From the NCBI GenBank assembly GCA_001599595.1, contig BCHH01000009.1:1277774-1341773 (forward strand): a stretch of DNA of 64,000 bases, written 5' to 3'. This DNA comes from Beverwykella pulmonaria (Eukaryota; Ascomycota; Dothideomycetes; Pleosporales; Melanommataceae). Under the pieces are notes generated by a model. The model had not been told where the DNA came from. It ran no database searches and saw only the letters and a program-made list of their open reading frames with translations. The translations under genes and the position numbers were made by a program. Each line of letters begins with the position of its first letter. The first letter of the stretch is position 1. Below are positions 1 through 64,000 of the stretch, piece after piece.

Positions 1-790
1 AGACAAGGTAGTTTGCTACCTCCAGTTTCCAACAAGGCGATACGAATGATTTTATACATGTCCATGGAATACATTAATCATCATTCACGTGTTCTAATAT
101 TCTCACACTTAACTGCCCTATCATTTGAAATGGAACCTCTTATCTCTTTAGCCACCTCATCATCCCCCTATAAGATTCTCCTCAGTCACGGTTCCCTATG
201 GCTTCCACATCTGTGTCTGCCAACCTGACCACTTTATAGCTGATTAATGCATGTACTCTGCACAATCTCCCTAGTCAAGATTCATCAACTCTGGGCTTCC
301 CTCTAGCTACGCTGTGTAAGTACTCGCTCTATTTACAATTTACTCTGCTTCTACACCGCGTCCTATAGTGGCCAGCTACATTCGGAGCTTCAACATTCGT
401 TTCACCACCATACCGTCTCCAGCACGCCAGATAAATTGCTGTCTTTCACAGAATAACTGGTGATTAAAAAAGAGGTGTGCTTATTCTTGGTCACCGCGCC
501 CACATGAGAACGTAATTGGCCTTGAATAGGTCCAACTAAGTCTTGCAATGGTCCCCAAAACAGTGTGTTAAGAAAAAATGGCAGCGCACTTCACTTGCAT
601 GCGCTGACTACCAGCAAACACGGGTTGAAACCAGAGATGTGCACATGTTGATGTTGCGTTATTGTGTCTTCAGAGTGCCTAGAGAGTGTTGGTCCGCGTT
701 CCTCGGACGGCAGGAGCAATGAGTTGATGAAGAGCTTGAGGTTGCGCTACACAATGACGGTGAAACCTAGAATGTATGGCTCCAGTAAAT
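1..790. other. Intergenic, no gene seen
   Basis: Only short open frames with no recognisable domain occur here. The stretch lies downstream of the HET gene, which is read toward it, so it may contain that gene's 3' untranslated region. Confidence 0.5.
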
Positions 791-2983
791 TCATCGCAAA
801 AAAATAACGTCAAAGTCTTCCTCTCCGCAACCCTCCACCGCCCCACCCTCCATAATATCGTGTACGTACGACTGCCCTAGTATCTTATACTCTTTTTCCC
901 CATCTTCGCACGCCCGAAGCACAACTGGCATCTTCGCACCCAAAGGTAACCACACCTCATCACCCTCCTTCATAATCCTCGGACCCAGCCCAATAAAACC
1001 CTCTGCGGTAACGAAGAACGCCCGCTGCCCTGCCACCCTCTCCACATCACCAAAAAACTGTTCCGCACTCCCCTTATATATGTTCAAATGTTCGTGCTCA
1101 TTGGCAGATAGCTCAGGACCCCAGACCGCGGCCTTTTTAAGGCGGTAGGTACAAAAATTGTCGTAATGCGTCTCGGGGTCTGAGGAAGCGGATTCACCGT
1201 ACTGGGCGCGTTTTGTCATGCCCGCGGTCAGGGTAAGGGCGAAGCTCATTGCATCATTGTAGCGCCAGGAGGTCATTGGGAGCGTAGAGCGGAGATGCAT
1301 GTATTGCTTGTAGAGTTCTTCTATGGGATTGAGGATACTTTGGGGGAGGTTACTAGGGAAGACTTCGAAGGGGTTGCTGAGGATGGTGAACATGACTCCG
1401 TGCGGAAGAGTGTATGTAAATGTGATAGTATCGAAGAACTGGGCTTGGAGGCGGAGTCGGGATGCGACTTTCTTTTCTTTATCGCCTTCCTTAAGGATGA
1501 TTTCGAAGATAGAGTGGGAAAGGGCGCCTGAAGCGGCGAAGATTACATCGATGTAGTTGTAGAAGGCGACCGCTTCATTGGTGATATCCCACCTCGGCAC
1601 CCAGGATGGAAAGTCTTCTTCAATGGTCTCTTCATTATGCGAGATGTGGCAGAATAGTTCTGGCCCGACATCGAGCTTATAGATGGCGGCATGAGCAACC
1701 TCCTGGTAGAGCTCACCGAGAGTATTTTCGGGACTATAGTCTGGTTGTATCAATGTAGTCGTGCCGTTGAGGAAGTTTGAGGTGTACCACTGGTAAGGGC
1801 CATCGTCGAGTCTTTGGATCTTGAAAGCTGCTGGGTGTCCCAGAAACGCGTATACGGAGTCTCGTGGATCCGTACATTGTAGGTGCCGCGCTCTTTCTAG
1901 GACCTGGAGGAAGGTTTCAGCCTCTTTGGGGTCCGAGCCGAAGTCAAGTCGAGAACTGCCACGTGTGCAGTTGGAGTAATGGTCTGCTAGTAGGTAAGAT
2001 CCCATATCCATACGATAAAAGCTGCCCACGAATGACCCAATAGTGCTCAAGTAATCTCTAAAACGACCGAGCTCGCTTCCACTAAAAGATGAATCTCCGC
2101 AGTAGAACACCGCTTCGTGTGCTAGACCTAGCTCTTGAACGGTCCATGTACGCGTGAACCATGGCCGACAAAAGAGTTGCCGCATCGCTTCCCAGTCGTA
2201 GTGGGAATCACTGTTGTCGTTCACAGCTTCTGGGAGGAGATGTGCATCTCTGAGTGGAATAAAATCTCTGTAGTGACACTCACCGAGATCTCGCATTAGC
2301 CTGATGGCCGAATCTGCCCTTAGTCTGACATTCTCCTCTGTATCTTGTCCCAACCAGACATTCACCCGCCTGGCTTTCCAGTAGATAAGACCCATGAGCT
2401 TCACTTGTGTGCTCTTTTCTCGGTCGTCCCGTTGATTAATGCAGATTGCGTCTACCCACAGTGTCCGAACCTTGTCGATGTAGCGAAGTCTCCGTAACGC
2501 ATCGGCGAGATTGACCGTGACGAACAAGCTCCGGCCCTCACATGATATCTCTTCGTCTATGTTAGGGTCGCCCCATACGTACGAAAGTGCTTCGTATCTG
2601 CCAATTATTTGGCAATCCACTGTATTGACAGCGTCCACCATATCCATGAGGTCAGTATCTCGAAGAGAACACACAAGAGGAGCATCTTTGGGTCCTGGGA
2701 ACAGATCTAAAAGACGGATGTGGTTTTCCTCGAGCTTTGAGTATCGATATGGGGAATTGAGGGGATATTCTGAGCGTGTAGGCAACCGTTTCGAGCCCGG
2801 ACTGTTCGATTCTTGGGAAAGGACCCGGCTATTGGTGCAGTGCGAATCGGAGACAGAACTAAACATCGGAATAAAAAAGAAGTGAATATAGTACGATGTA
2901 TGAAAGAGAAATTTTGAACTTCTATGAAAGGCAAAATGGACCTTGACGAGAGGTCGCTGCGTAATTTTCTTAATGAGCTGCAT
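791..2983 (-). CDS. HET-domain heterokaryon incompatibility-type protein
   Basis: Intronless frame of 730 residues. The HET domain is plain: YEALSYVWGDP starts near residue 130, WVDAICINQRDD near 176, and the RPWFTRTWTVQELGLA segment lies near 275. These are the three conserved blocks of the family. HET proteins mediate non-self recognition and cell death after hyphal fusion, often downstream of NLR-type receptors; the exact trigger cannot be read from sequence. The C-terminal two thirds has no domain I recognise. The first 39 residues are hydrophobic/basic and unlike the family, so Met40 (base 2866) is a more likely start than Met1. The gene is divergent from the AN1 zinc-finger gene and shares about 0.65 kb of upstream sequence with it. 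No frame break is seen. Confidence 0.93.
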   Translation of the reverse strand: MQLIKKITQRPLVKVHFAFHRSSKFLFHTSYYIHFFFIPMFSSVSDSHCTNSRVLSQESNSPGSKRLPTRSEYPLNSPYRYSKLEENHIRLLDLFPGPKDAPLVCSLRDTDLMDMVDAVNTVDCQIIGRYEALSYVWGDPNIDEEISCEGRSLFVTVNLADALRRLRYIDKVRTLWVDAICINQRDDREKSTQVKLMGLIYWKARRVNVWLGQDTEENVRLRADSAIRLMRDLGECHYRDFIPLRDAHLLPEAVNDNSDSHYDWEAMRQLFCRPWFTRTWTVQELGLAHEAVFYCGDSSFSGSELGRFRDYLSTIGSFVGSFYRMDMGSYLLADHYSNCTRGSSRLDFGSDPKEAETFLQVLERARHLQCTDPRDSVYAFLGHPAAFKIQRLDDGPYQWYTSNFLNGTTTLIQPDYSPENTLGELYQEVAHAAIYKLDVGPELFCHISHNEETIEEDFPSWVPRWDITNEAVAFYNYIDVIFAASGALSHSIFEIILKEGDKEKKVASRLRLQAQFFDTITFTYTLPHGVMFTILSNPFEVFPSNLPQSILNPIEELYKQYMHLRSTLPMTSWRYNDAMSFALTLTAGMTKRAQYGESASSDPETHYDNFCTYRLKKAAVWGPELSANEHEHLNIYKGSAEQFFGDVERVAGQRAFFVTAEGFIGLGPRIMKEGDEVWLPLGAKMPVVLRACEDGEKEYKILGQSYVHDIMEGGAVEGCGEEDFDVIFLR

Positions 2984-3641
2984 TATACCTGAGGCATAGT
3001 GGCGAGGGATCTTGCAGGCGTCTTTCGTTGTTTACTCTTGATAGGCCAGCGTTACGTCTGTGTTACAATCGTGGCGGCAAACCGATTGAAGGTATTCGCT
3101 CTTTTGAGCTTCAGGACCCCATATGCGGACGCTTAGAAAGAACGAGCGAGAGAAAGCATAATCTTTAAGCGTGAGTGATGAATGGAAGAAAGCGAACCCT
3201 CTTTGCCATACAGATATTTATCCTGCCGCCTTCTTGTTTCAAAGGGGATGGAAGGCTGGCGGCGCGTATATTCTTGGCACAGCATCTTGAAGTGTGCCCT
3301 ACTTGATAGCACGGTCTTTCGGAATACCTCTTGACGCCAGTAAGTACAACTTGAAGCCCTGAAGTCGGTAGTGTCAAGTATCAGAGGAGATGTCAAAAGT
3401 CGGGTAGTTGGGGAGAAGAGGTTGAGTGTAGCATTAGTCATCGGGGATCGGCTGAACTTGCCTCGGAACATAACCATTGCTCAGCCTTACGGATTAACAT
3501 CGTCAGCTCTTGGAGCCTGAAGCCGCCGCTTCTTGAGCCTTCTCACCATTTCTCCTCCTCTTTTTGCCATTTCTAATACCGCCACACACGCTCTCTCATC
3601 TGACGGCCTCTCGCGCATATATCACACCACGACCCTCCACC
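2984..3641. promoter_or_regulatory. Shared upstream region of two divergent genes
   Basis: About 0.65 kb between the HET start and the AN1 zinc-finger start. Short open frames on the minus strand (3133-3477) show no domain. The 60 bases before 3642 are pyrimidine-rich, as is common upstream of fungal starts. Confidence 0.4.
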
Positions 3642-4648
3642 ATGTCTTCTTTCGCACCTCCTAGCGATCCGCAAAGCTACACGGAAATGTCGAAGGGCGA
3701 CGTCGAAGCCATCGGGGCGCACTGCCAAATGGAGTACTGCCATGTACTCGACTTTTTGCCATTCAAGTGTGCAAGCTGCAAAGGGTGAGTCCTCTCTTAC
3801 CGCTTAAGACCAGAGCAAGTGCTGACTACTCCTTGCACAGAATGTTTTGCCTAGACCACCGGACAGAGCACGCACACAAGTGCTCGAAAGCTGGCGAATG
3901 GGCGCGGAAACGTGCTGGCCAGGATGCAGCGACCGCCCTCGCCCCCAAACCATCTCTCTACAACCACGACCAACAATGCTTCGATCCCTCCTGCAAGACC
4001 CTCATCAACACCCCGCGCATGCCGGCGAACCACTGCACAACATGTAATCGGCAATACTGCTTGAAACATCGGATGGGGGAGGATCACAACTGCAAGAACC
4101 TGAAACCGCTAGGCGCTCGTCCACCGACCATTATGCAGCAACAGCGCGAGCGCGGAATGACAGCGCTCGCGAAGCTGAAGATCTGGGCGGAGAACAAGAA
4201 GGCGGAGGAGGCCAATAGGAGAACAAAATCGTCAGGCTTCATGGGTTTCGGGAGCAAGAAGACGTCGGCAGCCAGCACAGCGCAGGCCGAGTTCAACGCA
4301 CTAAAGAAAGTAGCGAAAGGCGATGCGTCGATACCACAGGACAAACGCGTGTACCTCAATGTGGAAGCGTCGTCCGACACCACGAAGGCCAAGTTTCCCA
4401 CGGGGAAATTCTTCTACAACAAGGAATGGACTGTGGGCCGCGTTCTCGACGCTGCGGCAAAAGCTCTTCAGGTTGAGAACGTCAATAATCGCAGCGAAAG
4501 AGAAGAGGATAAGCTACGCGTCTTCCACGTTGAAGGTGGACGTCTGCTCAAGTTTAGCGAGAAGATCGGGGCGCCTTGCGCAAGCGGTAACATGATTGTG
4601 TTGCTCCGGGGTGTAGGAGATGGCGAACCGGATCTGATTGATCTGTGA
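3642..4648 (+). CDS. Cuz1/ZFAND1-like AN1 zinc-finger protein with C-terminal ubiquitin-like domain
   Basis: Two exons, 3642-3784 and 3841-4648, joined in frame across a 56-nt GT-AG intron inside the first zinc finger; 316 residues. The first AN1 finger uses C28, C33, C43, C46, C51, H54, H60 and C62. A second AN1 finger follows near residues 88-125, with the same Cx2C, Cx4C, Cx2H, Hx5HxC spacing. A lysine-rich linker leads to a C-terminal region (about 210-310) resembling the ubiquitin-like domain of Cuz1/ZFAND1. Those proteins bind Cdc48/p97 and the proteasome and help clear arsenite-induced damaged proteins. The start at 3642 is preferred over an upstream in-frame Met at 3564 because the finger sits at the usual distance and the context CCACCATG is good. 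Role by family, not shown here. Confidence 0.88.
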
Positions 4649-5277
4649 GTGGCGAATGTGCTGGCCTAGATGAAGCGATGCATGGCGTGGGATTAGCATA
4701 GCCTTTGGATTTTGGGTTTCTTGAGATACCCAGCATTATGATTTCATGAATGACTTCCTCACTGATCACCAACATTGAAAATCATCTGTCAACGCGTCTT
4801 CACGTACACTCGATGTCGCTGCCCTTACGGTACGCCCAGCCCGTTCCATCTCACTCCACCTCCATCACCTCAGTCTCAGCCTTGTCGTCAACCTTCCATC
4901 TCACCTCATGCAATGTTGACCACAGCGCTATTCTCTCGCCCTCATGTCGCAACTTGCGTCGGCAGCCGGCAAATACAGTTTGATGAACGAATTAGACCCC
5001 ATTACGACGGCGCCGAACGACGGAAAATGTCTAGCTCACTGGAAACGCCCTTCTTAGACAAGTCCTCGCTAGAATATAGTGCTATCATTGGCTCCTTCTC
5101 CTCATCTAGCTGCGAGTCGCGAGGCTGAGCGCTATCTCGTCAAAGGATGGCTTGGATTCGATGGCTGGAAATCAATAAGCCGCTGGCGCGCACCTCCACC
5201 GTTCGCGATCTCTTCTTCTTCCTCTCCGTACTTTCGCGTCGTGCAGCTCGAGCTGCGCTTATTCCCTTTTCCTTTCC
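4649..5277. other. Intergenic between two + strand genes
   Basis: About 0.63 kb, pyrimidine-rich toward its 3' end, holding the 3' UTR of the AN1 gene and the promoter of the patatin gene. No RNA gene or repeat seen. Confidence 0.4.
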
Positions 5278-8200
5278 ATGTCGCTGCAACGACGGGGCGA
5301 ATGTGGGGGTCTCCACTGCAGTGGTGTCAGCAACAAAATATGGTATTGTGTAGACTGTGGATGCTGGCTGTGCCAGTCCTGCTGGAGCGACTTCCCGCCT
5401 CACACCGGTGGGCGAACAGGACGGGATGGCCTGGAGCACGAGAAAACGAAGTACAACGTTTATCGCAAGCTCGAAAACATTTTGACACCAAGCGCATCTC
5501 AGGCTGAGATTGAAGAGCACCACAGTCGAGACTTAGACTCTACATGGTTCGGTACGTACCGTATCTGGCCAATTGTTAGTTTTTTTTTTGCGGCAGGAGC
5601 TCATGGCATAACAGGTATTAGAAAGGACAGCAATGGACATCCATTGTTTACTGACTACGATGTGTACTCCACTTTGATGGGGAACCCGCTCACTGGTTCT
5701 GGAATTCGGCTTCCCCAGCTGGCGTCTTTCATCGGCCAAACCAGTAAGTGCACTACGATCAGACATCCCCCCTCACACTCATGTTTTGATAGACGCCGGA
5801 AAGAGCACATTGATCAAGATGCTCATTAAACTTCACGAGCAGAATGGCGATGAGCAACCCACCTTTCCATCTCCCATCGTGGGATCAACAGTTCAAAACA
5901 ATATGCCGACATCAGCCGACGTTCACTTGTATACAGATCCAAAGACTTACAACGAGCGGACCCCTCTTCTGTATGCTGATTGCGAGGGTTTTGAAGGTGG
6001 CGAAAAATTACCTATAGGGGCTATCGAGAACCGGATTTCCCATCTGGATGTGGATACCTCCATGTCTCGTCTGACGCCAGGCCGGACTCGGCAGCTGGAG
6101 TGGGCCAACAGCATGGAGAAAAAAACCAGAGGCTTTGTCGTCAAACAGCTGTACCCACGGATCCTTTATACATTCTCTGACGTTGTTGTTTTTGTCCTCC
6201 GGAACGCTAAAACTTTTGAATCAACAGCACTTCGCCCGCTGCTAGAATGGGGCGCCGCCTCTCTGGAGAAGTCGGTCAATCAACCTACCCTTCCTCATGC
6301 CATCATCGTCCTCAATACCACTGAGATTGGTATCAACGCAGCAGAATGGGATGTTCGGTCTGCTACCTCTAGTCTTCTCGAGGCTAACAGAGACTGTTTA
6401 GACCGCATCAATGGTCACCCATTTTTCTACCAGCTAGCCGATCAATGGAAGGCAAGAGGAAGAACAGTCAATACCATATTGGACCTCATCCACTGTTACT
6501 ATTCCACCTTCAAAGTGGTGAGAATCCCCGTAAAAGGTCGCTATCAATTGCTACATGATCAAGTTTTCAAGCTACATGACATGATAGCCGAGTCCTGTGA
6601 TTTATCGTTTGAGACCAAACAGAAAGCTAGGATGCTTTCCACATCAGACGAGTTGAACGTTTACTTCCAGTCAGCATTCGATCACTTTGCAAAAACGCTT
6701 GATACCCCTTTCAACTTCGTGGAAGTCTCGCTGAAGAACAACCCAATTCCGGATGACTTTGGCGGGCATATACTTCAGCTTGCCATCGCTGTACAGTCTC
6801 GAGGGCGCCGTCGTAGACTTTCATGGATCTTTGAAAAGCTGCACTATTTGGTCGCGTCAAGTGTAATGCTTGATTGTGTACGGCACCGCAAAGGTACCCG
6901 CAACGTCCGCGACCTTTTCATTCTGTTGGCTGACATGGCCAGGATTACCTGGCGATTTGTTTGCTGAGTACGAGGGTTACTTTCATTACGCCCTGGAAGA
7001 GTTCTGTGACTTATATGCACCATGTGAATTCTGGACTGCTAAAGACACCTGCGTCAACGTGGCTTCTACTCATAATCCTAAGGGTCACCAGAACTCGAAA
7101 GGAAAAATTATCGCTGCAGGGAATTACACATCTAAATTTCGAGCCGACCGCTACTACCCAATCTGGAGGAAGGATATCAAAGACGCAATGACGACCATTC
7201 ACCGAGAACTCCAAGATCAAGTACAGCGTGGATCTCGTGGGATACCCGAGGAGCAGCATCTGCTCAAGATCCACAGTTCCCTCATGGACCAATTGTACAA
7301 GACCATTGGATCTGCGGGAAACTTTCTCAGTCATTCCACGTGCTTTTGTTGTCTAATGCAGGCTCCTCAGCATACGCTCCCATGTGGTCACGTTCTATGC
7401 AGCCCGTGCATTCGGTCTTATGGCAAACAGAGCAATGAGGAAAGAGAAAATAAGTTTGTTTTGAAAATGGACTGCTGTCCGTTACATCCAGCCAATACAC
7501 AATGGCGAAGTCCATGTATTATTCGGTTCAAGCCTGATCATGCTGGAGTGCGTCTTTTATGTCTAGATGGGTAAGATATGACTTTCTTCATTCACGGTGT
7601 GCGCGCTACTAGTCTCTCGTTGTTACCCTTAAGGAGAACCTGCAGGACGTCTAAGCAGGTAGGGGCAGATGCCAAAATGATCGACTTAAAGATACTCAAT
7701 CCTCCTGTATCTGCAGGCCCCATATCAATCTACTGCTTGAATGACCCCTGTAGTTCTTCACCAGGGTGGTAACAGGCAGTAGGTGTCCGCATGAAAACGA
7801 GCCTGGCCTTACTGATTCACCCTTTCCCCTCTGTTGAACTGGGAGCTGACAGCGTCACAGAGGTGGGATCCGAGGTATTGTGGAGCTCGAGGTTCTTCGT
7901 GCTATCCAAAAGATGCTCGGAGATCGTATCCCTATTCGAGCTTTCTTTGACTTGATTGTGGGCACAAGGTAAGGTGAATACTTACCCTCCTAACGTTGTA
8001 CTCATAAACGACAGTACTGGCGGGATCATCTCGCTCGGATTTGGTGTCAAGAACTGGGAGCTGCACGATTGCTCCCGCCGCTTCAAAACCCTTTGCGCGG
8101 AAGCCTTCTCCCCTCGCAAGCTTCAAAGTCTTCCAATCATGAAGCACATGGTCACTCTCAAGCATGCAGCAAAATATGAGACTACGCCTTTGAGAAAAAT

Positions 8201-10872
8201 CCTCCAAGACAATTTTGGTCATGATCACCTTTTCGGAAGTAATGAAGAGAGCACGGACCATGCAGCAAAGGTCGCTGTGACTGCGACCGACGAAGCTGGC
8301 AAGCGAGCAATTATTCTCGCCAACTACAGTCGCAAGGACACCAGCCGAACAAAGCGGCGGAAAGGACATTATGACTTTCCTCGACCTGACAATCCAGATC
8401 TAGAATTAGAAATCTGGGAGGCTGCAGCTGCTACTTCTGCAGCGCCGTCGTACTTCAAACCGTTTGTCCATGGCCCGACAAAGCGAACTTATCTCGATGG
8501 TGCACTCTATCACAACAATCCTGTTAGGCTTGTCCATCGAGAAAGAAAGCTTCTTTGGCCAGATGTTGCCCATAAGCACCCAGACATCTTGCTCTCTATC
8601 GGAACAGGTCAAAATGAAGATGAAATGAAAAAGGACCTACCTCCCGGCCCGTCGACTTCTCGCTCCGCCCGCAGGTAACGCAATCCTCCCCCCAAAATAT
8701 GCATGAGTAATAACCGCTGAATCAGGCGAGCTCGTGCCGAGGAGAAGGAGGCGCTAAAATCAGGGTGGTCCACCTTCCCAAAGCTGCGGCAGATGTTCAA
8801 AGCCATGGTATGTATTTTCTAATTGAGCCTCCCTCTCTTTCAGGATTTGTAACCAACATTACCATCTTCTAGCACAACCGTATGGACAATATTCTTGATG
8901 CTGAAATTGCATGGAGAGAATTTTGCTGGGATGTAGCAAGCCTTGATGGACCAGGTAACAATTCGTTCAGATATGTCCGCATCAACCCAAATTTGAATCA
9001 CGACCCTCCAAGCATGGACGATGTGAGCCAATTGAAGAAGCTGCAAGAAGAGACTCGAAAAGTTCTCATGTCAGGGGATAGCCTCGCTCAGATCGAGAGA
9101 GTTGCCCACACCTTAGTTGCAAGCTCCTTCTACTACGAAAGGACTGCAGCGCCACGAAACGAAATTGATATGTTTTCTTGCTCTGGTTCGTCATACTAGC
9201 CTTCTGCCAAACATTATTATTTGTTCTAACTGTATTAGGACGAATCTGCTGCAGGTTCGAAGACGACTCGCCGTATCTTCGTGCACTTGGCGATTATCTC
9301 AGACACCAGCAGGTGCGTGATTTCGGGCCATACTTCGAAATCAAGAGTGACACCGATCAAACACAAATCATTCAAGTGAGTACATCTTCATGATGTTTTC
9401 CTAGCTTTGGCGCTAATTCTTAAGCTTCCCATATCGCCGGAAGCTATTAGGAGGATGCGAGATCTAGCGTCTTTCGCCGTCAGCACCCCTGATATTCGTG
9501 TTCAGAAGCGATCAGCAGAGGTCACAATTTCCTTGTGCCTTCGAAGTCCACACCTTTCCCAAAACCAATATCCTATCAGCGGGTTTCCAAGAGCCATTAT
9601 GGAGGAGCAATCACTGAAAAGTAAGCATTTCGAACGGCAGATCGATCATTCGCTAAAATTGCAGCAGTCGCGATAGAAGACGCTCCAACTTCCACCAACA
9701 AACTCACGAATCTCGGCCGGAAGCTGAAGGAGAAGAAATTTCGAGCATCTACGGGAGGGTCTGATCTTGGTGGAACATCCGTCCGCCCAAGACCCTCTAT
9801 GCGCAGTTTCTCTTATCCACTCACTCAACTGGTGAACGGAGAAGCTGCACATGAACTTTCGGGAGTATCTAAACAAAACGCACGAGCAGCTGTACCTGCA
9901 ATGCCGTTTGATAGGAATGAGAAGCCGACATCAAATCCCTTCAGAAAGTCGCTAGGTGCGCATGAGCTTCCTGGAGCAACTCATCGAAAACTCCAGGCAA
10001 CGATTGGGACAAGGTCGGATGTACCAGTAGAACTGCCAGGCGGAAATGACACACTTCACCAGTCCGCAAGAAGGCAAAAAGAGGTTACTACATCTCTCCA
10101 CGACCAAGGCCCTGCACCCGTAGAGCTGTCTGCTTTCGGTAGAACCGATCAGCTATTGTCGCGGCTGCGAGCAGAGGTTGCTCCCTCTCTGAGCGATCAT
10201 GGCCTTGCAACAAATGGTTCTGATACGACAATATCTGGACGCCAATATTCAGCAAACTACACAGATGATGAAATCCGCGCAGAAGTAAATTCACAACTTA
10301 AAGAGCTGGATAGATTGGCGAGAGCAGCGGCTTTAGAGAAACAGAGACAATCTCGTCAATATTCATCTGAGCTCTCTGCAAGTCAAACAGACACATTCTC
10401 TTCCACAATCCAGCCACGAAATCGACCGAAAAACACGCTTCCTGCAAGACCACCCCCTCACCAGTCAACGTCTCAAGATAAAAATCTCTACAGCCAACCT
10501 CCGCGATCATCCGGGCCAAACTTGGCTAACAGCTCCAGAACCTCCGTGGCAGTCGCCTCGCCACTCGGGAGTCCTGCATTCCTTCGACAACCTGAAATGC
10601 AGCAACGCCCCCGTACTCAATACAATGCACCAGGTCTTATTCAGCCCACGTCGGGTCTGCGTAGTGTTCCTTCTAATTTATCTGTCTTTTCCGATGACCC
10701 AAGCATTGACTATAGCTCTTCAACCTTGTCTTTCAACACAGATGGTTTTGATCCTGGATTCGAGGAAAGGCAGATGCAGCGGGCGAGGCGGATGCCTTCG
10801 GCAATTTGGAGCGAGGCGCAGCAGAGTTCGTGTTCGGATTACACGTCGCTGGGGAGGAGGAATGTATTCTGA
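5278..10872 (+). CDS. Patatin-like phospholipase with zinc-finger, P-loop GTPase-like and RING-like modules
   Basis: Eleven exons: 5278-5551, 5615-5743, 5793-6893, 6943-7570, 7861-7968, 8015-8674, 8726-8807, 8873-9185, 9239-9375, 9425-9620 and 9665-10872. They join in frame to 1611 residues. Order: a cysteine-rich B-box-like N-terminus (about 9-36); a P-loop GQTNAGKST (K138) with a DCEGFEGG switch-like motif, so a dynamin/GBP-type NTPase is likely; a RING-like cluster CFCC...CGHxxCxxC from C635; a patatin domain with DGGGIRG (710-716), nucleophile GTSTGG (Ser747) and YLDGA (Asp908), so the catalytic dyad is intact; then a disordered Ser/Pro/Gln-rich tail of about 400 residues. Patatins hydrolyse acyl lipids, and fungal proteins of this build are thought to act as NLR-like sensors with lipase effectors. 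The start is the first Met before the cysteine cluster. The 290-nt intron before the patatin domain is unusually long. Confidence 0.88.
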
Positions 10873-11108
10873 GGTAGTGGCTTCGGGGATGCCTCGTTCG
10901 CGGCTATATTCGATGCTCGGAAAGAGTGAAGGGCATCGTAAACTGGGATCGGTATGATTGATTTAACATCCGCAGGGCATGTCTACCGAGGGTGGTAAAT
11001 TCCCTCTAGTGAATATAGCAATGCTCGGTAGGGCTAGACGATCCTCTTGACCCTTTCAGAGAATGCGCTACGGCGGCCTTCCAATTCGAATTGTCAAAGA
11101 AGACTTGT
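10873..11108. other. Convergent 3' region
   Basis: Short gap between the stop of the patatin gene (+) and the stop of the small secreted protein gene (-). Nothing else seen. Confidence 0.4.
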
Positions 11109-11621
11109 TCATCGATCGGTACATTGAAGGCTGTGGATCTTCGTCTGCCAATTCAGGCTTGCAAGATTGTTGACTCCGTCCGGAAATACGAGCATCTCAT
11201 CTTCACTACCGGCGCAGGAATAATTGCTATATTCTTGTCAACATATCAATCAGCATTTACAAGCCGTCGAATACATACTCGTAGAACACACACCACCAGT
11301 AATCCATCCTACTCAGCACAGCAACGACGTCTTCACCCCCAACAAGCAGCGATTGCACTCTTCCGTCGATTCTGTTGCGAATGCATTAGCTCGGAGCTCG
11401 CTCGGTTGTTGCCGGGAAAGAAGACAAGAGAAGATTACTTACAGATTGTTCTGCAAAGAAACACAAGTATTATTATACGCATCGACCTGAACCTCGGAGT
11501 AGAAAGCAGGCTCCGCGAACAAGAAGACTTTGATCCGGGACTCGCTCACCGCATCGCCGGCTGCGGCGAAGCCTAACGCAAGTGCGAGCGCAAGCGAGGT
11601 TACAAGGGCAGGACTGTACAT
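11109..11621 (-). CDS. Small secreted cysteine-containing protein (98 residues), candidate effector
   Basis: Two exons read on the minus strand, 11443-11621 and 11109-11226, joined across a 216-nt intron (GTAAGT donor, TATAG acceptor). The sum is 297 nt, in frame, with one stop at the end. The product starts with a hydrophobic signal peptide (about residues 1-21, ending in AAAG). The mature part has three cysteines (C53, C64, C95), two Asn-X-Ser/Thr sites (NNT and NYS) and no domain I can name. Size and make-up fit small secreted effector-like proteins of plant-associated fungi, but this is inference. It faces the patatin gene tail to tail. The long intron hides half of the gene from simple frame scans. 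The splice model is convincing by frame and by the cysteine-rich second exon, but unproven. Confidence 0.7.
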
Positions 11622-12629
11622 TTTCAGATGTTTCTGCTACAACACCATTATACTGCTAAACGAGTGACGAGGAGGTGCCAGAGCGGAAGTTTAAAGGTTG
11701 GATGAAAGTAATGAAAGAGAGAAGGCAGAGTTGTAGCTGTGGTCCGGAGTGACGACGCTTGGCGTGAGCACACAGCCACGATTACGCGCTAGGCGACGGT
11801 GTGCCTTGCGGTTGGTTAGAACAGACAGGGACGCGTGGATACGGGTGGGGAGGTGCACTAGGCTATCTGTGCGTATGGAATTGGTAATGGAAGGGAAGGA
11901 AAACGAACGGGGTTCTGGTCTGTAGTGGAATCGTTTGAATCGGGATTGCAGGGTTTGGAACCGGGGGGGAGGCGCTGATTTGGTGGTTGTTTGGTGACAT
12001 TATGATGCGAGTGGGGAATAGTGGGGTTAAATGGAACGAAGTATTGATCCTGGAGCGTTATTAGATCCTAGGAATGGCCTGTCAAACGAAAGTTTTGTTG
12101 CCGCTTAGTTCGTTCCAGAGGGCCTGATGTACGAATTTGAGCACGGACCCCCTGAGGACGTGGCTTCTATCGTACAAGTCCGTGCTATTACTGTATACTC
12201 AATGCTGCATATAACTTTGCTGAATACAATAACCTAGATTTAATTGTCTCGTGAGACTACTCACGCACGAGGGTAGTCTGGGAGTCACGTGTGCTATTCT
12301 AGCCGTGAAAATCCCGGTTTGCCCCTCACATGATTCCCAGACTACCCGAGAGTACATTTTGCTTCAACTTTCCTGCATTAAATCTTGAATGTGCGGTGCA
12401 GAACTTCGGGGGATGAGGTTGTGGGAACGTGAACGAGTGCTGACGTAAAGACATGAAATCATCATTTACATCGGAATGAAAAATTTCAAAGCGAACTTCT
12501 GAAAGTTGTTTTGGTTCCCGATTCTACTTCTATAAATCGCTTGACAAAACATGCACTCATCCACTCCAACCATCTTCGCTGATACTTACGCCTAGGCAAA
12601 GTTGTATTAAAGACTTTCGGACCAAAACC
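11622..12629. other. Intergenic with one short inverted repeat
   Basis: About 1 kb upstream of the small secreted gene. It has no coding frame I trust. It holds the inverted repeat at 12271-12350, listed separately. Confidence 0.4.
12271..12350. repeat. Imperfect inverted repeat, about 21 bp arms
   Basis: The arm at 12271-12292 reads GGGTAGTCTGGGAGTCACGT. Its reverse complement is at about 12327-12347 with two transition differences. The spacer is about 35 bp. Could be a small hairpin or a remnant of a short inverted-repeat element. Confidence 0.6.
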
Positions 12630-13160
12630 CTAGGCGTAATCCAACAACACTTCAAACGTGAAAGCTTTGGCTAGACTATAGGTCCCTACTTGTGGCGAGA
12701 GTTTCTTGTCTTTGTAGGATTCGCCAGGTCCTCGATTGAACCATATGACATTTTCGAAGCTGATGCGGGAAATTATTGCAGAGAGAATTTTGCATTGGGG
12801 GACACCAGGCATGACGATAGAGAGGCCGGTGCCATTAAAAGTGTAGGTGAGCTCTGTCTCGACGGAGAACTCTAGGACTGGTGGTGCAATGTGTTATTTG
12901 AAGGTTATTACGCTGGAGCTATCTTTCCCGGTCCAGATTACAGAAAGTGTTAGATAGTTCATGAGATGGAGATTTTTGTCTTTCCACACGAGGCCGATGT
13001 TTTGGTCGTAGTCGGTGAGTACGCGGTTGAAATCCAGTTGGGTACCAATGTGGAGGATTTCGGCGTCTCCTTAGTCTAAGATGTTAAGCAGCCCAGGAGG
13101 CAGCCAAGGTCCATTTGAAAGATCCGGATTTGATCTCTAGGATGGTATCTGAAAGCTCGG
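12630..13160 (-). pseudogene. Relic of a GH2 beta-galactosidase, C-terminal part
   Basis: Read on the minus strand, one frame keeps the C-terminal beta-sandwich of glycoside hydrolase family 2: LTDYDQNIGLVWKDKN, then APPVLEFSVETELTYTF, then WFNRGPGESYKDKKLS at about 12700-12740. These match the small-chain domain (domain 5) of bacterial-type beta-galactosidases. In-frame stops (for example before GDAEILHIGTQLDF and after SSVITFK) and small gaps break it. The catalytic TIM-barrel is absent, so it cannot be active. The intact enzyme hydrolyses beta-galactosides. It lies beside other decayed sequences. Confidence 0.8.
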
Positions 13161-13394
13161 TAATACTAACTGATGAGAGAGATGATGATGAGAGTGGCGG
13201 GAGACCTATCTAGAAGCTAGTTTTGTGAAAGTCGTAAGTGTCTTCATTAGCAATGCCGTACTTCGCCCTAATATTGTATACAAGCTAAAACTAAGGCGCA
13301 ATAATCTCTGGACCCTCGTATAGAGCCCTCTAGCAATTATACTTTTAATTAAATTGTGTTTTAAGCTCTAGGGTGCGCTTAACAAAGTTCTCTA

Positions 13395-13640
13395 ATGTCG
13401 CGGAGTGACACTATCAAGGGTTCTGTAGAATACAGTACCCTCAGAACGACGAGCTTGACAAGTAACCGTACTCTACGACACAGTACCCTCCGAACGACGA
13501 ACTTGTCAAGTAACCGTACCCTCCGAATGACGAGCTTGGCAAGTAACCGTATTCTACGACACAGACCCTCCGAACGACGAAGCTCGGCAACTAACCGGCC
13601 TAACCTAGAATGTACAACTGAGCCCTATTCGGGCTCAGCC
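13395..13640. repeat. Subterminal repeat block of a Fot1/pogo-type element, copy 1
   Basis: Begins with GTCGCGGAGTGACACTATC and then holds three to four imperfect tandem units of about 47 bp built around CCGAACGACGAGCTTG...AAGTAACCGTA. Related sequence occurs in the opposite orientation at about 39287-39531 and in part at 27930-28110, so this is a dispersed family. The block abuts the decayed transposase at 13690-14203 and is probably its end region. Confidence 0.75.
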
Positions 13641-13689
13641 TGACGCACGAACCACGCCTGAGTATTGATTGAGCGTGTAGTCTCTGGTT

Positions 13690-14203
13690 GAAGCTCTTTA
13701 CGCAACGTCTTGTATGGTAACCATACCGCACCTAAGATAGTATCCGTAGTCTCCGATAGCCAATTGAGCCCTGATCACAAACTCCTGATAGCCTCTAGTG
13801 ACATCTAGCTAGTTAATGCTAACCTAACTGGCAGCGCTCTTAGCACGTAGTTTCTTAGCCATATCTTAAACCTTGCTTAGTCTAGGCGGAAATCCTCGCA
13901 AATCCAGATTAAGTGTGTGCTAAACAATAACTAATTCTTTAAGTTTGGTAAGATTCTTTAAGTTGGGCCTACAATCACGCTGCGCAGTTGTTCCGTCGCG
14001 TCGCCGTCTCAGCTTTTTTCGGGGCATGTTGTAGATTGCCGCAGCACGTCGTGTACCTTTAGCTGTGCCTTATTGATAGCTAAGATAGCTAGGGATATAC
14101 TACCTTCATTGTGGATTGATTGTATGTTGGGTGGTTGAGGTATGTAGTTGAAAGTTGGCGCGTCGTGTTTTGTTGATGAGATGGCCGCTCGCTTGTGCTT
14201 CAC
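13690..14203 (-). pseudogene. Decayed Fot1/pogo-like (Tc1/mariner superfamily) transposase, N-terminal part
   Basis: On the minus strand the frames NEGSISLAILAINK, then LKNLTKLKELVIV, then LNLDLRGFPPRLSKV and DMAKKLRAKSAAS follow the order of a psq/CENP-B helix-turn-helix region of fungal Fot1/pogo transposases. The copy has several stops (TAG, TAA) and at least one frame shift. The stops sit where glutamine or similar codons would be expected, which suggests C-to-T changes. No DDE catalytic domain follows; the sequence runs into the repeat block at 13395-13640. Confidence 0.7.
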
Positions 14204-14708
14204 TCACTGTATGTTAGACACAATACAAATCTTCATACCCTCACCCTGCTTACACCACGTGACAGGTATAGTGCCCGGGCTTACAGTTTTTATTTTCTAG
14301 GTCACATTGTTTTGCTGCCATTAGTTTTGAGAAAAATTGTATTTGAAATGAATAATTTCTAAAATTGATTTTCCAAACTAAGACTTATTTTTGTCCCCAA
14401 CTCTTTAGCAGTCCGCAATATACGGGATGAAAAAAAAGCACAATCCGAGTGGCTCCTGGCAGTTCAACCGAATCGCTGGTTTGTGGATGCTTCGATGTCA
14501 CAGCTTGCCGGAGGATTTTAATGTTTTCGGCACCTATTCACCCGTTAGCGCAACCCCAGATATTGCTTGTCCCCGGATCAACGACGATCGTGACAAGCGC
14601 AAACTTGACTTCACGTCCAGCCACGGTGTATAAAATGAGGAAAATTGGCGTCGAAACGTATCTTGATCCATCGCTTTTTTGACCTGAGTACTTGATTTCA
14701 TCCCAATC
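14204..14708. other. Intergenic, AT-rich upstream half
   Basis: The part near 14204-14400 may be the end region of the decayed Fot1-type element. The remainder is the probable promoter of the acetylesterase gene. No gene seen. Confidence 0.4.
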
Positions 14709-15663
14709 ATGCGCACAATACTTTTACCATTCGCTCTTGCTGGATTATCGCGCGGTGCAACGGCGATACCAACAGTCTGGTTAGCCGGCGACTCGACTAC
14801 CGCTCCAGGTGGCGGTGGCAGCGGCACAGAAGGCTGGGGACAGTACCTCAAGTACTCCCTCGGCTCCAACGCAATCGTCCAAAACAATGCTTTCGCAGGT
14901 CGCTCGGCGCGCTCGTTCACGCGCGAAGGTCGCTTTGACGTCATCGCTGCAGCATTGAAACCTGGAGACTGGGTCGTCATTGAGTTTGGCATCAATGATG
15001 GTGGAACACCGATTAATGGGTCCACAAGCACGACGGGGGATAAAGGGAGAGCGGATTGTCCTGGGGCGCATAATCAGACGTGTACTGTTGTCTTCGCGTA
15101 CGTATGTGATGGAAAATAACGAAGGGGGAAAGACGCAGCTGAGCTGACATTTGCATAGTAACATCACTGAAGTGGTTCAGACTTTCCCGACATACATGAT
15201 AGAAGCATCACAGAAGTTCCTTGCTCTGGGAGCTGCGGGTGTGATTATCGCTGAGCAGCTTCCAACCAACGTCTTTGAGTTTGGGAACTACTCGAGGACA
15301 CCTTCAGCCTTCTCAGTCTACGATGAGTAGGTCACTCCCACACACCCTCCAGAGCAGCAACTTACATGTACCAGGCTTGTCACAGAAGAACTTGGTGGTC
15401 CTAGCTCAAGCGTGTATTACGTACAGCACGGAAGCTACGCAGCGCAAGCCCAGAAACTCCTGGGAGCAGCAGTCGTTGATGCAAATTACCCAATGGATCA
15501 TACGCACACAGCGCCATTCCTTGCGGACGTGCATAGCCAGGCTTTTGTTCTGGGTCTCAAGTGCGGTACTAGTCCTTTGGCGGATCTGGTCGTGAATGCA
15601 ACGGCGAGAATTGAGGGGGCGAGAGGCCCTTGTCTGCCTGCGAATAGCACGATTCCAATTTAA
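14709..15663 (+). CDS. Rhamnogalacturonan acetylesterase-like SGNH hydrolase (CE12 type)
   Basis: Three exons, 14709-15097, 15159-15326 and 15375-15663, joined in frame to 281 residues. A signal peptide of about 19 residues precedes the first SGNH block, LAGDST, with nucleophile Ser29. Block III/IV is seen as [13 protein letters not shown] and IEFGINDGG. The last block is DHTHTAP, with Asp227 and His230 as the other catalytic residues. These fit fungal rhamnogalacturonan acetylesterases, which remove acetyl groups from the pectin backbone outside the cell during plant cell-wall breakdown. Length is normal and no break is seen. Substrate is by family only; closely related CE12 enzymes act on other acetylated pectins or xylan. 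Confidence 0.9.
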
Positions 15664-15772
15664 ACAATTCGTCTCGATCTTCTTCATATGTACATAGAGT
15701 CGACTCTCGTTGGTGCGATACAATTTTTCCAGGCCGATTTAGTTGCAGTATTGATTTTGGGGCGAACCGCTT

Positions 15773-15831
15773 GGTGGTGTGAGACGCTCGGTGGTGTGAG
15801 ACGCTCGGTGGTGTGAGCCGCTCGGTGGTGG
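15773..15831. repeat. 17-bp minisatellite, about 3.5 units
   Basis: The unit GGTGGTGTGAGACGCTC is repeated with one A-to-C change in the third copy. It lies just 3' of the acetylesterase gene. Confidence 0.85.
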
Positions 15832-15912
15832 ATATTGTTGTAGGTATAATTGTCTTGGGGTGCGAATTGAGTGATTGAGAAATGCCAAGTTTTGCGTGAA
15901 TTCTGTATACGT

Positions 15913-16010
15913 TGTGGTCGAGCTGACGAGTAGCACCGTCACACTACTATACCTTGTTAAAATAAAGTTACAGGCAAAAGATCAGAAGAAAGTTTTCTGC
16001 TCTATAATTT
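15913..16010 (+). repeat. 98-bp dispersed repeat, copy 1
   Basis: Matches 32700-32797 in the same orientation, with scattered differences that are mostly transitions. Both copies end in TCTGCTCTATAATTT. The source element is unknown. Confidence 0.75.
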
Positions 16011-16471
16011 CCATAGATCCTATTCATTGCTGTAACGGTTAAGGCTTGTTTTGATATAGCTAGCTGATCCAAGGTCAGACGGCTTATAAGCTACTCTGAC
16101 TTGATTCCTCCTAGAACTACGCAGTCGCCAAATGATCATTGCCCCCCATCAAAAAACCCTCACAATTGTACGTTTAAATCTACGTAACGTATTCAACCAT
16201 CAAAACAGGCATCAAAAATGCGCGTACTAACACTACTAACACTACTAACACTGCCAAACTTACTCATCAACAGCTGTCTTAGAAAATGTAAAGAATCAAT
16301 CATTTGTAGTATTATAATATGTTAACAACAGTGATACTGCGCATCTTGCAACACCCTACGCTCGCGATAATCATAACTCGTATCCTTGGACAATTTCGAA
16401 CTGCTTTTACATGCCCAATGCCGATATTGACTTTTCCCTTTCATTTTGCAGCTTTTCACACGTCTCAGCCT

Positions 16472-17061
16472 CTAATAGGCACAGCACTGAATGCTTGAGT
16501 CACCCGGGCAATACCCACTACAAGATCCGTTAGCTAAGATCCCCCCATGAAACACCAAACGAAGAAACCAATAAAAGAAAAAGGTTGGAGAGATCATACG
16601 CTTTAAATGAACCGCCTCCGCCACAGCCTTTGTATGTATTCCGGCATGTATAGGTTGAGTACTGGCCTGAACAACTGATAACACGGCAGCACTGGTAGTC
16701 ACTTGAACCTATTTGCATGGAGTGAGATATTCATTCTCCCCGTATGTATACAAGGTGGTTATTGGCAACTTACCTGGACAGAATCCCGGTACGCTAACAT
16801 AAATACAGCTCGAAGTGTATTCGCAAGACCCACTTCCCTTCACAGGATGTTAGAGGTCCATATGAACTCATAGAGGTTGGTTTGGATTACGTTGAGCCCG
16901 CCGTTGCCAGATACGCTGCAGGACTGGCGTTTCATGAGGCTATCAGCCTTGACGGGTGCTGGCCCATCTACTGGATCGGGCGCTTCCTCGCCAGACTCGG
17001 CGATGGGGTTTGCAAACACGAAGGGCAGAAGAGTAAGGATGAGGCCCGACAAAAGCTTCAT
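16472..17061 (-). CDS. Small secreted protein with two CPG...QCC cysteine repeats and a Kex2 site
   Basis: Four exons on the minus strand, 16891-17061, 16774-16837, 16600-16708 and 16472-16517, join in frame to 129 residues. A signal peptide (about 1-17) is followed by an acidic propeptide that ends in a dibasic LMKR site (44-45), suggesting Kex2 cleavage. The mature part has two related modules: SCEYTSSC...PGFCPG...YQCC and TCRNTYKGC...AGYCPG...IQCC. Similar cysteine modules occur in secreted fungal cell-wall hydrolases, but no catalytic domain is present here. The last splice was chosen because it restores the second AGYCPG module; another splice (donor GTTCAT) is possible. Function unknown. 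Effector or antimicrobial roles are plausible guesses. Confidence 0.7.
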
Positions 17062-18682
17062 TTTGGAAAGAGGGAGAGGATGCTACTTTGGTCAATGAGT
17101 TGTGTGGGCAACCGATGGATTCAAGCGAGAAGTCGAGCTAAAGATATTCTTGCAATAGTATTCTTTCTTTTCCTGAAAGCAGCAGCATTTTATATTCATA
17201 CCCCCTGCTCGAAAGGGTTAGGGACCCGAGCAATGCGAGCAACCACTATGCGCCGCGATAAAATGCGCTAATGTGTACTACGATTGAGTGCAGTACTCCC
17301 TTCAGCGTGAGGAGATATTGAAATTAACCCCACATCGCCTGCCTTGGCTACATTCCCGGATTCGGCGAATCTAGATCACCAGCACCGGGTTTTGCCATTG
17401 TAAAAGCGCATTTATATTCCATCTCCAAACCAAGTATCTCACCACCCCGTACAGGCGGGGCTTTCGGCGTTCCTAGATTATGGTTCTCCAGGTCATCAAC
17501 AGGTATCCCTCTGCGGGGCTATTGGAATTTGATGAATGTGGCGTTTTAAGTCTCATGAGGTGGATCTATCCTCAGGCTATACAGGGAATCCAACAAGCTC
17601 TCCGGGCGGCTTTGGTCTCTCAGATGATACTAGGAGATCATCTGATCAACAATCGCCCTTTCGCACTGAAACCATGGACCCGAACTGTCCGACGTTACGA
17701 TCGACGGTTGGAGAGCTCCAGGCATTGTACGACGTCTGCTCTAGGCCATGCTCACGAGCCCGCGGCCACTCTCTGTTTGATCACGTCCAAGCCCAAGTGC
17801 GCCAACTTATGGGCAACGCAGCCGAGAGAGAGTCTGACAAAGATGTCAAGAATCAAGCATGGAGCTTACTTTTCTAATATGGCTGGAGTTGTGACCGCTA
17901 TGAGTTACTGTGAGGCAGAATTGATGACTAATGTTCAGCTCACCATCCTGGATGATCGAATTGCCGGTGGCAATTCTCCCTCGATGAAAGACTAGTCCTT
18001 GCTTGTCGTCTTTGGTTTGCTGGGGTCGCTGGACGTGCTCGTTTTGATCGCATGCCGTACAGTTCAGTCCATATCCTCTGGCATGAGGATACACAGCCCT
18101 AAAGAAACTATCGCCTCAAATCCAGGATGGGAGAACTTCTTACCACCGGCATGTCTATTGATTTGAGTTACGTGAATGTTAGCCCGAGAATAAACGAATT
18201 GAAATAGAGAGAGGAGGGCTACCTCGTCCGAGCGTCTCATGTGACTCAAAATCTATCGACATGCGTCACATAAACTAGCTAACCGGTCTAAAAAATCCTA
18301 CTTAGAGCGCTTAAGGTACCGGTGGCCATCAAAGTGTGACGGGTCTAGGAAGTTGGACGCGCTCACATCTCCCTAGCAGGGATGCAGACGAACGAAGGGG
18401 TCCCGCTAATGCTGTCTGTAATAATGGCCTTAACTATCTTAGCAAGGAGAAGGCATGAGATGAAGCCTTCTTCTGTATAGAATGCCGGCTTATCAGGTTC
18501 CTGCACTGCGGGGTAACAAGAAGTAATTGAGACTAGCGGTATGGACTTGATTTCTTGCGACCAAAATGATGTCTGCAAATTTATTTCTAGAAGGGACATA
18601 TATATATTATTATTATGCTTATATCTCTACTATCCCTCTGTATTCTAGGCGATGCGGCCTCTTATAGTAAGAGTCTTACACA

Positions 18683-18745
18683 TAGTGCGCCGTAGCGAAG
18701 AGCTACTTTGCTGGAATTCAAGAAAAATCACCGGCGCGCACTACA
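18683..18745. repeat. Short hairpin repeat related to 28531-28560
   Basis: TAGTGCGCCGTAGC starts this copy, and GGCGCGCACTA follows about 45 bases later as an approximate inverse. The same start occurs at 28531, where the sequence folds on itself as GCAAAGTGCTACTTTGC. Confidence 0.5.
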
Positions 18746-18945
18746 TATAGCGACGCAACTACAAGAGAAACAGACCTTATGCCTTTTTTATACCCTCTCC
18801 TTAACGTAAAGAGAATATAGTAGCAGTCTTATGTTATATCTCTCTGTGGCTGTGTTGCTGTGCGTGCTGCGCGTAGGTGAGTTTTGAAACACATACCTGA
18901 GTGAGCCCGCCAAGCTATCGCGTATGAGTACATACGACAATTATA

Positions 18946-19035
18946 CAATAGCAGGCCTGATACAGTCAGCTTCCCTCGTTCAGAGTTACTCAATAGCAAG
19001 CCTAATACAGTCAGCTTCCCTCGTTCAGAGTTACT
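18946..19035. repeat. Tandem duplication, two units of 45 bp
   Basis: Two adjacent 45-bp copies (18946-18990 and 18991-19035) start with CAATAGCA and end with CAGAGTTACT. They differ by two G/A changes. Confidence 0.9.
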
Positions 19036-19225
19036 CGTAGGAGCACGCTAACATCCGAATACATACTTACTTGGGAGGTCTCAATTCAAACTCTCGAGTC
19101 CGAATAACTATAAAGATAGGCATGCTTCCCGCGGTATATGAATTTCACAACAGCAACAGCCAGCAACAGCCAGAAACAACAAGTTTTAATATCTCTACTT
19201 GATAACTTGATCATCAAACTTTAAA

Positions 19226-19870
19226 ATGCTTTCAGCCAAGCAACTTTCTTCGCTCATCATCGCCCTTGCGTCATTTCATGCGACTTCTGCCGTCCCAGCT
19301 CCCCAAACCCGCGCAGTACCTACCGTGATTCCCGGTGAGGGACTCCCATCCCTCGAGTCGCTCGGCCTGACCTCAGAGTATCTTTACTCTCTACCAAAGC
19401 CAGAGCTTGGTGTATCCCAAAAGCGTAGCGAGATGCAACCCAGGACCGACGGGGTCTGCGGCGGCTCGTACGCGAACGTCAACGACGCAATCGCATGCTA
19501 CCACTTCCTTAATAGTCTGGGAACTCAGCAATGCGGTGTACCTGATAGCCAGCGCTCTGCCGTCCTATGTTCGGCAGGATCTGCCAAGGTCGAAGGGTTT
19601 GGGATTGGTCAGAGTAGTTTTTGGTACGTCTAATCATCACCCTTAAAAATGGTTGAAAAGGAAAAAGATTGGCTAATGATGTTGAGCGATGTAGTCAGGA
19701 TGTCGCTGTGGGTGTTCTATGGTCTATTGACCACTGCACACGTCCTGAACAGGATGTTGCTGGTGAGTTTGCAAATGAATGAATAGATAGAACACCGCTG
19801 ATGGATGAACCTAGGGACGGCCCCAGCGTTTGGGAATGGGGGTTACGTCATTGGCGTTGGGCACACTTGA
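19226..19870 (+). CDS. Secreted six-cysteine protein, 173 residues
   Basis: Three exons, 19226-19623, 19695-19762 and 19815-19870, joined in frame. A signal peptide (about 1-22, ending SAVPA) and a propeptide with a dibasic SQKR site near residue 67 precede the mature domain. The mature part has six cysteines in the pattern VC, AC, QC, LC, FC and HC, with the phrases NVNDAIACYHFL and DVAVGVLWSIDHC. The pattern resembles a common but unnamed family of small secreted fungal proteins. I cannot assign a function. The first splice regenerates one of the six cysteine codons, which supports it. It sits just upstream of a decayed Tc1/mariner and Copia block. Confidence 0.75.
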
Positions 19871-20109
19871 GAGCAGGTCTGTCTGCTTGGAGTCTGTCGG
19901 CTGCAAGCGAAGGAAGCGTGCTTCTAGGAGTCTATAGTCACCTGAGGCTACAAAGGGCAAGGCTCGGTGCAAAAGCATTCCGTGGGTAATTCTGCCGCTT
20001 TTCAGTAGCTAGTTCAGCCAATGGGAACATCTCGCTTAGAGGGCGGTGAGAGAACTTCAAAACTTCAACCTCTGCCAAATCGTGAGATTTATCAATTCAA
20101 CTCACATCA

Positions 20110-21305
20110 TGCCCACACCACCCACCCACCCACGCCCTAAAGGCGCTAAAGATTATCCTAATGAGCTTCGTAGTGCCGTAATTACTCTCAGAAAATCGCC
20201 GAATTTTCCTATGCGGATATTGAGGCTGGAACTGGCGTTGAAGCTTCACGCGCGTGCCGTATTTACAATGACGCAAAACGACAAGCCGACGACGAGGATT
20301 TACTATCTCTACTGCGTACGACCACGACTACAAACCGCCCAGGGAAGAAGCCAAAGGTTAAAGATGGGAGCGATCTATCGCGTCGGATTCGCAAGGAGAT
20401 AATGGACTATGGAAACTACCCACAAGTTGACGCTGTGAGCGACCTGCTCAAGGCTGAGGGCGTCACCCTAGGACGACGGCAGATCGAGAATATCGCTCAC
20501 GAGCACAGAGATCCTGATCACGACTACGAAATCGTACGCCAAGTACGTACTCATAAACCTGCCCTTAAACCTGAGCACCTTGATTTACGCATAGATTACT
20601 CGTACTGGCTTATAGCTCAGTGTATCCTCCTTCCGCGCATTGTCTTTGTCTCGTACGATGAGACTAGCAAGCACTTTGGAGGACGCAACAACCGGGGTGG
20701 GAAGGCCAAGTGCTCTGCTCCTCGAGGAGCTGACGCCAACGAGTTTGCTATTTATAAAGACCCACCTTCATTTAAGCTTATGATTTGTGCCGCTACTTCA
20801 ACTGATACCTCTGTGGACTACAAACGGCCCTGTCTTGTGTGGGTAAAGGATACAGAGAAGGAGAAGCAGGAGCTTCAAAAAAAGGTAGTTGCTGCAAATG
20901 AGGAGGATTTACTCCACGTTCAAGAGCAACAGCGTCGAGCTCAGGAGCCTGGCACAGAGGAGTACAAGAAGCTTCAAGAAATCAACACAAACATCGCAAA
21001 CAACAACGCTAAGTTAAGACACCAAGGGAGAGGCGTACCCAAAGGTTTTAGGCATAAAATGAAGCCTGCGCAAGTCTTCAAACACGAGCCATTTACGTAC
21101 GCTGAAAACAAGGGCATGAACGCTATTTAGTACGCAGAAAACATACTCAAGCCACAAGTTTTCAAGTACTACAAGGCTGTACGAACCAACAATCCTGGCG
21201 CAGAGATCTACTTGATTAAAGACAACGTTCGATTACATCACTCAGCTCGTCGTTATCTACGCCATGAGATCGCAAAGGATAATATAATCTTTGCTCCACA
21301 CCCTC
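20110..21305 (+). pseudogene. Tc1/mariner-type transposase, 5' part, interrupted by Copia
   Basis: Frames give an N-terminal helix-turn-helix part (NELRSAVITLRK, then SYADIEAGTGVEAS after a one-base frame shift near 20195), GRRQIENIAHEH, the first catalytic block VFVSYDETSKHFGG and the second LIKDNVRLHHSARRYL. A TAG stop lies at 21128-21130. The frame reaches PHP at 21305, where the Copia element starts, and resumes after it as PFSPDLHPIERCFG. The DDE order D, D, E of the IS630/Tc1/mariner superfamily is therefore complete once the insertion is discounted. The copy is inactive because of the frame shift, the stop and the insertion. Confidence 0.88.
21301..21305. repeat. Left 5-bp target-site duplication of the Copia element
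   Basis: CCCTC directly precedes the left LTR and directly follows the right LTR (26933-26937). Confidence 0.9.
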
Positions 21306-21602
21306 TGTTGGTATTACAGTGGATTAAGCGAGCGATCCGCACAGGCATAAATATACGGCCCCGGCAATTTAGAAGGAGAACACACCCGAGAATCAAAACC
21401 TACAATTGGCAAGCTAGCAGAGGACTTCGACGTCGCTGCTAGCCCTTGCTACGTAGAAGATTCGTGGTCACAAGCAATCCATACTCCTTCTACCGTACCC
21501 TGCGCTCTTGCACCGCCGTGGATTAGCGTTCTGCGAAACCCACGGGCAGTCGATTAACAGCGTCTATAGGACCTTCCCATTTCACGGGCGGGTATACCGA
21601 CA
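21306..21602 (+). repeat. Left LTR of Copia element, 297 bp
   Basis: Starts TGTTGGTATTAC and ends ATACCGACA (TG...CA). By eye it is identical base for base to the right LTR at 26636-26932. Confidence 0.95.
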
Positions 21603-21691
21603 CTGATCAGTCTGGATCCGTTATGCGCGCTGACAGATCTTCGACTGCACGCGCAACCAGCGCACGACAAAAACACCAAACCCGCTAAACA

Positions 21692-24600
21692 ATGGACAGC
21701 ATGGCTTCACTAAGCATGCCTGACAACCCCCCAACGCTCGACGCCTTCGCGAAGGACTGGATAACCGAATTCAACGACCTATCAATGAACCACGTTATTG
21801 GCAATACCCTATGGGAGGCATACCGCGAGGAGTTTGCCCAATTCTCTATGGATCAATTTATGGCACTCAACTCGAGAAGGAAGCAGAGCCTAAAAGGCTT
21901 CCTATACAAATGATGCGTATACATCCAAGAGCACCCAAGCACCCTTATTACTACCCTTGGCGCCGCACTGTACGAATGTGCACAACGCCAAGAACCTCAC
22001 AAATGGACAGAGGAAGACCTTAGCCGTTACTCAAAGATAGACGAGGTGCCACGAGCCTGGCTTGAGAACAAGACTAGCAACCTTAGATTTTCACGCAACC
22101 TTGATCGATCTCCAGCTCGCTCTCCAGCTCTCTCTGCAGCTTCTGCTCCTGCTCCCGCTCCCGCTTACTCTCTGGCTTACCCTCTCGCTCCTCTCCCTTC
22201 ACCACACGAACAAAATGGTGATACTACCCAAAGAGATACTGGTCGCCTTCCTTAGAACTAGAGCAACCTGCGCGGCTATTCAAAGGAGATCGCGACGCTC
22301 ATCAAGCTGTACAAGAAGGAACAGAAGTATGGTGGCCCTGACACTGGCTTATTTGACTACAGACTCACCATCTTCTATGATGTATGCAACCTAGCTAACG
22401 TACCCCCAGAAGCTTATCTTAAAGCCTTCCCTACAATGCTTAAAGGAATGGCGTTAAACCACTTCTACAACTACAAAGCAACTGGCATCGCCAACCTCAC
22501 GTTTGACCGCGCCTGCGAGCATATGTGAGGCTTCTTTGAAGGAGCAGAGTACCAGCGAGCAAACCACGAGAAGTGGCACAAAACCACACTCCAAAGCGTT
22601 ATTGCCGAGAACCCCACCAAGTCGACCTCTAAATGCTTCCAGCTCCTTGTCAATAAACTGCAGGAGCTCCAGCATGGTCTCAGCCACGAGATGCGCAACA
22701 TGACCACCCTACAGGACAAAGTAATCACTGCCTCTCGCGGCATCCCAGCCTGCGGATGGGGCACCTCAGGTCCGCTAACAAACTTTGGTGATCTCATCAG
22801 CAGGATACAATCTTCTATCGCTACCTACGAGCAACAGCACCCAGACGAGTCCCACACTTTCTATACCGACCGACGGTTCCACACAAATAACGGCAATAAC
22901 TTCAGCAAACGCGACACCCGCAACAACCGCAACAACCGTACTACAAGCAAGGGCAAGTGCTGGGTCTGCAAGAAGGACAACTGCCGATCCTATCGCCATA
23001 CAAAGAAGGAACGCGACGAGGCTTTTGAACAGTACAAGAAGAACTTTGGCGATTAATATGGCGAGAAGCGATTTGAGACAACCTTTAACTAATACTGCCT
23101 TGATATGGAAGGAAACAGCAACAATGCTAATGACGACCTCCTTGACGAGCTTGAAGCCTTCCACATAACCATTAATGATGACCTAGACGACGACAATTTT
23201 AATAAACTAACAATAGAGGACACACATGCTGAGCACTTTAACTCTTCCTGTGGCAAGCTTGACCCCAGCAACGCTTATATGACTGTTAACAAGTTAGCAA
23301 ACAGAGCCTGCCAACACGCCCTTAGCGCATATACACCTGACAACAACCCAACCAATAAACCCTTCACCTACACCACTGGCACTAGATCATGATACTCCAG
23401 CACTTAATTCTTTGGTATTATGATTGACACTGGGGCTTCTAAACGCTCCACCGGAGGCCACAGTCAATTCCTTGCCCTCCAGAAGATAACAGGAATAGAG
23501 CTCAACTAAGAGTCTAAGGGAGCCTACATTGTGACCTTTAGCATTAGATTAGCAGAGTCACTTGGCACAATCAACCTCCACACACTAATTAGAACAGTCA
23601 ACTTCACGATTATAAACACAGACACACCTTTCTTGCTGTCACTCAAGGACCTGAACAAGCGAAGCACATACTACAATAACGTCACCAATGTACTTGTCAG
23701 CCCTGCTGGCAATATCCCAATTGTACAACGCTTTGGTCACGCATAGATGCTATAGGATTTGACAATCTAACAGTACTTAACCCACTCGTTTGACCTCAAC
23801 CCTTGTTACCTCACTAAACTAGAGTTGCGCCAACTACACTGCCATTTCGGCCACCCGTTAGTCAATTGGCTCGCACGGCTACTCACTCGCGCTAGACACA
23901 ATCCGAACTCAGCAACGCTCTAGTATATCACCAAGTACTGCAAGTTCTGCCAGACCCACAGCAAGTCCCCTGGCCAATTTAAGTTCACCCTAAAGGATGA
24001 CGTAGCCTTCAACTATTGTATCTTTGTTGATGTTATGTATATTAACGGTAACCTAGTCCTACATATTGTTGATGAGCAAACTCAGTTCTAGGCAGCTAAG
24101 TGGCTAAAGGATATCTTAGCTAAGCACACCTGGGAGACGTTACGGCTTATCTAGATTGACACGTACTTGGGTCCTCCAGACATTATCACTTATAATCAAG
24201 GCACCAACTTTGCATTAAAAGACTTTAAACAGTTTGCTATTAATGTCAGCACTATTACTAAAGGAGTCCTAGTAGAGGCCCACAACTCAGTTGGAATTGT
24301 TGAACGCTATCATGCGCCACTTAAGCGTATCTACAGTGTTATTACTAAGGAGATCCCTAGAGTTGAGCCCAAACTCGCGCTCTAAATGGCTGTAAAAGCC
24401 CTTAACAATACCGCTGGCCCTAATGGCTTAGTTCCCACCCTATTAGTCTTTGGCGCCTTCCCCTAGATAGTTAAAGCAGATGCCCCTTTGCCAACAATCA
24501 CCCAATAATTAAAGGCACTCCAGAAAGCCATAGTAGAAGTCAAGAAACTGAGAGCTAAACAACAAATCAAGGACGCCCTCCGTACTCAAAACGGCCCTAA

Positions 24601-26527
24601 CATCTCTGCAATACACAACCTACTATTAAATTTACAGGTCTTAGTCTGGAGAACTGGAGCAATTAATAAATAGAAAGGGCCATACACTCTACTCCACACT
24701 GACAGAGAGACCTGCACTGTTAACCTCAACGGCACACTAACCTAATTCTGAACCACCGCTGCTAAACCCTACTATAGTAAAGGCGACAGGCTTGACCAGC
24801 ACGATGAACTACTAGAGCAGGAGGACCATCTACTGCAAACCACCCCAGCTAGCCTAGTCCCTCAACCACCTATAAAGCGCGGCTGAGGCAGACCCTGCAA
24901 ACACCCAGCAAGCGCAAACTGTACTGTGACCCACAGTACATCTGCATTCACTGTCTTCCTAGCAGATAAGCTAGAACTCTAGTTTACCGCCTCACGTATG
25001 GCAGAAGTTTAAGGACTGATTGACAAAGGCGTGTTCATGACTATTAAAGACCACAACACCCTAAAAGGCGTCCAGGTATTTGGCTCACGCTTTGTGGACG
25101 AAGTCAAGCATTAAGGCACTGACAACGCCTTTGAGAAATCGCGGCTTGTTGTACAAGCATACCAGGACTCCGAGAAATCCCTCGTGCTCACTCAATCACC
25201 AACCATACAGCGGATGAGCCAGCGTCTCCTCATTTGCCTCGCCGCCATAAAGGATGAAAAAGACAACACCATGCTGTATCTTCAGGATATCTCCCAGGCG
25301 TACGTCCAATCTCTCACGAACCTCAATTGAGACTTTTACATACGCTCCGCTCCAGAGCTCGCGGCGGCACTTAGTATCCCTAAGGGGACGGTAGTTAAGG
25401 TGGTAAAACCACTGTACGGCGTTCCTGAGGCTGGCAACTATTGGTTTAAGACATATCACAACCACCATGTTGAGGAACTTAATATGTCGCAGTCCACGTA
25501 CGACCCTTGTCTCCTTGGCAGCAACAACCAACAAGCCTTTGGAATAATCGCCCTACAAACTGACGATACCCTCATCTTAGCTGACTGCACCTTCGCCGAC
25601 CTGGAGCAGTCAAAGCTTGAGAAAGCCGGTTTCCTAGCCAAGGACCGTGAGACACTCAAGCCTGACACACCACTGAAGTTCAACGGCTGTGTAATTACCT
25701 GCACGTCCTCTGGTATCACTATCACGCAGGCAGCCTAGTGCAAAAACCTGGCATTGATCACCACTACCCCCACTGACATGACTAGCTCTTGAGGCAACGT
25801 ACACAAGTCTCTCTCTACTATTGAACAGTACGTCGCTCAACGCGCTCAAGGGGCGTACATTGCTTCCACCTGCCACCCAGAAGCTTTGTTTGACCTTTCT
25901 GTTGCTGCCTAGGTGAATAGTGGTGCAAAACATGGATTACCTAAAAAATCTAACATTACACTACTCAACAAGTGTATCTAATGGCTAATTAACAATGGAA
26001 GCAGAGGACTTAAAATGGTTAAGCTTGACCTAAAGACCCTGAAGCTCCTTGTCTTTACTAACGCATTATTTGCTAACAACAAAGACCTGTCGTCACAAAT
26101 AGGATACATTATTGTACTTGCAGACAGCGACAACAACGCCAATATTATTCACTAGTCCTCTACTAAGTGCAAGCGTGTTACCAGAAGCGTCTTAGCATTG
26201 GAACTATACGCAATGGTCGCCGGCTTTGATACTGGCACTGTGCTCAAGGCCACCATTGAACAATTACTCCACGTCAAACTCCTGATGACTATCTGCACCG
26301 ATTTGAACTTGCTATACTAGTGCCTTGTACGACTGGGCACTACACAAGAGAAACGGCTCATGATCGACGTCATGTGCCTCCGACAGGCATACGAGCAGTG
26401 ACTCATCGCAGAGGTCAAATGGATTGACGGAAATAGCAACCCCGCCGACGCCATGACCAAGACTAAAGCAAACTCAGCTCTCCGCGCCCTCATTGATACG
26501 AACAAACTCGACGTCAAGGCGAATTAG
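21692..26527 (+). pseudogene. Copia gag-pol polyprotein frame with about 33 stop codons and no frame shift
   Basis: One frame runs from the ATG at 21692 to the TAG at 26525-26527, 1611 codons. Recognisable in order: gag; a zinc-knuckle-like CWVCKKDNC near 22960; protease IMIDTGASK near 23420; an HCHFGHP GAG-pre-integrase block near 23850; integrase YLGPPDIITYNQGTNF near 24170; RT pieces KSRLVVQAY and LQDISQAYVQS near 25140-25300; and RNase H-like LALELYAMVAGFD near 26200. Stops are TAG, TAA and TGA. Many stand where Trp, Gln or Arg would be expected, as after C-to-T or G-to-A changes. No insertion or deletion disrupts the frame. Confidence 0.9.
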
Positions 26528-26635
26528 TGGGTGGAACGAGCGGAGGAGGATCTCAAGGCACACACGGAGAAGCAGTGAGGGGATTGTGGTTGGCGGCATT
26601 AGGATGGGAGTCTGATCCTTTAGAGAAGTTGCCAG

Positions 26636-26932
26636 TGTTGGTATTACAGTGGATTAAGCGAGCGATCCGCACAGGCATAAATATACGGCCCCGGCAATTT
26701 AGAAGGAGAACACACCCGAGAATCAAAACCTACAATTGGCAAGCTAGCAGAGGACTTCGACGTCGCTGCTAGCCCTTGCTACGTAGAAGATTCGTGGTCA
26801 CAAGCAATCCATACTCCTTCTACCGTACCCTGCGCTCTTGCACCGCCGTGGATTAGCGTTCTGCGAAACCCACGGGCAGTCGATTAACAGCGTCTATAGG
26901 ACCTTCCCATTTCACGGGCGGGTATACCGACA
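26636..26932 (+). repeat. Right LTR of Copia element, 297 bp
   Basis: Same sequence as the left LTR by eye over the full length. It is followed by the CCCTC target duplication at 26933-26937. Confidence 0.95.
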
Positions 26933-27182
26933 CCCTCCATTTTCGCCAGATCTCCACCCAATTGAGCGCTGCTTTGGCAGGCTAGAGGGCTTCTTAGATA
27001 GCTTTGAAATTGAGTCGGCCTCAAAGGAGAGCAAAAAGAGCGCTCAAAATGAGGTTGTTCGCATCTGGCAAGAGGATCCTGAGATGGCTGAGTATATGAG
27101 ACGAAAACTCCACCCATCGTACTTTGTAAAGATTGCAAAGCTCTGCATCAAACATGAGGGCAATAACAACTTTACAGCATAG
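26933..27182 (+). pseudogene. Tc1/mariner-type transposase, 3' part
   Basis: Continues the frame broken at 21305: after one copy of the target duplication the reading gives PPFSPDLHPIERCFGRLEG, the third catalytic block (Glu), and then a C-terminal tail ending at 27182. The rest of the gene is at 20110-21305. Confidence 0.88.
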
Positions 27183-27929
27183 TCGTGGCGCCAAATTTGA
27201 GCCGATTTGGGCCAAAATCCGATTTATTTTGGCTGTTTTACGATGTGCTTCAATTTTGATGTTCTCGCACGTGATTGCTTTTGCAACGAGCCGCGCCCTT
27301 TGTAGAATTTGAACTTTATGGGACTTTCTTTAGGTTCCATTCGTACCCGCCGGGACCTCGGCTCCTGTTGACAACGGAAACTACTGCTGCATATTTGAGG
27401 AGCATAGTTACTAAGCTTAACATTATCCAAGGAATAGTGTTTCGACTAGCTACATCATAAAGTATCACGGTATATCACGTGTATATCACGTGCACCACAT
27501 GATCTTGGATATCACGTGCACTGTGCGCTTAGTCACATGTCCCGATTAGTCATAGCTGGATATATATACTCGTCGATTTCCATAGCTTCTAAATCAACTC
27601 AGTCCCTGATTTATCTCGTCCATATTACGTGACCGCGCACTCCGATATAAAGATATTACTTGGAGGTCCTCTCTCTGCATTTCCCGCCGTTCCTCGCAAA
27701 TGGCATGCAATTTCTGCGAACTTTTTGCCATTTTGAATGGCTACAATACCACCCAATCATTTCCACAGGGATTGTTCAGGGGTGAGCCTAGCTCAACAAG
27801 GATGGTCTCGTCTTGGCGGGTCGTATCAGCCAATGGGATTTCGGCAACTCGCGCTAGTGCTGATAGCCGGATTCCTATTGGTCCGTTCGGGGCTGGCAAC
27901 GGGTCGCGGTTCTGTACGGACAGTCGTCA
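27183..27929. other. Flank of Tc1 element with CACGTG cluster
   Basis: Contains the 3' flank of the Tc1-type element and, at 27463-27520, several TATCACGTG copies. A + strand frame at 27700-27978 has no domain and overlaps the next repeat. Confidence 0.4.
27463..27520. promoter_or_regulatory. Cluster of TATCACGTG (E-box-like) motifs
   Basis: Three exact CACGTG hexamers, each in the context ATATCACGTG, plus one diverged copy (TATCACGG), lie within 58 bases. CACGTG is the core site of bHLH factors. No gene start is evident nearby, so this may be a simple repeat. Confidence 0.35.
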
Positions 27930-28110
27930 ACCGTCGGTGTACTGTGAGTCGGAGTACGGTAATGTGCGCGATGGGTAGTCGGTATTGCGCACGACGGGTA
28001 TTAGTCGGTATTGTGCGCAATGTTGGGTGTGTGAAGTACTGTGCTGCAGAGTACAGTACTTGTCGGGATCGTCGTTCAGGACCGCCGTTCAGTGTCACGA
28101 TGGTTACCGT
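27930..28110. repeat. Subterminal repeat block of the Fot1-type family, partial copy
   Basis: GAGTACAGTACTTGTCGGGA and CGTCGTTCAGGACC match the block at 39430-39475, in the same orientation as that copy. The left part has diverged into short GTCGGTATTG units. Confidence 0.6.
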
Positions 28111-31100
28111 GACTGCACTCTAACGCTTTCTAGGTAAACTTATTACAAGCAGCCTTATCCGCAGCCTCATCAACGCCCTCCATCTCCTATTAAGCAGGTT
28201 CTTGTCGCCTTGCCAAATCAAGAGCGCTCTTAAGGTTAATACAAGCTTAATAACTAGCAATTGCTCCTCTTACAAGAAAGCTTACCTTACAATAAAGCTA
28301 TAGAAGTACTACAACAGCTATAAGGAGGGTCTCTAGAAAGAATAAGCCTCTCCTACTAGTATTATGCTTTAAGATCTGTTACCTTAGTGGTTAGAAGTTG
28401 GCTGGCATACCTATTCTACGCTCTTTAAAACCACTCTTAATTTCCTATTAATCCTAAGCACTAGCTACAAGTGCAAGAGAGATTTTAGTAGAGGCAGAAG
28501 GACTGTTATTTTTAATAGGAATTGCCCATATAGTGCGCCGTAGCAAAGTGCTACTTTGCGCGACGAATATACCACTAGCACAGGTTGAAGGCTTGGATGC
28601 ATGGTGCAGGGAACAGATTTTGGTTTCTCTGTCAGCTGCAGCATATATATGGGGATCCGAATACGACCCCCAACAAATATGGGATCACGAACACCATGAC
28701 CACGACACACGAACCGGACCCCCAACGAGATCATGAACATTTTCTTTCATCTTTTATCACAATCATTTTTTTTTCATTTGGTTTGGTAGCTAGATACAAC
28801 GAAATTGAAATAGTCTACTGCCAAACCTCATCGTGATTCCTCCTCCCTCAGTGCATGGCTGTTTTCGGACATCGCATGGCTGCGAGTCGCCCTCCTACCC
28901 CCGTGTGATATTTCTTTACCACACACACCTATCCTCCACTGCAATAGGACAATAATTAAGGCGCTGCAGCTTTAAAAAAACTAGCTGCGCAGGGGAGTAG
29001 TCTAGTAGCCCACATTAACCGTCAAAAACAGCCTCTCAGTGAGCCTACTACGCCTTTAATTTCAAACGTAACTTCTCACTTTAAGGCGTAGCGTACAAAC
29101 GTAGTAACAATCTCAAACGTTACTTTTACGTTATGTACTTTCTTCTCAGTTCACCTTTTACGTACAAACGTACTAACAATCTGAGAAGCAGTAGGCACAA
29201 AAAGGGCGAGCCGTAACGTAGTACGTACGGTCGGCAGCCCTGTTAAAGCGTTCAAGCTCTATCAAATTGTCCGTTGCCAACCATCTGACCCTGATGCCCT
29301 TGCTGTATATGGAATACACGTAGGGCTCTCTCGTACAAAATTAGATGGAGAGGAGACACTTAGACTACACTTTGGCTGGATTCGAGAGGGTAGTTGAGCT
29401 GATGTAAAGGCACAACTTGATGCTGGGAAGACTGTAGATGTAAGGATAATGCCGTACCTAAGCAGTATGGTGTATAGGAAGAATTAAAGGAAGTAGAATC
29501 CTTATTTCCTTGTTAAGCAGGAGTTCTATAAGGGACAGGGACAGTGGGAGAGACACTAGTGAAACATAAACGGCCTTAGGTCAATGTTACTGTGTTTTTG
29601 TACATGTTCTATTATAATAGTTAGACATTAAATAATGATACGTTATTATGCAAAACTACTAGAGTAGAGGACGAGGTACAGCAGGTGTAGCAGGTACAGC
29701 AGGTTTAACAGGCGGGTTAAGAGAAGGAATAGGAGCTGCAGCAGGTTGGGAATCAACCTAGATGAGATTGTTCGATATTAAATGGCCCTAAGGCGTGACA
29801 TATGGTGATGAACGAGAGGTAGATGAAGTTATAGCCATAGGTAAGTACACGAAGAAGTGCGTACGGCTATCCGCAAAGGGTAAATAGCCCCTCAATAAAC
29901 GGCTCCACCAACAGCCATCTAATTGGAGGACTAACCTTCTTCTTTGAGCCTAGTCGTAACGACTTATTCCAGATTATGTGGTAGTCGCTTGAGCAGCAAG
30001 AGAGGAGTCAATGCGCTTTCTGCATATGCGAGCGGAGATAAGGAGATAGGTGGGAATGAATTTCTAACGTGTAACTGAACTGCAGTACCCAACCAGCACG
30101 CCACCTTAGTGCCAGAATCTGAATACCATTTGGAGAGCGCTCTCGGTAAGACACATTACGTGCCAAGGCGTACCGTAATTCTTTTGATGTTAGCATGGCA
30201 GTCGACAGTGAATTTGCTCTAATTATGTCACCGTGAGTCGTCTGTGCGCTGCATAGGACGGATCGGCGACTGGTCAGAACGTCAGCAGCTGCACAGACCA
30301 ATAGAGCCATTTGTCTACCCTCACTTGCCACTTTTTGCTCCGCATACCTAGCAATTCCCGCAGCCTTTAGTTCCTGCATATTCCTCGCCGACCATCTATT
30401 CTGTCACGAGTGGAATATGACATACCATGGGTGCTAAGTGGTTCCGAACATAATCTTCATGCTTCAGTATCGGATAGAAGTTGGGAAGATCCAAAACCGG
30501 ACACCCGGCGCAGGACCCACTCCGGGCATAGTCTGTGATCAGCATGCTACCCATCATCTGAACAAAATTGCGACTAAGAATTGTCCCAGGCCGTGAAATG
30601 CGGTTGCTTATGATTGGAAGTTGGCCTACTAGACAGGGATCACAACAGCGTTTTGACCACGCTTAGATTGATTCGAGCCTAGTCCAATGATGGTTATTCA
30701 CATCCTATGAGGCATGCGTTCACAGGTACACAACATAAATTAAATCCACCCTAGCGTTGCCCGCGTCGCAGAAACTTACGCTATAGCAGAGCTCCAACCC
30801 GGCATTCATACCTACCAAAGCAGGCGAACAAGGCCCAGGTTGCATGCTTCTTCGGGTAGAAGTCAAGCAATGTGGGAAAGATTATCGGGAAGGAGAACCG
30901 AACGGTACGTTCTGTGTGTGTATACCCTGTATGAAGTTAACTCCTTTTGTAGAGATTTGTGGTGAGTGAGAGCTCTGGCTGTATTAACCTGTCTGACGTA
31001 ACAACCTTCTCCTATTTCGCATTGCTTAAAAATTCCTAATATTAAGTATCCAAAGCTTGTCGAAGAAGTAGGTCACTAACAGTTAACTACTACCCGTCGC

Positions 31101-31360
31101 ACTGAGTAGAAAAGCTGTAATTTATTTCTTCCTACACTCTGTGTAAGTTGATGAAATACCCCTACGCTTTTGCGTTGGAAGGAATCAGGGCTAAAAACTT
31201 ACATTGAACAGGCTGTAAGCTAAGTGCAAGTTTTACTATAACTAAATTAATCTCCCCTAAAAGACAGACTTAAAGAACTAGAGACACACAATCACTCCCA
31301 CAAATCAGGTGATTTACAACCATACTGAAGAAATTCCATCTCCCGCAATCGCTCCTAAAG
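28111..31360. other. Decayed repeat-rich stretch
   Basis: No intact gene. AT-rich, TA-rich sequence at 28126-28500 looks like a heavily mutated element. A hairpin repeat lies at 28531-28560. At about 29243-29565 on + one frame reads KLYQIVRCQPSDPDALAVYG then LRLHFGWIREG with stops, an unidentified relic. ACGTACAAACGTA units occur twice near 29090 and 29160. The minus frame 30008-30379 (123 residues) has no domain and is not called. Confidence 0.45.
28531..28560. repeat. Short palindromic repeat, second copy
   Basis: TAGTGCGCCGTAGC is followed by a 7-bp-arm hairpin (GCAAAGT, GCT loop, ACTTTGC). Compare 18683. Confidence 0.55.
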
Positions 31361-32244
31361 TTACTTGGAACCAGGCAGTTCTGTCCATGTATCTGTGGGC
31401 GCTTCGTGGTACATTGGGATTGGTAGTTCTTGTGCGCACGTACTATTAGTGAGCTGACAGCCCACGGACGAATCCAACTCTAAAAGTCTAGTTGACTTAA
31501 TTTGACCCCACTTTTTCTTAACAGTGAGCCACCAGAGCAGGCAGACAAGTAGTGCCAGGAATATCACACCTCCCACTGCGCTTCCAGCAATCACCCTAGT
31601 GTAGTTTTGTGATGTGGAGCCTTGGTTCGAAGGCTGGCTTGTAGGTCCAGCAGTTAAGTGGGAGGTTAACGCAGTCGTTGTGGATATTGAGGTGGTAGTT
31701 GAAGTAGGCGAAGCTAAAGACGATGTGCTACTCGGATTGTTGGTGTAGACTTTTCCATTCACTAGCCACACTCCTTTTCCCTGCTGACAGCATGGCTTGC
31801 CCACGTCGTGATCTCCACAGCAAAGACTCCCATCGTCGCACTCTGTTATTAGAACATCAGTGCCACTGTACGGGTTGCCCTCAAAAAATTCTATAATAGA
31901 GGCTTATAGTTAGCATCTGGACTTCTAAGGGGACGCAGAGAAGTAGTCTAGCGCGTACGTGAGTCGCTAATACAAAGCTTAATACAAGCATCTGAATTCC
32001 AGGTTGAATCTGTACACGATTCTCTCCACAATAGAGCGCCATTGGAACAGAGACCATCGTCCCGGCATAAGTCGTATCCAGCTCTGTTGCCAGTTCGACA
32101 ACACATGCTATTTGTAGTTGATGTTGAGCATGGAAAGTAAGTGTCGGGACCGTTGGGGTCGTTTCTCGTGGTTCCATTCGGTCTGAAGCAGCCTGCATAG
32201 GCAAGCGCGGCGATGAAAAATATTACTAGTATTATGCGTTTCAT
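31361..32244 (-). CDS. Cysteine-rich single-pass membrane protein
   Basis: Two exons on the minus strand, 31959-32244 and 31361-31890, joined across a 68-nt intron to 271 residues. A signal peptide (about 1-17) leads to an ectodomain with many cysteines (CSTSTTNSMCC, LCRDDGLC, SCTDSTW, DGSLCCGDHDVGKPCC). A Ser/Thr-rich, probably O-glycosylated stalk follows, then one membrane helix (VIAGSAVGGVIFLALLVCLL) and a basic and polar cytoplasmic tail of about 50 residues. The layout is that of fungal surface proteins of the mucin/sensor type. The CC...GLC...SCTDxxW pattern is common in ascomycete genomes but has no assigned function. It stands alone between decayed repeats with no frame break. Confidence 0.8.
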
Positions 32245-33640
32245 TGTGGTTCGATTTCAACAAAATATTTTGTAAAAAGAAAGATAACCTCAAAGGAAAC
32301 TCCTCGTCCAAGGCTGATAATAAAGAAAGCTGGCGTGTCTGGGCGAAGCTGCATATACGAAGCCATTCGCATGTAGAAAAGGCTAACTTTATTAGCTATA
32401 GTGCTCACGGCTCATTGAGTGAATTTGGCAACAAGTATAGAAGAGAACCTTAATTATTATACTTGTGATGACGAGCACGGTCTTCACTATCATGGATGCG
32501 GTGAGGCAATGACAGGATATGTTGGCTCTATTTCAACACTAAGATAGAGAAAGAAGTGATACAGAGGGAGAGCGATCCTATATACAGAAGGTGGTATGGT
32601 CCGGGCGCGAGATGATAGAGCATGTCCAAAGATCAGGGTATGGTGCGGCTGATATATTTCACGCCGCCACTATTACATCTGACTCCTGCTTATGTGACTT
32701 GTGGTCGAACCGACGGGCAGCACCATTACACTACTATACATTATTAAAATTTAGTTACAGGCAACAGATGAAAAGAAAGTTCTCTGCTCTATAATTTGAA
32801 AGTGTTTAAATACCGTGGCGGCAAAAGATCTAACCATTAGCGTACTGACCTGCCGTGCACTACACTAGGGAATAGCCTCTCCACGGCTATTCCCATCGCT
32901 GCAGCAAGAGGAGTAGGTGGGGAAGAAACTATCCGGTGACTATTTAAAGATAGACAGCTTTCCTCTTACACTCCTTTTCCGTTCACGTGTCGAAAATAAT
33001 GATCTAGAGCGTAATGGTGTGTTAGAGAAGCGGCTGACTACATGCATACTGTAAGGGTTTCGATCCTCCGGATCATAGGCACGACTACATACGCTAAACC
33101 ACTGGCCTAAAAGGCATGCACAAGTTGAATCAATACGATTCAGCTTGCGTAGTCGGTATTCATGCAGGGAGCGGTACCACACCGCTTTCCAGCCCCACAT
33201 GGGCGTGTGCATGGGACCTATCCCATCACACATACATGCATTTAGCTCAAAGTCTAAGCCTAGGGCATACATCAAAGGCCCTATTACAAACTTTTTATTA
33301 AATCTTCTAACGTGATTCACCACCGAGCGCATCACACCACTGAGCACATCACCCCTACTAAAACCTACTGTAAGCAATAGTACAAACCCGTAAGGAATAT
33401 AGTGGCAGAGAACAGAGCGAACAGATAGAGATGAGACGAATCCTTGAGGGAGCCTAAAGGATTCGGAGAGGCTATATACATATGATGTGTCACGTGATTT
33501 AGTGGGCACACAGCCTCATAGCTCTCTGGGGGGCCTCCTACAGGTATAACATACTTTAAAAGTGGGTCACCTATGCAAGCAAGTCGCCCACTTGAAGTGA
33601 TCCACTTCTTTTAAAAACTGAATTCTTCTTTTTAAGATTG
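32245..33640. other. Repeat-rich gap
   Basis: Holds the second copy of the 98-bp repeat (32700-32797) and a tRNA-like stretch on the minus strand at about 33050-33125. The minus frame 32940-33509 (189 residues) overlaps that stretch and shows no domain. Confidence 0.4.
32700..32797 (+). repeat. 98-bp dispersed repeat, copy 2
   Basis: Same orientation as 15913-16010, sharing TTACAGGCA and TCTGCTCTATAATTT. Confidence 0.75.
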
Positions 33641-33778
33641 TGAAGAATCTTTCTAGCCAGCTCTATATTACTGTCACGAGAGGCTATCTGGAGTGATGAA
33701 CAAAGGTCAATTGACTATCAAACTACAAATACAATCTCAGGTGCGATAGATTATCATACAAGACGTTGCGTAAGGAGC
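33641..33778. repeat. Left remainder of a Fot1-type element, split by the 5.5 kb transposon
   Basis: Its reverse complement matches 13691-13805 (TACGCAACGTCTTGTATG, then CTCTAGTGACA-like sequence). Together with 39279-39531 it forms one copy in the opposite orientation to the copy at 13395-14203, once the 5.5 kb insertion is discounted. Confidence 0.7.
33771..33778. repeat. Left 8-bp target-site duplication (TAAGGAGC)
   Basis: TAAGGAGC occurs here and again at 39279-39286, just outside the inverted repeats. The uninterrupted relative at 13691-13698 carries a single near-match (GCTCTTTA, opposite strand). Confidence 0.85.
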
Positions 33779-33782
33779 GTGC

Positions 33783-33824
33783 AGGCAGCTCACCCGATAC
33801 TGGTTTTTGACCTCGGCGCATACT
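33783..33824 (+). repeat. Left terminal inverted repeat, 42 bp
   Basis: Starts AGGCAGCTCACCCGATACTG and continues through TTTTTGACCTCGGC. The reverse complement of 39232-39273 matches with three transition differences. Confidence 0.9.
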
Positions 33825-33962
33825 ACAATCTAGGGTTAGCGCCGGCCGAATGTGGCGGCTTGGCACACTAAAAGCTTGGCGCGTAATTTTAAACGAACGC
33901 GTTGCGAACATGTTCACTACGCGTTCACAACACGTTCGACTATATCAACAACAACTACAACA
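33825..33962 (+). promoter_or_regulatory. Upstream region of gene A with GAACNNGTTC motifs
   Basis: At 33894-33940 four adjacent motif copies occur, for example GAACGCGTTGCGAACATGTTC and CAACACGTTCG, directly before the gene A start. The same motif fills the element's introns. Confidence 0.6.
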
Positions 33963-34854
33963 ATGCCTGCCCGCTTGAACAACTTCGTAAGTCGTTTTGA
34001 ACATGTTCTGCGAACCTATTGTGAACGTGTTGCTAACACGTTCAGATTCCGTACTTGCGCTACAAGCGCCTTGAGACTGTCCCTCTTGGTATGGGCGCTT
34101 TTGAGCGCACCCAAGCCAATGAAGTCCTTGTCAATTTCGGCGAGCGCCGCTGCCGCATTGACGTAGGCGGCGAGCTCTGTGGAGTAAGTTAAACCATTCC
34201 CCGACATGTTCGGAAATTGTTCAATGAATTCTTTCTGAACGTGTTGCTGACATGTTCTAGGCTGTCTACCAGTCGCGCGGTGCCTTGTGCACTCACCTAG
34301 AGCGAGCTCATGGCGAGCAAGTTGCTGATGCCGACAACGTCGGCAATCCTGGGGCTGCCTACATCCAGGATATCAAGGGTACGTGGAACATATTTCGAAC
34401 AGGTTTGGAATCTGTTTGGATATTGCGGCCAACACGTTNGGAACACGTTGCTAACACGTTTGTTTAGATTGGTACTGCGCAGTCATGGAGGAGCATGACC
34501 GTCTTGTCGCCGAAGGCGACAACGACGACGACGGCGGCGACAACGACGACAACGACGACGGCGACAACGACGACAACGACGACGACGGCGACGGCGGCGA
34601 CAACGAGGACGAGGGCGACGGCGACGGCGGCGACAACGACGAGGACGAGGGCGANNNNNNNNNNNNNNNNNNNNNNNNNNNNNNNNNNNNNNNNNNNNNG
34701 GCGACGGCGGCGACAACGACGAGGACGAGGGCGAGGGCGACGACGAGGACGAGGACGAGGATGGAGATGACGAGGTGAGTTTGAACAAGTTCACAATCTG
34801 TTTTTAATCTGTTGCTAATTTGTTAAGGAGGAGTGGGAGGGGTTTGATGATTGA
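33963..34854 (+). CDS. Transposon gene A: zinc-finger-like protein with acidic repeat tail
   Basis: Five exons: 33963-33986, 34046-34183, 34261-34378, 34468-34774 (with a 45-N gap at 34655-34699) and 34828-34854. Joined, they give about 205 residues. A possible zinc-binding unit reads RRCRIDVGGELCG then RGALCTHLERAHG (Cys, Cys, His, His), split by an intron after the CG. Then WYCAVMEEHDRLVAEGDND leads into a long Asp/Gly/Asn/Glu repeat encoded by GAC/GGC triplets, and the end is EEWEGFDD. The frame on either side of the N run is off by one, so the gap length is not exact. All four introns (53-89 nt) carry the motif. It resembles gene B in the zinc unit and intron position. A DNA-binding helper or regulator of transposition is a guess. 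Confidence 0.65.
34500..34765 (+). repeat. GAC/GGC trinucleotide repeat coding for acidic residues, with assembly gap
   Basis: Imperfect triplet repeats inside exon 4 of gene A, interrupted by 45 Ns. The sequence on both sides of the gap is nearly the same, so the true copy number is uncertain. Confidence 0.85.
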
Positions 34855-35452
34855 TTAGGTTTTTTTCCTACTTTTTTCTATAAAAAATAAAGTAGATTTT
34901 GTCTTACGCTTTCTAAAGAAGGCAATAAAAAGATTTCTCTTATTAATTTTAATTATAATGTGAATAGGTCTTAATTATGTTTAAACTAACTAGAATTTAA
35001 AAAGGTAACGTGCCTGACATTCACTTTCAATTGAGCAGATAGACAGACCCTTTGCCTTACAGATCCTACAAAGGGATGGGTATTCAGAATNAGATAATAT
35101 CTGCCGGCATTGGTTGAAGTTTGGCTGAACTAGTTAGGAACGTGTTCAAGTTATATTTAATATAACTTACCATGCCCTTTACCTGCCTCCTTGTTTTATT
35201 GCTTGACCTGTACAGAGGAACATCAAAGATGGCTGCAGAGGTTTTATAACACTCCTCTTAGACAGACTCTATAATTTCTTCTTAAATTCTATCCTCCTCT
35301 TCCTCTTAGTTATCCTGAGTAGACTGACCTATTTCCAACTCGTTCGCAACATATTCGTTATGTGTTCTCATAACACTATTATAGTAATCCATCTCATGTC
35401 TTAATTGGCGGATACCTGTCTGGCCTGTCTTGGAGGGTGCAAGAGGATAGTC
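34855..35452. other. Intergenic part of the transposon between genes A and B
   Basis: AT-rich and without a frame. It contains further motif copies, for example GAACGTGTTC near 35137 and CAACATATTCGTTATGTGTTC near 35348. Confidence 0.5.
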
Positions 35453-35782
35453 CTAATGGAAGGACTTAATGTGATGGATTAGGGCGCCTCTCTCTGCAAA
35501 CCAGCGCTAGAACATAATTAGAACATTTTTAAAAAAGCTTTGTTGAGACTGTACCTACACCACACAGATTCTTATCACCTGGGAATAGGAATGCACGACA
35601 GTATAGCTCCCCTGAATGGACAATATACTGTCCATCCTCATTTCTTGAAAGTTCGGATGACCCAATGGGCAGGGCTTGCAGCTGTACGTATTGTGCATAT
35701 GATGGCTTGCCAAACATGTTAGGAATATGTTGCAAACGTGTTCCGCAGTACTTACAGCAGAAAGCAGTGATTTATTCACCAT
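35453..35782 (-). CDS. Transposon gene B: 75-residue zinc-finger-like protein related to gene A
   Basis: Three exons on the minus strand, 35756-35782, 35559-35705 and 35453-35506, joined in frame to 75 residues. The core ELYCRAFLFPGDKNLCG then RWFAERGALIHHIKSFH parallels gene A (RRCRIDVGGELCG then AVYQSRGALCTHLERAH): two Cys, RGAL, and His-x5-His or similar. The intron lies at the same place (after the CG codons, phase 0) in both. Both introns (50 and 52 nt) carry AACATGTT/ATGTTCT motif copies. Too short for an enzyme. A small DNA-binding or regulatory protein is inferred. The gene is easily missed because no single frame exceeds 70 residues. Confidence 0.55.
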
Positions 35783-35908
35783 GTTAAATGTAGGTGGAGA
35801 GAAGGTGAGGAGATTTTTACGGAAACACGAGGCATCTTTTATTACCCCTCATTTATCCCTATAAAGATCTAGCGCGGAAAACTCTGAAACTAGCTTGGCA
35901 ACTAATTA
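35783..35908. other. Intergenic part of the transposon between genes B and C
   Basis: Short spacer upstream of gene B and downstream of gene C. No frame. Confidence 0.4.
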
Positions 35909-38900
35909 TCAACCTGTTCNGAACAGGTNGAGATCACGTTGACGGCGCTGTTCTTCTTTCTCCTGCTCAAAATGAAATCGCGCCTTTTCTAGTTCAAGTT
36001 TTTCCTTTTCTAGCTGAATGCGTGCTTTTTCAACTTCAAGCCTTTGAAGTTCAGTCTGTAGATTTTGGTTTGAGAACATAGCTTGACGTTGGAGTGATTG
36101 TGAATTGCTTGAACACGTTTAGAACTAGTTGCAAAGAGGTTGATATTAACTTACGGCGGCACTGGAGATGAAGGAACTGGCGTTAATCTCCTAGAAGATA
36201 CTGATGGGGATCTTGAAGTAGTTTTACTTCTAGAAGACATACGTCTACCCTGTCTTTGGCTTGATACAAATCNNGAAGAGTTTGATAAAGTTAGAATATN
36301 ATCGTNACTTTCTAGACTTTGTAGAGGCTCTCTCTCTTTTNGTTCTAAACAAGTTAGGAATAGGTTTAATCTATAAGACATATACTTACTTCTTTCTCTT
36401 CCTGAGTTAATAAAGTATCTTTGGCTTAAACTCATAGGCATCNGTGAGGCATGCCGGCTTCCATGTCGATCTCTTGCATTGAACTCTCCAATATCCTGGA
36501 GATCCATTTGCATGGCACTTCAATGTGTTAGCAACATGTTCTGAACCTGTTCAAATACATACTTTGATATAGCCTCAAGTAGAGGCAGTCTCTGACCAGT
36601 ACGATAGCCTTTATTGCCAGCCTGCTCAACAGCATTTGAGTGACATTCTATCTTATCCNATATATCTTTAGGGATTAGACTNATACACTGTACTAAACCA
36701 GCTGCAATGACTAGATGTTTCTTATGTCTTGCCCAGTTCTGGACTCTTTCGTCTTCCTCCTCTAGAAACATGTTAATAATAGCTTCTCAACAGGTTCCAA
36801 ACACGTTGACATACCCATTAACAAATTGCAGAGTTGATTATAGTCCGCACTTGACTTCATAGACAAGAGAGCTCTCATACGCCCCCAGATAGACTCTGGA
36901 ACATGTGGTGAGTTTGGAACAGCTTTTGTTATACTGCGTAGAAAATGGACTTGGCAGAACCGTACACAAGACTGTAGCTGCCATCTCCACTCTCTCATAT
37001 CTGGATCTACCTGGGCAAGGTATTCACCAAAGCCTTTAACATGTTATTCAGAACTTGTTTAGAACAAGTTAAACTACATACCTCGCATCTGCTTGCTGTC
37101 CATATCAACAGTAATGCCATAAAACCCCTCTTTGTGTAAGTGATGCNATTTTACTGGCTTATTTGTACGTTCACCACAGAGTTTAAAAAAGTGGTATAGG
37201 CCTTGTTGATAGATTCTTGGCGATTCCATATCAGTAATAATGCGTCCAAGCGTAATTACTTTTAATATCTTAGCAACTTGTTTTTAACCTTCTTAAAATA
37301 GTATATACTTTTACCATGTCCTGGGTGGAAGATTGCAATAAGAACCTCAGACCATCCTTGTTCAAGTCTTTTGTATGACATATCCATCTGGAATGTAGTC
37401 TGGGAGAGAAGAATCTGGGCTTGCTGATCATATAAACAGATAATAAAGTTTCCCGAAACTGAAGTAATAATGTGACGAATGTATGCCTAACATGTTATGA
37501 ACACGTTCAGAATGTATTCAGGTTCTTATAACTTACTGTTGCAGGATCCTGATGCTTTGTTCGCCACTCATACACTACACCACCTATCCCATGTTTATAT
37601 GGAAACTGAGCTAGCTTTTCACGTTTAATTATCCGTCNAATTCGATCCTTATTTGCATATACTGCATTGAAATTATCCAAGGATGAGAAGCCTTTTAATT
37701 GGAGATATGCATGGAGCTGAGGGGATTTTAGAAAATCCGCTGAATAGGTTAGCATCATGTTGAGAACAAGTTCAGCAGTTCTTACATCGTGTAAGCCTTA
37801 GTGTTAGCATTGGATGCAGAATGCTATGGATCTCCTCTAGCTCGTCTGCTGGTATATTCCAGGGCGGAGGTGGGATATGCGAATGTGTTCCGAACGAAAT
37901 TAGAACAAAATAAGGTGTTCTAACNATATCCTCTGGAATTAGGATATGGAATTCAACATCGCAAGCATGTTTAATCATCTTTCCTTGGCCTTGCGGGTGG
38001 TCCACACCTTGAACACGTTAGGAACAAGTTCAGAATCGCTTCTCAAATACATACCGCACGTCTTAAGCCTGCAGGCTTGAGGCTCTACAACATTACAGTA
38101 CTCATTAACAGTTGGCAACCCAAATTCAAATAACCTTTCAAGGTAAGGAATGTTGGCCTTTTCATCAACCTTTTGGATATAGTGCCTTTCAGCTGTTCTT
38201 CGTTGCCAATGCCAGCTATTGCATCCAACAAACCATGTGTCAGTGTTCGAGAGTTCCTAAAAGCTTGTTAAATTGATTTGAACACGTTTTGAACACGTTG
38301 AATACCTGTCTTGTTTTTCTCAAGCGCGGTGTACATGTAGGAAGTTGTGGAGTACAACAACCTAATGCAAACCTCCGCTGGGCACTAAGAAAGACAGCTG
38401 TAGCTATAGCCTCTCCCTGGTCCTTCTGTGAAACAGCCCGCAGTTGTTTAATCTGCTCATAAAGAGCATCCGTAACCTCATTATGTGAACACGTTCGCAA
38501 TACGTTCTCAAGGTATTCACAATGTTTAATTCCAGAACACCGATACTTCCACTTGTAGGTACTTCCGTTAAGGAATGGCGAATGTGTAAGTTTTTCAGGA
38601 TATACCTTCGCCCTTGAGTACTGAAACTAACGAACGTGTTAGGAACATATTATCAACCTGTTCAGGTACTTACTCTTAGTGCTTTCTTCAACACATCCTC
38701 TTTATTAGGATATACACCAGAGGGGAGTTCAGCTACTTCTACTATATAAGCTATACCCTGATTGTGGGTTTTTGGATATGCTGGTATAAACGGTGTGTAT
38801 ACTGTTTCCTCTACTATAAGAGGTCCACTGTTGTTGCTATTTGAACTACCAACTGTAAAGGGAGTCTGGTGCTTTGCGAACGTGTTAGGAACATGTTTAG

Positions 38901-39079
38901 AACATATTGAGATTTTGTCTAGGATTGGTTACAAATTCAGTTCCTTCTCTGTCTGCATCCTCATCTAGTTCTTCTTCAGACAAAAACATGTCCCCAAGAG
39001 AGAAGATTGAGTCATTTTCATACTCCTCTTCGTTGTTGTGAATAGGGTTGTATATAATTTGACCAGGTGGCGTTGTCAT
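35909..39079 (-). CDS. Transposon gene C: 858-residue DDE/RNase H-fold transposase with 13 exons
   Basis: Thirteen minus-strand exons: 38933-39079, 38674-38871, 38306-38626, 38055-38256, 37786-38007, 37537-37739, 37315-37486, 37082-37258, 36815-37033, 36563-36761, 36390-36517, 36155-36344 and 35909-36107. They join to 2577 nt with no internal stop. Order: acidic N-terminus; a cysteine-rich zinc-binding stretch (YRCSGIKHCE near 140, GCNSWHWQRR, CRLKTC); HSHIPPPPWNIP near 340; catalytic candidates Asp466 in QMDMSYKRL and Asp540 in GITVDMDSKQ; and a CxxH motif at 574-577 (RFCQVHF), as in Mutator-like, hAT and related transposases. Then comes WARHKKHLVIAAGL, a Ser/Arg-rich stretch and a C-terminal Glu/Lys/Gln coiled coil. 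The third acidic residue is not assigned. The twelve introns (45-61 nt) hold GAACNNGTTC-type motifs. The start is the Met at 39079. Confidence 0.82.
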
Positions 39080-39231
39080 GTTGTGAACACGTTGAGAACC
39101 TGTTGGAGAAATGTACTGCAAGAATTTTTTTTTTCTATTTTAAGGTAGGCTGTGCTTAGTTATATACCTGAACTGATACTGGAAAAATTTTCACTTCCTA
39201 ATTCAGTAAGGCGGCCTTGGCAGCAGGGGGC

Positions 39232-39273
39232 AGTATGTGCCGAGGTCAAAAACCAGTATCAGGTGAACTGCCT
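39232..39273 (-). repeat. Right terminal inverted repeat, 42 bp
   Basis: Inverse of 33783-33824 with three transition differences. Confidence 0.9.
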
Positions 39274-39278
39274 CCTGG

Positions 39279-39531
39279 TAAGGAGCTCAACCAGTGGTCC
39301 TTCGCGTTCCATAAGTACCCGGTCTGGTTCGTGCGTCAGGGGTCTAGTTCGTGCGCGGGCCGAGCCCAATTCGGTTAAGCATTCTAGGTTAGGTCGGCTA
39401 GATGTCGAACTCGTCGTTCGGAGAGTGCTGTGTTGTAGAGTACAGTACTTATCGGGACCGTCGTTCAGGACCATCGTTCGGAGGGTACTGTATTCTACAG
39501 TGTCACTCCGTGACAATTACTAACTTCTCCT
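39279..39531. repeat. Subterminal repeat block of the Fot1-type family, copy 2
   Basis: Inverse orientation relative to 13395-13640. Shares GTCAC/GCGGAGTGACAC at the outer end (39515-39531) and GAATACAGTACCCTCCGAAC. Its first 8 bases are the right target duplication of the 5.5 kb transposon. The outer end sits in a decayed Tc1-type gene at a TA. Confidence 0.75.
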
Positions 39532-39905
39532 CAGGCCACCGTGTAACGTATTCCTTGTCTCTTCCCAACTAGAAAGAAGCTTCATCGCTCCAGATGATCT
39601 GATTCTACATATGCTACTCCAAGTTGGCGCAAATTTGTGCCCAGAAGGTTCGATCGTTTATATACTTTAGTGTGAGCAGTGCCTTCACAGTTGTTACACG
39701 GCATAATAGGCCCTCTCCATTGAATGCCTTAACTAGAGTTCTCTCATCTATGTTAATTCCAAGCTCATGAAAATCCTCCCTCATAGACTTAAAATGCTGC
39801 TCATAATATGATGTAGCTTGCTCTATGAGGCATCTTCAAATCAGCGTATTGAACTTTGGCCGGCGGCCGAAAGGCTTTGTAGGTGTAATAAGTTGATATA
39901 CGCGG
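39532..39905 (-). pseudogene. Decayed Tc1/mariner-type transposase fragment
   Basis: On the minus strand the frame WSDEASF, stop, LGRDKEYVTRW (near 39550-39600) matches the first catalytic block of Tc1-type transposases. Upstream pieces such as PPAKVQYADLKMPH fit the linker region. Several stops are present. The right end is broken by the repeat block ending at 39531. Confidence 0.6.
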
Positions 39906-41009
39906 TGTTGTACAGTTGAATAAGGTAATCATCACCATGCAATTTACTTACAGTGGATGTTAGACCTCCGGCTATGCGCAGTCTTGTCAAACAGGCCGAC
40001 TTCAGCCCTACGATCTAGCTCAACCCTAGTCAACCAATTCAACTCTCTGAAAACACCTACAGAATTTGCCACACCACAACCCTATGGCCATAGCTAGTCG
40101 GCTACCCTTCATGCGAGTGTGTTTCCATAGTACCATCACATCACGATGTTGTACGATGGGCTGTCACAAAGAATGATGGCGGGCTAGATGCTGGGCGGGT
40201 CGCTTGACTCAGCAGCAACGCTTTGTCGTCGCTAAGGCTGTGTCTGTGTTAATCGAGCCTTCGCGGGTCTCGTTTTGGTTCCCGTTGTGGGTCCAGATAT
40301 CAGCACTATTTTGAAACCATAGCTCAGCCGTAAAGCCCCGCTCTCAAGCTCTCCACACCCCTCCATTATATCATGTGAATATAAGGCCACTTATGAATGC
40401 AGAGATTGTATTTCGGTTTGAACCAAGCTATGTAGGCTTTTTCTTAAGAAGCTAGAATACAGCTTGCCTTACAGGCTCTTGATTGAATCTAAATATACGG
40501 TGTCTGACGCGCTACAGCAATGTATAACGTTCTTTTCTCAACCCTACGTGACCGATGACCCGGAACTGTGTCAAGACGCAATTATAAGCCCACCTCGACA
40601 AAGCTTACAAAGGATGTACTAGATCGATAGTTCGTTGGGTCTCTGTCTTCCACTTTTGTCCATATTGGAAGCTAGCCAGCGTCATTCGCCTCAGCGTAAG
40701 ATCTATTTTTACGTATATACAGAGCACATCTCTGGTATTATGATGAAATAGTGCACATGCGTTAGTTCCATGCAAGTCATTCACTAGCTATGGCAGTTTC
40801 CGCCCCGAATATGGTCCAAGCTATCGTTTCACCATGCTCGTCATGCTGCCTAAAAAGTCAAATTCGGATGTAAGATGGTCAATGTACTCAGCGTTGCACA
40901 ACAATATATCACACTTACTAGCAGCAGAAGATCTCCACTTTAACCTCTATTAAAATGACGACACCGAAAGTTACATCAAATAGTACGATACTAACATTTG
41001 GCCGATTCA
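39906..41009. other. Gap without gene
   Basis: No frame with a domain. Moderately AT-rich, possibly decayed. Confidence 0.4.
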
Positions 41010-41340
41010 TATGTTGCAACCGCGCATGTGTTTGTGCTGGGTTAACAAGCCGACAGTGGCAAGCACGGACTTCATTTTCAGCTCAAGGCTCAGTCTCATT
41101 GTGGCCCTCCATCGTCAGTCGTTCCTCGATTCCGGCCAGTTTTGGCTAGAGGTGATCCACTTGATATGAGGGGATGTAGAAGATTGTTCAACGATGAAGT
41201 CTAGCAACTTTTTCAACTCTGCTAGGCACTCCGCAATCGCATCGACGATCAAGTATGTGCTGCCTAGGGTGAGCTCTTGTAGAATGTTTGTGAACATCTC
41301 GCACAACGCAACCTGTGCATTTGCAACCCTAAAGAGTATA
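41010..41340 (-). pseudogene. NACHT-domain relic of an NLR-type receptor
   Basis: On the minus strand one frame reads ILQELTLGSTYLIVDAIAEC, then LKKLLDFI, then SPHIKWITSSQNWPES. These are the Walker B block and the sensor/SSRNWP-like block of fungal NACHT proteins. The following piece RLSLELKMKSV continues in another frame, so the copy is shifted. No P-loop is seen upstream. Intact NACHT proteins act as signal-transducing ATPases in fungal non-self recognition. This one is dead. Confidence 0.75.
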
Positions 41341-44300
41341 TTGCTGACGTGATTGTGCTTCTTCCGAATCGGAGCGCATACCGGGTGTCACAGAGTAAAG
41401 TTTAAACTAACTGTAGTTTGGCTCTTACCTTGATAGACATGGATGATATGAACTAGAGGGAAAATGTACGCTCTAAAGTTACCAGACGCTATACAAGGAC
41501 AATTAACAGATTAAGTTCTGAATCTTCAGTTTGGCATGGTAATTTAGGTGCTGTCACGTTTACAAAGAGTCAGGATGTAAAAGGAATCAGTGGTAGCAGC
41601 GAGCGGACTTCTAGTATTGGAATTGAAAGACTAAAATCTGTTCTTTCCCCTTTCTTTGAGCCTCTGGCCCTTTTGATGTTCGTCACTTAGCAAGCGCTTA
41701 GCCGGCGCTAGACCTGCACGAGGCTGGCGTCCTTATAATTACGCAGCTTCTAGTTCACCTTATTATCAGGTCATCACGCATGCTTAATAGAGTAGAACAA
41801 GCAAAATAAAGTGGGGAGATATCACGCAGGGGCGATATTCACTACAATGTCATGCTTCTATCTAGACGTTGTGTTACCCTAGCACGCAAGCGTTGCGGCT
41901 GACTGGTACAGGCTGTCATCTGAGCTCATTTGCAATTGGGTACGCCAGTTTCACTGTCAACGTCGAGAGAAAGGCCAAGTGAGCGAATCACGAAGTATCT
42001 CTGTCGAGAACGATGTCTCTAGTTACAGGACGGGTTTTTACTCGCGTACCTTTAACGATTTTGGGTGTTTAGTAGCCAGTTTATCTGGCATCGTGTGGGG
42101 TTGTAAGTGAAATATGGGATTGTATATATTATGTCTACCGATACTTGGGCGTCCTAGATGTATCTATCTATATATATATGAATACAGTCCAACACATCAG
42201 AGTGAGACTCTTTTTATAGTTGGGAATACTGTAACTGTGCTAAGGCACTAGAATTGCCTAAGCGAACACAGCGATCGCCAACGTAGGAGTCGACTCTACT
42301 TGTCTACACATCAAGAGACACTAACTAGCGAAGTGATTGGTCATTTTTGTCATTCGTGGCAAAACACGGATCAGTGCGACCTTGAAAAGATGCTTCCTTT
42401 CACCCCATCCCACAACAAATTTGAAAACACTCATCTCACAATTCACAGGTGAAGTGTATTTGGCTTTTTCTGACAGTTCACACCACATCTGTTGGCCGAT
42501 ATTGTCTCTCAGATTTCTCAAGAGCCTCTCCAAGGGGAGGATCCTTGCAAACTTTAAAGGCTCAGGTCATCTTTGCATAGGCGTCTAGAATTTGCTACCC
42601 CTACCCCCCCTACCCCCCGACGGATAGTGTCAGGTGAGGTTCTTGGCATGAACACAGCTCCTAAATACCTTATAAAGATCCTTCCTTATAGTATTTGCTA
42701 GTCCTCACACTCAGAACACATACTGTCCTATACACAAAGATTTACCTCCTCACGGATAGCCGCTGCTATCTGCTACTCCCCACGCTTATATATATATTTC
42801 GGGTCTTTTTCACATTCGAACCATTTCCCCAAAACGTCCTTGTAATTTTCCTGCATCTGAGTCTTTTCTGCCAATGATCAAGTATCACCTGTTTGGGCCG
42901 AGTAGCGGGGTTGATAGTCGGACTCTGCCAGAGACGTGACATCCTCATATACAGGAAGGAGGAGAAAAAGAAAGAACAAAACGAGGGTCGCGTGTGGGGC
43001 TAGCATTCCTTGGATGCACCAGGACAGTCAATTCATGCATTAATACAAGATTATTCAGCAGCGTGTATTACATTATGACGATTGTTAACGACAGTGGTGA
43101 TTGTAGGCTACGAAGCGCCGACAAAGATGCCATCTGCCGCGCTCGACTTCAATTCCTCCATCTTCTTCCTCCAACATTATAACCTCGCCGTCGACCACGA
43201 GGCCATAGAGTAATCATTCCATCCGCACATGCGGCTTCATAATCTACTGCAACATTCGCATGGATCGCATCCTTCGCTCGGGCGTATACATGACACAGTT
43301 GCTTTCGCACTTCATCTTCCGGCTGCGACTTCATCCACCAACTAGAGACGTGAATAAGAGCTCGAAGCGTAATGTCTTATCGGAATATTTGCCTCCTTTG
43401 TTAGGCCTGTGCCGATTCCTCCTTTGGTCGTCCCGTCGACCTTCTGCTCAGTAGGGCCATGCTGGTCGATTGTGGGCTTCGGGTAGCGTATGTCATCCAA
43501 GGGGTGATCATTCGTACAATCGCCCTAGCCCCAGCCGGCAATGCCCGAGGAGTACCCACAGGATTGCCATTCGTCTCGGTTTGTGAATAGCCAGGTAGCT
43601 GATGATGAAGCGGTCCAGACATCTTATGGAGGGCCAATCCATCAATTTCTTGAGGCGCTGGCATCAGTGACTCGCGGGACTGGGGCTCTATCCCTCTCAG
43701 GTGGTTATTATATCGTCCGAATACGACTCGAATTTCACAACAGCTTCTTCGTCAGCTTTGAGAGAGAACGGCCGAGTTTCCGAATCCGAAACCAAAGAGG
43801 TCGACGACGAAGGCTGGTGAAAGCACCACGACACCAAACACCAACAGGGGCATAGCTGTTCCATTCTACATCTAGTCGAATGTAGGAAGCGATTCGCAAT
43901 TCGCGATTCTGATAACCCGCTAGCACAGATCTCATGTCGAAGATCCTTGGTCGACCTGAAGGCGAAGGTCCATCCGAGGAAGGGATGAGGTGAAAGACGT
44001 CGTGTTGATAAAGTTGAGGTCAGTAGGCTTTTCAACCCTAGTCACACAGGATGGACGAATGAACAGTTCTGTGCATCTGTTCGTAATGTAGGTGCAACGT
44101 TCGACGCGGAAGGTGATTGGCGGCGAAGGGGGGCCTCATATAGGGCTTCATCTAAGAGTTCAAGTACCGTACCACGGTGGTGGAACATTGAACCGAGTGC
44201 CATGGGACTGGATATAGGTAACGAATCTAATCTATACCACAAGCCGGGGTTCCGTGCACAGTTTCGGCAAACCTCGCGGGGAATAATATATTCCTGGCTG

Positions 44301-44668
44301 GGTGGACAAATCCTCTCAAACTTCTTTTGTTCACCAGTCGAACTGTTCAGATGACACATTCATGTCAACGTGCAGGACGCAGATTACTATTAGATAAAGT
44401 ATCCAGCCGACGGGAGCAGCTAAGTTATCATCGTTTGTTGCTGTGAGTCGACTCGTCTCTGCTGTTGTCAGTACTGATCGTCTCTGTTGGGATACTGCGT
44501 CGCGCAGCCTGCAATGACAAACTCACTCGACCAAGGTGTTTAACAATCTTCTTTTCGGCGATATCATCACCCAAATTCCAAGGGCCTGTTCCGGATCTCT
44601 TGTTATTGGGACATGCATTCCGCTTGGTTTGCTTGTTTCCAAATTGTTCCCCAGTCGTGCATCACCAT
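41341..44668. other. Long gap with no gene I can support
   Basis: Minus-strand frames at 42321-42533, 43401-43664, 43697-44035 and 44042-44359 have no recognised domain and could not be joined into one gene. A poly-C-rich stretch (CCCCTACCCCCC) lies near 42600. A short TA repeat (TATATATATA) is near 42170. Some of the 43.1-44.4 kb frames could belong to an unrecognised gene. Confidence 0.4.
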
Positions 44669-45229
44669 TCACATCCGGAGGGACCAATATGTGGCGAACT
44701 CTCTGACTTCGGGCTGCGGGGCAGGCGTTTGTACAACCACGGGAATAGCAACGGGGCCGAATGTCGAGATTGCGCTCCCTATCGGCTCGTAGATAGGAGA
44801 CGGCACCTCGAGGACCTCGACGTCCTCCATCTCGTGGCGCGGCTCTGAATCCCCAATCTCGCACACGGGCGTGCCAACCAACTCAGCAATCTTCTTCTCT
44901 TGGGAATGGAGTTCGGGCGGGCTGCTCACGCCCTTCTTCTTCCTTTGGTCTTTCTTGCCCTTCTTTGCTTTCGACTTCTTCGCTTTCCGTTTACGACTGC
45001 GCAAGTAGAAGTGGAGGGCCATGAAGCAGGCGACGAGGAAAATGAGCAGCAGCGAGAAAATCAGCATAATCTCGCCGGCCTTGACCACGGACGGCGAAGA
45101 CTCGTTCTGGGTGGCGGCTTGGGAGGCTTGCGGGGTCGGGGTGCTCGCGGGTTCCTTGGGGTTGGCTGGCGTCGGGGGAGGGTCGTCGATGGAGCGCGCG
45201 TCCGCCGCGGCCCTCACCTGCAACCACAT
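44669..45229 (-). CDS. Predicted single-pass membrane protein, 186 residues
   Basis: Single frame. The N-terminal 50 residues are Pro/Ala/Thr-rich. A membrane helix at about 54-77 (IMLIFSLLLIFLVACFMALH) is followed at once by a strongly basic stretch (RKRKAKKSKAKKGKKDQRKKKG) that would place the C-terminus in the cytoplasm. The tail is acidic and Pro-rich. No family is recognised. The ATG is followed after 9 nt by GTGAGG, a good splice donor, so the annotated first residues could instead be a first exon with an intron behind it. The gene is therefore plausible but the 5' end is uncertain. Confidence 0.5.
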   Translation of the reverse strand: MWLQVRAAADARSIDDPPPTPANPKEPASTPTPQASQAATQNESSPSVVKAGEIMLIFSLLLIFLVACFMALHFYLRSRKRKAKKSKAKKGKKDQRKKKGVSSPPELHSQEKKIAELVGTPVCEIGDSEPRHEMEDVEVLEVPSPIYEPIGSAISTFGPVAIPVVVQTPAPQPEVREFATYWSLRM

Positions 45230-48200
45230 GGTTCCGGCGACGCTATGCTATGGGAACCGCTCGAGTCGAATTGTGAATGGGACCAAGTCATCGAAGGAGA
45301 GACAGGACCGGATGGTAGAGAGAGGCTCTGATGTGATACCGAGGGCGAGGTACAGGACCATCACGCCCGCCCCAGAAAGTGGCCGTGGCTGCATTTAAGG
45401 GAGCGAGGCGAGGAGCACGCAAATTGGAAGGATACGAGCTGAGGGCGTATGGCCTACGCTCTTTCCGGCAGCCCATTGAGCGCGTAACATGGGTCAACAC
45501 CGTGCGACTGGGTCGAGAACGGCAGATGGGCGATTGGAATACCCGGCCAGTTGGCGGGCCGGACGGAGCCTGCGGACGATCCGCGAAATTAGGCAGGTGG
45601 CCGTGCAGCCCAGTTGGGGGCGCGTGTTTTGGCGTTTCCAAAGCAGCGGGGCGGCGCGCAGTGGGAAAAACAATTCGCATACTGGATTCTCGGTGCACAC
45701 AACCGCGACTTCAAGCACGCAATGAATTCTTCGGGCTCAGCAGACTCGTGGGCGGCGTGCTGTTGGTGGCGGCCTTGCTATCGATACGGGAGGCATGCTA
45801 GATTGGAGGAAAATCCGCGGTCGACATCCCAACCCTGCACGATGCAGCTTGGAGATGCCCTGACCTTCTCCCTTTGGGCGTGCATCCGGGGGCGGAAAGC
45901 TTTGGCGCGTTTCTTTCACCCCACATCCAGCGGCCAAGCGCAAATGTCCGCGGCCTCCTCCCCCTCTACCGTGACCGGGTGGTCTCCCATTCCCATTCGC
46001 CAGGCGGGGGCCCCTCAGCTCTATCCTGTGTTAGGCAGGCCCCTCGTACTATTTGAGTGCGGTGTCTCAGACGCACTGCATCTGCAATAGCAGCGCAGGA
46101 TTATAGGCCGGCGACGAAATCTCGCTTAGGCATGGCATTGAGCATTGGGATGATAATGTTGGATAATTGCACACGAAACACTTACGCTGGCCGACTGCAT
46201 GAATCATGGTCCTGTGACCGGTGGCGATCGATTTGCGCATTGCGACTTCTCCGCAAACACCTGGAGAACCAAGAGTGTTGAGGGCATTCCTCTCACGCAC
46301 CCAGCCGTCTCAGCACATCTGCCGACAGTACGACTGCGCGTCAGGGAATCGACACCAGTGATCGCTCATGCAAGCAGCTCAGGAATGGCCGTCTGGGCCA
46401 GCGGAACGCTGGCATCAAGAAAAGCCCACGTGTTGGAGGTAGAGATGCCAAGACTGTGAACGCGGCTCTGGCTGGACGATCTTCATTTGCTCAAGGTTGC
46501 ACAGTGTCACAGCATTGGTACCTTGCGCGACCTCGATCATACGATCAACAATGCGTCCCAGCTGATCTTCCTGCGGCGACGCGCTGACGGTTCCAATCCC
46601 CCTTCAACACGAATTTAGCTCTTGACGACGAGCCAGGTCCATTCTTTCCTACAGCCCAGCGACCTCGCGAGCGGAGATTCCTTTGAGCACACCAGCGATC
46701 CTGAATCTCATCTCATCTGAGGGCCCAGCAGCAGAGCTGATCGGCACTCTCGCGCGGCTTGTGCCGGCCAGTCGGTCCTACCATCTGACGGTCTAGACAA
46801 CCGGTCCCCTGGTTCCCAGACGCAGACTGCGAGTAAAGCCTTTCTTAGGACTGTTTTCCTGTTCCAAGGACACACGGCAAAAGCGTCAGATACCCGGCCA
46901 ACGACAGCGTCAACAATGCGTCTTGCGTTCCCAGTGCTCCACTCTTCTCCATTCCAGCCTTGCATGACGGCGTACGTGGCTGTCAGAGAAGCGAGGCACC
47001 AACAGCTCAAGACGTTGACCGCAAAAACACTGGTTGGCCAGGGTACGATGGGACACTTCGCGAAATGAGGTTTCTAGTAAATGCGTTCACCGATGTTCAG
47101 TTCGGTACCGTCAGCAGAGCGGGAAGGCTGAGTAGGTTAGACTGCCCGCCCACAACACATGCCTATACAGTCACTATGTCCGTTCCGTCCCGTCTGACCT
47201 GCCAAGCGCGAACCTGAGAACACTGCTTTGCTGTACCGAAATAGCGTCGCCGAGCTTCCTTTAGGAGCGCTAGTGCCTGGTTGGAACGCATCTATGTTCT
47301 CCTTAGCTGAGTTCAGTAACATGTTCCTATCTTCGGGTGCTTTGATAGCAGCTTGACGTATCATTTCGCCCTACTTTCTTTTGTTCCATTGTCAACCAAC
47401 ATGTCGGCTGAATGAAGTACGGTAGTGTCGACTGGACAAAGTTGTACAGAGTCAGGGGATCCCACGGCCGCTTCAACCGTCCGAGTATCCCGTACATGTT
47501 ACTGCTGCGTGACAACACTGGGTGTAATGTTTACTTCCCCTCCTGATTGACTATGGATTGGCTACACCCTCTGGGTGACTAGCTTTTGGGTAATTATGAA
47601 ACATTACTAATGCACCAGTGCTCGGATTCCGAAGTTCTTTTCAATACAACAGATTCCTAATCATTGAAATCTTCCCTTTTTGCAAATGGTTAGACCCAAG
47701 CGAGAAGATTTGTGGGAAAAACCACTCTGCTTTGACTAGTTTCTGCTCAAAACTCGTGCAAGGGACAAGAAAAGATGGAATTGTGATTTTCTAAAGCACA
47801 TGAGATATCATAATGATGCAAGGAAATAAATAATGGTCAGACAACCCACCTAATCCTATAAACGTGCAGGTACAAGATCAAAGAGTCCAAATTATAACTC
47901 TACCGAAAATTCGAGTCGCGTGGGTTCCTCGTTCAATGACGGTCAAGTCAATTTTTTCGCAACTTTCACAACTTTCACAGCTAGAGAAACAATAATTCCC
48001 AACACCAATATTTTGGAACCCTCCATTTTCCCTTTTTCACTAGTAGTTTCCTAAAAAAACTAAACTTGCCTAGCTTCCTCAGATGTGCTGCCTTACAGAT
48101 AACCGCTGTGGCACACGGCGCAGTCAGGGGGGCGGCGTATGAATCCACAACACAGAAAAAACCAGACACCCAAAAACCAATCAATCCAGCTAATGTGCCA

Positions 48201-48351
48201 CTGCTAGGTCATGCGATGGCTAGAAGAAGATTTTCGTGGCGGTTACACGGCGTGCGCCTCGCATGCTGTGCATACTTCAACAGGCCGCCTCGTGCCCACA
48301 CATCCTGCCTCGTCACTCTCAAAATTCATATTTTTCATAAAAACCGTTGCT
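45230..48351. other. Long gap, GC-rich first third
   Basis: 45.2-46.1 kb is clearly GC-richer than its surroundings and has over-long frames on both strands, as expected by chance in such sequence. None has a domain. On the minus strand near 46440-46600 one frame reads LGRIVDRMIEVAQGTNAV, and near 47140-47360 another reads AKENIDAFQPGTSAPKG. They look protein-like but I cannot place them. Part of an unrecognised minus-strand gene may lie here. Confidence 0.4.
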
Positions 48352-49885
48352 ATGTCATCAGACATGAGCAACTTCGAGGCCCGTCTTATAAAGTTGATGG
48401 CTGTTGAAGATGAGAAGACAGCATTTATGCAGGTATATTACTGGATCCTTGAGGTCGGCCACCCATCCGCTAACAACAGTTAAAGGATCTCATCAAGTGT
48501 GTCAGAACACTAGAAGTTGGCCTGTCTGATGCTCAACGTCAGCTAAACCATGCAATTTATGCCACCGATATGTACAAGCGAAATGATGAACAAAAGGGTA
48601 TCAAGTTGCTCAAGATCCAACAAAGCCTGGTACGAATACATGTCAACAGAGTAGAAGAAACTAAATAACGCCTAACACTCTCGATAGGATCAGATGAATT
48701 ATGTTGTGGTGCTCATCGATGGCGACTGCATGCTGGCAAGTCCTCACCAGCAACACTGGGTAGTCACGCTCTTACTAACGTAGCATATAGTTCGTGAATG
48801 AACTACTGAAAGCCGGCGAGAATGGCGGTCGTCAAGCGTCACGCCTACTCAAGACCAGTGTTATGGAATACCTGCGAAGCAAACACTCCGACATTCCTGC
48901 CAACGTTAAGATCACGATCCGAGTGTATGCAAACTTCAGAGGGCTAGCACGTGCGTATTGTGACGCACAGGTGCTCGGGAATCCCGGTGAATTGGGGAAC
49001 TTTGTGAACGGATTCAACAAGGAAGATGCGTTCTGTGACTTTGTCAACGCGGGTGACGGGAAAGAGTGTGCCGATGAGAAACTCAAAGGTAAAAAACCGT
49101 TTAGGAGTCGAAATTACGACAGGAATGTTAGGCTTACGAGTGTAGCTGCCTTCCAGATGAGTTTCGACAGTGTTCAGTGCCGCCACATTATCTTCGGGGG
49201 CAGTGGCGACAATGGGTATGCGCGACTCTTGGGGCCGCACGTTGACTCGACCAGGATTTCACTGCTAGAGGGTCCGCCCTTTGGGAAAGAGCTTGCCCAA
49301 TTGGCCACTAAGTATCCTGTCATGGACTGTAGCGCGGTGTTTTGTAAGACCAAGCTTGTAGCTCGAAGGTTTGAAATAGACGTCGTTTCTTCGCCCATTC
49401 CAGAACTACAGAATACCACGACCGCCAACTACGCTACCGCAGTCTCGAACAGAAGTCTTCAATCAAGTCCGGGTTCTCGGCCTGCTGTCGCCACAAGCTG
49501 GAACACAATCTCTCCTCGAAACAGCAGCGGCAAAATTGCAAGGAATGCAGCAGGCCACAGAATTGACCTGCCACTGCAGTGCTCCAAGGCGGAAATCAAG
49601 GTTATGAAGATGAAAAAGGTATGCAACGAGTTCCATATCCTAGGTCACTGTCGCTTTGGGTCAACTTGCACATTTGAGCATGGAACACGGGTCTCGAAGA
49701 GGGCCATGGAAGCCCTGCGATGTGTGGCGCGGCTGTCTAGCTGTCCTGCTGGTTTGGGTTGTGGAGACCCAAACTGCATTCTTGGTCATCGCTGCCCAAA
49801 GGAGCCGTGCAGGAAGGGAGAGATGTGTTTCTTTCCTCCGGCCATGCATGGTGTGGATACGAAAATTGTTTCGTGGGATGGGTGA
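48352..49885 (+). CDS. CCCH zinc-finger protein with NYN/DUF7923-like domain
   Basis: Four exons, 48352-48432, 48486-48629, 48688-48735 and 48791-49885, joined in frame to 455 residues. The third intron starts with GC (GCAAGT) instead of GT. An N-terminal coiled-coil-like region is followed by YVVVLIDGDCMLFVNELLKAG, the start of a fungal domain (about 85-290) that looks like a PIN/NYN-type nuclease fold, with HIIFGGSGDNGYARLL as a second conserved block. The C-terminus has a C-x8-C-x5-C-x3-H finger (CNEFHILGHCRFGSTCTFEH) and two further cysteine-rich pieces. CCCH proteins of this type are expected to bind RNA. A role in RNA turnover is inferred from the family. It stands alone. Confidence 0.8.
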
Positions 49886-51602
49886 AGAACATGTACACGC
49901 CAGTCGTTTTTGATGGGATCATTCTGGTTCAGGTATTGAGGTTGGTTATGTTTGGAGCCCTGGTTATATCCCATGTGTTCAAGGGCGAGCGAAAATGTCG
50001 CTCTGCCCAGTTGTACCAGGGATCCAGGCGAACTGTTTTAGGAATCTTGTAGGACTTCCTCATTGACACCTCTATTCTCTGTTGCGGTTACGATGGAAAC
50101 TCCTCACCTCTCACATCTGGATATTCCTTCTCCTGCTGCTGGTGCATGATGTTTGAAGAGATAGAATATGTAGCAAGAGAATCTTTCGAAGTTACACTCG
50201 TCAAGAGGCACTGAGGAGTTGGATTAGTCAAATCTTGCCGGCTTTTTTGAGTGAGAATAACAGTACAATTCTCGGGTATAATAGTAGACGCGAGAGAAGA
50301 GAGTTCACGGAAAACGCCAATTTTACCCAAAAAGCCATGCGGTAATGAACGCTAGGAAAGGTCTGCACTCCTAGTCCTATAGATTCCGCCTGAATTTGTA
50401 CTCTTCACGGCCAAAGAATGACAGCTTACCTATGGAGTGTATAGGATCTGACACAACGCATTTTGAGGAATTCGTAGGGTATCGGTCTTTAAATACTCTC
50501 CGCATCCATTGTCTGGGATTTTAGTATGCTTCAATACTCCTACCCTGTAAAGAATGTAGTCGCAAGTCAAAGGTGGTATGCAGAATATGTTGAAATTAAT
50601 TATGACATCACGCTGAAGAACTTTTTCGGCACAAGGCATAGAGTAGGCACATGCACGGTCTCCAAGCCGTAGTATGAAGAAGGGGAAGTTGAGCGACTGG
50701 CAAGAACAATTAAAATCGTACGGAAGCTATTAATTAACGCAAGAAACTGTTTAGTGGAAAGCTATTTACCCAAGTAAGATGAAAGGCCTTCTTAATATTA
50801 GAGCAGGAAGCTTCCATCTAGTTCACCTAGGGCATATACGCGTTATTAAGAAAGGCCTTAAGGCTACCGTGACTAGATAGAGCTAATTCTGCTGCCGTTT
50901 GAACGCTTGCCGTTCTGATAGAACTGGTTCCATGTGTTGATAAAGACAGGGTGGAACGGGTTGGCTGGAATACGGTCACGGGTGTTACCGCGATCTTGCT
51001 GTCCACGACGGAAAGCGAACTCCTGAACGGCCGACTCCTCGGGGATAGCGTACATGCTGAGGCTGCTTGTTGTTAGTGTGGGATGCAAGAGGCCTCCAGG
51101 ACTACGGCCAAAGGCATTGGCGGTAGTTGAATGGGAAGAACGACGAGTAGGTGTGCCATACGACATCTGAGAACCTTGGCTGACAAAAGACTCTCCACAG
51201 CAGGATATAATAGTACGCTAAATAGACAGGTAGACGAGTATTTTAAGGCTAATCTAGTTCTCAACGGCTATTGCATTCTGTCGCTGTGGGACGAAGTTTG
51301 AGAGACAGATAGATGTTGGTTGTATTAATTCTACTGAGGAACTACCGAAAAAATATCTGTGTGATTGCCAAGCACGCTAGGAGCCTGCCAAGATAATGAA
51401 TGCAAATACTGTATAGAGGATACACATCATATGACTTACCGGCCGACAGATCCATCTGAGAACCTCTTCGCTCTCCATCTTAGCGTAGCATGAAATAGAG
51501 CCAACTTATCCCATCATTGCATCCCTCACATCCGCGATAGTGAAGACTGTGCCCGGCATCACAATTCATTTATGAACGAATATGTGGTATGTTATTTTCA
51601 CG
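49886..51602. other. Gap without a supported gene
   Basis: Short minus-strand frames at 50088-50330, 50430-50639 and 50873-51166 lack domains. The last (97 residues, Ser/Asn-rich) is the most gene-like but I could not confirm it. Confidence 0.4.
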
Positions 51603-53066
51603 TTAACTATGACATTCAAATGCCCAGTGCCCAACTTCTCCACGTACATGGCATTTGTCAGGACATTCGTCAGCCCAGTGCCCTACTTCTCCACATGCAT
51701 AGCATTTATCAGGACATTCGTCAGCCCAGTGCCCAACTTCTCCACATGCATAGCATGTATATTTAGGACATTTGTTAGCCCAGTGCCCAAATTCTCTACA
51801 TGCATAGCAGACAGAGATCTCTAGTGGTATCCTTCCATTGTTTGCAGCGAGCTTCTTTAATATTGCTTTGTGTAAAGCAATATTTTGTACAGGTGTTCCT
51901 GCCGGACCAACATGAGTTTGCAGAATATCCGCCAACAGCTTGCGGGTTTCCAAGTCGAAGGGTAGTCCAAGCAGCTTAAGGAGATCAACGGTTGATTTCC
52001 GCCAATTTAGGTTGTCACCTTTCTTCCGTGCTAGATTCGCAAGTATAGAGTCCAGTTCAGTCTGCGTTAGGGGTACGGAGACTCCTCCACTGTGCATAGC
52101 GTTGTCTGCTGTAGGTTGCTCGGCTACTTTAGTCGCCGTAATACAGGACAAGATCTCCTTCGCGCACGCTGCTGCTGTCCCTGCTGCATACGCCTGCCAG
52201 GTGTTGTTCTTGTGCGAGTCGGCGTAGTCGCAGATGCCGCAAATAACGAGGCAAGGGAAGTTGTTCATCAGACCCGCTGCCTCCATCTCGAAGCAGAGCA
52301 CGCCGCCAAGCTCTGCGCTAACCTTGTCCCTTTCAGCAGCACTCCTCATGACCTGGTTCCCGGATGCAATTGTACCGTAATGCACCATTATTTCCTCTCC
52401 ACTCTCGCGCGGCTGTCGAGCCTCTTGTCGGTCAATGCTGCACAGGCCGCATGTCTGCCCTCCCACATGATCGTATGCTGCCTCAAACAAAATGTCAGGC
52501 CCTGTCTTGTTGCGCTGGAACTTAGGAAGGCAGTCGAACTTGGAGGCGTGCTTAGAGCGCCAGTCTCTGTTCAATAACTCGTTCGCCTGCAGTCTAGATA
52601 CCGCGGCAAGCAGAATCCGCGGCGGAGAGTTTAGCGACCCTGTTCGCTCAAATCCGCTAGGTGTTGCCTTCCCTATGTCATATTGTACAACCCCACCAAA
52701 GGTCCCATTCGGTTTGCTAACTATTACGTCCCCGAGTCGTATGTCCATCTCTTTGTTTGGAACTCCTCCTCCTATGCCCACCATCAGCCCGAACTGGATC
52801 CTCTTGAAGGTCGCCTTCATCTGTGCTACCACGGCCGCCGCTGGGTTGTTGCCGATCAGGCCAGCTGGCAGACATACAATTACTACGTGGTGTCCTTTTA
52901 TCGACCCCAAGACATAGAGGTTTTCGTCGTTGTCGTCGCGCTCAAGGTGTTCGTGCTCTTCGTCAAGCATCTGCTGAGCCGCGGCCAGCTCGACTGAAAG
53001 GGCGCATACCCATCCTACCGTGTAGTCTTCGCGGCGCAGTCGGCGAGGCATTCGGGGGAGTTTCAA
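51603..53066 (-). CDS. PNP_UDP_1 nucleoside phosphorylase-like protein with DUF3597 and four zinc knuckles
   Basis: Intronless frame of 487 residues. Residues about 15-310 form a purine nucleoside phosphorylase-like domain as found at the N-terminus of many fungal NLRs (VGWVCALSVELAAAQ, MVGIGGGVP, DIRLGDVIVS, ASGNQVMRSA, CFEMEAAGLMNNFPCLVICG, ICDYADSHKN). Residues about 335-415 match DUF3597 (LNWRKSTVDLLKLLGL, then IALHKAILKKLAANNG), a domain known mainly from bacteria. The C-terminal 68 residues are four CCHC zinc knuckles. The second and third are identical in protein, and the fourth has lost a cysteine (CHVR instead of CYAC). The repeats are coded by units of about 51 bp. No NB-ARC/NACHT is present. 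Met7 is an alternative start. Nucleotide binding or cleavage and nucleic-acid binding are inferred. Confidence 0.88.
   Translation of the reverse strand: MKLPRMPRRLRREDYTVGWVCALSVELAAAQQMLDEEHEHLERDDNDENLYVLGSIKGHHVVIVCLPAGLIGNNPAAAVVAQMKATFKRIQFGLMVGIGGGVPNKEMDIRLGDVIVSKPNGTFGGVVQYDIGKATPSGFERTGSLNSPPRILLAAVSRLQANELLNRDWRSKHASKFDCLPKFQRNKTGPDILFEAAYDHVGGQTCGLCSIDRQEARQPRESGEEIMVHYGTIASGNQVMRSAAERDKVSAELGGVLCFEMEAAGLMNNFPCLVICGICDYADSHKNNTWQAYAAGTAAACAKEILSCITATKVAEQPTADNAMHSGGVSVPLTQTELDSILANLARKKGDNLNWRKSTVDLLKLLGLPFDLETRKLLADILQTHVGPAGTPVQNIALHKAILKKLAANNGRIPLEISVCYACREFGHWANKCPKYTCYACGEVGHWADECPDKCYACGEVGHWADECPDKCHVRGEVGHWAFECHS
51622..51811. repeat. Tandem repeat of about 51 bp encoding zinc knuckles
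   Basis: Units begin GCCCAGTGCCCA on the plus strand. The first three are very alike; the next is 54 bp long and then diverges. High similarity between units suggests recent duplication and possible copy-number variation. Confidence 0.85.
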
Positions 53067-54335
53067 TGTGAGGTAAGTGACAGAGGCGCTCTTATAGAAG
53101 TAATCTTGCTATGAGTGTGAAGTGAAGATGGTAACTAGGACACGCTGTGTGTTGGCAGGCTGGCAGATAAACCGCTCAGCCTCATGGCGCGCGTTCTGGC
53201 CGGTCTCCTGCTCGCTGTTGAGATGGGCTGGGGTGTGGCCGTTTCAAAATCGCATGGCAATCAGCCCCGGTTGGGACCCGGTAGGATCGGTGCTACAGTG
53301 GTAGCCGCTTATTGACCTTCCTAGCTAGGGCCGGGCCGGGCTGGGTTCAGGTCCGAATCCTTGTGGAAGCCAGCTGCCAGTTCGGAGCAGTGTTTGCATA
53401 AGATTTAGATAATTGGAGCACGCATTTCAGCTGAAAGTGCTTCGACCCCTCTTTGCTGTGCCTCAGTATTGCAGCCCAATGCTACGTTTCCGCCTAATGG
53501 CTGCCGGTAGGACTGACTGAAAAGATCTCTAATGTAACCGCAGTACCAGCTGCACAAGGTGTGTACTTGAACTTCCAGTGCCAGTTAACTCCATAGATAT
53601 ATTGTCTTTCTCCGTGACAATTATATATATGGTCTTATACAGATATGTCCAAGAACTTCCCCTCCGCTACATGTAGTCACTGCCATAGTTCTCATGGCAC
53701 CACTGTCTGACTTCGCTGCCTCTCCCAGGCCTTTCCTCACCTGGCTGTCTCGCTACGCAATCATGTTATAGGCCTAGCAATATGTTAACGAACCTGTCTC
53801 CTCGCTGATGTATATTTGCTCTTACAAGAGCAATCTCGTTCTGCACACGTTCTTTATCTGACTAAGAGCGCAGACTTACATTGCGAGGCATCTGAAGCTG
53901 AGAATCGATGTTCACCTAGAATCTATCGGACGCCTTGGTGGGTTCTCCACTCCTATATCTATTTTGAACCGAAATGTCTTCTTTGCTAAAATAGGACTCG
54001 CTTTCTTAGTACCTTGTACGATGTCCCGTATAGACTACACAGAGTTATCCCGCATGACAACAACTGCCTCAATAATTGGCACGTGTAAAGAGTATGGCTT
54101 TGAAGGCTGCGGTCTTAGCCACATTTTGAATAAGATGCCCTGAAGGAGGGTTTAGAACGAAGACGACGCGCCAATCACAAAACAACGCATTGGTCTGGAA
54201 GCCAGTGCGAACAGAAAGTAGGCAGGGTGTATATTATATATGTATGTAGGTAATGTACAGCTGATATATATATGGTAACGGACGTGATTAATCAGTGTCA
54301 TATCCACGTGACTGGAATGGTGCCCGGGATGTTGC
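53067..54335. other. Intergenic, no gene seen
   Basis: Contains the promoter of the PNP gene on its left. The 53.3-54.2 kb part has no frame of interest. Short TATATATA runs occur near 53622 and 54234. Confidence 0.4.
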
Positions 54336-54530
54336 ATGGGAGGAGCTGCTCACAGGTCCGTAGATATTGAACCTTCCATTATCTTTCTCTTTCTGAACAG
54401 ATTCGACATTAGCAAGAAATATCCATATCAACCCCTCGGAAGTACATCTCTTGGCTGCAAATACTACAAGTTGGGTGCGCACAGCAGCGGCGACTACGTC
54501 GGCGTCCTGGGCCCATACCACACGAAGGGC
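54336..54530 (+). pseudogene. UstYa/DUF3328-like relic, copy 1
   Basis: Shares its layout with 55447-55742 (GGAAHRS, then KYYKLGAH, then DYVGVLGPYH). In this copy the HxxHC motif is lost after PYH. Intact UstYa-like proteins act in the assembly of fungal cyclic peptide metabolites. This fragment cannot. Confidence 0.5.
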
Positions 54531-54594
54531 AGTGAAACTAATACTCAGGACGAAACGCAACAACGTGGATTCCACTTTCAACCACGGATTCTAA

Positions 54595-54957
54595 AAGACT
54601 CCACGTGATCACGAGTATCTGGTGTCAGAAGGATGCTCATCAGGATTCGAATGGATGATTTTCCGCTCCGTGGAGAACGACGATCATATCACGATCTGGG
54701 CGACAAATCGTGAGGATCCTGCTACTGTAGGGGCACTTGCTACAAAGTTAGACTTCAGTTTATCATACAGCTTGAAGAGCGGACCGGATGATGTTGAGGC
54801 TCAATTATTACTTTTGGGATCAGGTGCAGCAGATGGACTGAGAAATGCAAGGAACTTTCGGTTTCGATTCAATGACGCTGTTCTGACTCAGTTCAAAGAA
54901 GAAATGTTGTCTCCAGACGATCACATACGATCTAATGTGACGTGGTTTCGAGGATAG
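54595..54957 (+). CDS. Unrecognised frame of about 120 residues
   Basis: Open from 54595 to the stop at 54957 with no ATG near its start, so it would be an exon of a longer gene or a relic. It reads EYLVSEGCSSGFEWMIFRSV, HITIWATNREDPATVG and ARNFRFRFNDAVLTQF. I recognise no family. It lies between the two UstYa-like relics and may belong to the same decayed region. Confidence 0.3.
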   Translation, partial: KTPRDHEYLVSEGCSSGFEWMIFRSVENDDHITIWATNREDPATVGALATKLDFSLSYSLKSGPDDVEAQLLLLGSGAADGLRNARNFRFRFNDAVLTQFKEEMLSPDDHIRSNVTWFRG

Positions 54958-55446
54958 CCTATTCACTGGAACACAAGAGCGCACTCATATTACGAGGTGA
55001 CGAATAACGGTGGGGACTTTGAGACTAGATAATGTTCTATTTATTGAGCATACCTATTGCCCTTGGTTTGAGGGCACCAACCATAATCCTATTTCCCAAA
55101 CTTCAAACCAAAATGCATCATTCGTTGGTTACAGTAACGGCGCCTGTAGCCTGCCCAGTCTCAACCTCTCCATCCATAATGATCACTCGCCTAATATTGA
55201 TAGCTACTCTATTCTCTATTAAACTTTACTTCCAAACCCCCATAGACCCTAGACCATCGCGATATTTGGGTAGTATGTCAAAACATCAGGGTCCTACACT
55301 CGAGTTTCCAACCGGAACAACGAACCCGCAGTCTATGCTTGAGAAGCTCTCCTCATACAACAACAATATTCCAACAGCTAACTGCACTCAAGCCTTTCAA
55401 ATTTCATCCAACTACTTTTTCTCTTCTACATCACGACACATCATAG

Positions 55447-55742
55447 GAGGAGCCGCTCACAGGTCCATAGATATTGGACTTTCATGATATTTCTCTTTCT
55501 GAACAGATTCCACACTGGTAAGAAATATCTGCATCACGCGCTCGGAAGCACTTCTCATGGACACAAATACTACAGGTTGGGTGTGCACCAGCAGCAGCGA
55601 CTACGTCAGCATCCTAAGCCCATACCACCAGCTTCATTGCGCTAGTACACTGCGCCAGCTGATCCATCAGAAGTATGGCTCACGCATAACTCAGGAGCAG
55701 CGGAATTTCTTCCTGTGGAAACAACGCCATTCAGGTAAGTAA
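55447..55742 (+). pseudogene. UstYa/DUF3328-like relic, copy 2, with HxxHC motif
   Basis: The frame 55557-55742 contains DYVSILSPYHQLHCASTLRQ, matching the first HxxHC motif of the UstYa family. The upstream GGAAHRSIDI piece is in another frame. The second family motif (DHCxxxLRQ) is absent, as the sequence runs into the 3' end of the MTP18 gene. Diverged duplicate of 54336-54530. Confidence 0.6.
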
Positions 55743-55816
55743 AGATATCCCCACCCATCCGCGTATCGCGTCGTATGTTGACTGATTTGAAAAGATTGCT
55801 GCCAGGAAGTTTCTCT

Positions 55817-56933
55817 CTATAGCTCCTTCTTGTCGTGCGCCGTCTCGTGGCTCTCGATATACCTCAACTCCTTGTTGCCAGTAACTGGTCGTCCCTCCAC
55901 TGCCTGCGGGCCTCCAACCAGCTTGAACCCGGTGTGGAATATCCATTCCGTGGCCGTTTCAACTGGATGATCGAAGACGAAGGGTAGGAAGGGGACTGCT
56001 GCGAGACCAAGCTATATCCAAAGTCAGCCTAGTTCTCAGGACAACGCACCCATACAATCCACCATCCACCGTTGGTGAGTAAAGGATAGACTTACCCCAA
56101 TCGGCCCCCAAGTCCTGACCGTCTTATTTTTCGCATCTTTCAGCGCCTTCCCGCTATACCTCACGATACTATGGATCGTAAAAGCAGGCAATCCCATACT
56201 AGCCACTGCTTGAAACACGGCCCTCTGCGCCATCACAGCCCTATAATCTTCAATAGCTGGTACATGCCCTGGAACCACCAGTTTGTCCTTGACTGTCCCA
56301 CCCTCATCCATACCCACGCTCTGTTTTACCCGCTCTTTCACATTCTGCATGGCCCCTGCGATTCCTGTGCTGTGTGCAACAGATTCCGCGTCGGCTTCTT
56401 GATGCTGGTCTGGGTGTAGCACGTGTTGGTTGCGGAGGTACGCTTTATAGCCTTCGTGTGCGACGTCGCCGGTGAGATACAGCCAGGACACAGCATACGC
56501 GCCCTTTACGAGGTACGGGTGCGCAACGGGGCGGAAGGATTCGCCGATGTCGGATGTGTAGGCGACGTAGCGTTGGGCGGAGAGCATGATGGTGCGGACG
56601 CGGGAGGCATAGGCGGCGTACCGGATCGATGTGTCGGTTGAGTCTTCGCTCCTATTATAAGCGTATTAGTACACATCCTCACCAGGCTTCTTGCAATTGA
56701 ACATTATGTGAATGGCAGTGACGGGCGCGGTTGAGAGCGGATACTAGAGGGGAAACGGTGGAGGACTATACATACTTCCCCTCATACAGTGTCTCCCACA
56801 TCTTCTCTTCACTGTCCAATGTATCCTGTATCTCCTTTGGCAACTTCTTCCGCGGCGGCGGTATGGAGAAGTCTGGCCGCGGACCTGTACGCGCGGGGGG
56901 CATATCTTCAGCATTCTTATCGTCTTTCGCCAT
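55817..56933 (-). CDS. MTP18-like mitochondrial inner-membrane protein (mitochondrial fission process protein 1 family)
   Basis: Three exons on the minus strand, 56776-56933, 56096-56648 and 55817-56011, joined in frame to 301 residues. The conserved family core is clear: DSTDTSIRYAAYASR, RYVAYTSDIGESFRPVAHP, KGAYAVSWLYLTGDVAHEGY, and at the end GLAAVPFLPFVFDHPVETATEW. The family protein sits in the mitochondrial inner membrane and affects mitochondrial fission. The Met at 56933 is chosen over one at 56987 because the family's N-terminal part starts near it. The C-terminus reads across from the UstYa-like relic, with which it is convergent. The insertion between residues about 115 and 165 is polar and typical of fungal members. 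Confidence 0.88.
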
Positions 56934-57278
56934 CTTGTCCTCCTCTTTTCCCTTTCTAACGCTATCAAAGTCGTGATTCAATTGCAATTCTACAACCCGT
57001 CAAAATAACAATAAAAATATCGAAACGAACAGATGAAAAAGAGCAAAAGGAGAATCGCTGTACAGTTGGTGTCTGGATATACGGTTACCTCGGACCAACG
57101 TCATTTGCGCTTCCATCCCGAAAGGTGGCTGAAGTGGCGCAACCTTAGTCATCCGCGAAACTTCAACCTCACTAAACCCTCACGCCTCCAAACTCCGACA
57201 TCACGACCCTTCCGCAAACCCATCCATTGACTCTTCGCACGCCTCTCACCGGCCCCACAACACCCCAATACCGCAAAG

Positions 57279-57750
57279 ATGGTTGCCATGTACACGATTG
57301 CCGGACGGCAGGTTGGCTCGCACGTCGTACGTCTCCCACGTTCAACCACACCTTGCGGAAGCTGCATGGAAGGCATCATAGCATCCTCCCACACAGCAGC
57401 TCTCCCATGCGCTTTTTGAGACAACAACGAAGCTATGATGGATGAGTACAAAGAGATGGGCTAATACGATGGATAGCTCGCAATGGCCACCCTGGGCTCC
57501 ACATTCGCAATCGCGTACCTCTCGATGGGCGGTAGCAAGCCGGCCGAATCACAGGGTCCGCCCATCAACGCGAAGAGCAAGGAGGAGGAGAGCTTCATAA
57601 AGTACGGAAATACCACAGCGAGCCCTCACGACCAGGATATCGCATCCGTGTTGTTGAATGAGGGATAACGCTGGGACGCGTAAATAGGGAAATGAAGGCT
57701 AACGTGCGAACAGAGATTTCGTCAAGAAGGCTGCGGGCGATAAGAAATAA
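57279..57750 (+). CDS. ATP19: F1Fo-ATP synthase subunit k (Atp19)
   Basis: Three exons, 57279-57326, 57477-57601 and 57714-57750, giving 69 residues. MVAMYTIAGRQVGSHVLAMA is the conserved start of the family, followed by a membrane helix (TLGSTFAIAYLSMGG) and a polar C-terminus ending in SFIKDFVKKAAGDKK. Subunit k sits at the membrane edge of the mitochondrial ATP synthase and helps stabilise its dimers. The middle exon is only 125 nt and the introns are 150 and 112 nt, so the gene is easily missed. It is divergent from MTP18, another mitochondrial membrane gene, with about 0.35 kb between the starts. Confidence 0.9.
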
Positions 57751-58185
57751 GGACGTTGCGGTATGATTCTAGCGATGAGAGGCATGGGGGTTGAGGAATG
57801 ACGGAGGTGGACTCACGCTCGGACACATGGAAGCACGAGAGAGCATGTAAACTGTAGATACAGCGGCAATTGTACCAACAGCCATAACCGAAAACAAGGC
57901 ATGTGCGTCGAACCTCAACATTGCATCACACAACCCAGGAGGTTTGCAAACATCAGAGTCTACGAGTGAATTATGACGGAAATGCTATCCCAACAGAGCA
58001 AATGCCCGAAAAACTTCCGACAAACAAGAACGCTTGAGACAATTCGCCAAACCCTAGGTATCGACCCATCCGTCATAATACATACCAGTATATACACCGT
58101 TGCCTATCTAACTCATACTAAGCCAACCTACAGCCTAACCGCCAATAGGTTTATCCAACCTCGGAGTGTCAACAAAGGAATCCAA
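57751..58185. other. Convergent 3' region
   Basis: Between the stops of ATP19 and CSM1. The + frame at 57973-58200 has no domain. Confidence 0.4.
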
Positions 58186-59875
58186 CTATTCGTCCTCTAA
58201 GATGATCTTCTTAGACATAGAGTCCATAACCTTCATGTAAAATTTGGGCGCCTGGTTCCGCGGGAAACAAATCTCCTCAGTCAAGTAATCGGGTAGAAGG
58301 TCCAGGAGCTCTCTGTCACGCTGCTCATTGAACAGTGGGTTGTAGACGATCTCTGTCTCTTCATATGACTCGCTGTCGGCGGTGACTGTGAGCTGGAATT
58401 GGAGGGCTGACAATAAATTAGCAACAAGTAGAATAATGATGATGATGATGATGATGAGTAACTTACTTCCGTTACGGCCCGTCTGCAGACAGTCGTACAC
58501 CTCCTCTCCCTCCTCGTTCTTCTTGATGCCCACAATGACGAGATTGGTCAGGTCGCTGTACAGATCCATCTTTGCCATCTTGATCTGCGCGTCCTTGGCG
58601 GCTTCGGCGGTGCCGGGCAAAACCACGCCCTGGTTTCTGGCTTTCAATGCACTGCCGGGGACGTTCCTCTGCTCTGACGGTGCTGAGGATCGCGCTGCTG
58701 CGAGTTTATTAGACAAACTCTTGTTCTCGCTCTGTGCGGTGGTCAAAGAAGCCGTGAGTGTCTTATTCTCCAATGCTAGAGCCGTATTCTCTTTCGAGAG
58801 CCTGGCCAATTCTTTCTTCACGGAGGTCAGTTCGGCGGAGTGGGTCTGCAGTTCGGATATTTGCTGCTTCAGCGACTTGATTACAGCATCTTGATCTGCA
58901 AAAGTATCAGTCTTGCTCTCCCACACCCGAACAAGGGAGCAAACCTTTAGTGACCTGGTCTGTCTTCCGCTTCAGCTGGTCGAAATTCGATTCTTTGCTT
59001 GAAGAAGCTGCCTCCTTCAAAGTCTCGTACTTGACCGTCATGCTCTCCAAATCTCTCGTCAAATCGCCTATCCTCCGCCGCAGAGCTGGATCCCGTTCGC
59101 TGTCGGACACGCTTCCCGCTCGTCGCGGTCCCACGGATATCTGACGCGCGGTTCGAGGTTGTTGCCGGGGCGGGCGCGCAGAGGGTCGTGGGAGCGAAGG
59201 TGGAGGCATGCTCTCGGGTATCTCGTCCATCTCCATTGCCTCCTCGACGTCCATTGGGTCCACATCTTGCTGTGTCTCTGGTATTGACATCTCTTCGGGC
59301 TCTGGCTCCGGCGCGCGTTTCGTACCCTTTGGTTTCGAGATGGTCTTCGCCTTTGGCGCAGGCTTCGCCGGAGGTTCTTTCTCGGCTCCTTTACGCGTCT
59401 TTTTTGTCGGTGGAGCAATCTCAGCCATCACCTCGTCCTCTTGCACCTTCTTTGCTCTCGTTGACCGGCCCCTCTTAGCGGGCTTGACCTCTTCGATTGC
59501 AACTGTCATCTCGTCCTCCTCGCCGAACTCATCGACCTCTTCTGTATCGCTCGTGTTCCCTGCCTGTGGCCGTTCCGTAAGGACTTTGCGCCCCGACTTT
59601 GCGTCCGCCTTTTTCGCGACCGCAGCATTCTGTTTCTTGGCCGCTTGTACACTTTCGCCGCTCGCCCGACGCGTCACAGTCTTTCCTTTTGTGGGCGCTT
59701 TCGTCGCAGGTATTGGTTTCGCTTTCGCTGCTGCTTTCCCACGCGGTTTGCGCGCGGGCGGCTTGTTTTCGGTGTTGGAGTCGGGAGTGGGGAACGCGAC
59801 CAGGTTGTCGGCCATTTCGTCTTCGGAGGCAGAGTCTACCGTGAAGGACATTGAGACGGGGGCACGGGGTGCCAT
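58186..59875 (-). CDS. Chromosome segregation protein Csm1/Pcs1-like
   Basis: Three exons on the minus strand, 58945-59875, 58467-58895 and 58186-58406, joined in frame to 526 residues. The first 260 residues are Lys/Ala/Pro/Glu-rich and disordered with many charged patches. Residues about 270-390 form a long coiled coil (LTRDLESMTVKYETLKEAAS, AVIKSLKQQISELQTH). The C-terminal globular domain matches the Csm1/Pcs1 family (DLYSDLTNLVIVGIKKNEEG, YDCLQTGRNG, LQFQLTV, LPDYLTEEICFPRNQAPKFY). In yeasts Csm1 (monopolin subunit) and Pcs1 act at kinetochores or in the nucleolus. The last intron holds a (GAT)n run near 58436-58456. Confidence 0.88.
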
Positions 59876-60374
59876 TGTTGCGCGTGGCTTGGATATAACT
59901 CGTCACGGTTCGAGGTGGACGTGTTGGGCACTGGTGGTTGCACTAAGCCGAGTGGGATGTAAACAGTGGGAAATGCGCGAGTGGATGGGTGGCCTGTGCG
60001 CGCTATTCCCCTCAACACCAGCGATCTTGTTCGTCGTCTTCAATTCACCTCTCGAACTTCATTCGTCTGGCCCATTCTTATCTTAGGAATTCACCATGTC
60101 AATCTTCCAAAGTTACCACGCATTAAGTCAAAGAAGCACCGCACCAGGACCACCTCTGCCCACTTGAGATAGCCCGACTACCAATCCATATACTCAATCG
60201 AAATGTGCTATGTAATCTTTTGTCTCATAGGAGTCAGCGTAGTAGCCTTCTATCGGGTCAAACCCTTCTCTTCTTCACTACACCTTCCTAGTTTTCTGGA
60301 AGACCCCTACGAGTGGGTCAACTTCCTATTTATACTCCCTATGCTTTCATCTCAAGTATCCACAATTTTTTTCC
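59876..60374. other. Intergenic, no gene seen
   Basis: Promoter side of CSM1 and the 3' side of the SDR relic. No frame of interest. Confidence 0.4.
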
Positions 60375-61080
60375 CTAGCCCTGCACTGATTGGTCGCCCT
60401 TCTTCCACTTCTCTATCACCTCGTTCGTGAACTTGTCCACGGTCAGCGAATTCGGATCACTCTCTTTCTTATTGTCATCCGGGTCCTTCCTGTCGCGATG
60501 AAGAGTTGTCCCAACCGTTAGCGGTACAACCTCCACGACTTTCACGCTGGTATCCTTAAGCTGGACACGCAGATTGATCGTCCAGAAGTCCAGCCAAGCC
60601 TTGGTCCCGCAGTACGCCGGATTGATGATTGACGCTGGGACAATCCACGGGACCGAAATCGAGCTCACGTTGCCGATGAGCGCATTCGGCTTTGTCTTGA
60701 ACTGCTCCAGGAGCTGCAGGACTAGATGCATAGGGCCGCGAACATTGACATCGATCTCTTAGCCCACTTTCTTCAAATACGCTGCCGGTCATCGTTGGTC
60801 GTATCGAGTGGTCGTTGCACGCCGGCGTACTATATCAGACAGTCGATGTCAGAGTGCCCATTTAGGAAGGGTTTAACGACCTTCGCGATTAATGAGATAC
60901 CTCCAGTGTCCAGGTTGTAATATGCGGTTGCGCCAATTTCCTTGGATGTTGTCTTTAGATTCCACTCTATGCGTCCGACAATGATGGTTTTCTTGCCGTT
61001 TGCGATCAGTTGTTGCGTGACAGCCTTTCCGATGCCGCCACCTCCACCTATGACGAGGGCCGCCTTGAAGTCGTAAGTCT
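60375..61080 (-). pseudogene. Short-chain dehydrogenase/reductase (SDR) relic
   Basis: On the minus strand the cofactor motif LVIGGGGGIGKAV (from about 61065), then DIDCLI, stop, YAGVQRP (where NNAG is expected), then EIDVNVRGPMHLVLQLLEQF in a shifted frame, NVSSISVPWI and the active-site PAYCGTKAWL (YxxxK). Two or three stops and at least one frame shift separate the parts. The catalytic Ser and YxxxK survive. Enzymes of the family oxidise or reduce small molecules with NAD(P)H. This copy is dead unless unusual splicing restores it. It is close to the monooxygenase gene and may once have been linked to it. Confidence 0.8.
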
Positions 61081-62000
61081 TCGAAAACCTCTTGTTCAGG
61101 CTAGGTAGTTCCTATATCTCAGGTAAGCCCCTATTCTTTCCTTCTCCCGATACACCTTGTGCTTTTTATATCTCTTCCATATAAATGTACTTCCCATAAG
61201 CCTTAAATATGACATTTTGTTAATTCAAAAGCCATCTTACTAGGATGGCGTCACGATTCGGCATACTCAGTATGACCAACTCAAAATCAAATTGGCTGAA
61301 AATATTTAGTCACGGATGAGATGAGTTAGGGTTTAGTTTGCTATTTCTAGGGTCTCTCATGCTTCCGCTTTCTCTATCTCCATTCTTTCGCCCGTTTCAT
61401 TTACCAATTCCGTACGCTTGTGTTTATGTCAAGCTGGCAAGAGAGTACGTTACCAGAATCGTTTCAAGAACAACTTTGCCTGGCCGGATTAAATGGTGGA
61501 GTTTTGATCACATACCAAATCAACGACCGCCCTGAAGCCCAGAATTTGCAGACTGTGAGCCATAGCCTCGGCGTACTGCTCGGCGAGGCGGTGACAAATT
61601 CCTGACAATTCATCACCAAGCCACCACACTTCAGTTCCTAGCGCCCTGCATCCGTCCGATCCAATAGCAATTCTCCAGATGCAATAGCTGCATCGTCCCT
61701 TTGCCTGGTGGTGGCATCCGACACCTGGTGTGTAGTGGGGTAGTTTCGATCGGCGACCAACCCACATCCCAGTCCACAAATCTTTCAATCCACACGCCGA
61801 TTTGCATTGCCGGGGTGTATAACAAGCCTCTTCTACGGATCAGCTTACGGGGCAAAAGGCTTGTGCCTAGGTATATGAAGCCAGATCCGATCTTATAATG
61901 GCGCAACCTTCAAGCCTCATCATTTCCTTCAACCACCAAATTCCGTGCGGGGTAACCTAAGCATTCTCACCATCAGCAACAAGAAGAACAACTTTACAAG
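61081..62000. other. Intergenic, upstream of monooxygenase
   Basis: AT-rich on the left. Minus-strand frames 61489-61906 show no domain. Confidence 0.4.
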
Positions 62001-64000
62001 ATGACAACCCAAGAAGCTCAGGAGTCGAAATGCGACGTGTAAGTTTCATTGTTACACACAGCAACATCTTCTAACGTGCTCGCAGTCTCATAGTTGGCGC
62101 TGGGCCTGCTGGGTATGTATGATGTCTCCATAACTCGACGCAAAGAGACCTGATAATTCAAAGCTTGATGATGGCGGCATGGATGGCGAGATGTGGGATC
62201 AACACTCGAATCGTCGACAAGCGTAGTACGAAGATCTTCTCGGGCCAAGCTGATGGTTTGCAACTGCGGAGCTTGGAGATCTTTGACAGCTTTGGATTTG
62301 CGGATCGCGCATGGAAGGAAGCAAATCATATGATCGAGGTATGGACTTCTCAAATCTTAAAAGACAAGTCACATATCTGATCCTCTATTGTTAACACGCT
62401 TGGTAACTAGATGTGTATGTGGGTGAGTCAATTCGCCAGCCTACTCTACTCCATCATTTCCTAAATTATCCAGAATCCTGGTTCGGATGGTGAAATTCGA
62501 CGCTCCGATCGCGTCCCGGATGTCCCTGTCGGCCTGTCCCGCTTCACCCAAATCGTGCTTCATCAAGGCCGCATCGAGCGCTTCTTTCTCGATCACATTA
62601 AGAAGCACTCGAAAGACACACTTCACGTCGAGCGCGCCGTTCTCCCCGAATCGCTGTCAATCTCTGATGATCTCTGTGATGACCACTCGTCTTCTTCATA
62701 TCCACTTACAGTAACTTTGAGGCACTTAACAGAGGAAGAAGCGACTCCTGCACAAAGTAATGGGAGCGAGGTCCGAGACGGGCTATTCAGGAGTAATCTT
62801 GCAGAAGATGACACGGATGAATTGATCAAGAAGAGTCAGGGTAAAGAAGGAACGAGTGAGATCGTGAAGGCGAAGTATATGGTGGGCTGTGATGGGGCGC
62901 ATAGTTGGACGAGAAGGCAGCTCGGTTTCCAGTTAGAAGGAGAGCCGACGGATTTCATATGGGGTGTATTAGGTACGAGTCTCGACTTCCTTGACCACAT
63001 CAAAAAAACTTTGTGGACAGGTACTCATATTTTCCAGACGTCATTCCCATCACCGACTTCCCAGACATCCGCATGCGATGCGCTGTCCATAGTGCTTCTT
63101 CCGGCTCCCTAATGGTCATTCCTCGCGAGAATAAGCTCGTACGGCTCTACATTCAACTCAATGAAATCAAGCCCGACGCCTCAGGGCGCGCAGACCGTAG
63201 CCAGATCACCCCATCAACAATCATCAAAGCTGCACAAAAGATCATCGCACCTTACAAGCTCACTTACGAATACTGCGACTGGTGGACCGCATATCAAATC
63301 GGACAGCGTGTGGGCACAAACTTTGACTATAAGAGCAGAGTCTTCCTCGCGGGTGATGCGGTGCATACGCATTCACCAAAAGCAGGTCAGGGAATGAATG
63401 TTAGTATGCAGGATGCGTATAATCTTGGCTGGAAGCTAGGCCTCGTAGTCAAGGGTATCGCAAAGCCAGACATTCTGAAGACATATCAGTCTGAGCGCAG
63501 ACGTGTGGCACAGGATCTCATTGACTTTGATCACAAGTTCTCGCGCCTCTTCTCAGGCCGCCCGGCAAAAGACGTCATGGACGAGAGCGGAGTCAGCATG
63601 TCAGACTTCAAGGACGCGTTTCTCAAGGGGAACATGTTTGCCTCTGGTCTCTCTGTGGATTACGGCGCTAGTATGCTTGTTGCTAAAGAAGGAGATGCAG
63701 CCAAACAGGGTGACGGAACGGACGTCTCACTATCATCCATATCGATCTCGACAGAGAAGAAGGGAGTGGTAGGGAAGCAGCATCTGGCCACCAACGTCAA
63801 GCTCGGCATGCGGTTCCCCTCGTACAAAGTTCTCAACCAATCCGACGCGCGCCCGTGGGAATTTCAATCGCTCCTCAAAAGCGACGGTCGCTTCCGGCTC
63901 ATCCTCTTCGCGGGCAACATCCTCTCTGCATCTCAAAAATCTCGGGTCGATACTTTCTGCACCTCGCTCGTGTCATCTACTTTCCTCGCGCCGTACTTAC
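62001..64000 (+). CDS. FAD-dependent phenol 2-monooxygenase-like aromatic hydroxylase (partial, runs off the window)
   Basis: Six exons in the window: 62001-62038, 62086-62112, 62164-62338, 62411-62422, 62474-62972 and 63038-64000. The fourth is a 12-nt micro-exon (MCMW). The FAD-binding GxGxxG motif is split by introns (LIVGAGPAG then LMMAAW). Later landmarks are GQADGLQLRSLEIFDSFGFA, the DG motif VGCDGAHSWTRRQLGF, and the GD motif FLAGDAVHTHSPKAGQGMN. This order and the length fit PheA/TfdB-type enzymes that hydroxylate phenolic substrates with NADPH. After about residue 500 the thioredoxin-like C-terminal domain starts and is cut by the window end. Substrate unknown. Confidence 0.9.

Follow-up and report, generated by a model that had tools for sequence, protein, structure and literature searches.

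Introns of a fungal DNA transposon carry phased palindromic arrays, candidate docking sites for an element-encoded protein

In a 64,000-nucleotide stretch of the genome of Beverwykella pulmonaria (the window), we characterized a transposable element whose predicted introns carry arrays of a short palindrome, mostly repeated at 11-bp intervals, and we recovered four further diverged families with homologous transposases from the same genome. The element itself probably encodes a sequence-specific protein that docks on these palindromes, serving its mobilisation and/or its protection from silencing; the binding, the identity of the binder and the consequence of binding are what we infer from the observations set out below.

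The element (family I) is 5.5 kb long; the genome around it comprises 45.6 Mb in 31 contigs. The coordinates given by the earlier note (33779–39278) proved correct, with TAAGGAGC flanking both ends as an 8-bp target duplication. Contig C13 holds a second near-full copy (99.5% identity over 4187 and 876 bp). C4, C7 and C14 hold three short derivatives, the C13 copy and each of the three derivatives having its own 8-bp duplication. Gene models predicted 4 introns in gene A, 3 in gene B and 12 in gene C, i.e. 19 in total, and the splices of the introns of all families were likewise predicted from gene models. The count of 18 (4 + 2 + 12) proposed earlier thus stands for genes A and C, but not for gene B. 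The latter was read as a single gene, with 4 in-frame stops in the family I copy of the window, and pieces of gene A match the zinc-finger gene of family II. A tRNA scan of the whole window returned no tRNA. The features are listed below, in window positions.

33771..33778, no strand: left target-site duplication, TAAGGAGC
33779..39278, no strand: whole transposable element, family I, delimited by the TAAGGAGC duplication on each side, the 99.5% second copy and the derivatives
33779..33824, strand +: left terminal inverted repeat, 42-46 bp
33896..33936, no strand: non-intronic array of four units between the left terminal repeat and the gene A start, the third unit with one mismatch
33963..34858, strand +: gene A, C2H2-like zinc-finger protein with an Asp/Gly-rich repeat, 4 introns (gene model)
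33987..34045, strand +: gene A intron 1, motif array
34184..34260, strand +: gene A intron 2, motif
34379..34467, strand +: gene A intron 3, motif array
34775..34827, strand +: gene A intron 4, motif array
34990..35782, strand -: gene B, second zinc-finger gene, 3 introns
35125..35170, strand -: gene B intron 3, motif pair
35507..35558, strand -: gene B intron 2, degenerate motif only
35682..35755, strand -: gene B intron 1, motif array
35909..39079, strand -: gene C, transposase, 858 aa, open, 12 introns (gene model and homologues)
36108..36154, strand -: gene C intron 12, motif pair
36345..36389, strand -: gene C intron 11, motif
36518..36562, strand -: gene C intron 10, motif array
36762..36814, strand -: gene C intron 9, motif array
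37034..37081, strand -: gene C intron 8, motif array
37259..37308, strand -: gene C intron 7, motif
37487..37536, strand -: gene C intron 6, motif pair
37740..37785, strand -: gene C intron 5, motif array
38008..38054, strand -: gene C intron 4, motif pair
38257..38305, strand -: gene C intron 3, motif pair
38488..38506, strand -: exonic motif pair (one exact unit, one with a mismatch), codons for LENVLRTCSH
38627..38673, strand -: gene C intron 2, motif array
38866..38932, strand -: gene C intron 1, motif array
39086..39104, no strand: motif pair directly upstream of the transposase ATG
39232..39277, strand -: right terminal inverted repeat, 42-46 bp
39279..39286, no strand: right target-site duplication, TAAGGAGC

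The motif AACNNGTT is strongly concentrated in the element, with 44 exact copies, compared with 9 for the remaining 58.5 kb of the window. These copies are distributed between introns (36), other non-coding DNA (5) and exons (3), corresponding to 34.5, 7.8 and 0.79 exact cores per kb. The exons, described at first as nearly free of the motif, are therefore poor in it, but they do hold three exact cores and the pair at 38488–38506, which recurs at the corresponding codons of families II and III. In the pooled introns of families I–III (19 + 19 + 13, i.e. 51), an exact core occurs in 43/51 introns and is absent from 8/51; allowing one mismatch, a core is found in 49/51, and two or more in 39/51. 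Two sets of introns show less of the motif: those of the family II zinc-finger gene, of which 3/6 have an exact core and 2/6 have none even at one mismatch, and those of family III, of which only 7/13 carry two or more copies. Host introns were represented by 18 kinase loci, which yielded 15 introns after three loci with no visible intron to define were left out. Among these 15, AACNNGTT was found in none and a half-changed form (AACNNATT or AATNNGTT) in one. Genome-wide, the pattern AACNNGTTNNNAACNNGTT occurs 105 times against 6 for its reversed control, and 46 of the 50 sites among the matches listed (of 105) fall in these elements or their derivatives.

Short and A+T-rich introns could in principle acquire such motifs by chance, base composition or slippage. 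The 51 introns contain 71 exact cores compared with a mean of 2.0 and a maximum of 7 in 500 dinucleotide shuffles, and 64 of the 78 pairs of neighbouring copies have a spacing of exactly 11 bp, compared with a shuffled mean of 0.17. Together with the host-intron and reversed-pattern controls and with the conservation of the cores in derivatives described below, these values leave that explanation a negligible likelihood. The motif richness reported by the earlier note is thus real, the predicted introns being enriched over both shuffled and host introns as it had proposed to verify, and the possibility that host introns might be equally rich in the motif is contradicted by their 0/15. Its spacing of 11–13 bp holds as about one helical turn, the value being mostly exactly 11 bp.

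The arrays extend beyond the introns and along the whole element. The copies announced upstream of the gene A start and before the transposase ATG are present (33896..33936 and 39086..39104), and others lie in the convergent gap of family II. At the motif centre a purine-pyrimidine step is preferred, and the copies that precede the last one of an intron are symmetric, with a G before and a C after favoured (GAAC RY GTTC). When motifs, including half-changed forms, were merged within 60 bp, the mean distance between the resulting clusters was 225, 201 and 218 bp in families I, II and III. Their spacing was more even than random (CV 0.31, 0.38 and 0.26 against means of 0.65–0.68; P at most 0.0004), in three tests that are not independent because families I–III share exon lengths, and these common exon lengths may account for part of the evenness.

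Families II to V were recovered by a transposase search and a pattern search of the genome. Family II is represented by five loci in protein matches (C1, C2, C5, C10 and C19), of which three, about 4.9 kb each, were examined in sequence; it has 38-bp terminal inverted repeats, and in its C1 copy the zinc-finger gene has 6 introns and the transposase 13. Family III has one locus (C7) with an open transposase of 13 introns, at which terminal repeats and a zinc-finger gene were sought and none found. The single family IV locus (C1) shows only the start of a zinc-finger gene, and its transposase was modelled only in part, this portion being open. At the single family V locus (C25), the exons contain stops and a zinc-finger gene is present.

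Across these families the letters of the motif vary, while the architecture and intron positions stay. Matches to AACNNGTT in the introns of families I to V number 36 (18/19 introns), 22 (14/19), 13 (11/13), 1 (1/11) and 0 (0/11). In the same order, AATNNATT is found 3, 1, 0, 25 (11/11) and 4 (4/11) times, with 0 in the 15 host introns, and AATGCA(A/T)T or its mirror 0, 0, 0, 4 (4/11) and 6 (6/11) times, with 0 in the host. Mixed forms (AACNNATT or AATNNGTT) number 12, 9, 3, 1 and 3, with 1 in the host. The 45.6 Mb contain the pattern AATRYATTNNNAATRYATT 13 times, 11 in the locus of family IV and 2 in that of family V, against 4 for the reversed control.

C-to-T mutation on both strands would convert AACATGTT to AATATATT, and at least one derivative of this genome (L031) has a composition typical of repeat-induced mutation (RIP), so that the family IV motif AATNNATT might be viewed as a decayed AACNNGTT. 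Family IV, however, has no RIP-like composition (TA/AT 0.88; (CA+TG)/(AC+GT) 1.26), the modelled part of its transposase is open and its 11-bp register is intact. We consider such decay very improbable, chiefly because RIP-like indices are absent.

The introns shared between families are old. Numbered by the columns of one alignment, eight intron positions with their phases are common to the transposases of families I–IV (147/0, 342/1, 423/1, 493/0, which is 494 in IV, 555/1, 616/1, 693/1 and 761/2). A further intron (228/2) is found in families II, III and IV, and another (803–804/1) in I–III, the model of family IV being a partial one. Non-matching introns comprise the first ones, located in the poorly aligned N-terminal part, and one extra intron at position 2 in family III; around columns 265–271 the intron position shifts and the phase differs in family IV. 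Support for the introns comes from the reading frame, the shared phases and an annotated Pleomassaria protein that aligns over the sites without intron sequence. Contigs under 2.9 kb that carry homologues of 740 and 656 aa may be spliced transcripts. The closest named transposase homologues are from Pleomassaria siparia (52% to family II), Plenodomus lindquistii, Melanomma, Lindgomyces and Lentithecium, all of them Pleosporales. In a midpoint-rooted tree of 13 proteins, family II groups with Pleomassaria (100/99), family III with Plenodomus (100/99) and family I with Melanomma, Lentithecium and three others (100/100), whereas family IV falls outside all others except Rhizophagus (97/95). Since these eight positions and phases are common to diverged families, the corresponding introns predate the family split.

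This bears directly on the suggestion that the introns arose by repeated insertion of one short unit, in the manner of introner-like elements. The introns are short and have the motif in common, and excerpts of one study report introner-like elements in Dothideomycetes (PMC4457414). Yet the eight positions and phases coincide (one off by a single column in IV) between transposases of only 31–48% protein identity, and a comparison of the element with itself at E 1e-8 revealed no near-identical intron pair, the only matches being the gene A repeats and the terminal repeats. Fresh insertion of each intron is therefore not supported, and a recent introner-like origin of every intron is barely credible.

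In many introns the final copy of the motif coincides with the branch site. In families I–III, the last exact copy near the acceptor has a T before AAC in 18/21 cases and a C before that in 13/21; in gene A intron 1, for instance, GCT precedes the last unit, forming a branch-site-like GCTAAC. With CTAAC-NN-GTT at the last copy, a single unit can therefore do two jobs, and the change from AAC to AAT between families would leave the branch site usable. Many host introns, examined by eye, have a CTAAC-type site followed by unrelated sequence. The motif might accordingly act in RNA, as an intron-definition or branch-site element repeated so that short introns splice well, and in 11/19, 8/19, 3/13, 8/11 and 1/11 introns of families I to V a motif does begin at the last YTRAY lying no more than 30 nt from the acceptor. 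Several observations make this reading improbable: host introns share the CTAAC-type site in several cases and carry the motif in 0/15, one host spliceosome serves families whose motifs differ, only the last copy is adapted to the branch site, the upstream ones being palindromic, copies also occur outside introns, and cores remain intact in derivatives with deleted or truncated genes. RNA hairpins between neighbouring copies, considered separately, found no support, the centres being complementary in 3/22 pairs (P 0.85 against shuffled).

The derivatives allowed this retention to be quantified. Six non-autonomous or truncated derivatives (three of family I and three of family II, among which L036 is a truncated copy and not a short mobile one) were compared with full elements. 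Within their introns, exact cores were changed at 0/96 positions against 80/633 in the intron remainder (Fisher P 1.1e-5); the 96 positions go back to 11 different sites, some of which enter more than once through related derivatives, and because of this and of the kinship among derivatives the P values of these comparisons are optimistic. Exact cores in all non-coding DNA were changed at 1/162 positions against 61/688 for 179 permuted-letter patterns (P 3e-5), and the other 63 palindromic half-site patterns, when pooled, at 20/263, two better-populated ones being likewise unchanged (0/42 and 0/18). With half-changed copies included, 5/234 positions differed compared with 185/2321 in the remaining non-coding DNA (P 3.6e-4). 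For non-intron cores alone, conservation was not significant (1/66 against 109/1760, P 0.18). The contrast within introns argues that selection acts on the DNA itself, and splicing does not explain the retention of cores where the surrounding gene is deleted or cut.

The idea of binding arrays, first raised from the motif alone, gains support at the sequence level from the 11-bp phasing, the palindromic symmetry, the family-specific motifs and the conserved cores. Phased arrays of palindromes would equally fit a dimeric host transcription or chromatin factor, in which case no element protein would be involved. This alternative is unlikely, as families residing in one nucleus use different motifs and as, among the matches listed, the pair patterns hardly occur outside these elements. 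Under the preferred reading, binding by a protein of the element, the candidates are the transposase, in which Cys/His patterns are conserved, and the accessory zinc-finger protein A or B, which is C2H2-like. The binder may be other than the accessory protein, because no zinc-finger gene was found at family III and only its start at family IV; the transposase accompanies the motif in every family, III included. The 8/51 introns of families I–III that have no exact core, the presence of the motif in only 6/11 introns of family V and the non-significant conservation of non-intron cores speak against the array reading.

In the mechanism we propose, a protein dimer would sit on each AAC-RY-GTT palindrome, and with the 11-bp spacing successive copies would point to nearly the same side of the helix, which could make binding cooperative. 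Arrays recur roughly every 200–225 bp over the length of the element. Introns would be suitable sites for them because they are under little coding constraint and because the AAC or AAT start can be a branch site (CTAAC/CTAAT). The bound protein would let the element recognise the DNA of its own family. Arrays near the ends, which are kept in short derivatives, most likely aid mobilisation, and those in the body most likely keep the element open for expression or shield it from silencing, as VANC does in Arabidopsis. A more far-reaching version, which we hold at somewhat less than an even chance, is that the introns have been retained as protein-binding modules, each combining a branch site with a family-specific operator, that an element-encoded zinc-finger protein coats the entire element from arrays spaced by about 200 bp and that motif and protein switch together when families diverge, as an independently evolved fungal counterpart of the VANC self-recognition system of plants. 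If true, introns of a mobile element would gain a DNA-level job, which would explain why the transposase keeps 12–13 of them. It would also be a second case of sequence-specific self-recognition by a transposon, in fungi, whose silencing differs from that of plants. Because one nucleus houses five families and three motif classes, how a protein changes jointly with its many target sites would be directly testable.

Profile searches gave little guidance on the nature of the proteins. No Pfam match better than E 0.03 was obtained for ten ORF pieces of the element, for family III or for the homologues P0001–P0009. The family II accessory protein has a weak zf-C2H2 match (E 7.5e-5, below the Pfam curated cut-off) and no homologue at E 0.01 in the protein database. 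A sequence search of the PDB gave nothing convincing for the transposase or the zinc-finger protein, and none of 80 pattern matches in viral contigs was confirmed as a relative. In the transposase, a C...GxHxHPPP stretch may be WRKY-GCM1-like, by pattern match and not by profile match. The DDE transposases of Mutator-like elements (MULEs) have a CxxH between the second D and the E. In the transposases of families I, II and III, the D-D distance is about 76–77, the D-E distance about 126–130 and the CxxH is present; it is altered in the homologues P0001 and P0003. Duplications of 8 bp flank the element and its C13 copy as well as three derivatives and three copies of family II (9 in two of these sites if a shared end base is counted), and MULE duplications range from 8 to 11 bp according to excerpts of PMC6446971. 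In the same excerpts, MULEs, including the yeast Mutyl with its MutB DNA-binding ORF, likewise combine a DDE-type transposase, 8-bp duplication, terminal repeats and an extra zinc-finger ORF (PMC6446971). The present families differ from them by 12–13 transposase introns, by internal motif arrays and by a transposase that gives no significant Pfam match.

Ac and En/Spm carry subterminal repeats of short motifs bound by their own transposase or accessory protein. Here, by contrast, the arrays span the whole length and lie mainly in introns. Introner-like elements of fungi also consist of short introns sharing sequence, in Dothideomycetes, as far as excerpts of the sources indicate (PMC4457414, PMC9860276); in the present element most intron positions are common to four diverged families and the shared part is a palindrome. 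Titles and abstract openings among the matches listed describe no phased motif arrays in introns of fungal transposons, plant VANC apart. The nearest resemblance is with VANDAL21 and VANDAL6 and their VANC proteins in Arabidopsis, which are also multi-gene elements with short non-coding or intronic motifs differing by family, and whose motifs and proteins evolve together, according to excerpts of PMC5735166 and PMC10398659. The former excerpts also report that VANDAL motifs form repeats, with related families using different ones, and that the ChIP signal of VANC peaks in introns and in intergenic and terminal non-coding parts (PMC5735166). Compared with VANDALs, the present element is fungal, has terminal inverted repeats and C2H2-like accessory proteins, and its palindrome is mostly 11-bp phased, present in most introns and doubles as a branch site. 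To our knowledge, VANDALs have no terminal inverted repeats. VANC, by analogy with which an anti-silencing role is suggested here, is the closest working analogue of this system, through a resemblance in mode of action and not through membership.

In the stretches compared, the window copy of the family I element is separated from its second near-full copy on contig C13 by 14 substitutions, all of them transitions, and eight of these cluster in a 94-bp stretch of the zinc-finger gene B (window 34990-35782), which carries in-frame stops in the window copy. This pattern of substitutions, with its cluster in gene B, is RIP-like. In the other zinc-finger gene, gene A, the last part is an extended Asp/Gly-rich repeat (window 34480-34770), interrupted at about 34655-34699 by a run of N beyond which the predicted frame is uncertain.

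Further sequences of interest elsewhere in the genome, in the local coordinates of each locus (contig coordinates for L037), were as follows:

L031 3650-4694, family II derivative
L033 1792-5064, family III transposase, open reading frame, one locus found
L034 2700-4600, remnant in which a gene-B-like zinc-finger gene and the C-terminal part of a transposase persist
L037 (G000:C9:1356000-1359500), transposase-related fragment about 40 kb downstream of the family I element
L035 3776-4620, repeat similar to the next two
L039 1560-2314, repeat of the same group
L040 600-2470, repeat of the same group

The family II derivative is RIP-like in composition (TA/AT 1.51, (CA+TG)/(AC+GT) 0.95) and still keeps motif arrays in an interior part that does not align to family II. 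At its locus, no terminal repeats were detectable around the family III transposase, which is possibly domesticated or end-truncated.

The best piece of the downstream fragment shares 62% identity over 37 residues with the family I transposase, and the 9-kb locus of the zinc-finger-bearing remnant contains 14 exact motif cores. The three mutually similar repeats, 80-94% identical for most pieces and with families I-III absent among the matches listed, each carry the AACNNGTT pair at 11 bp (3/3).
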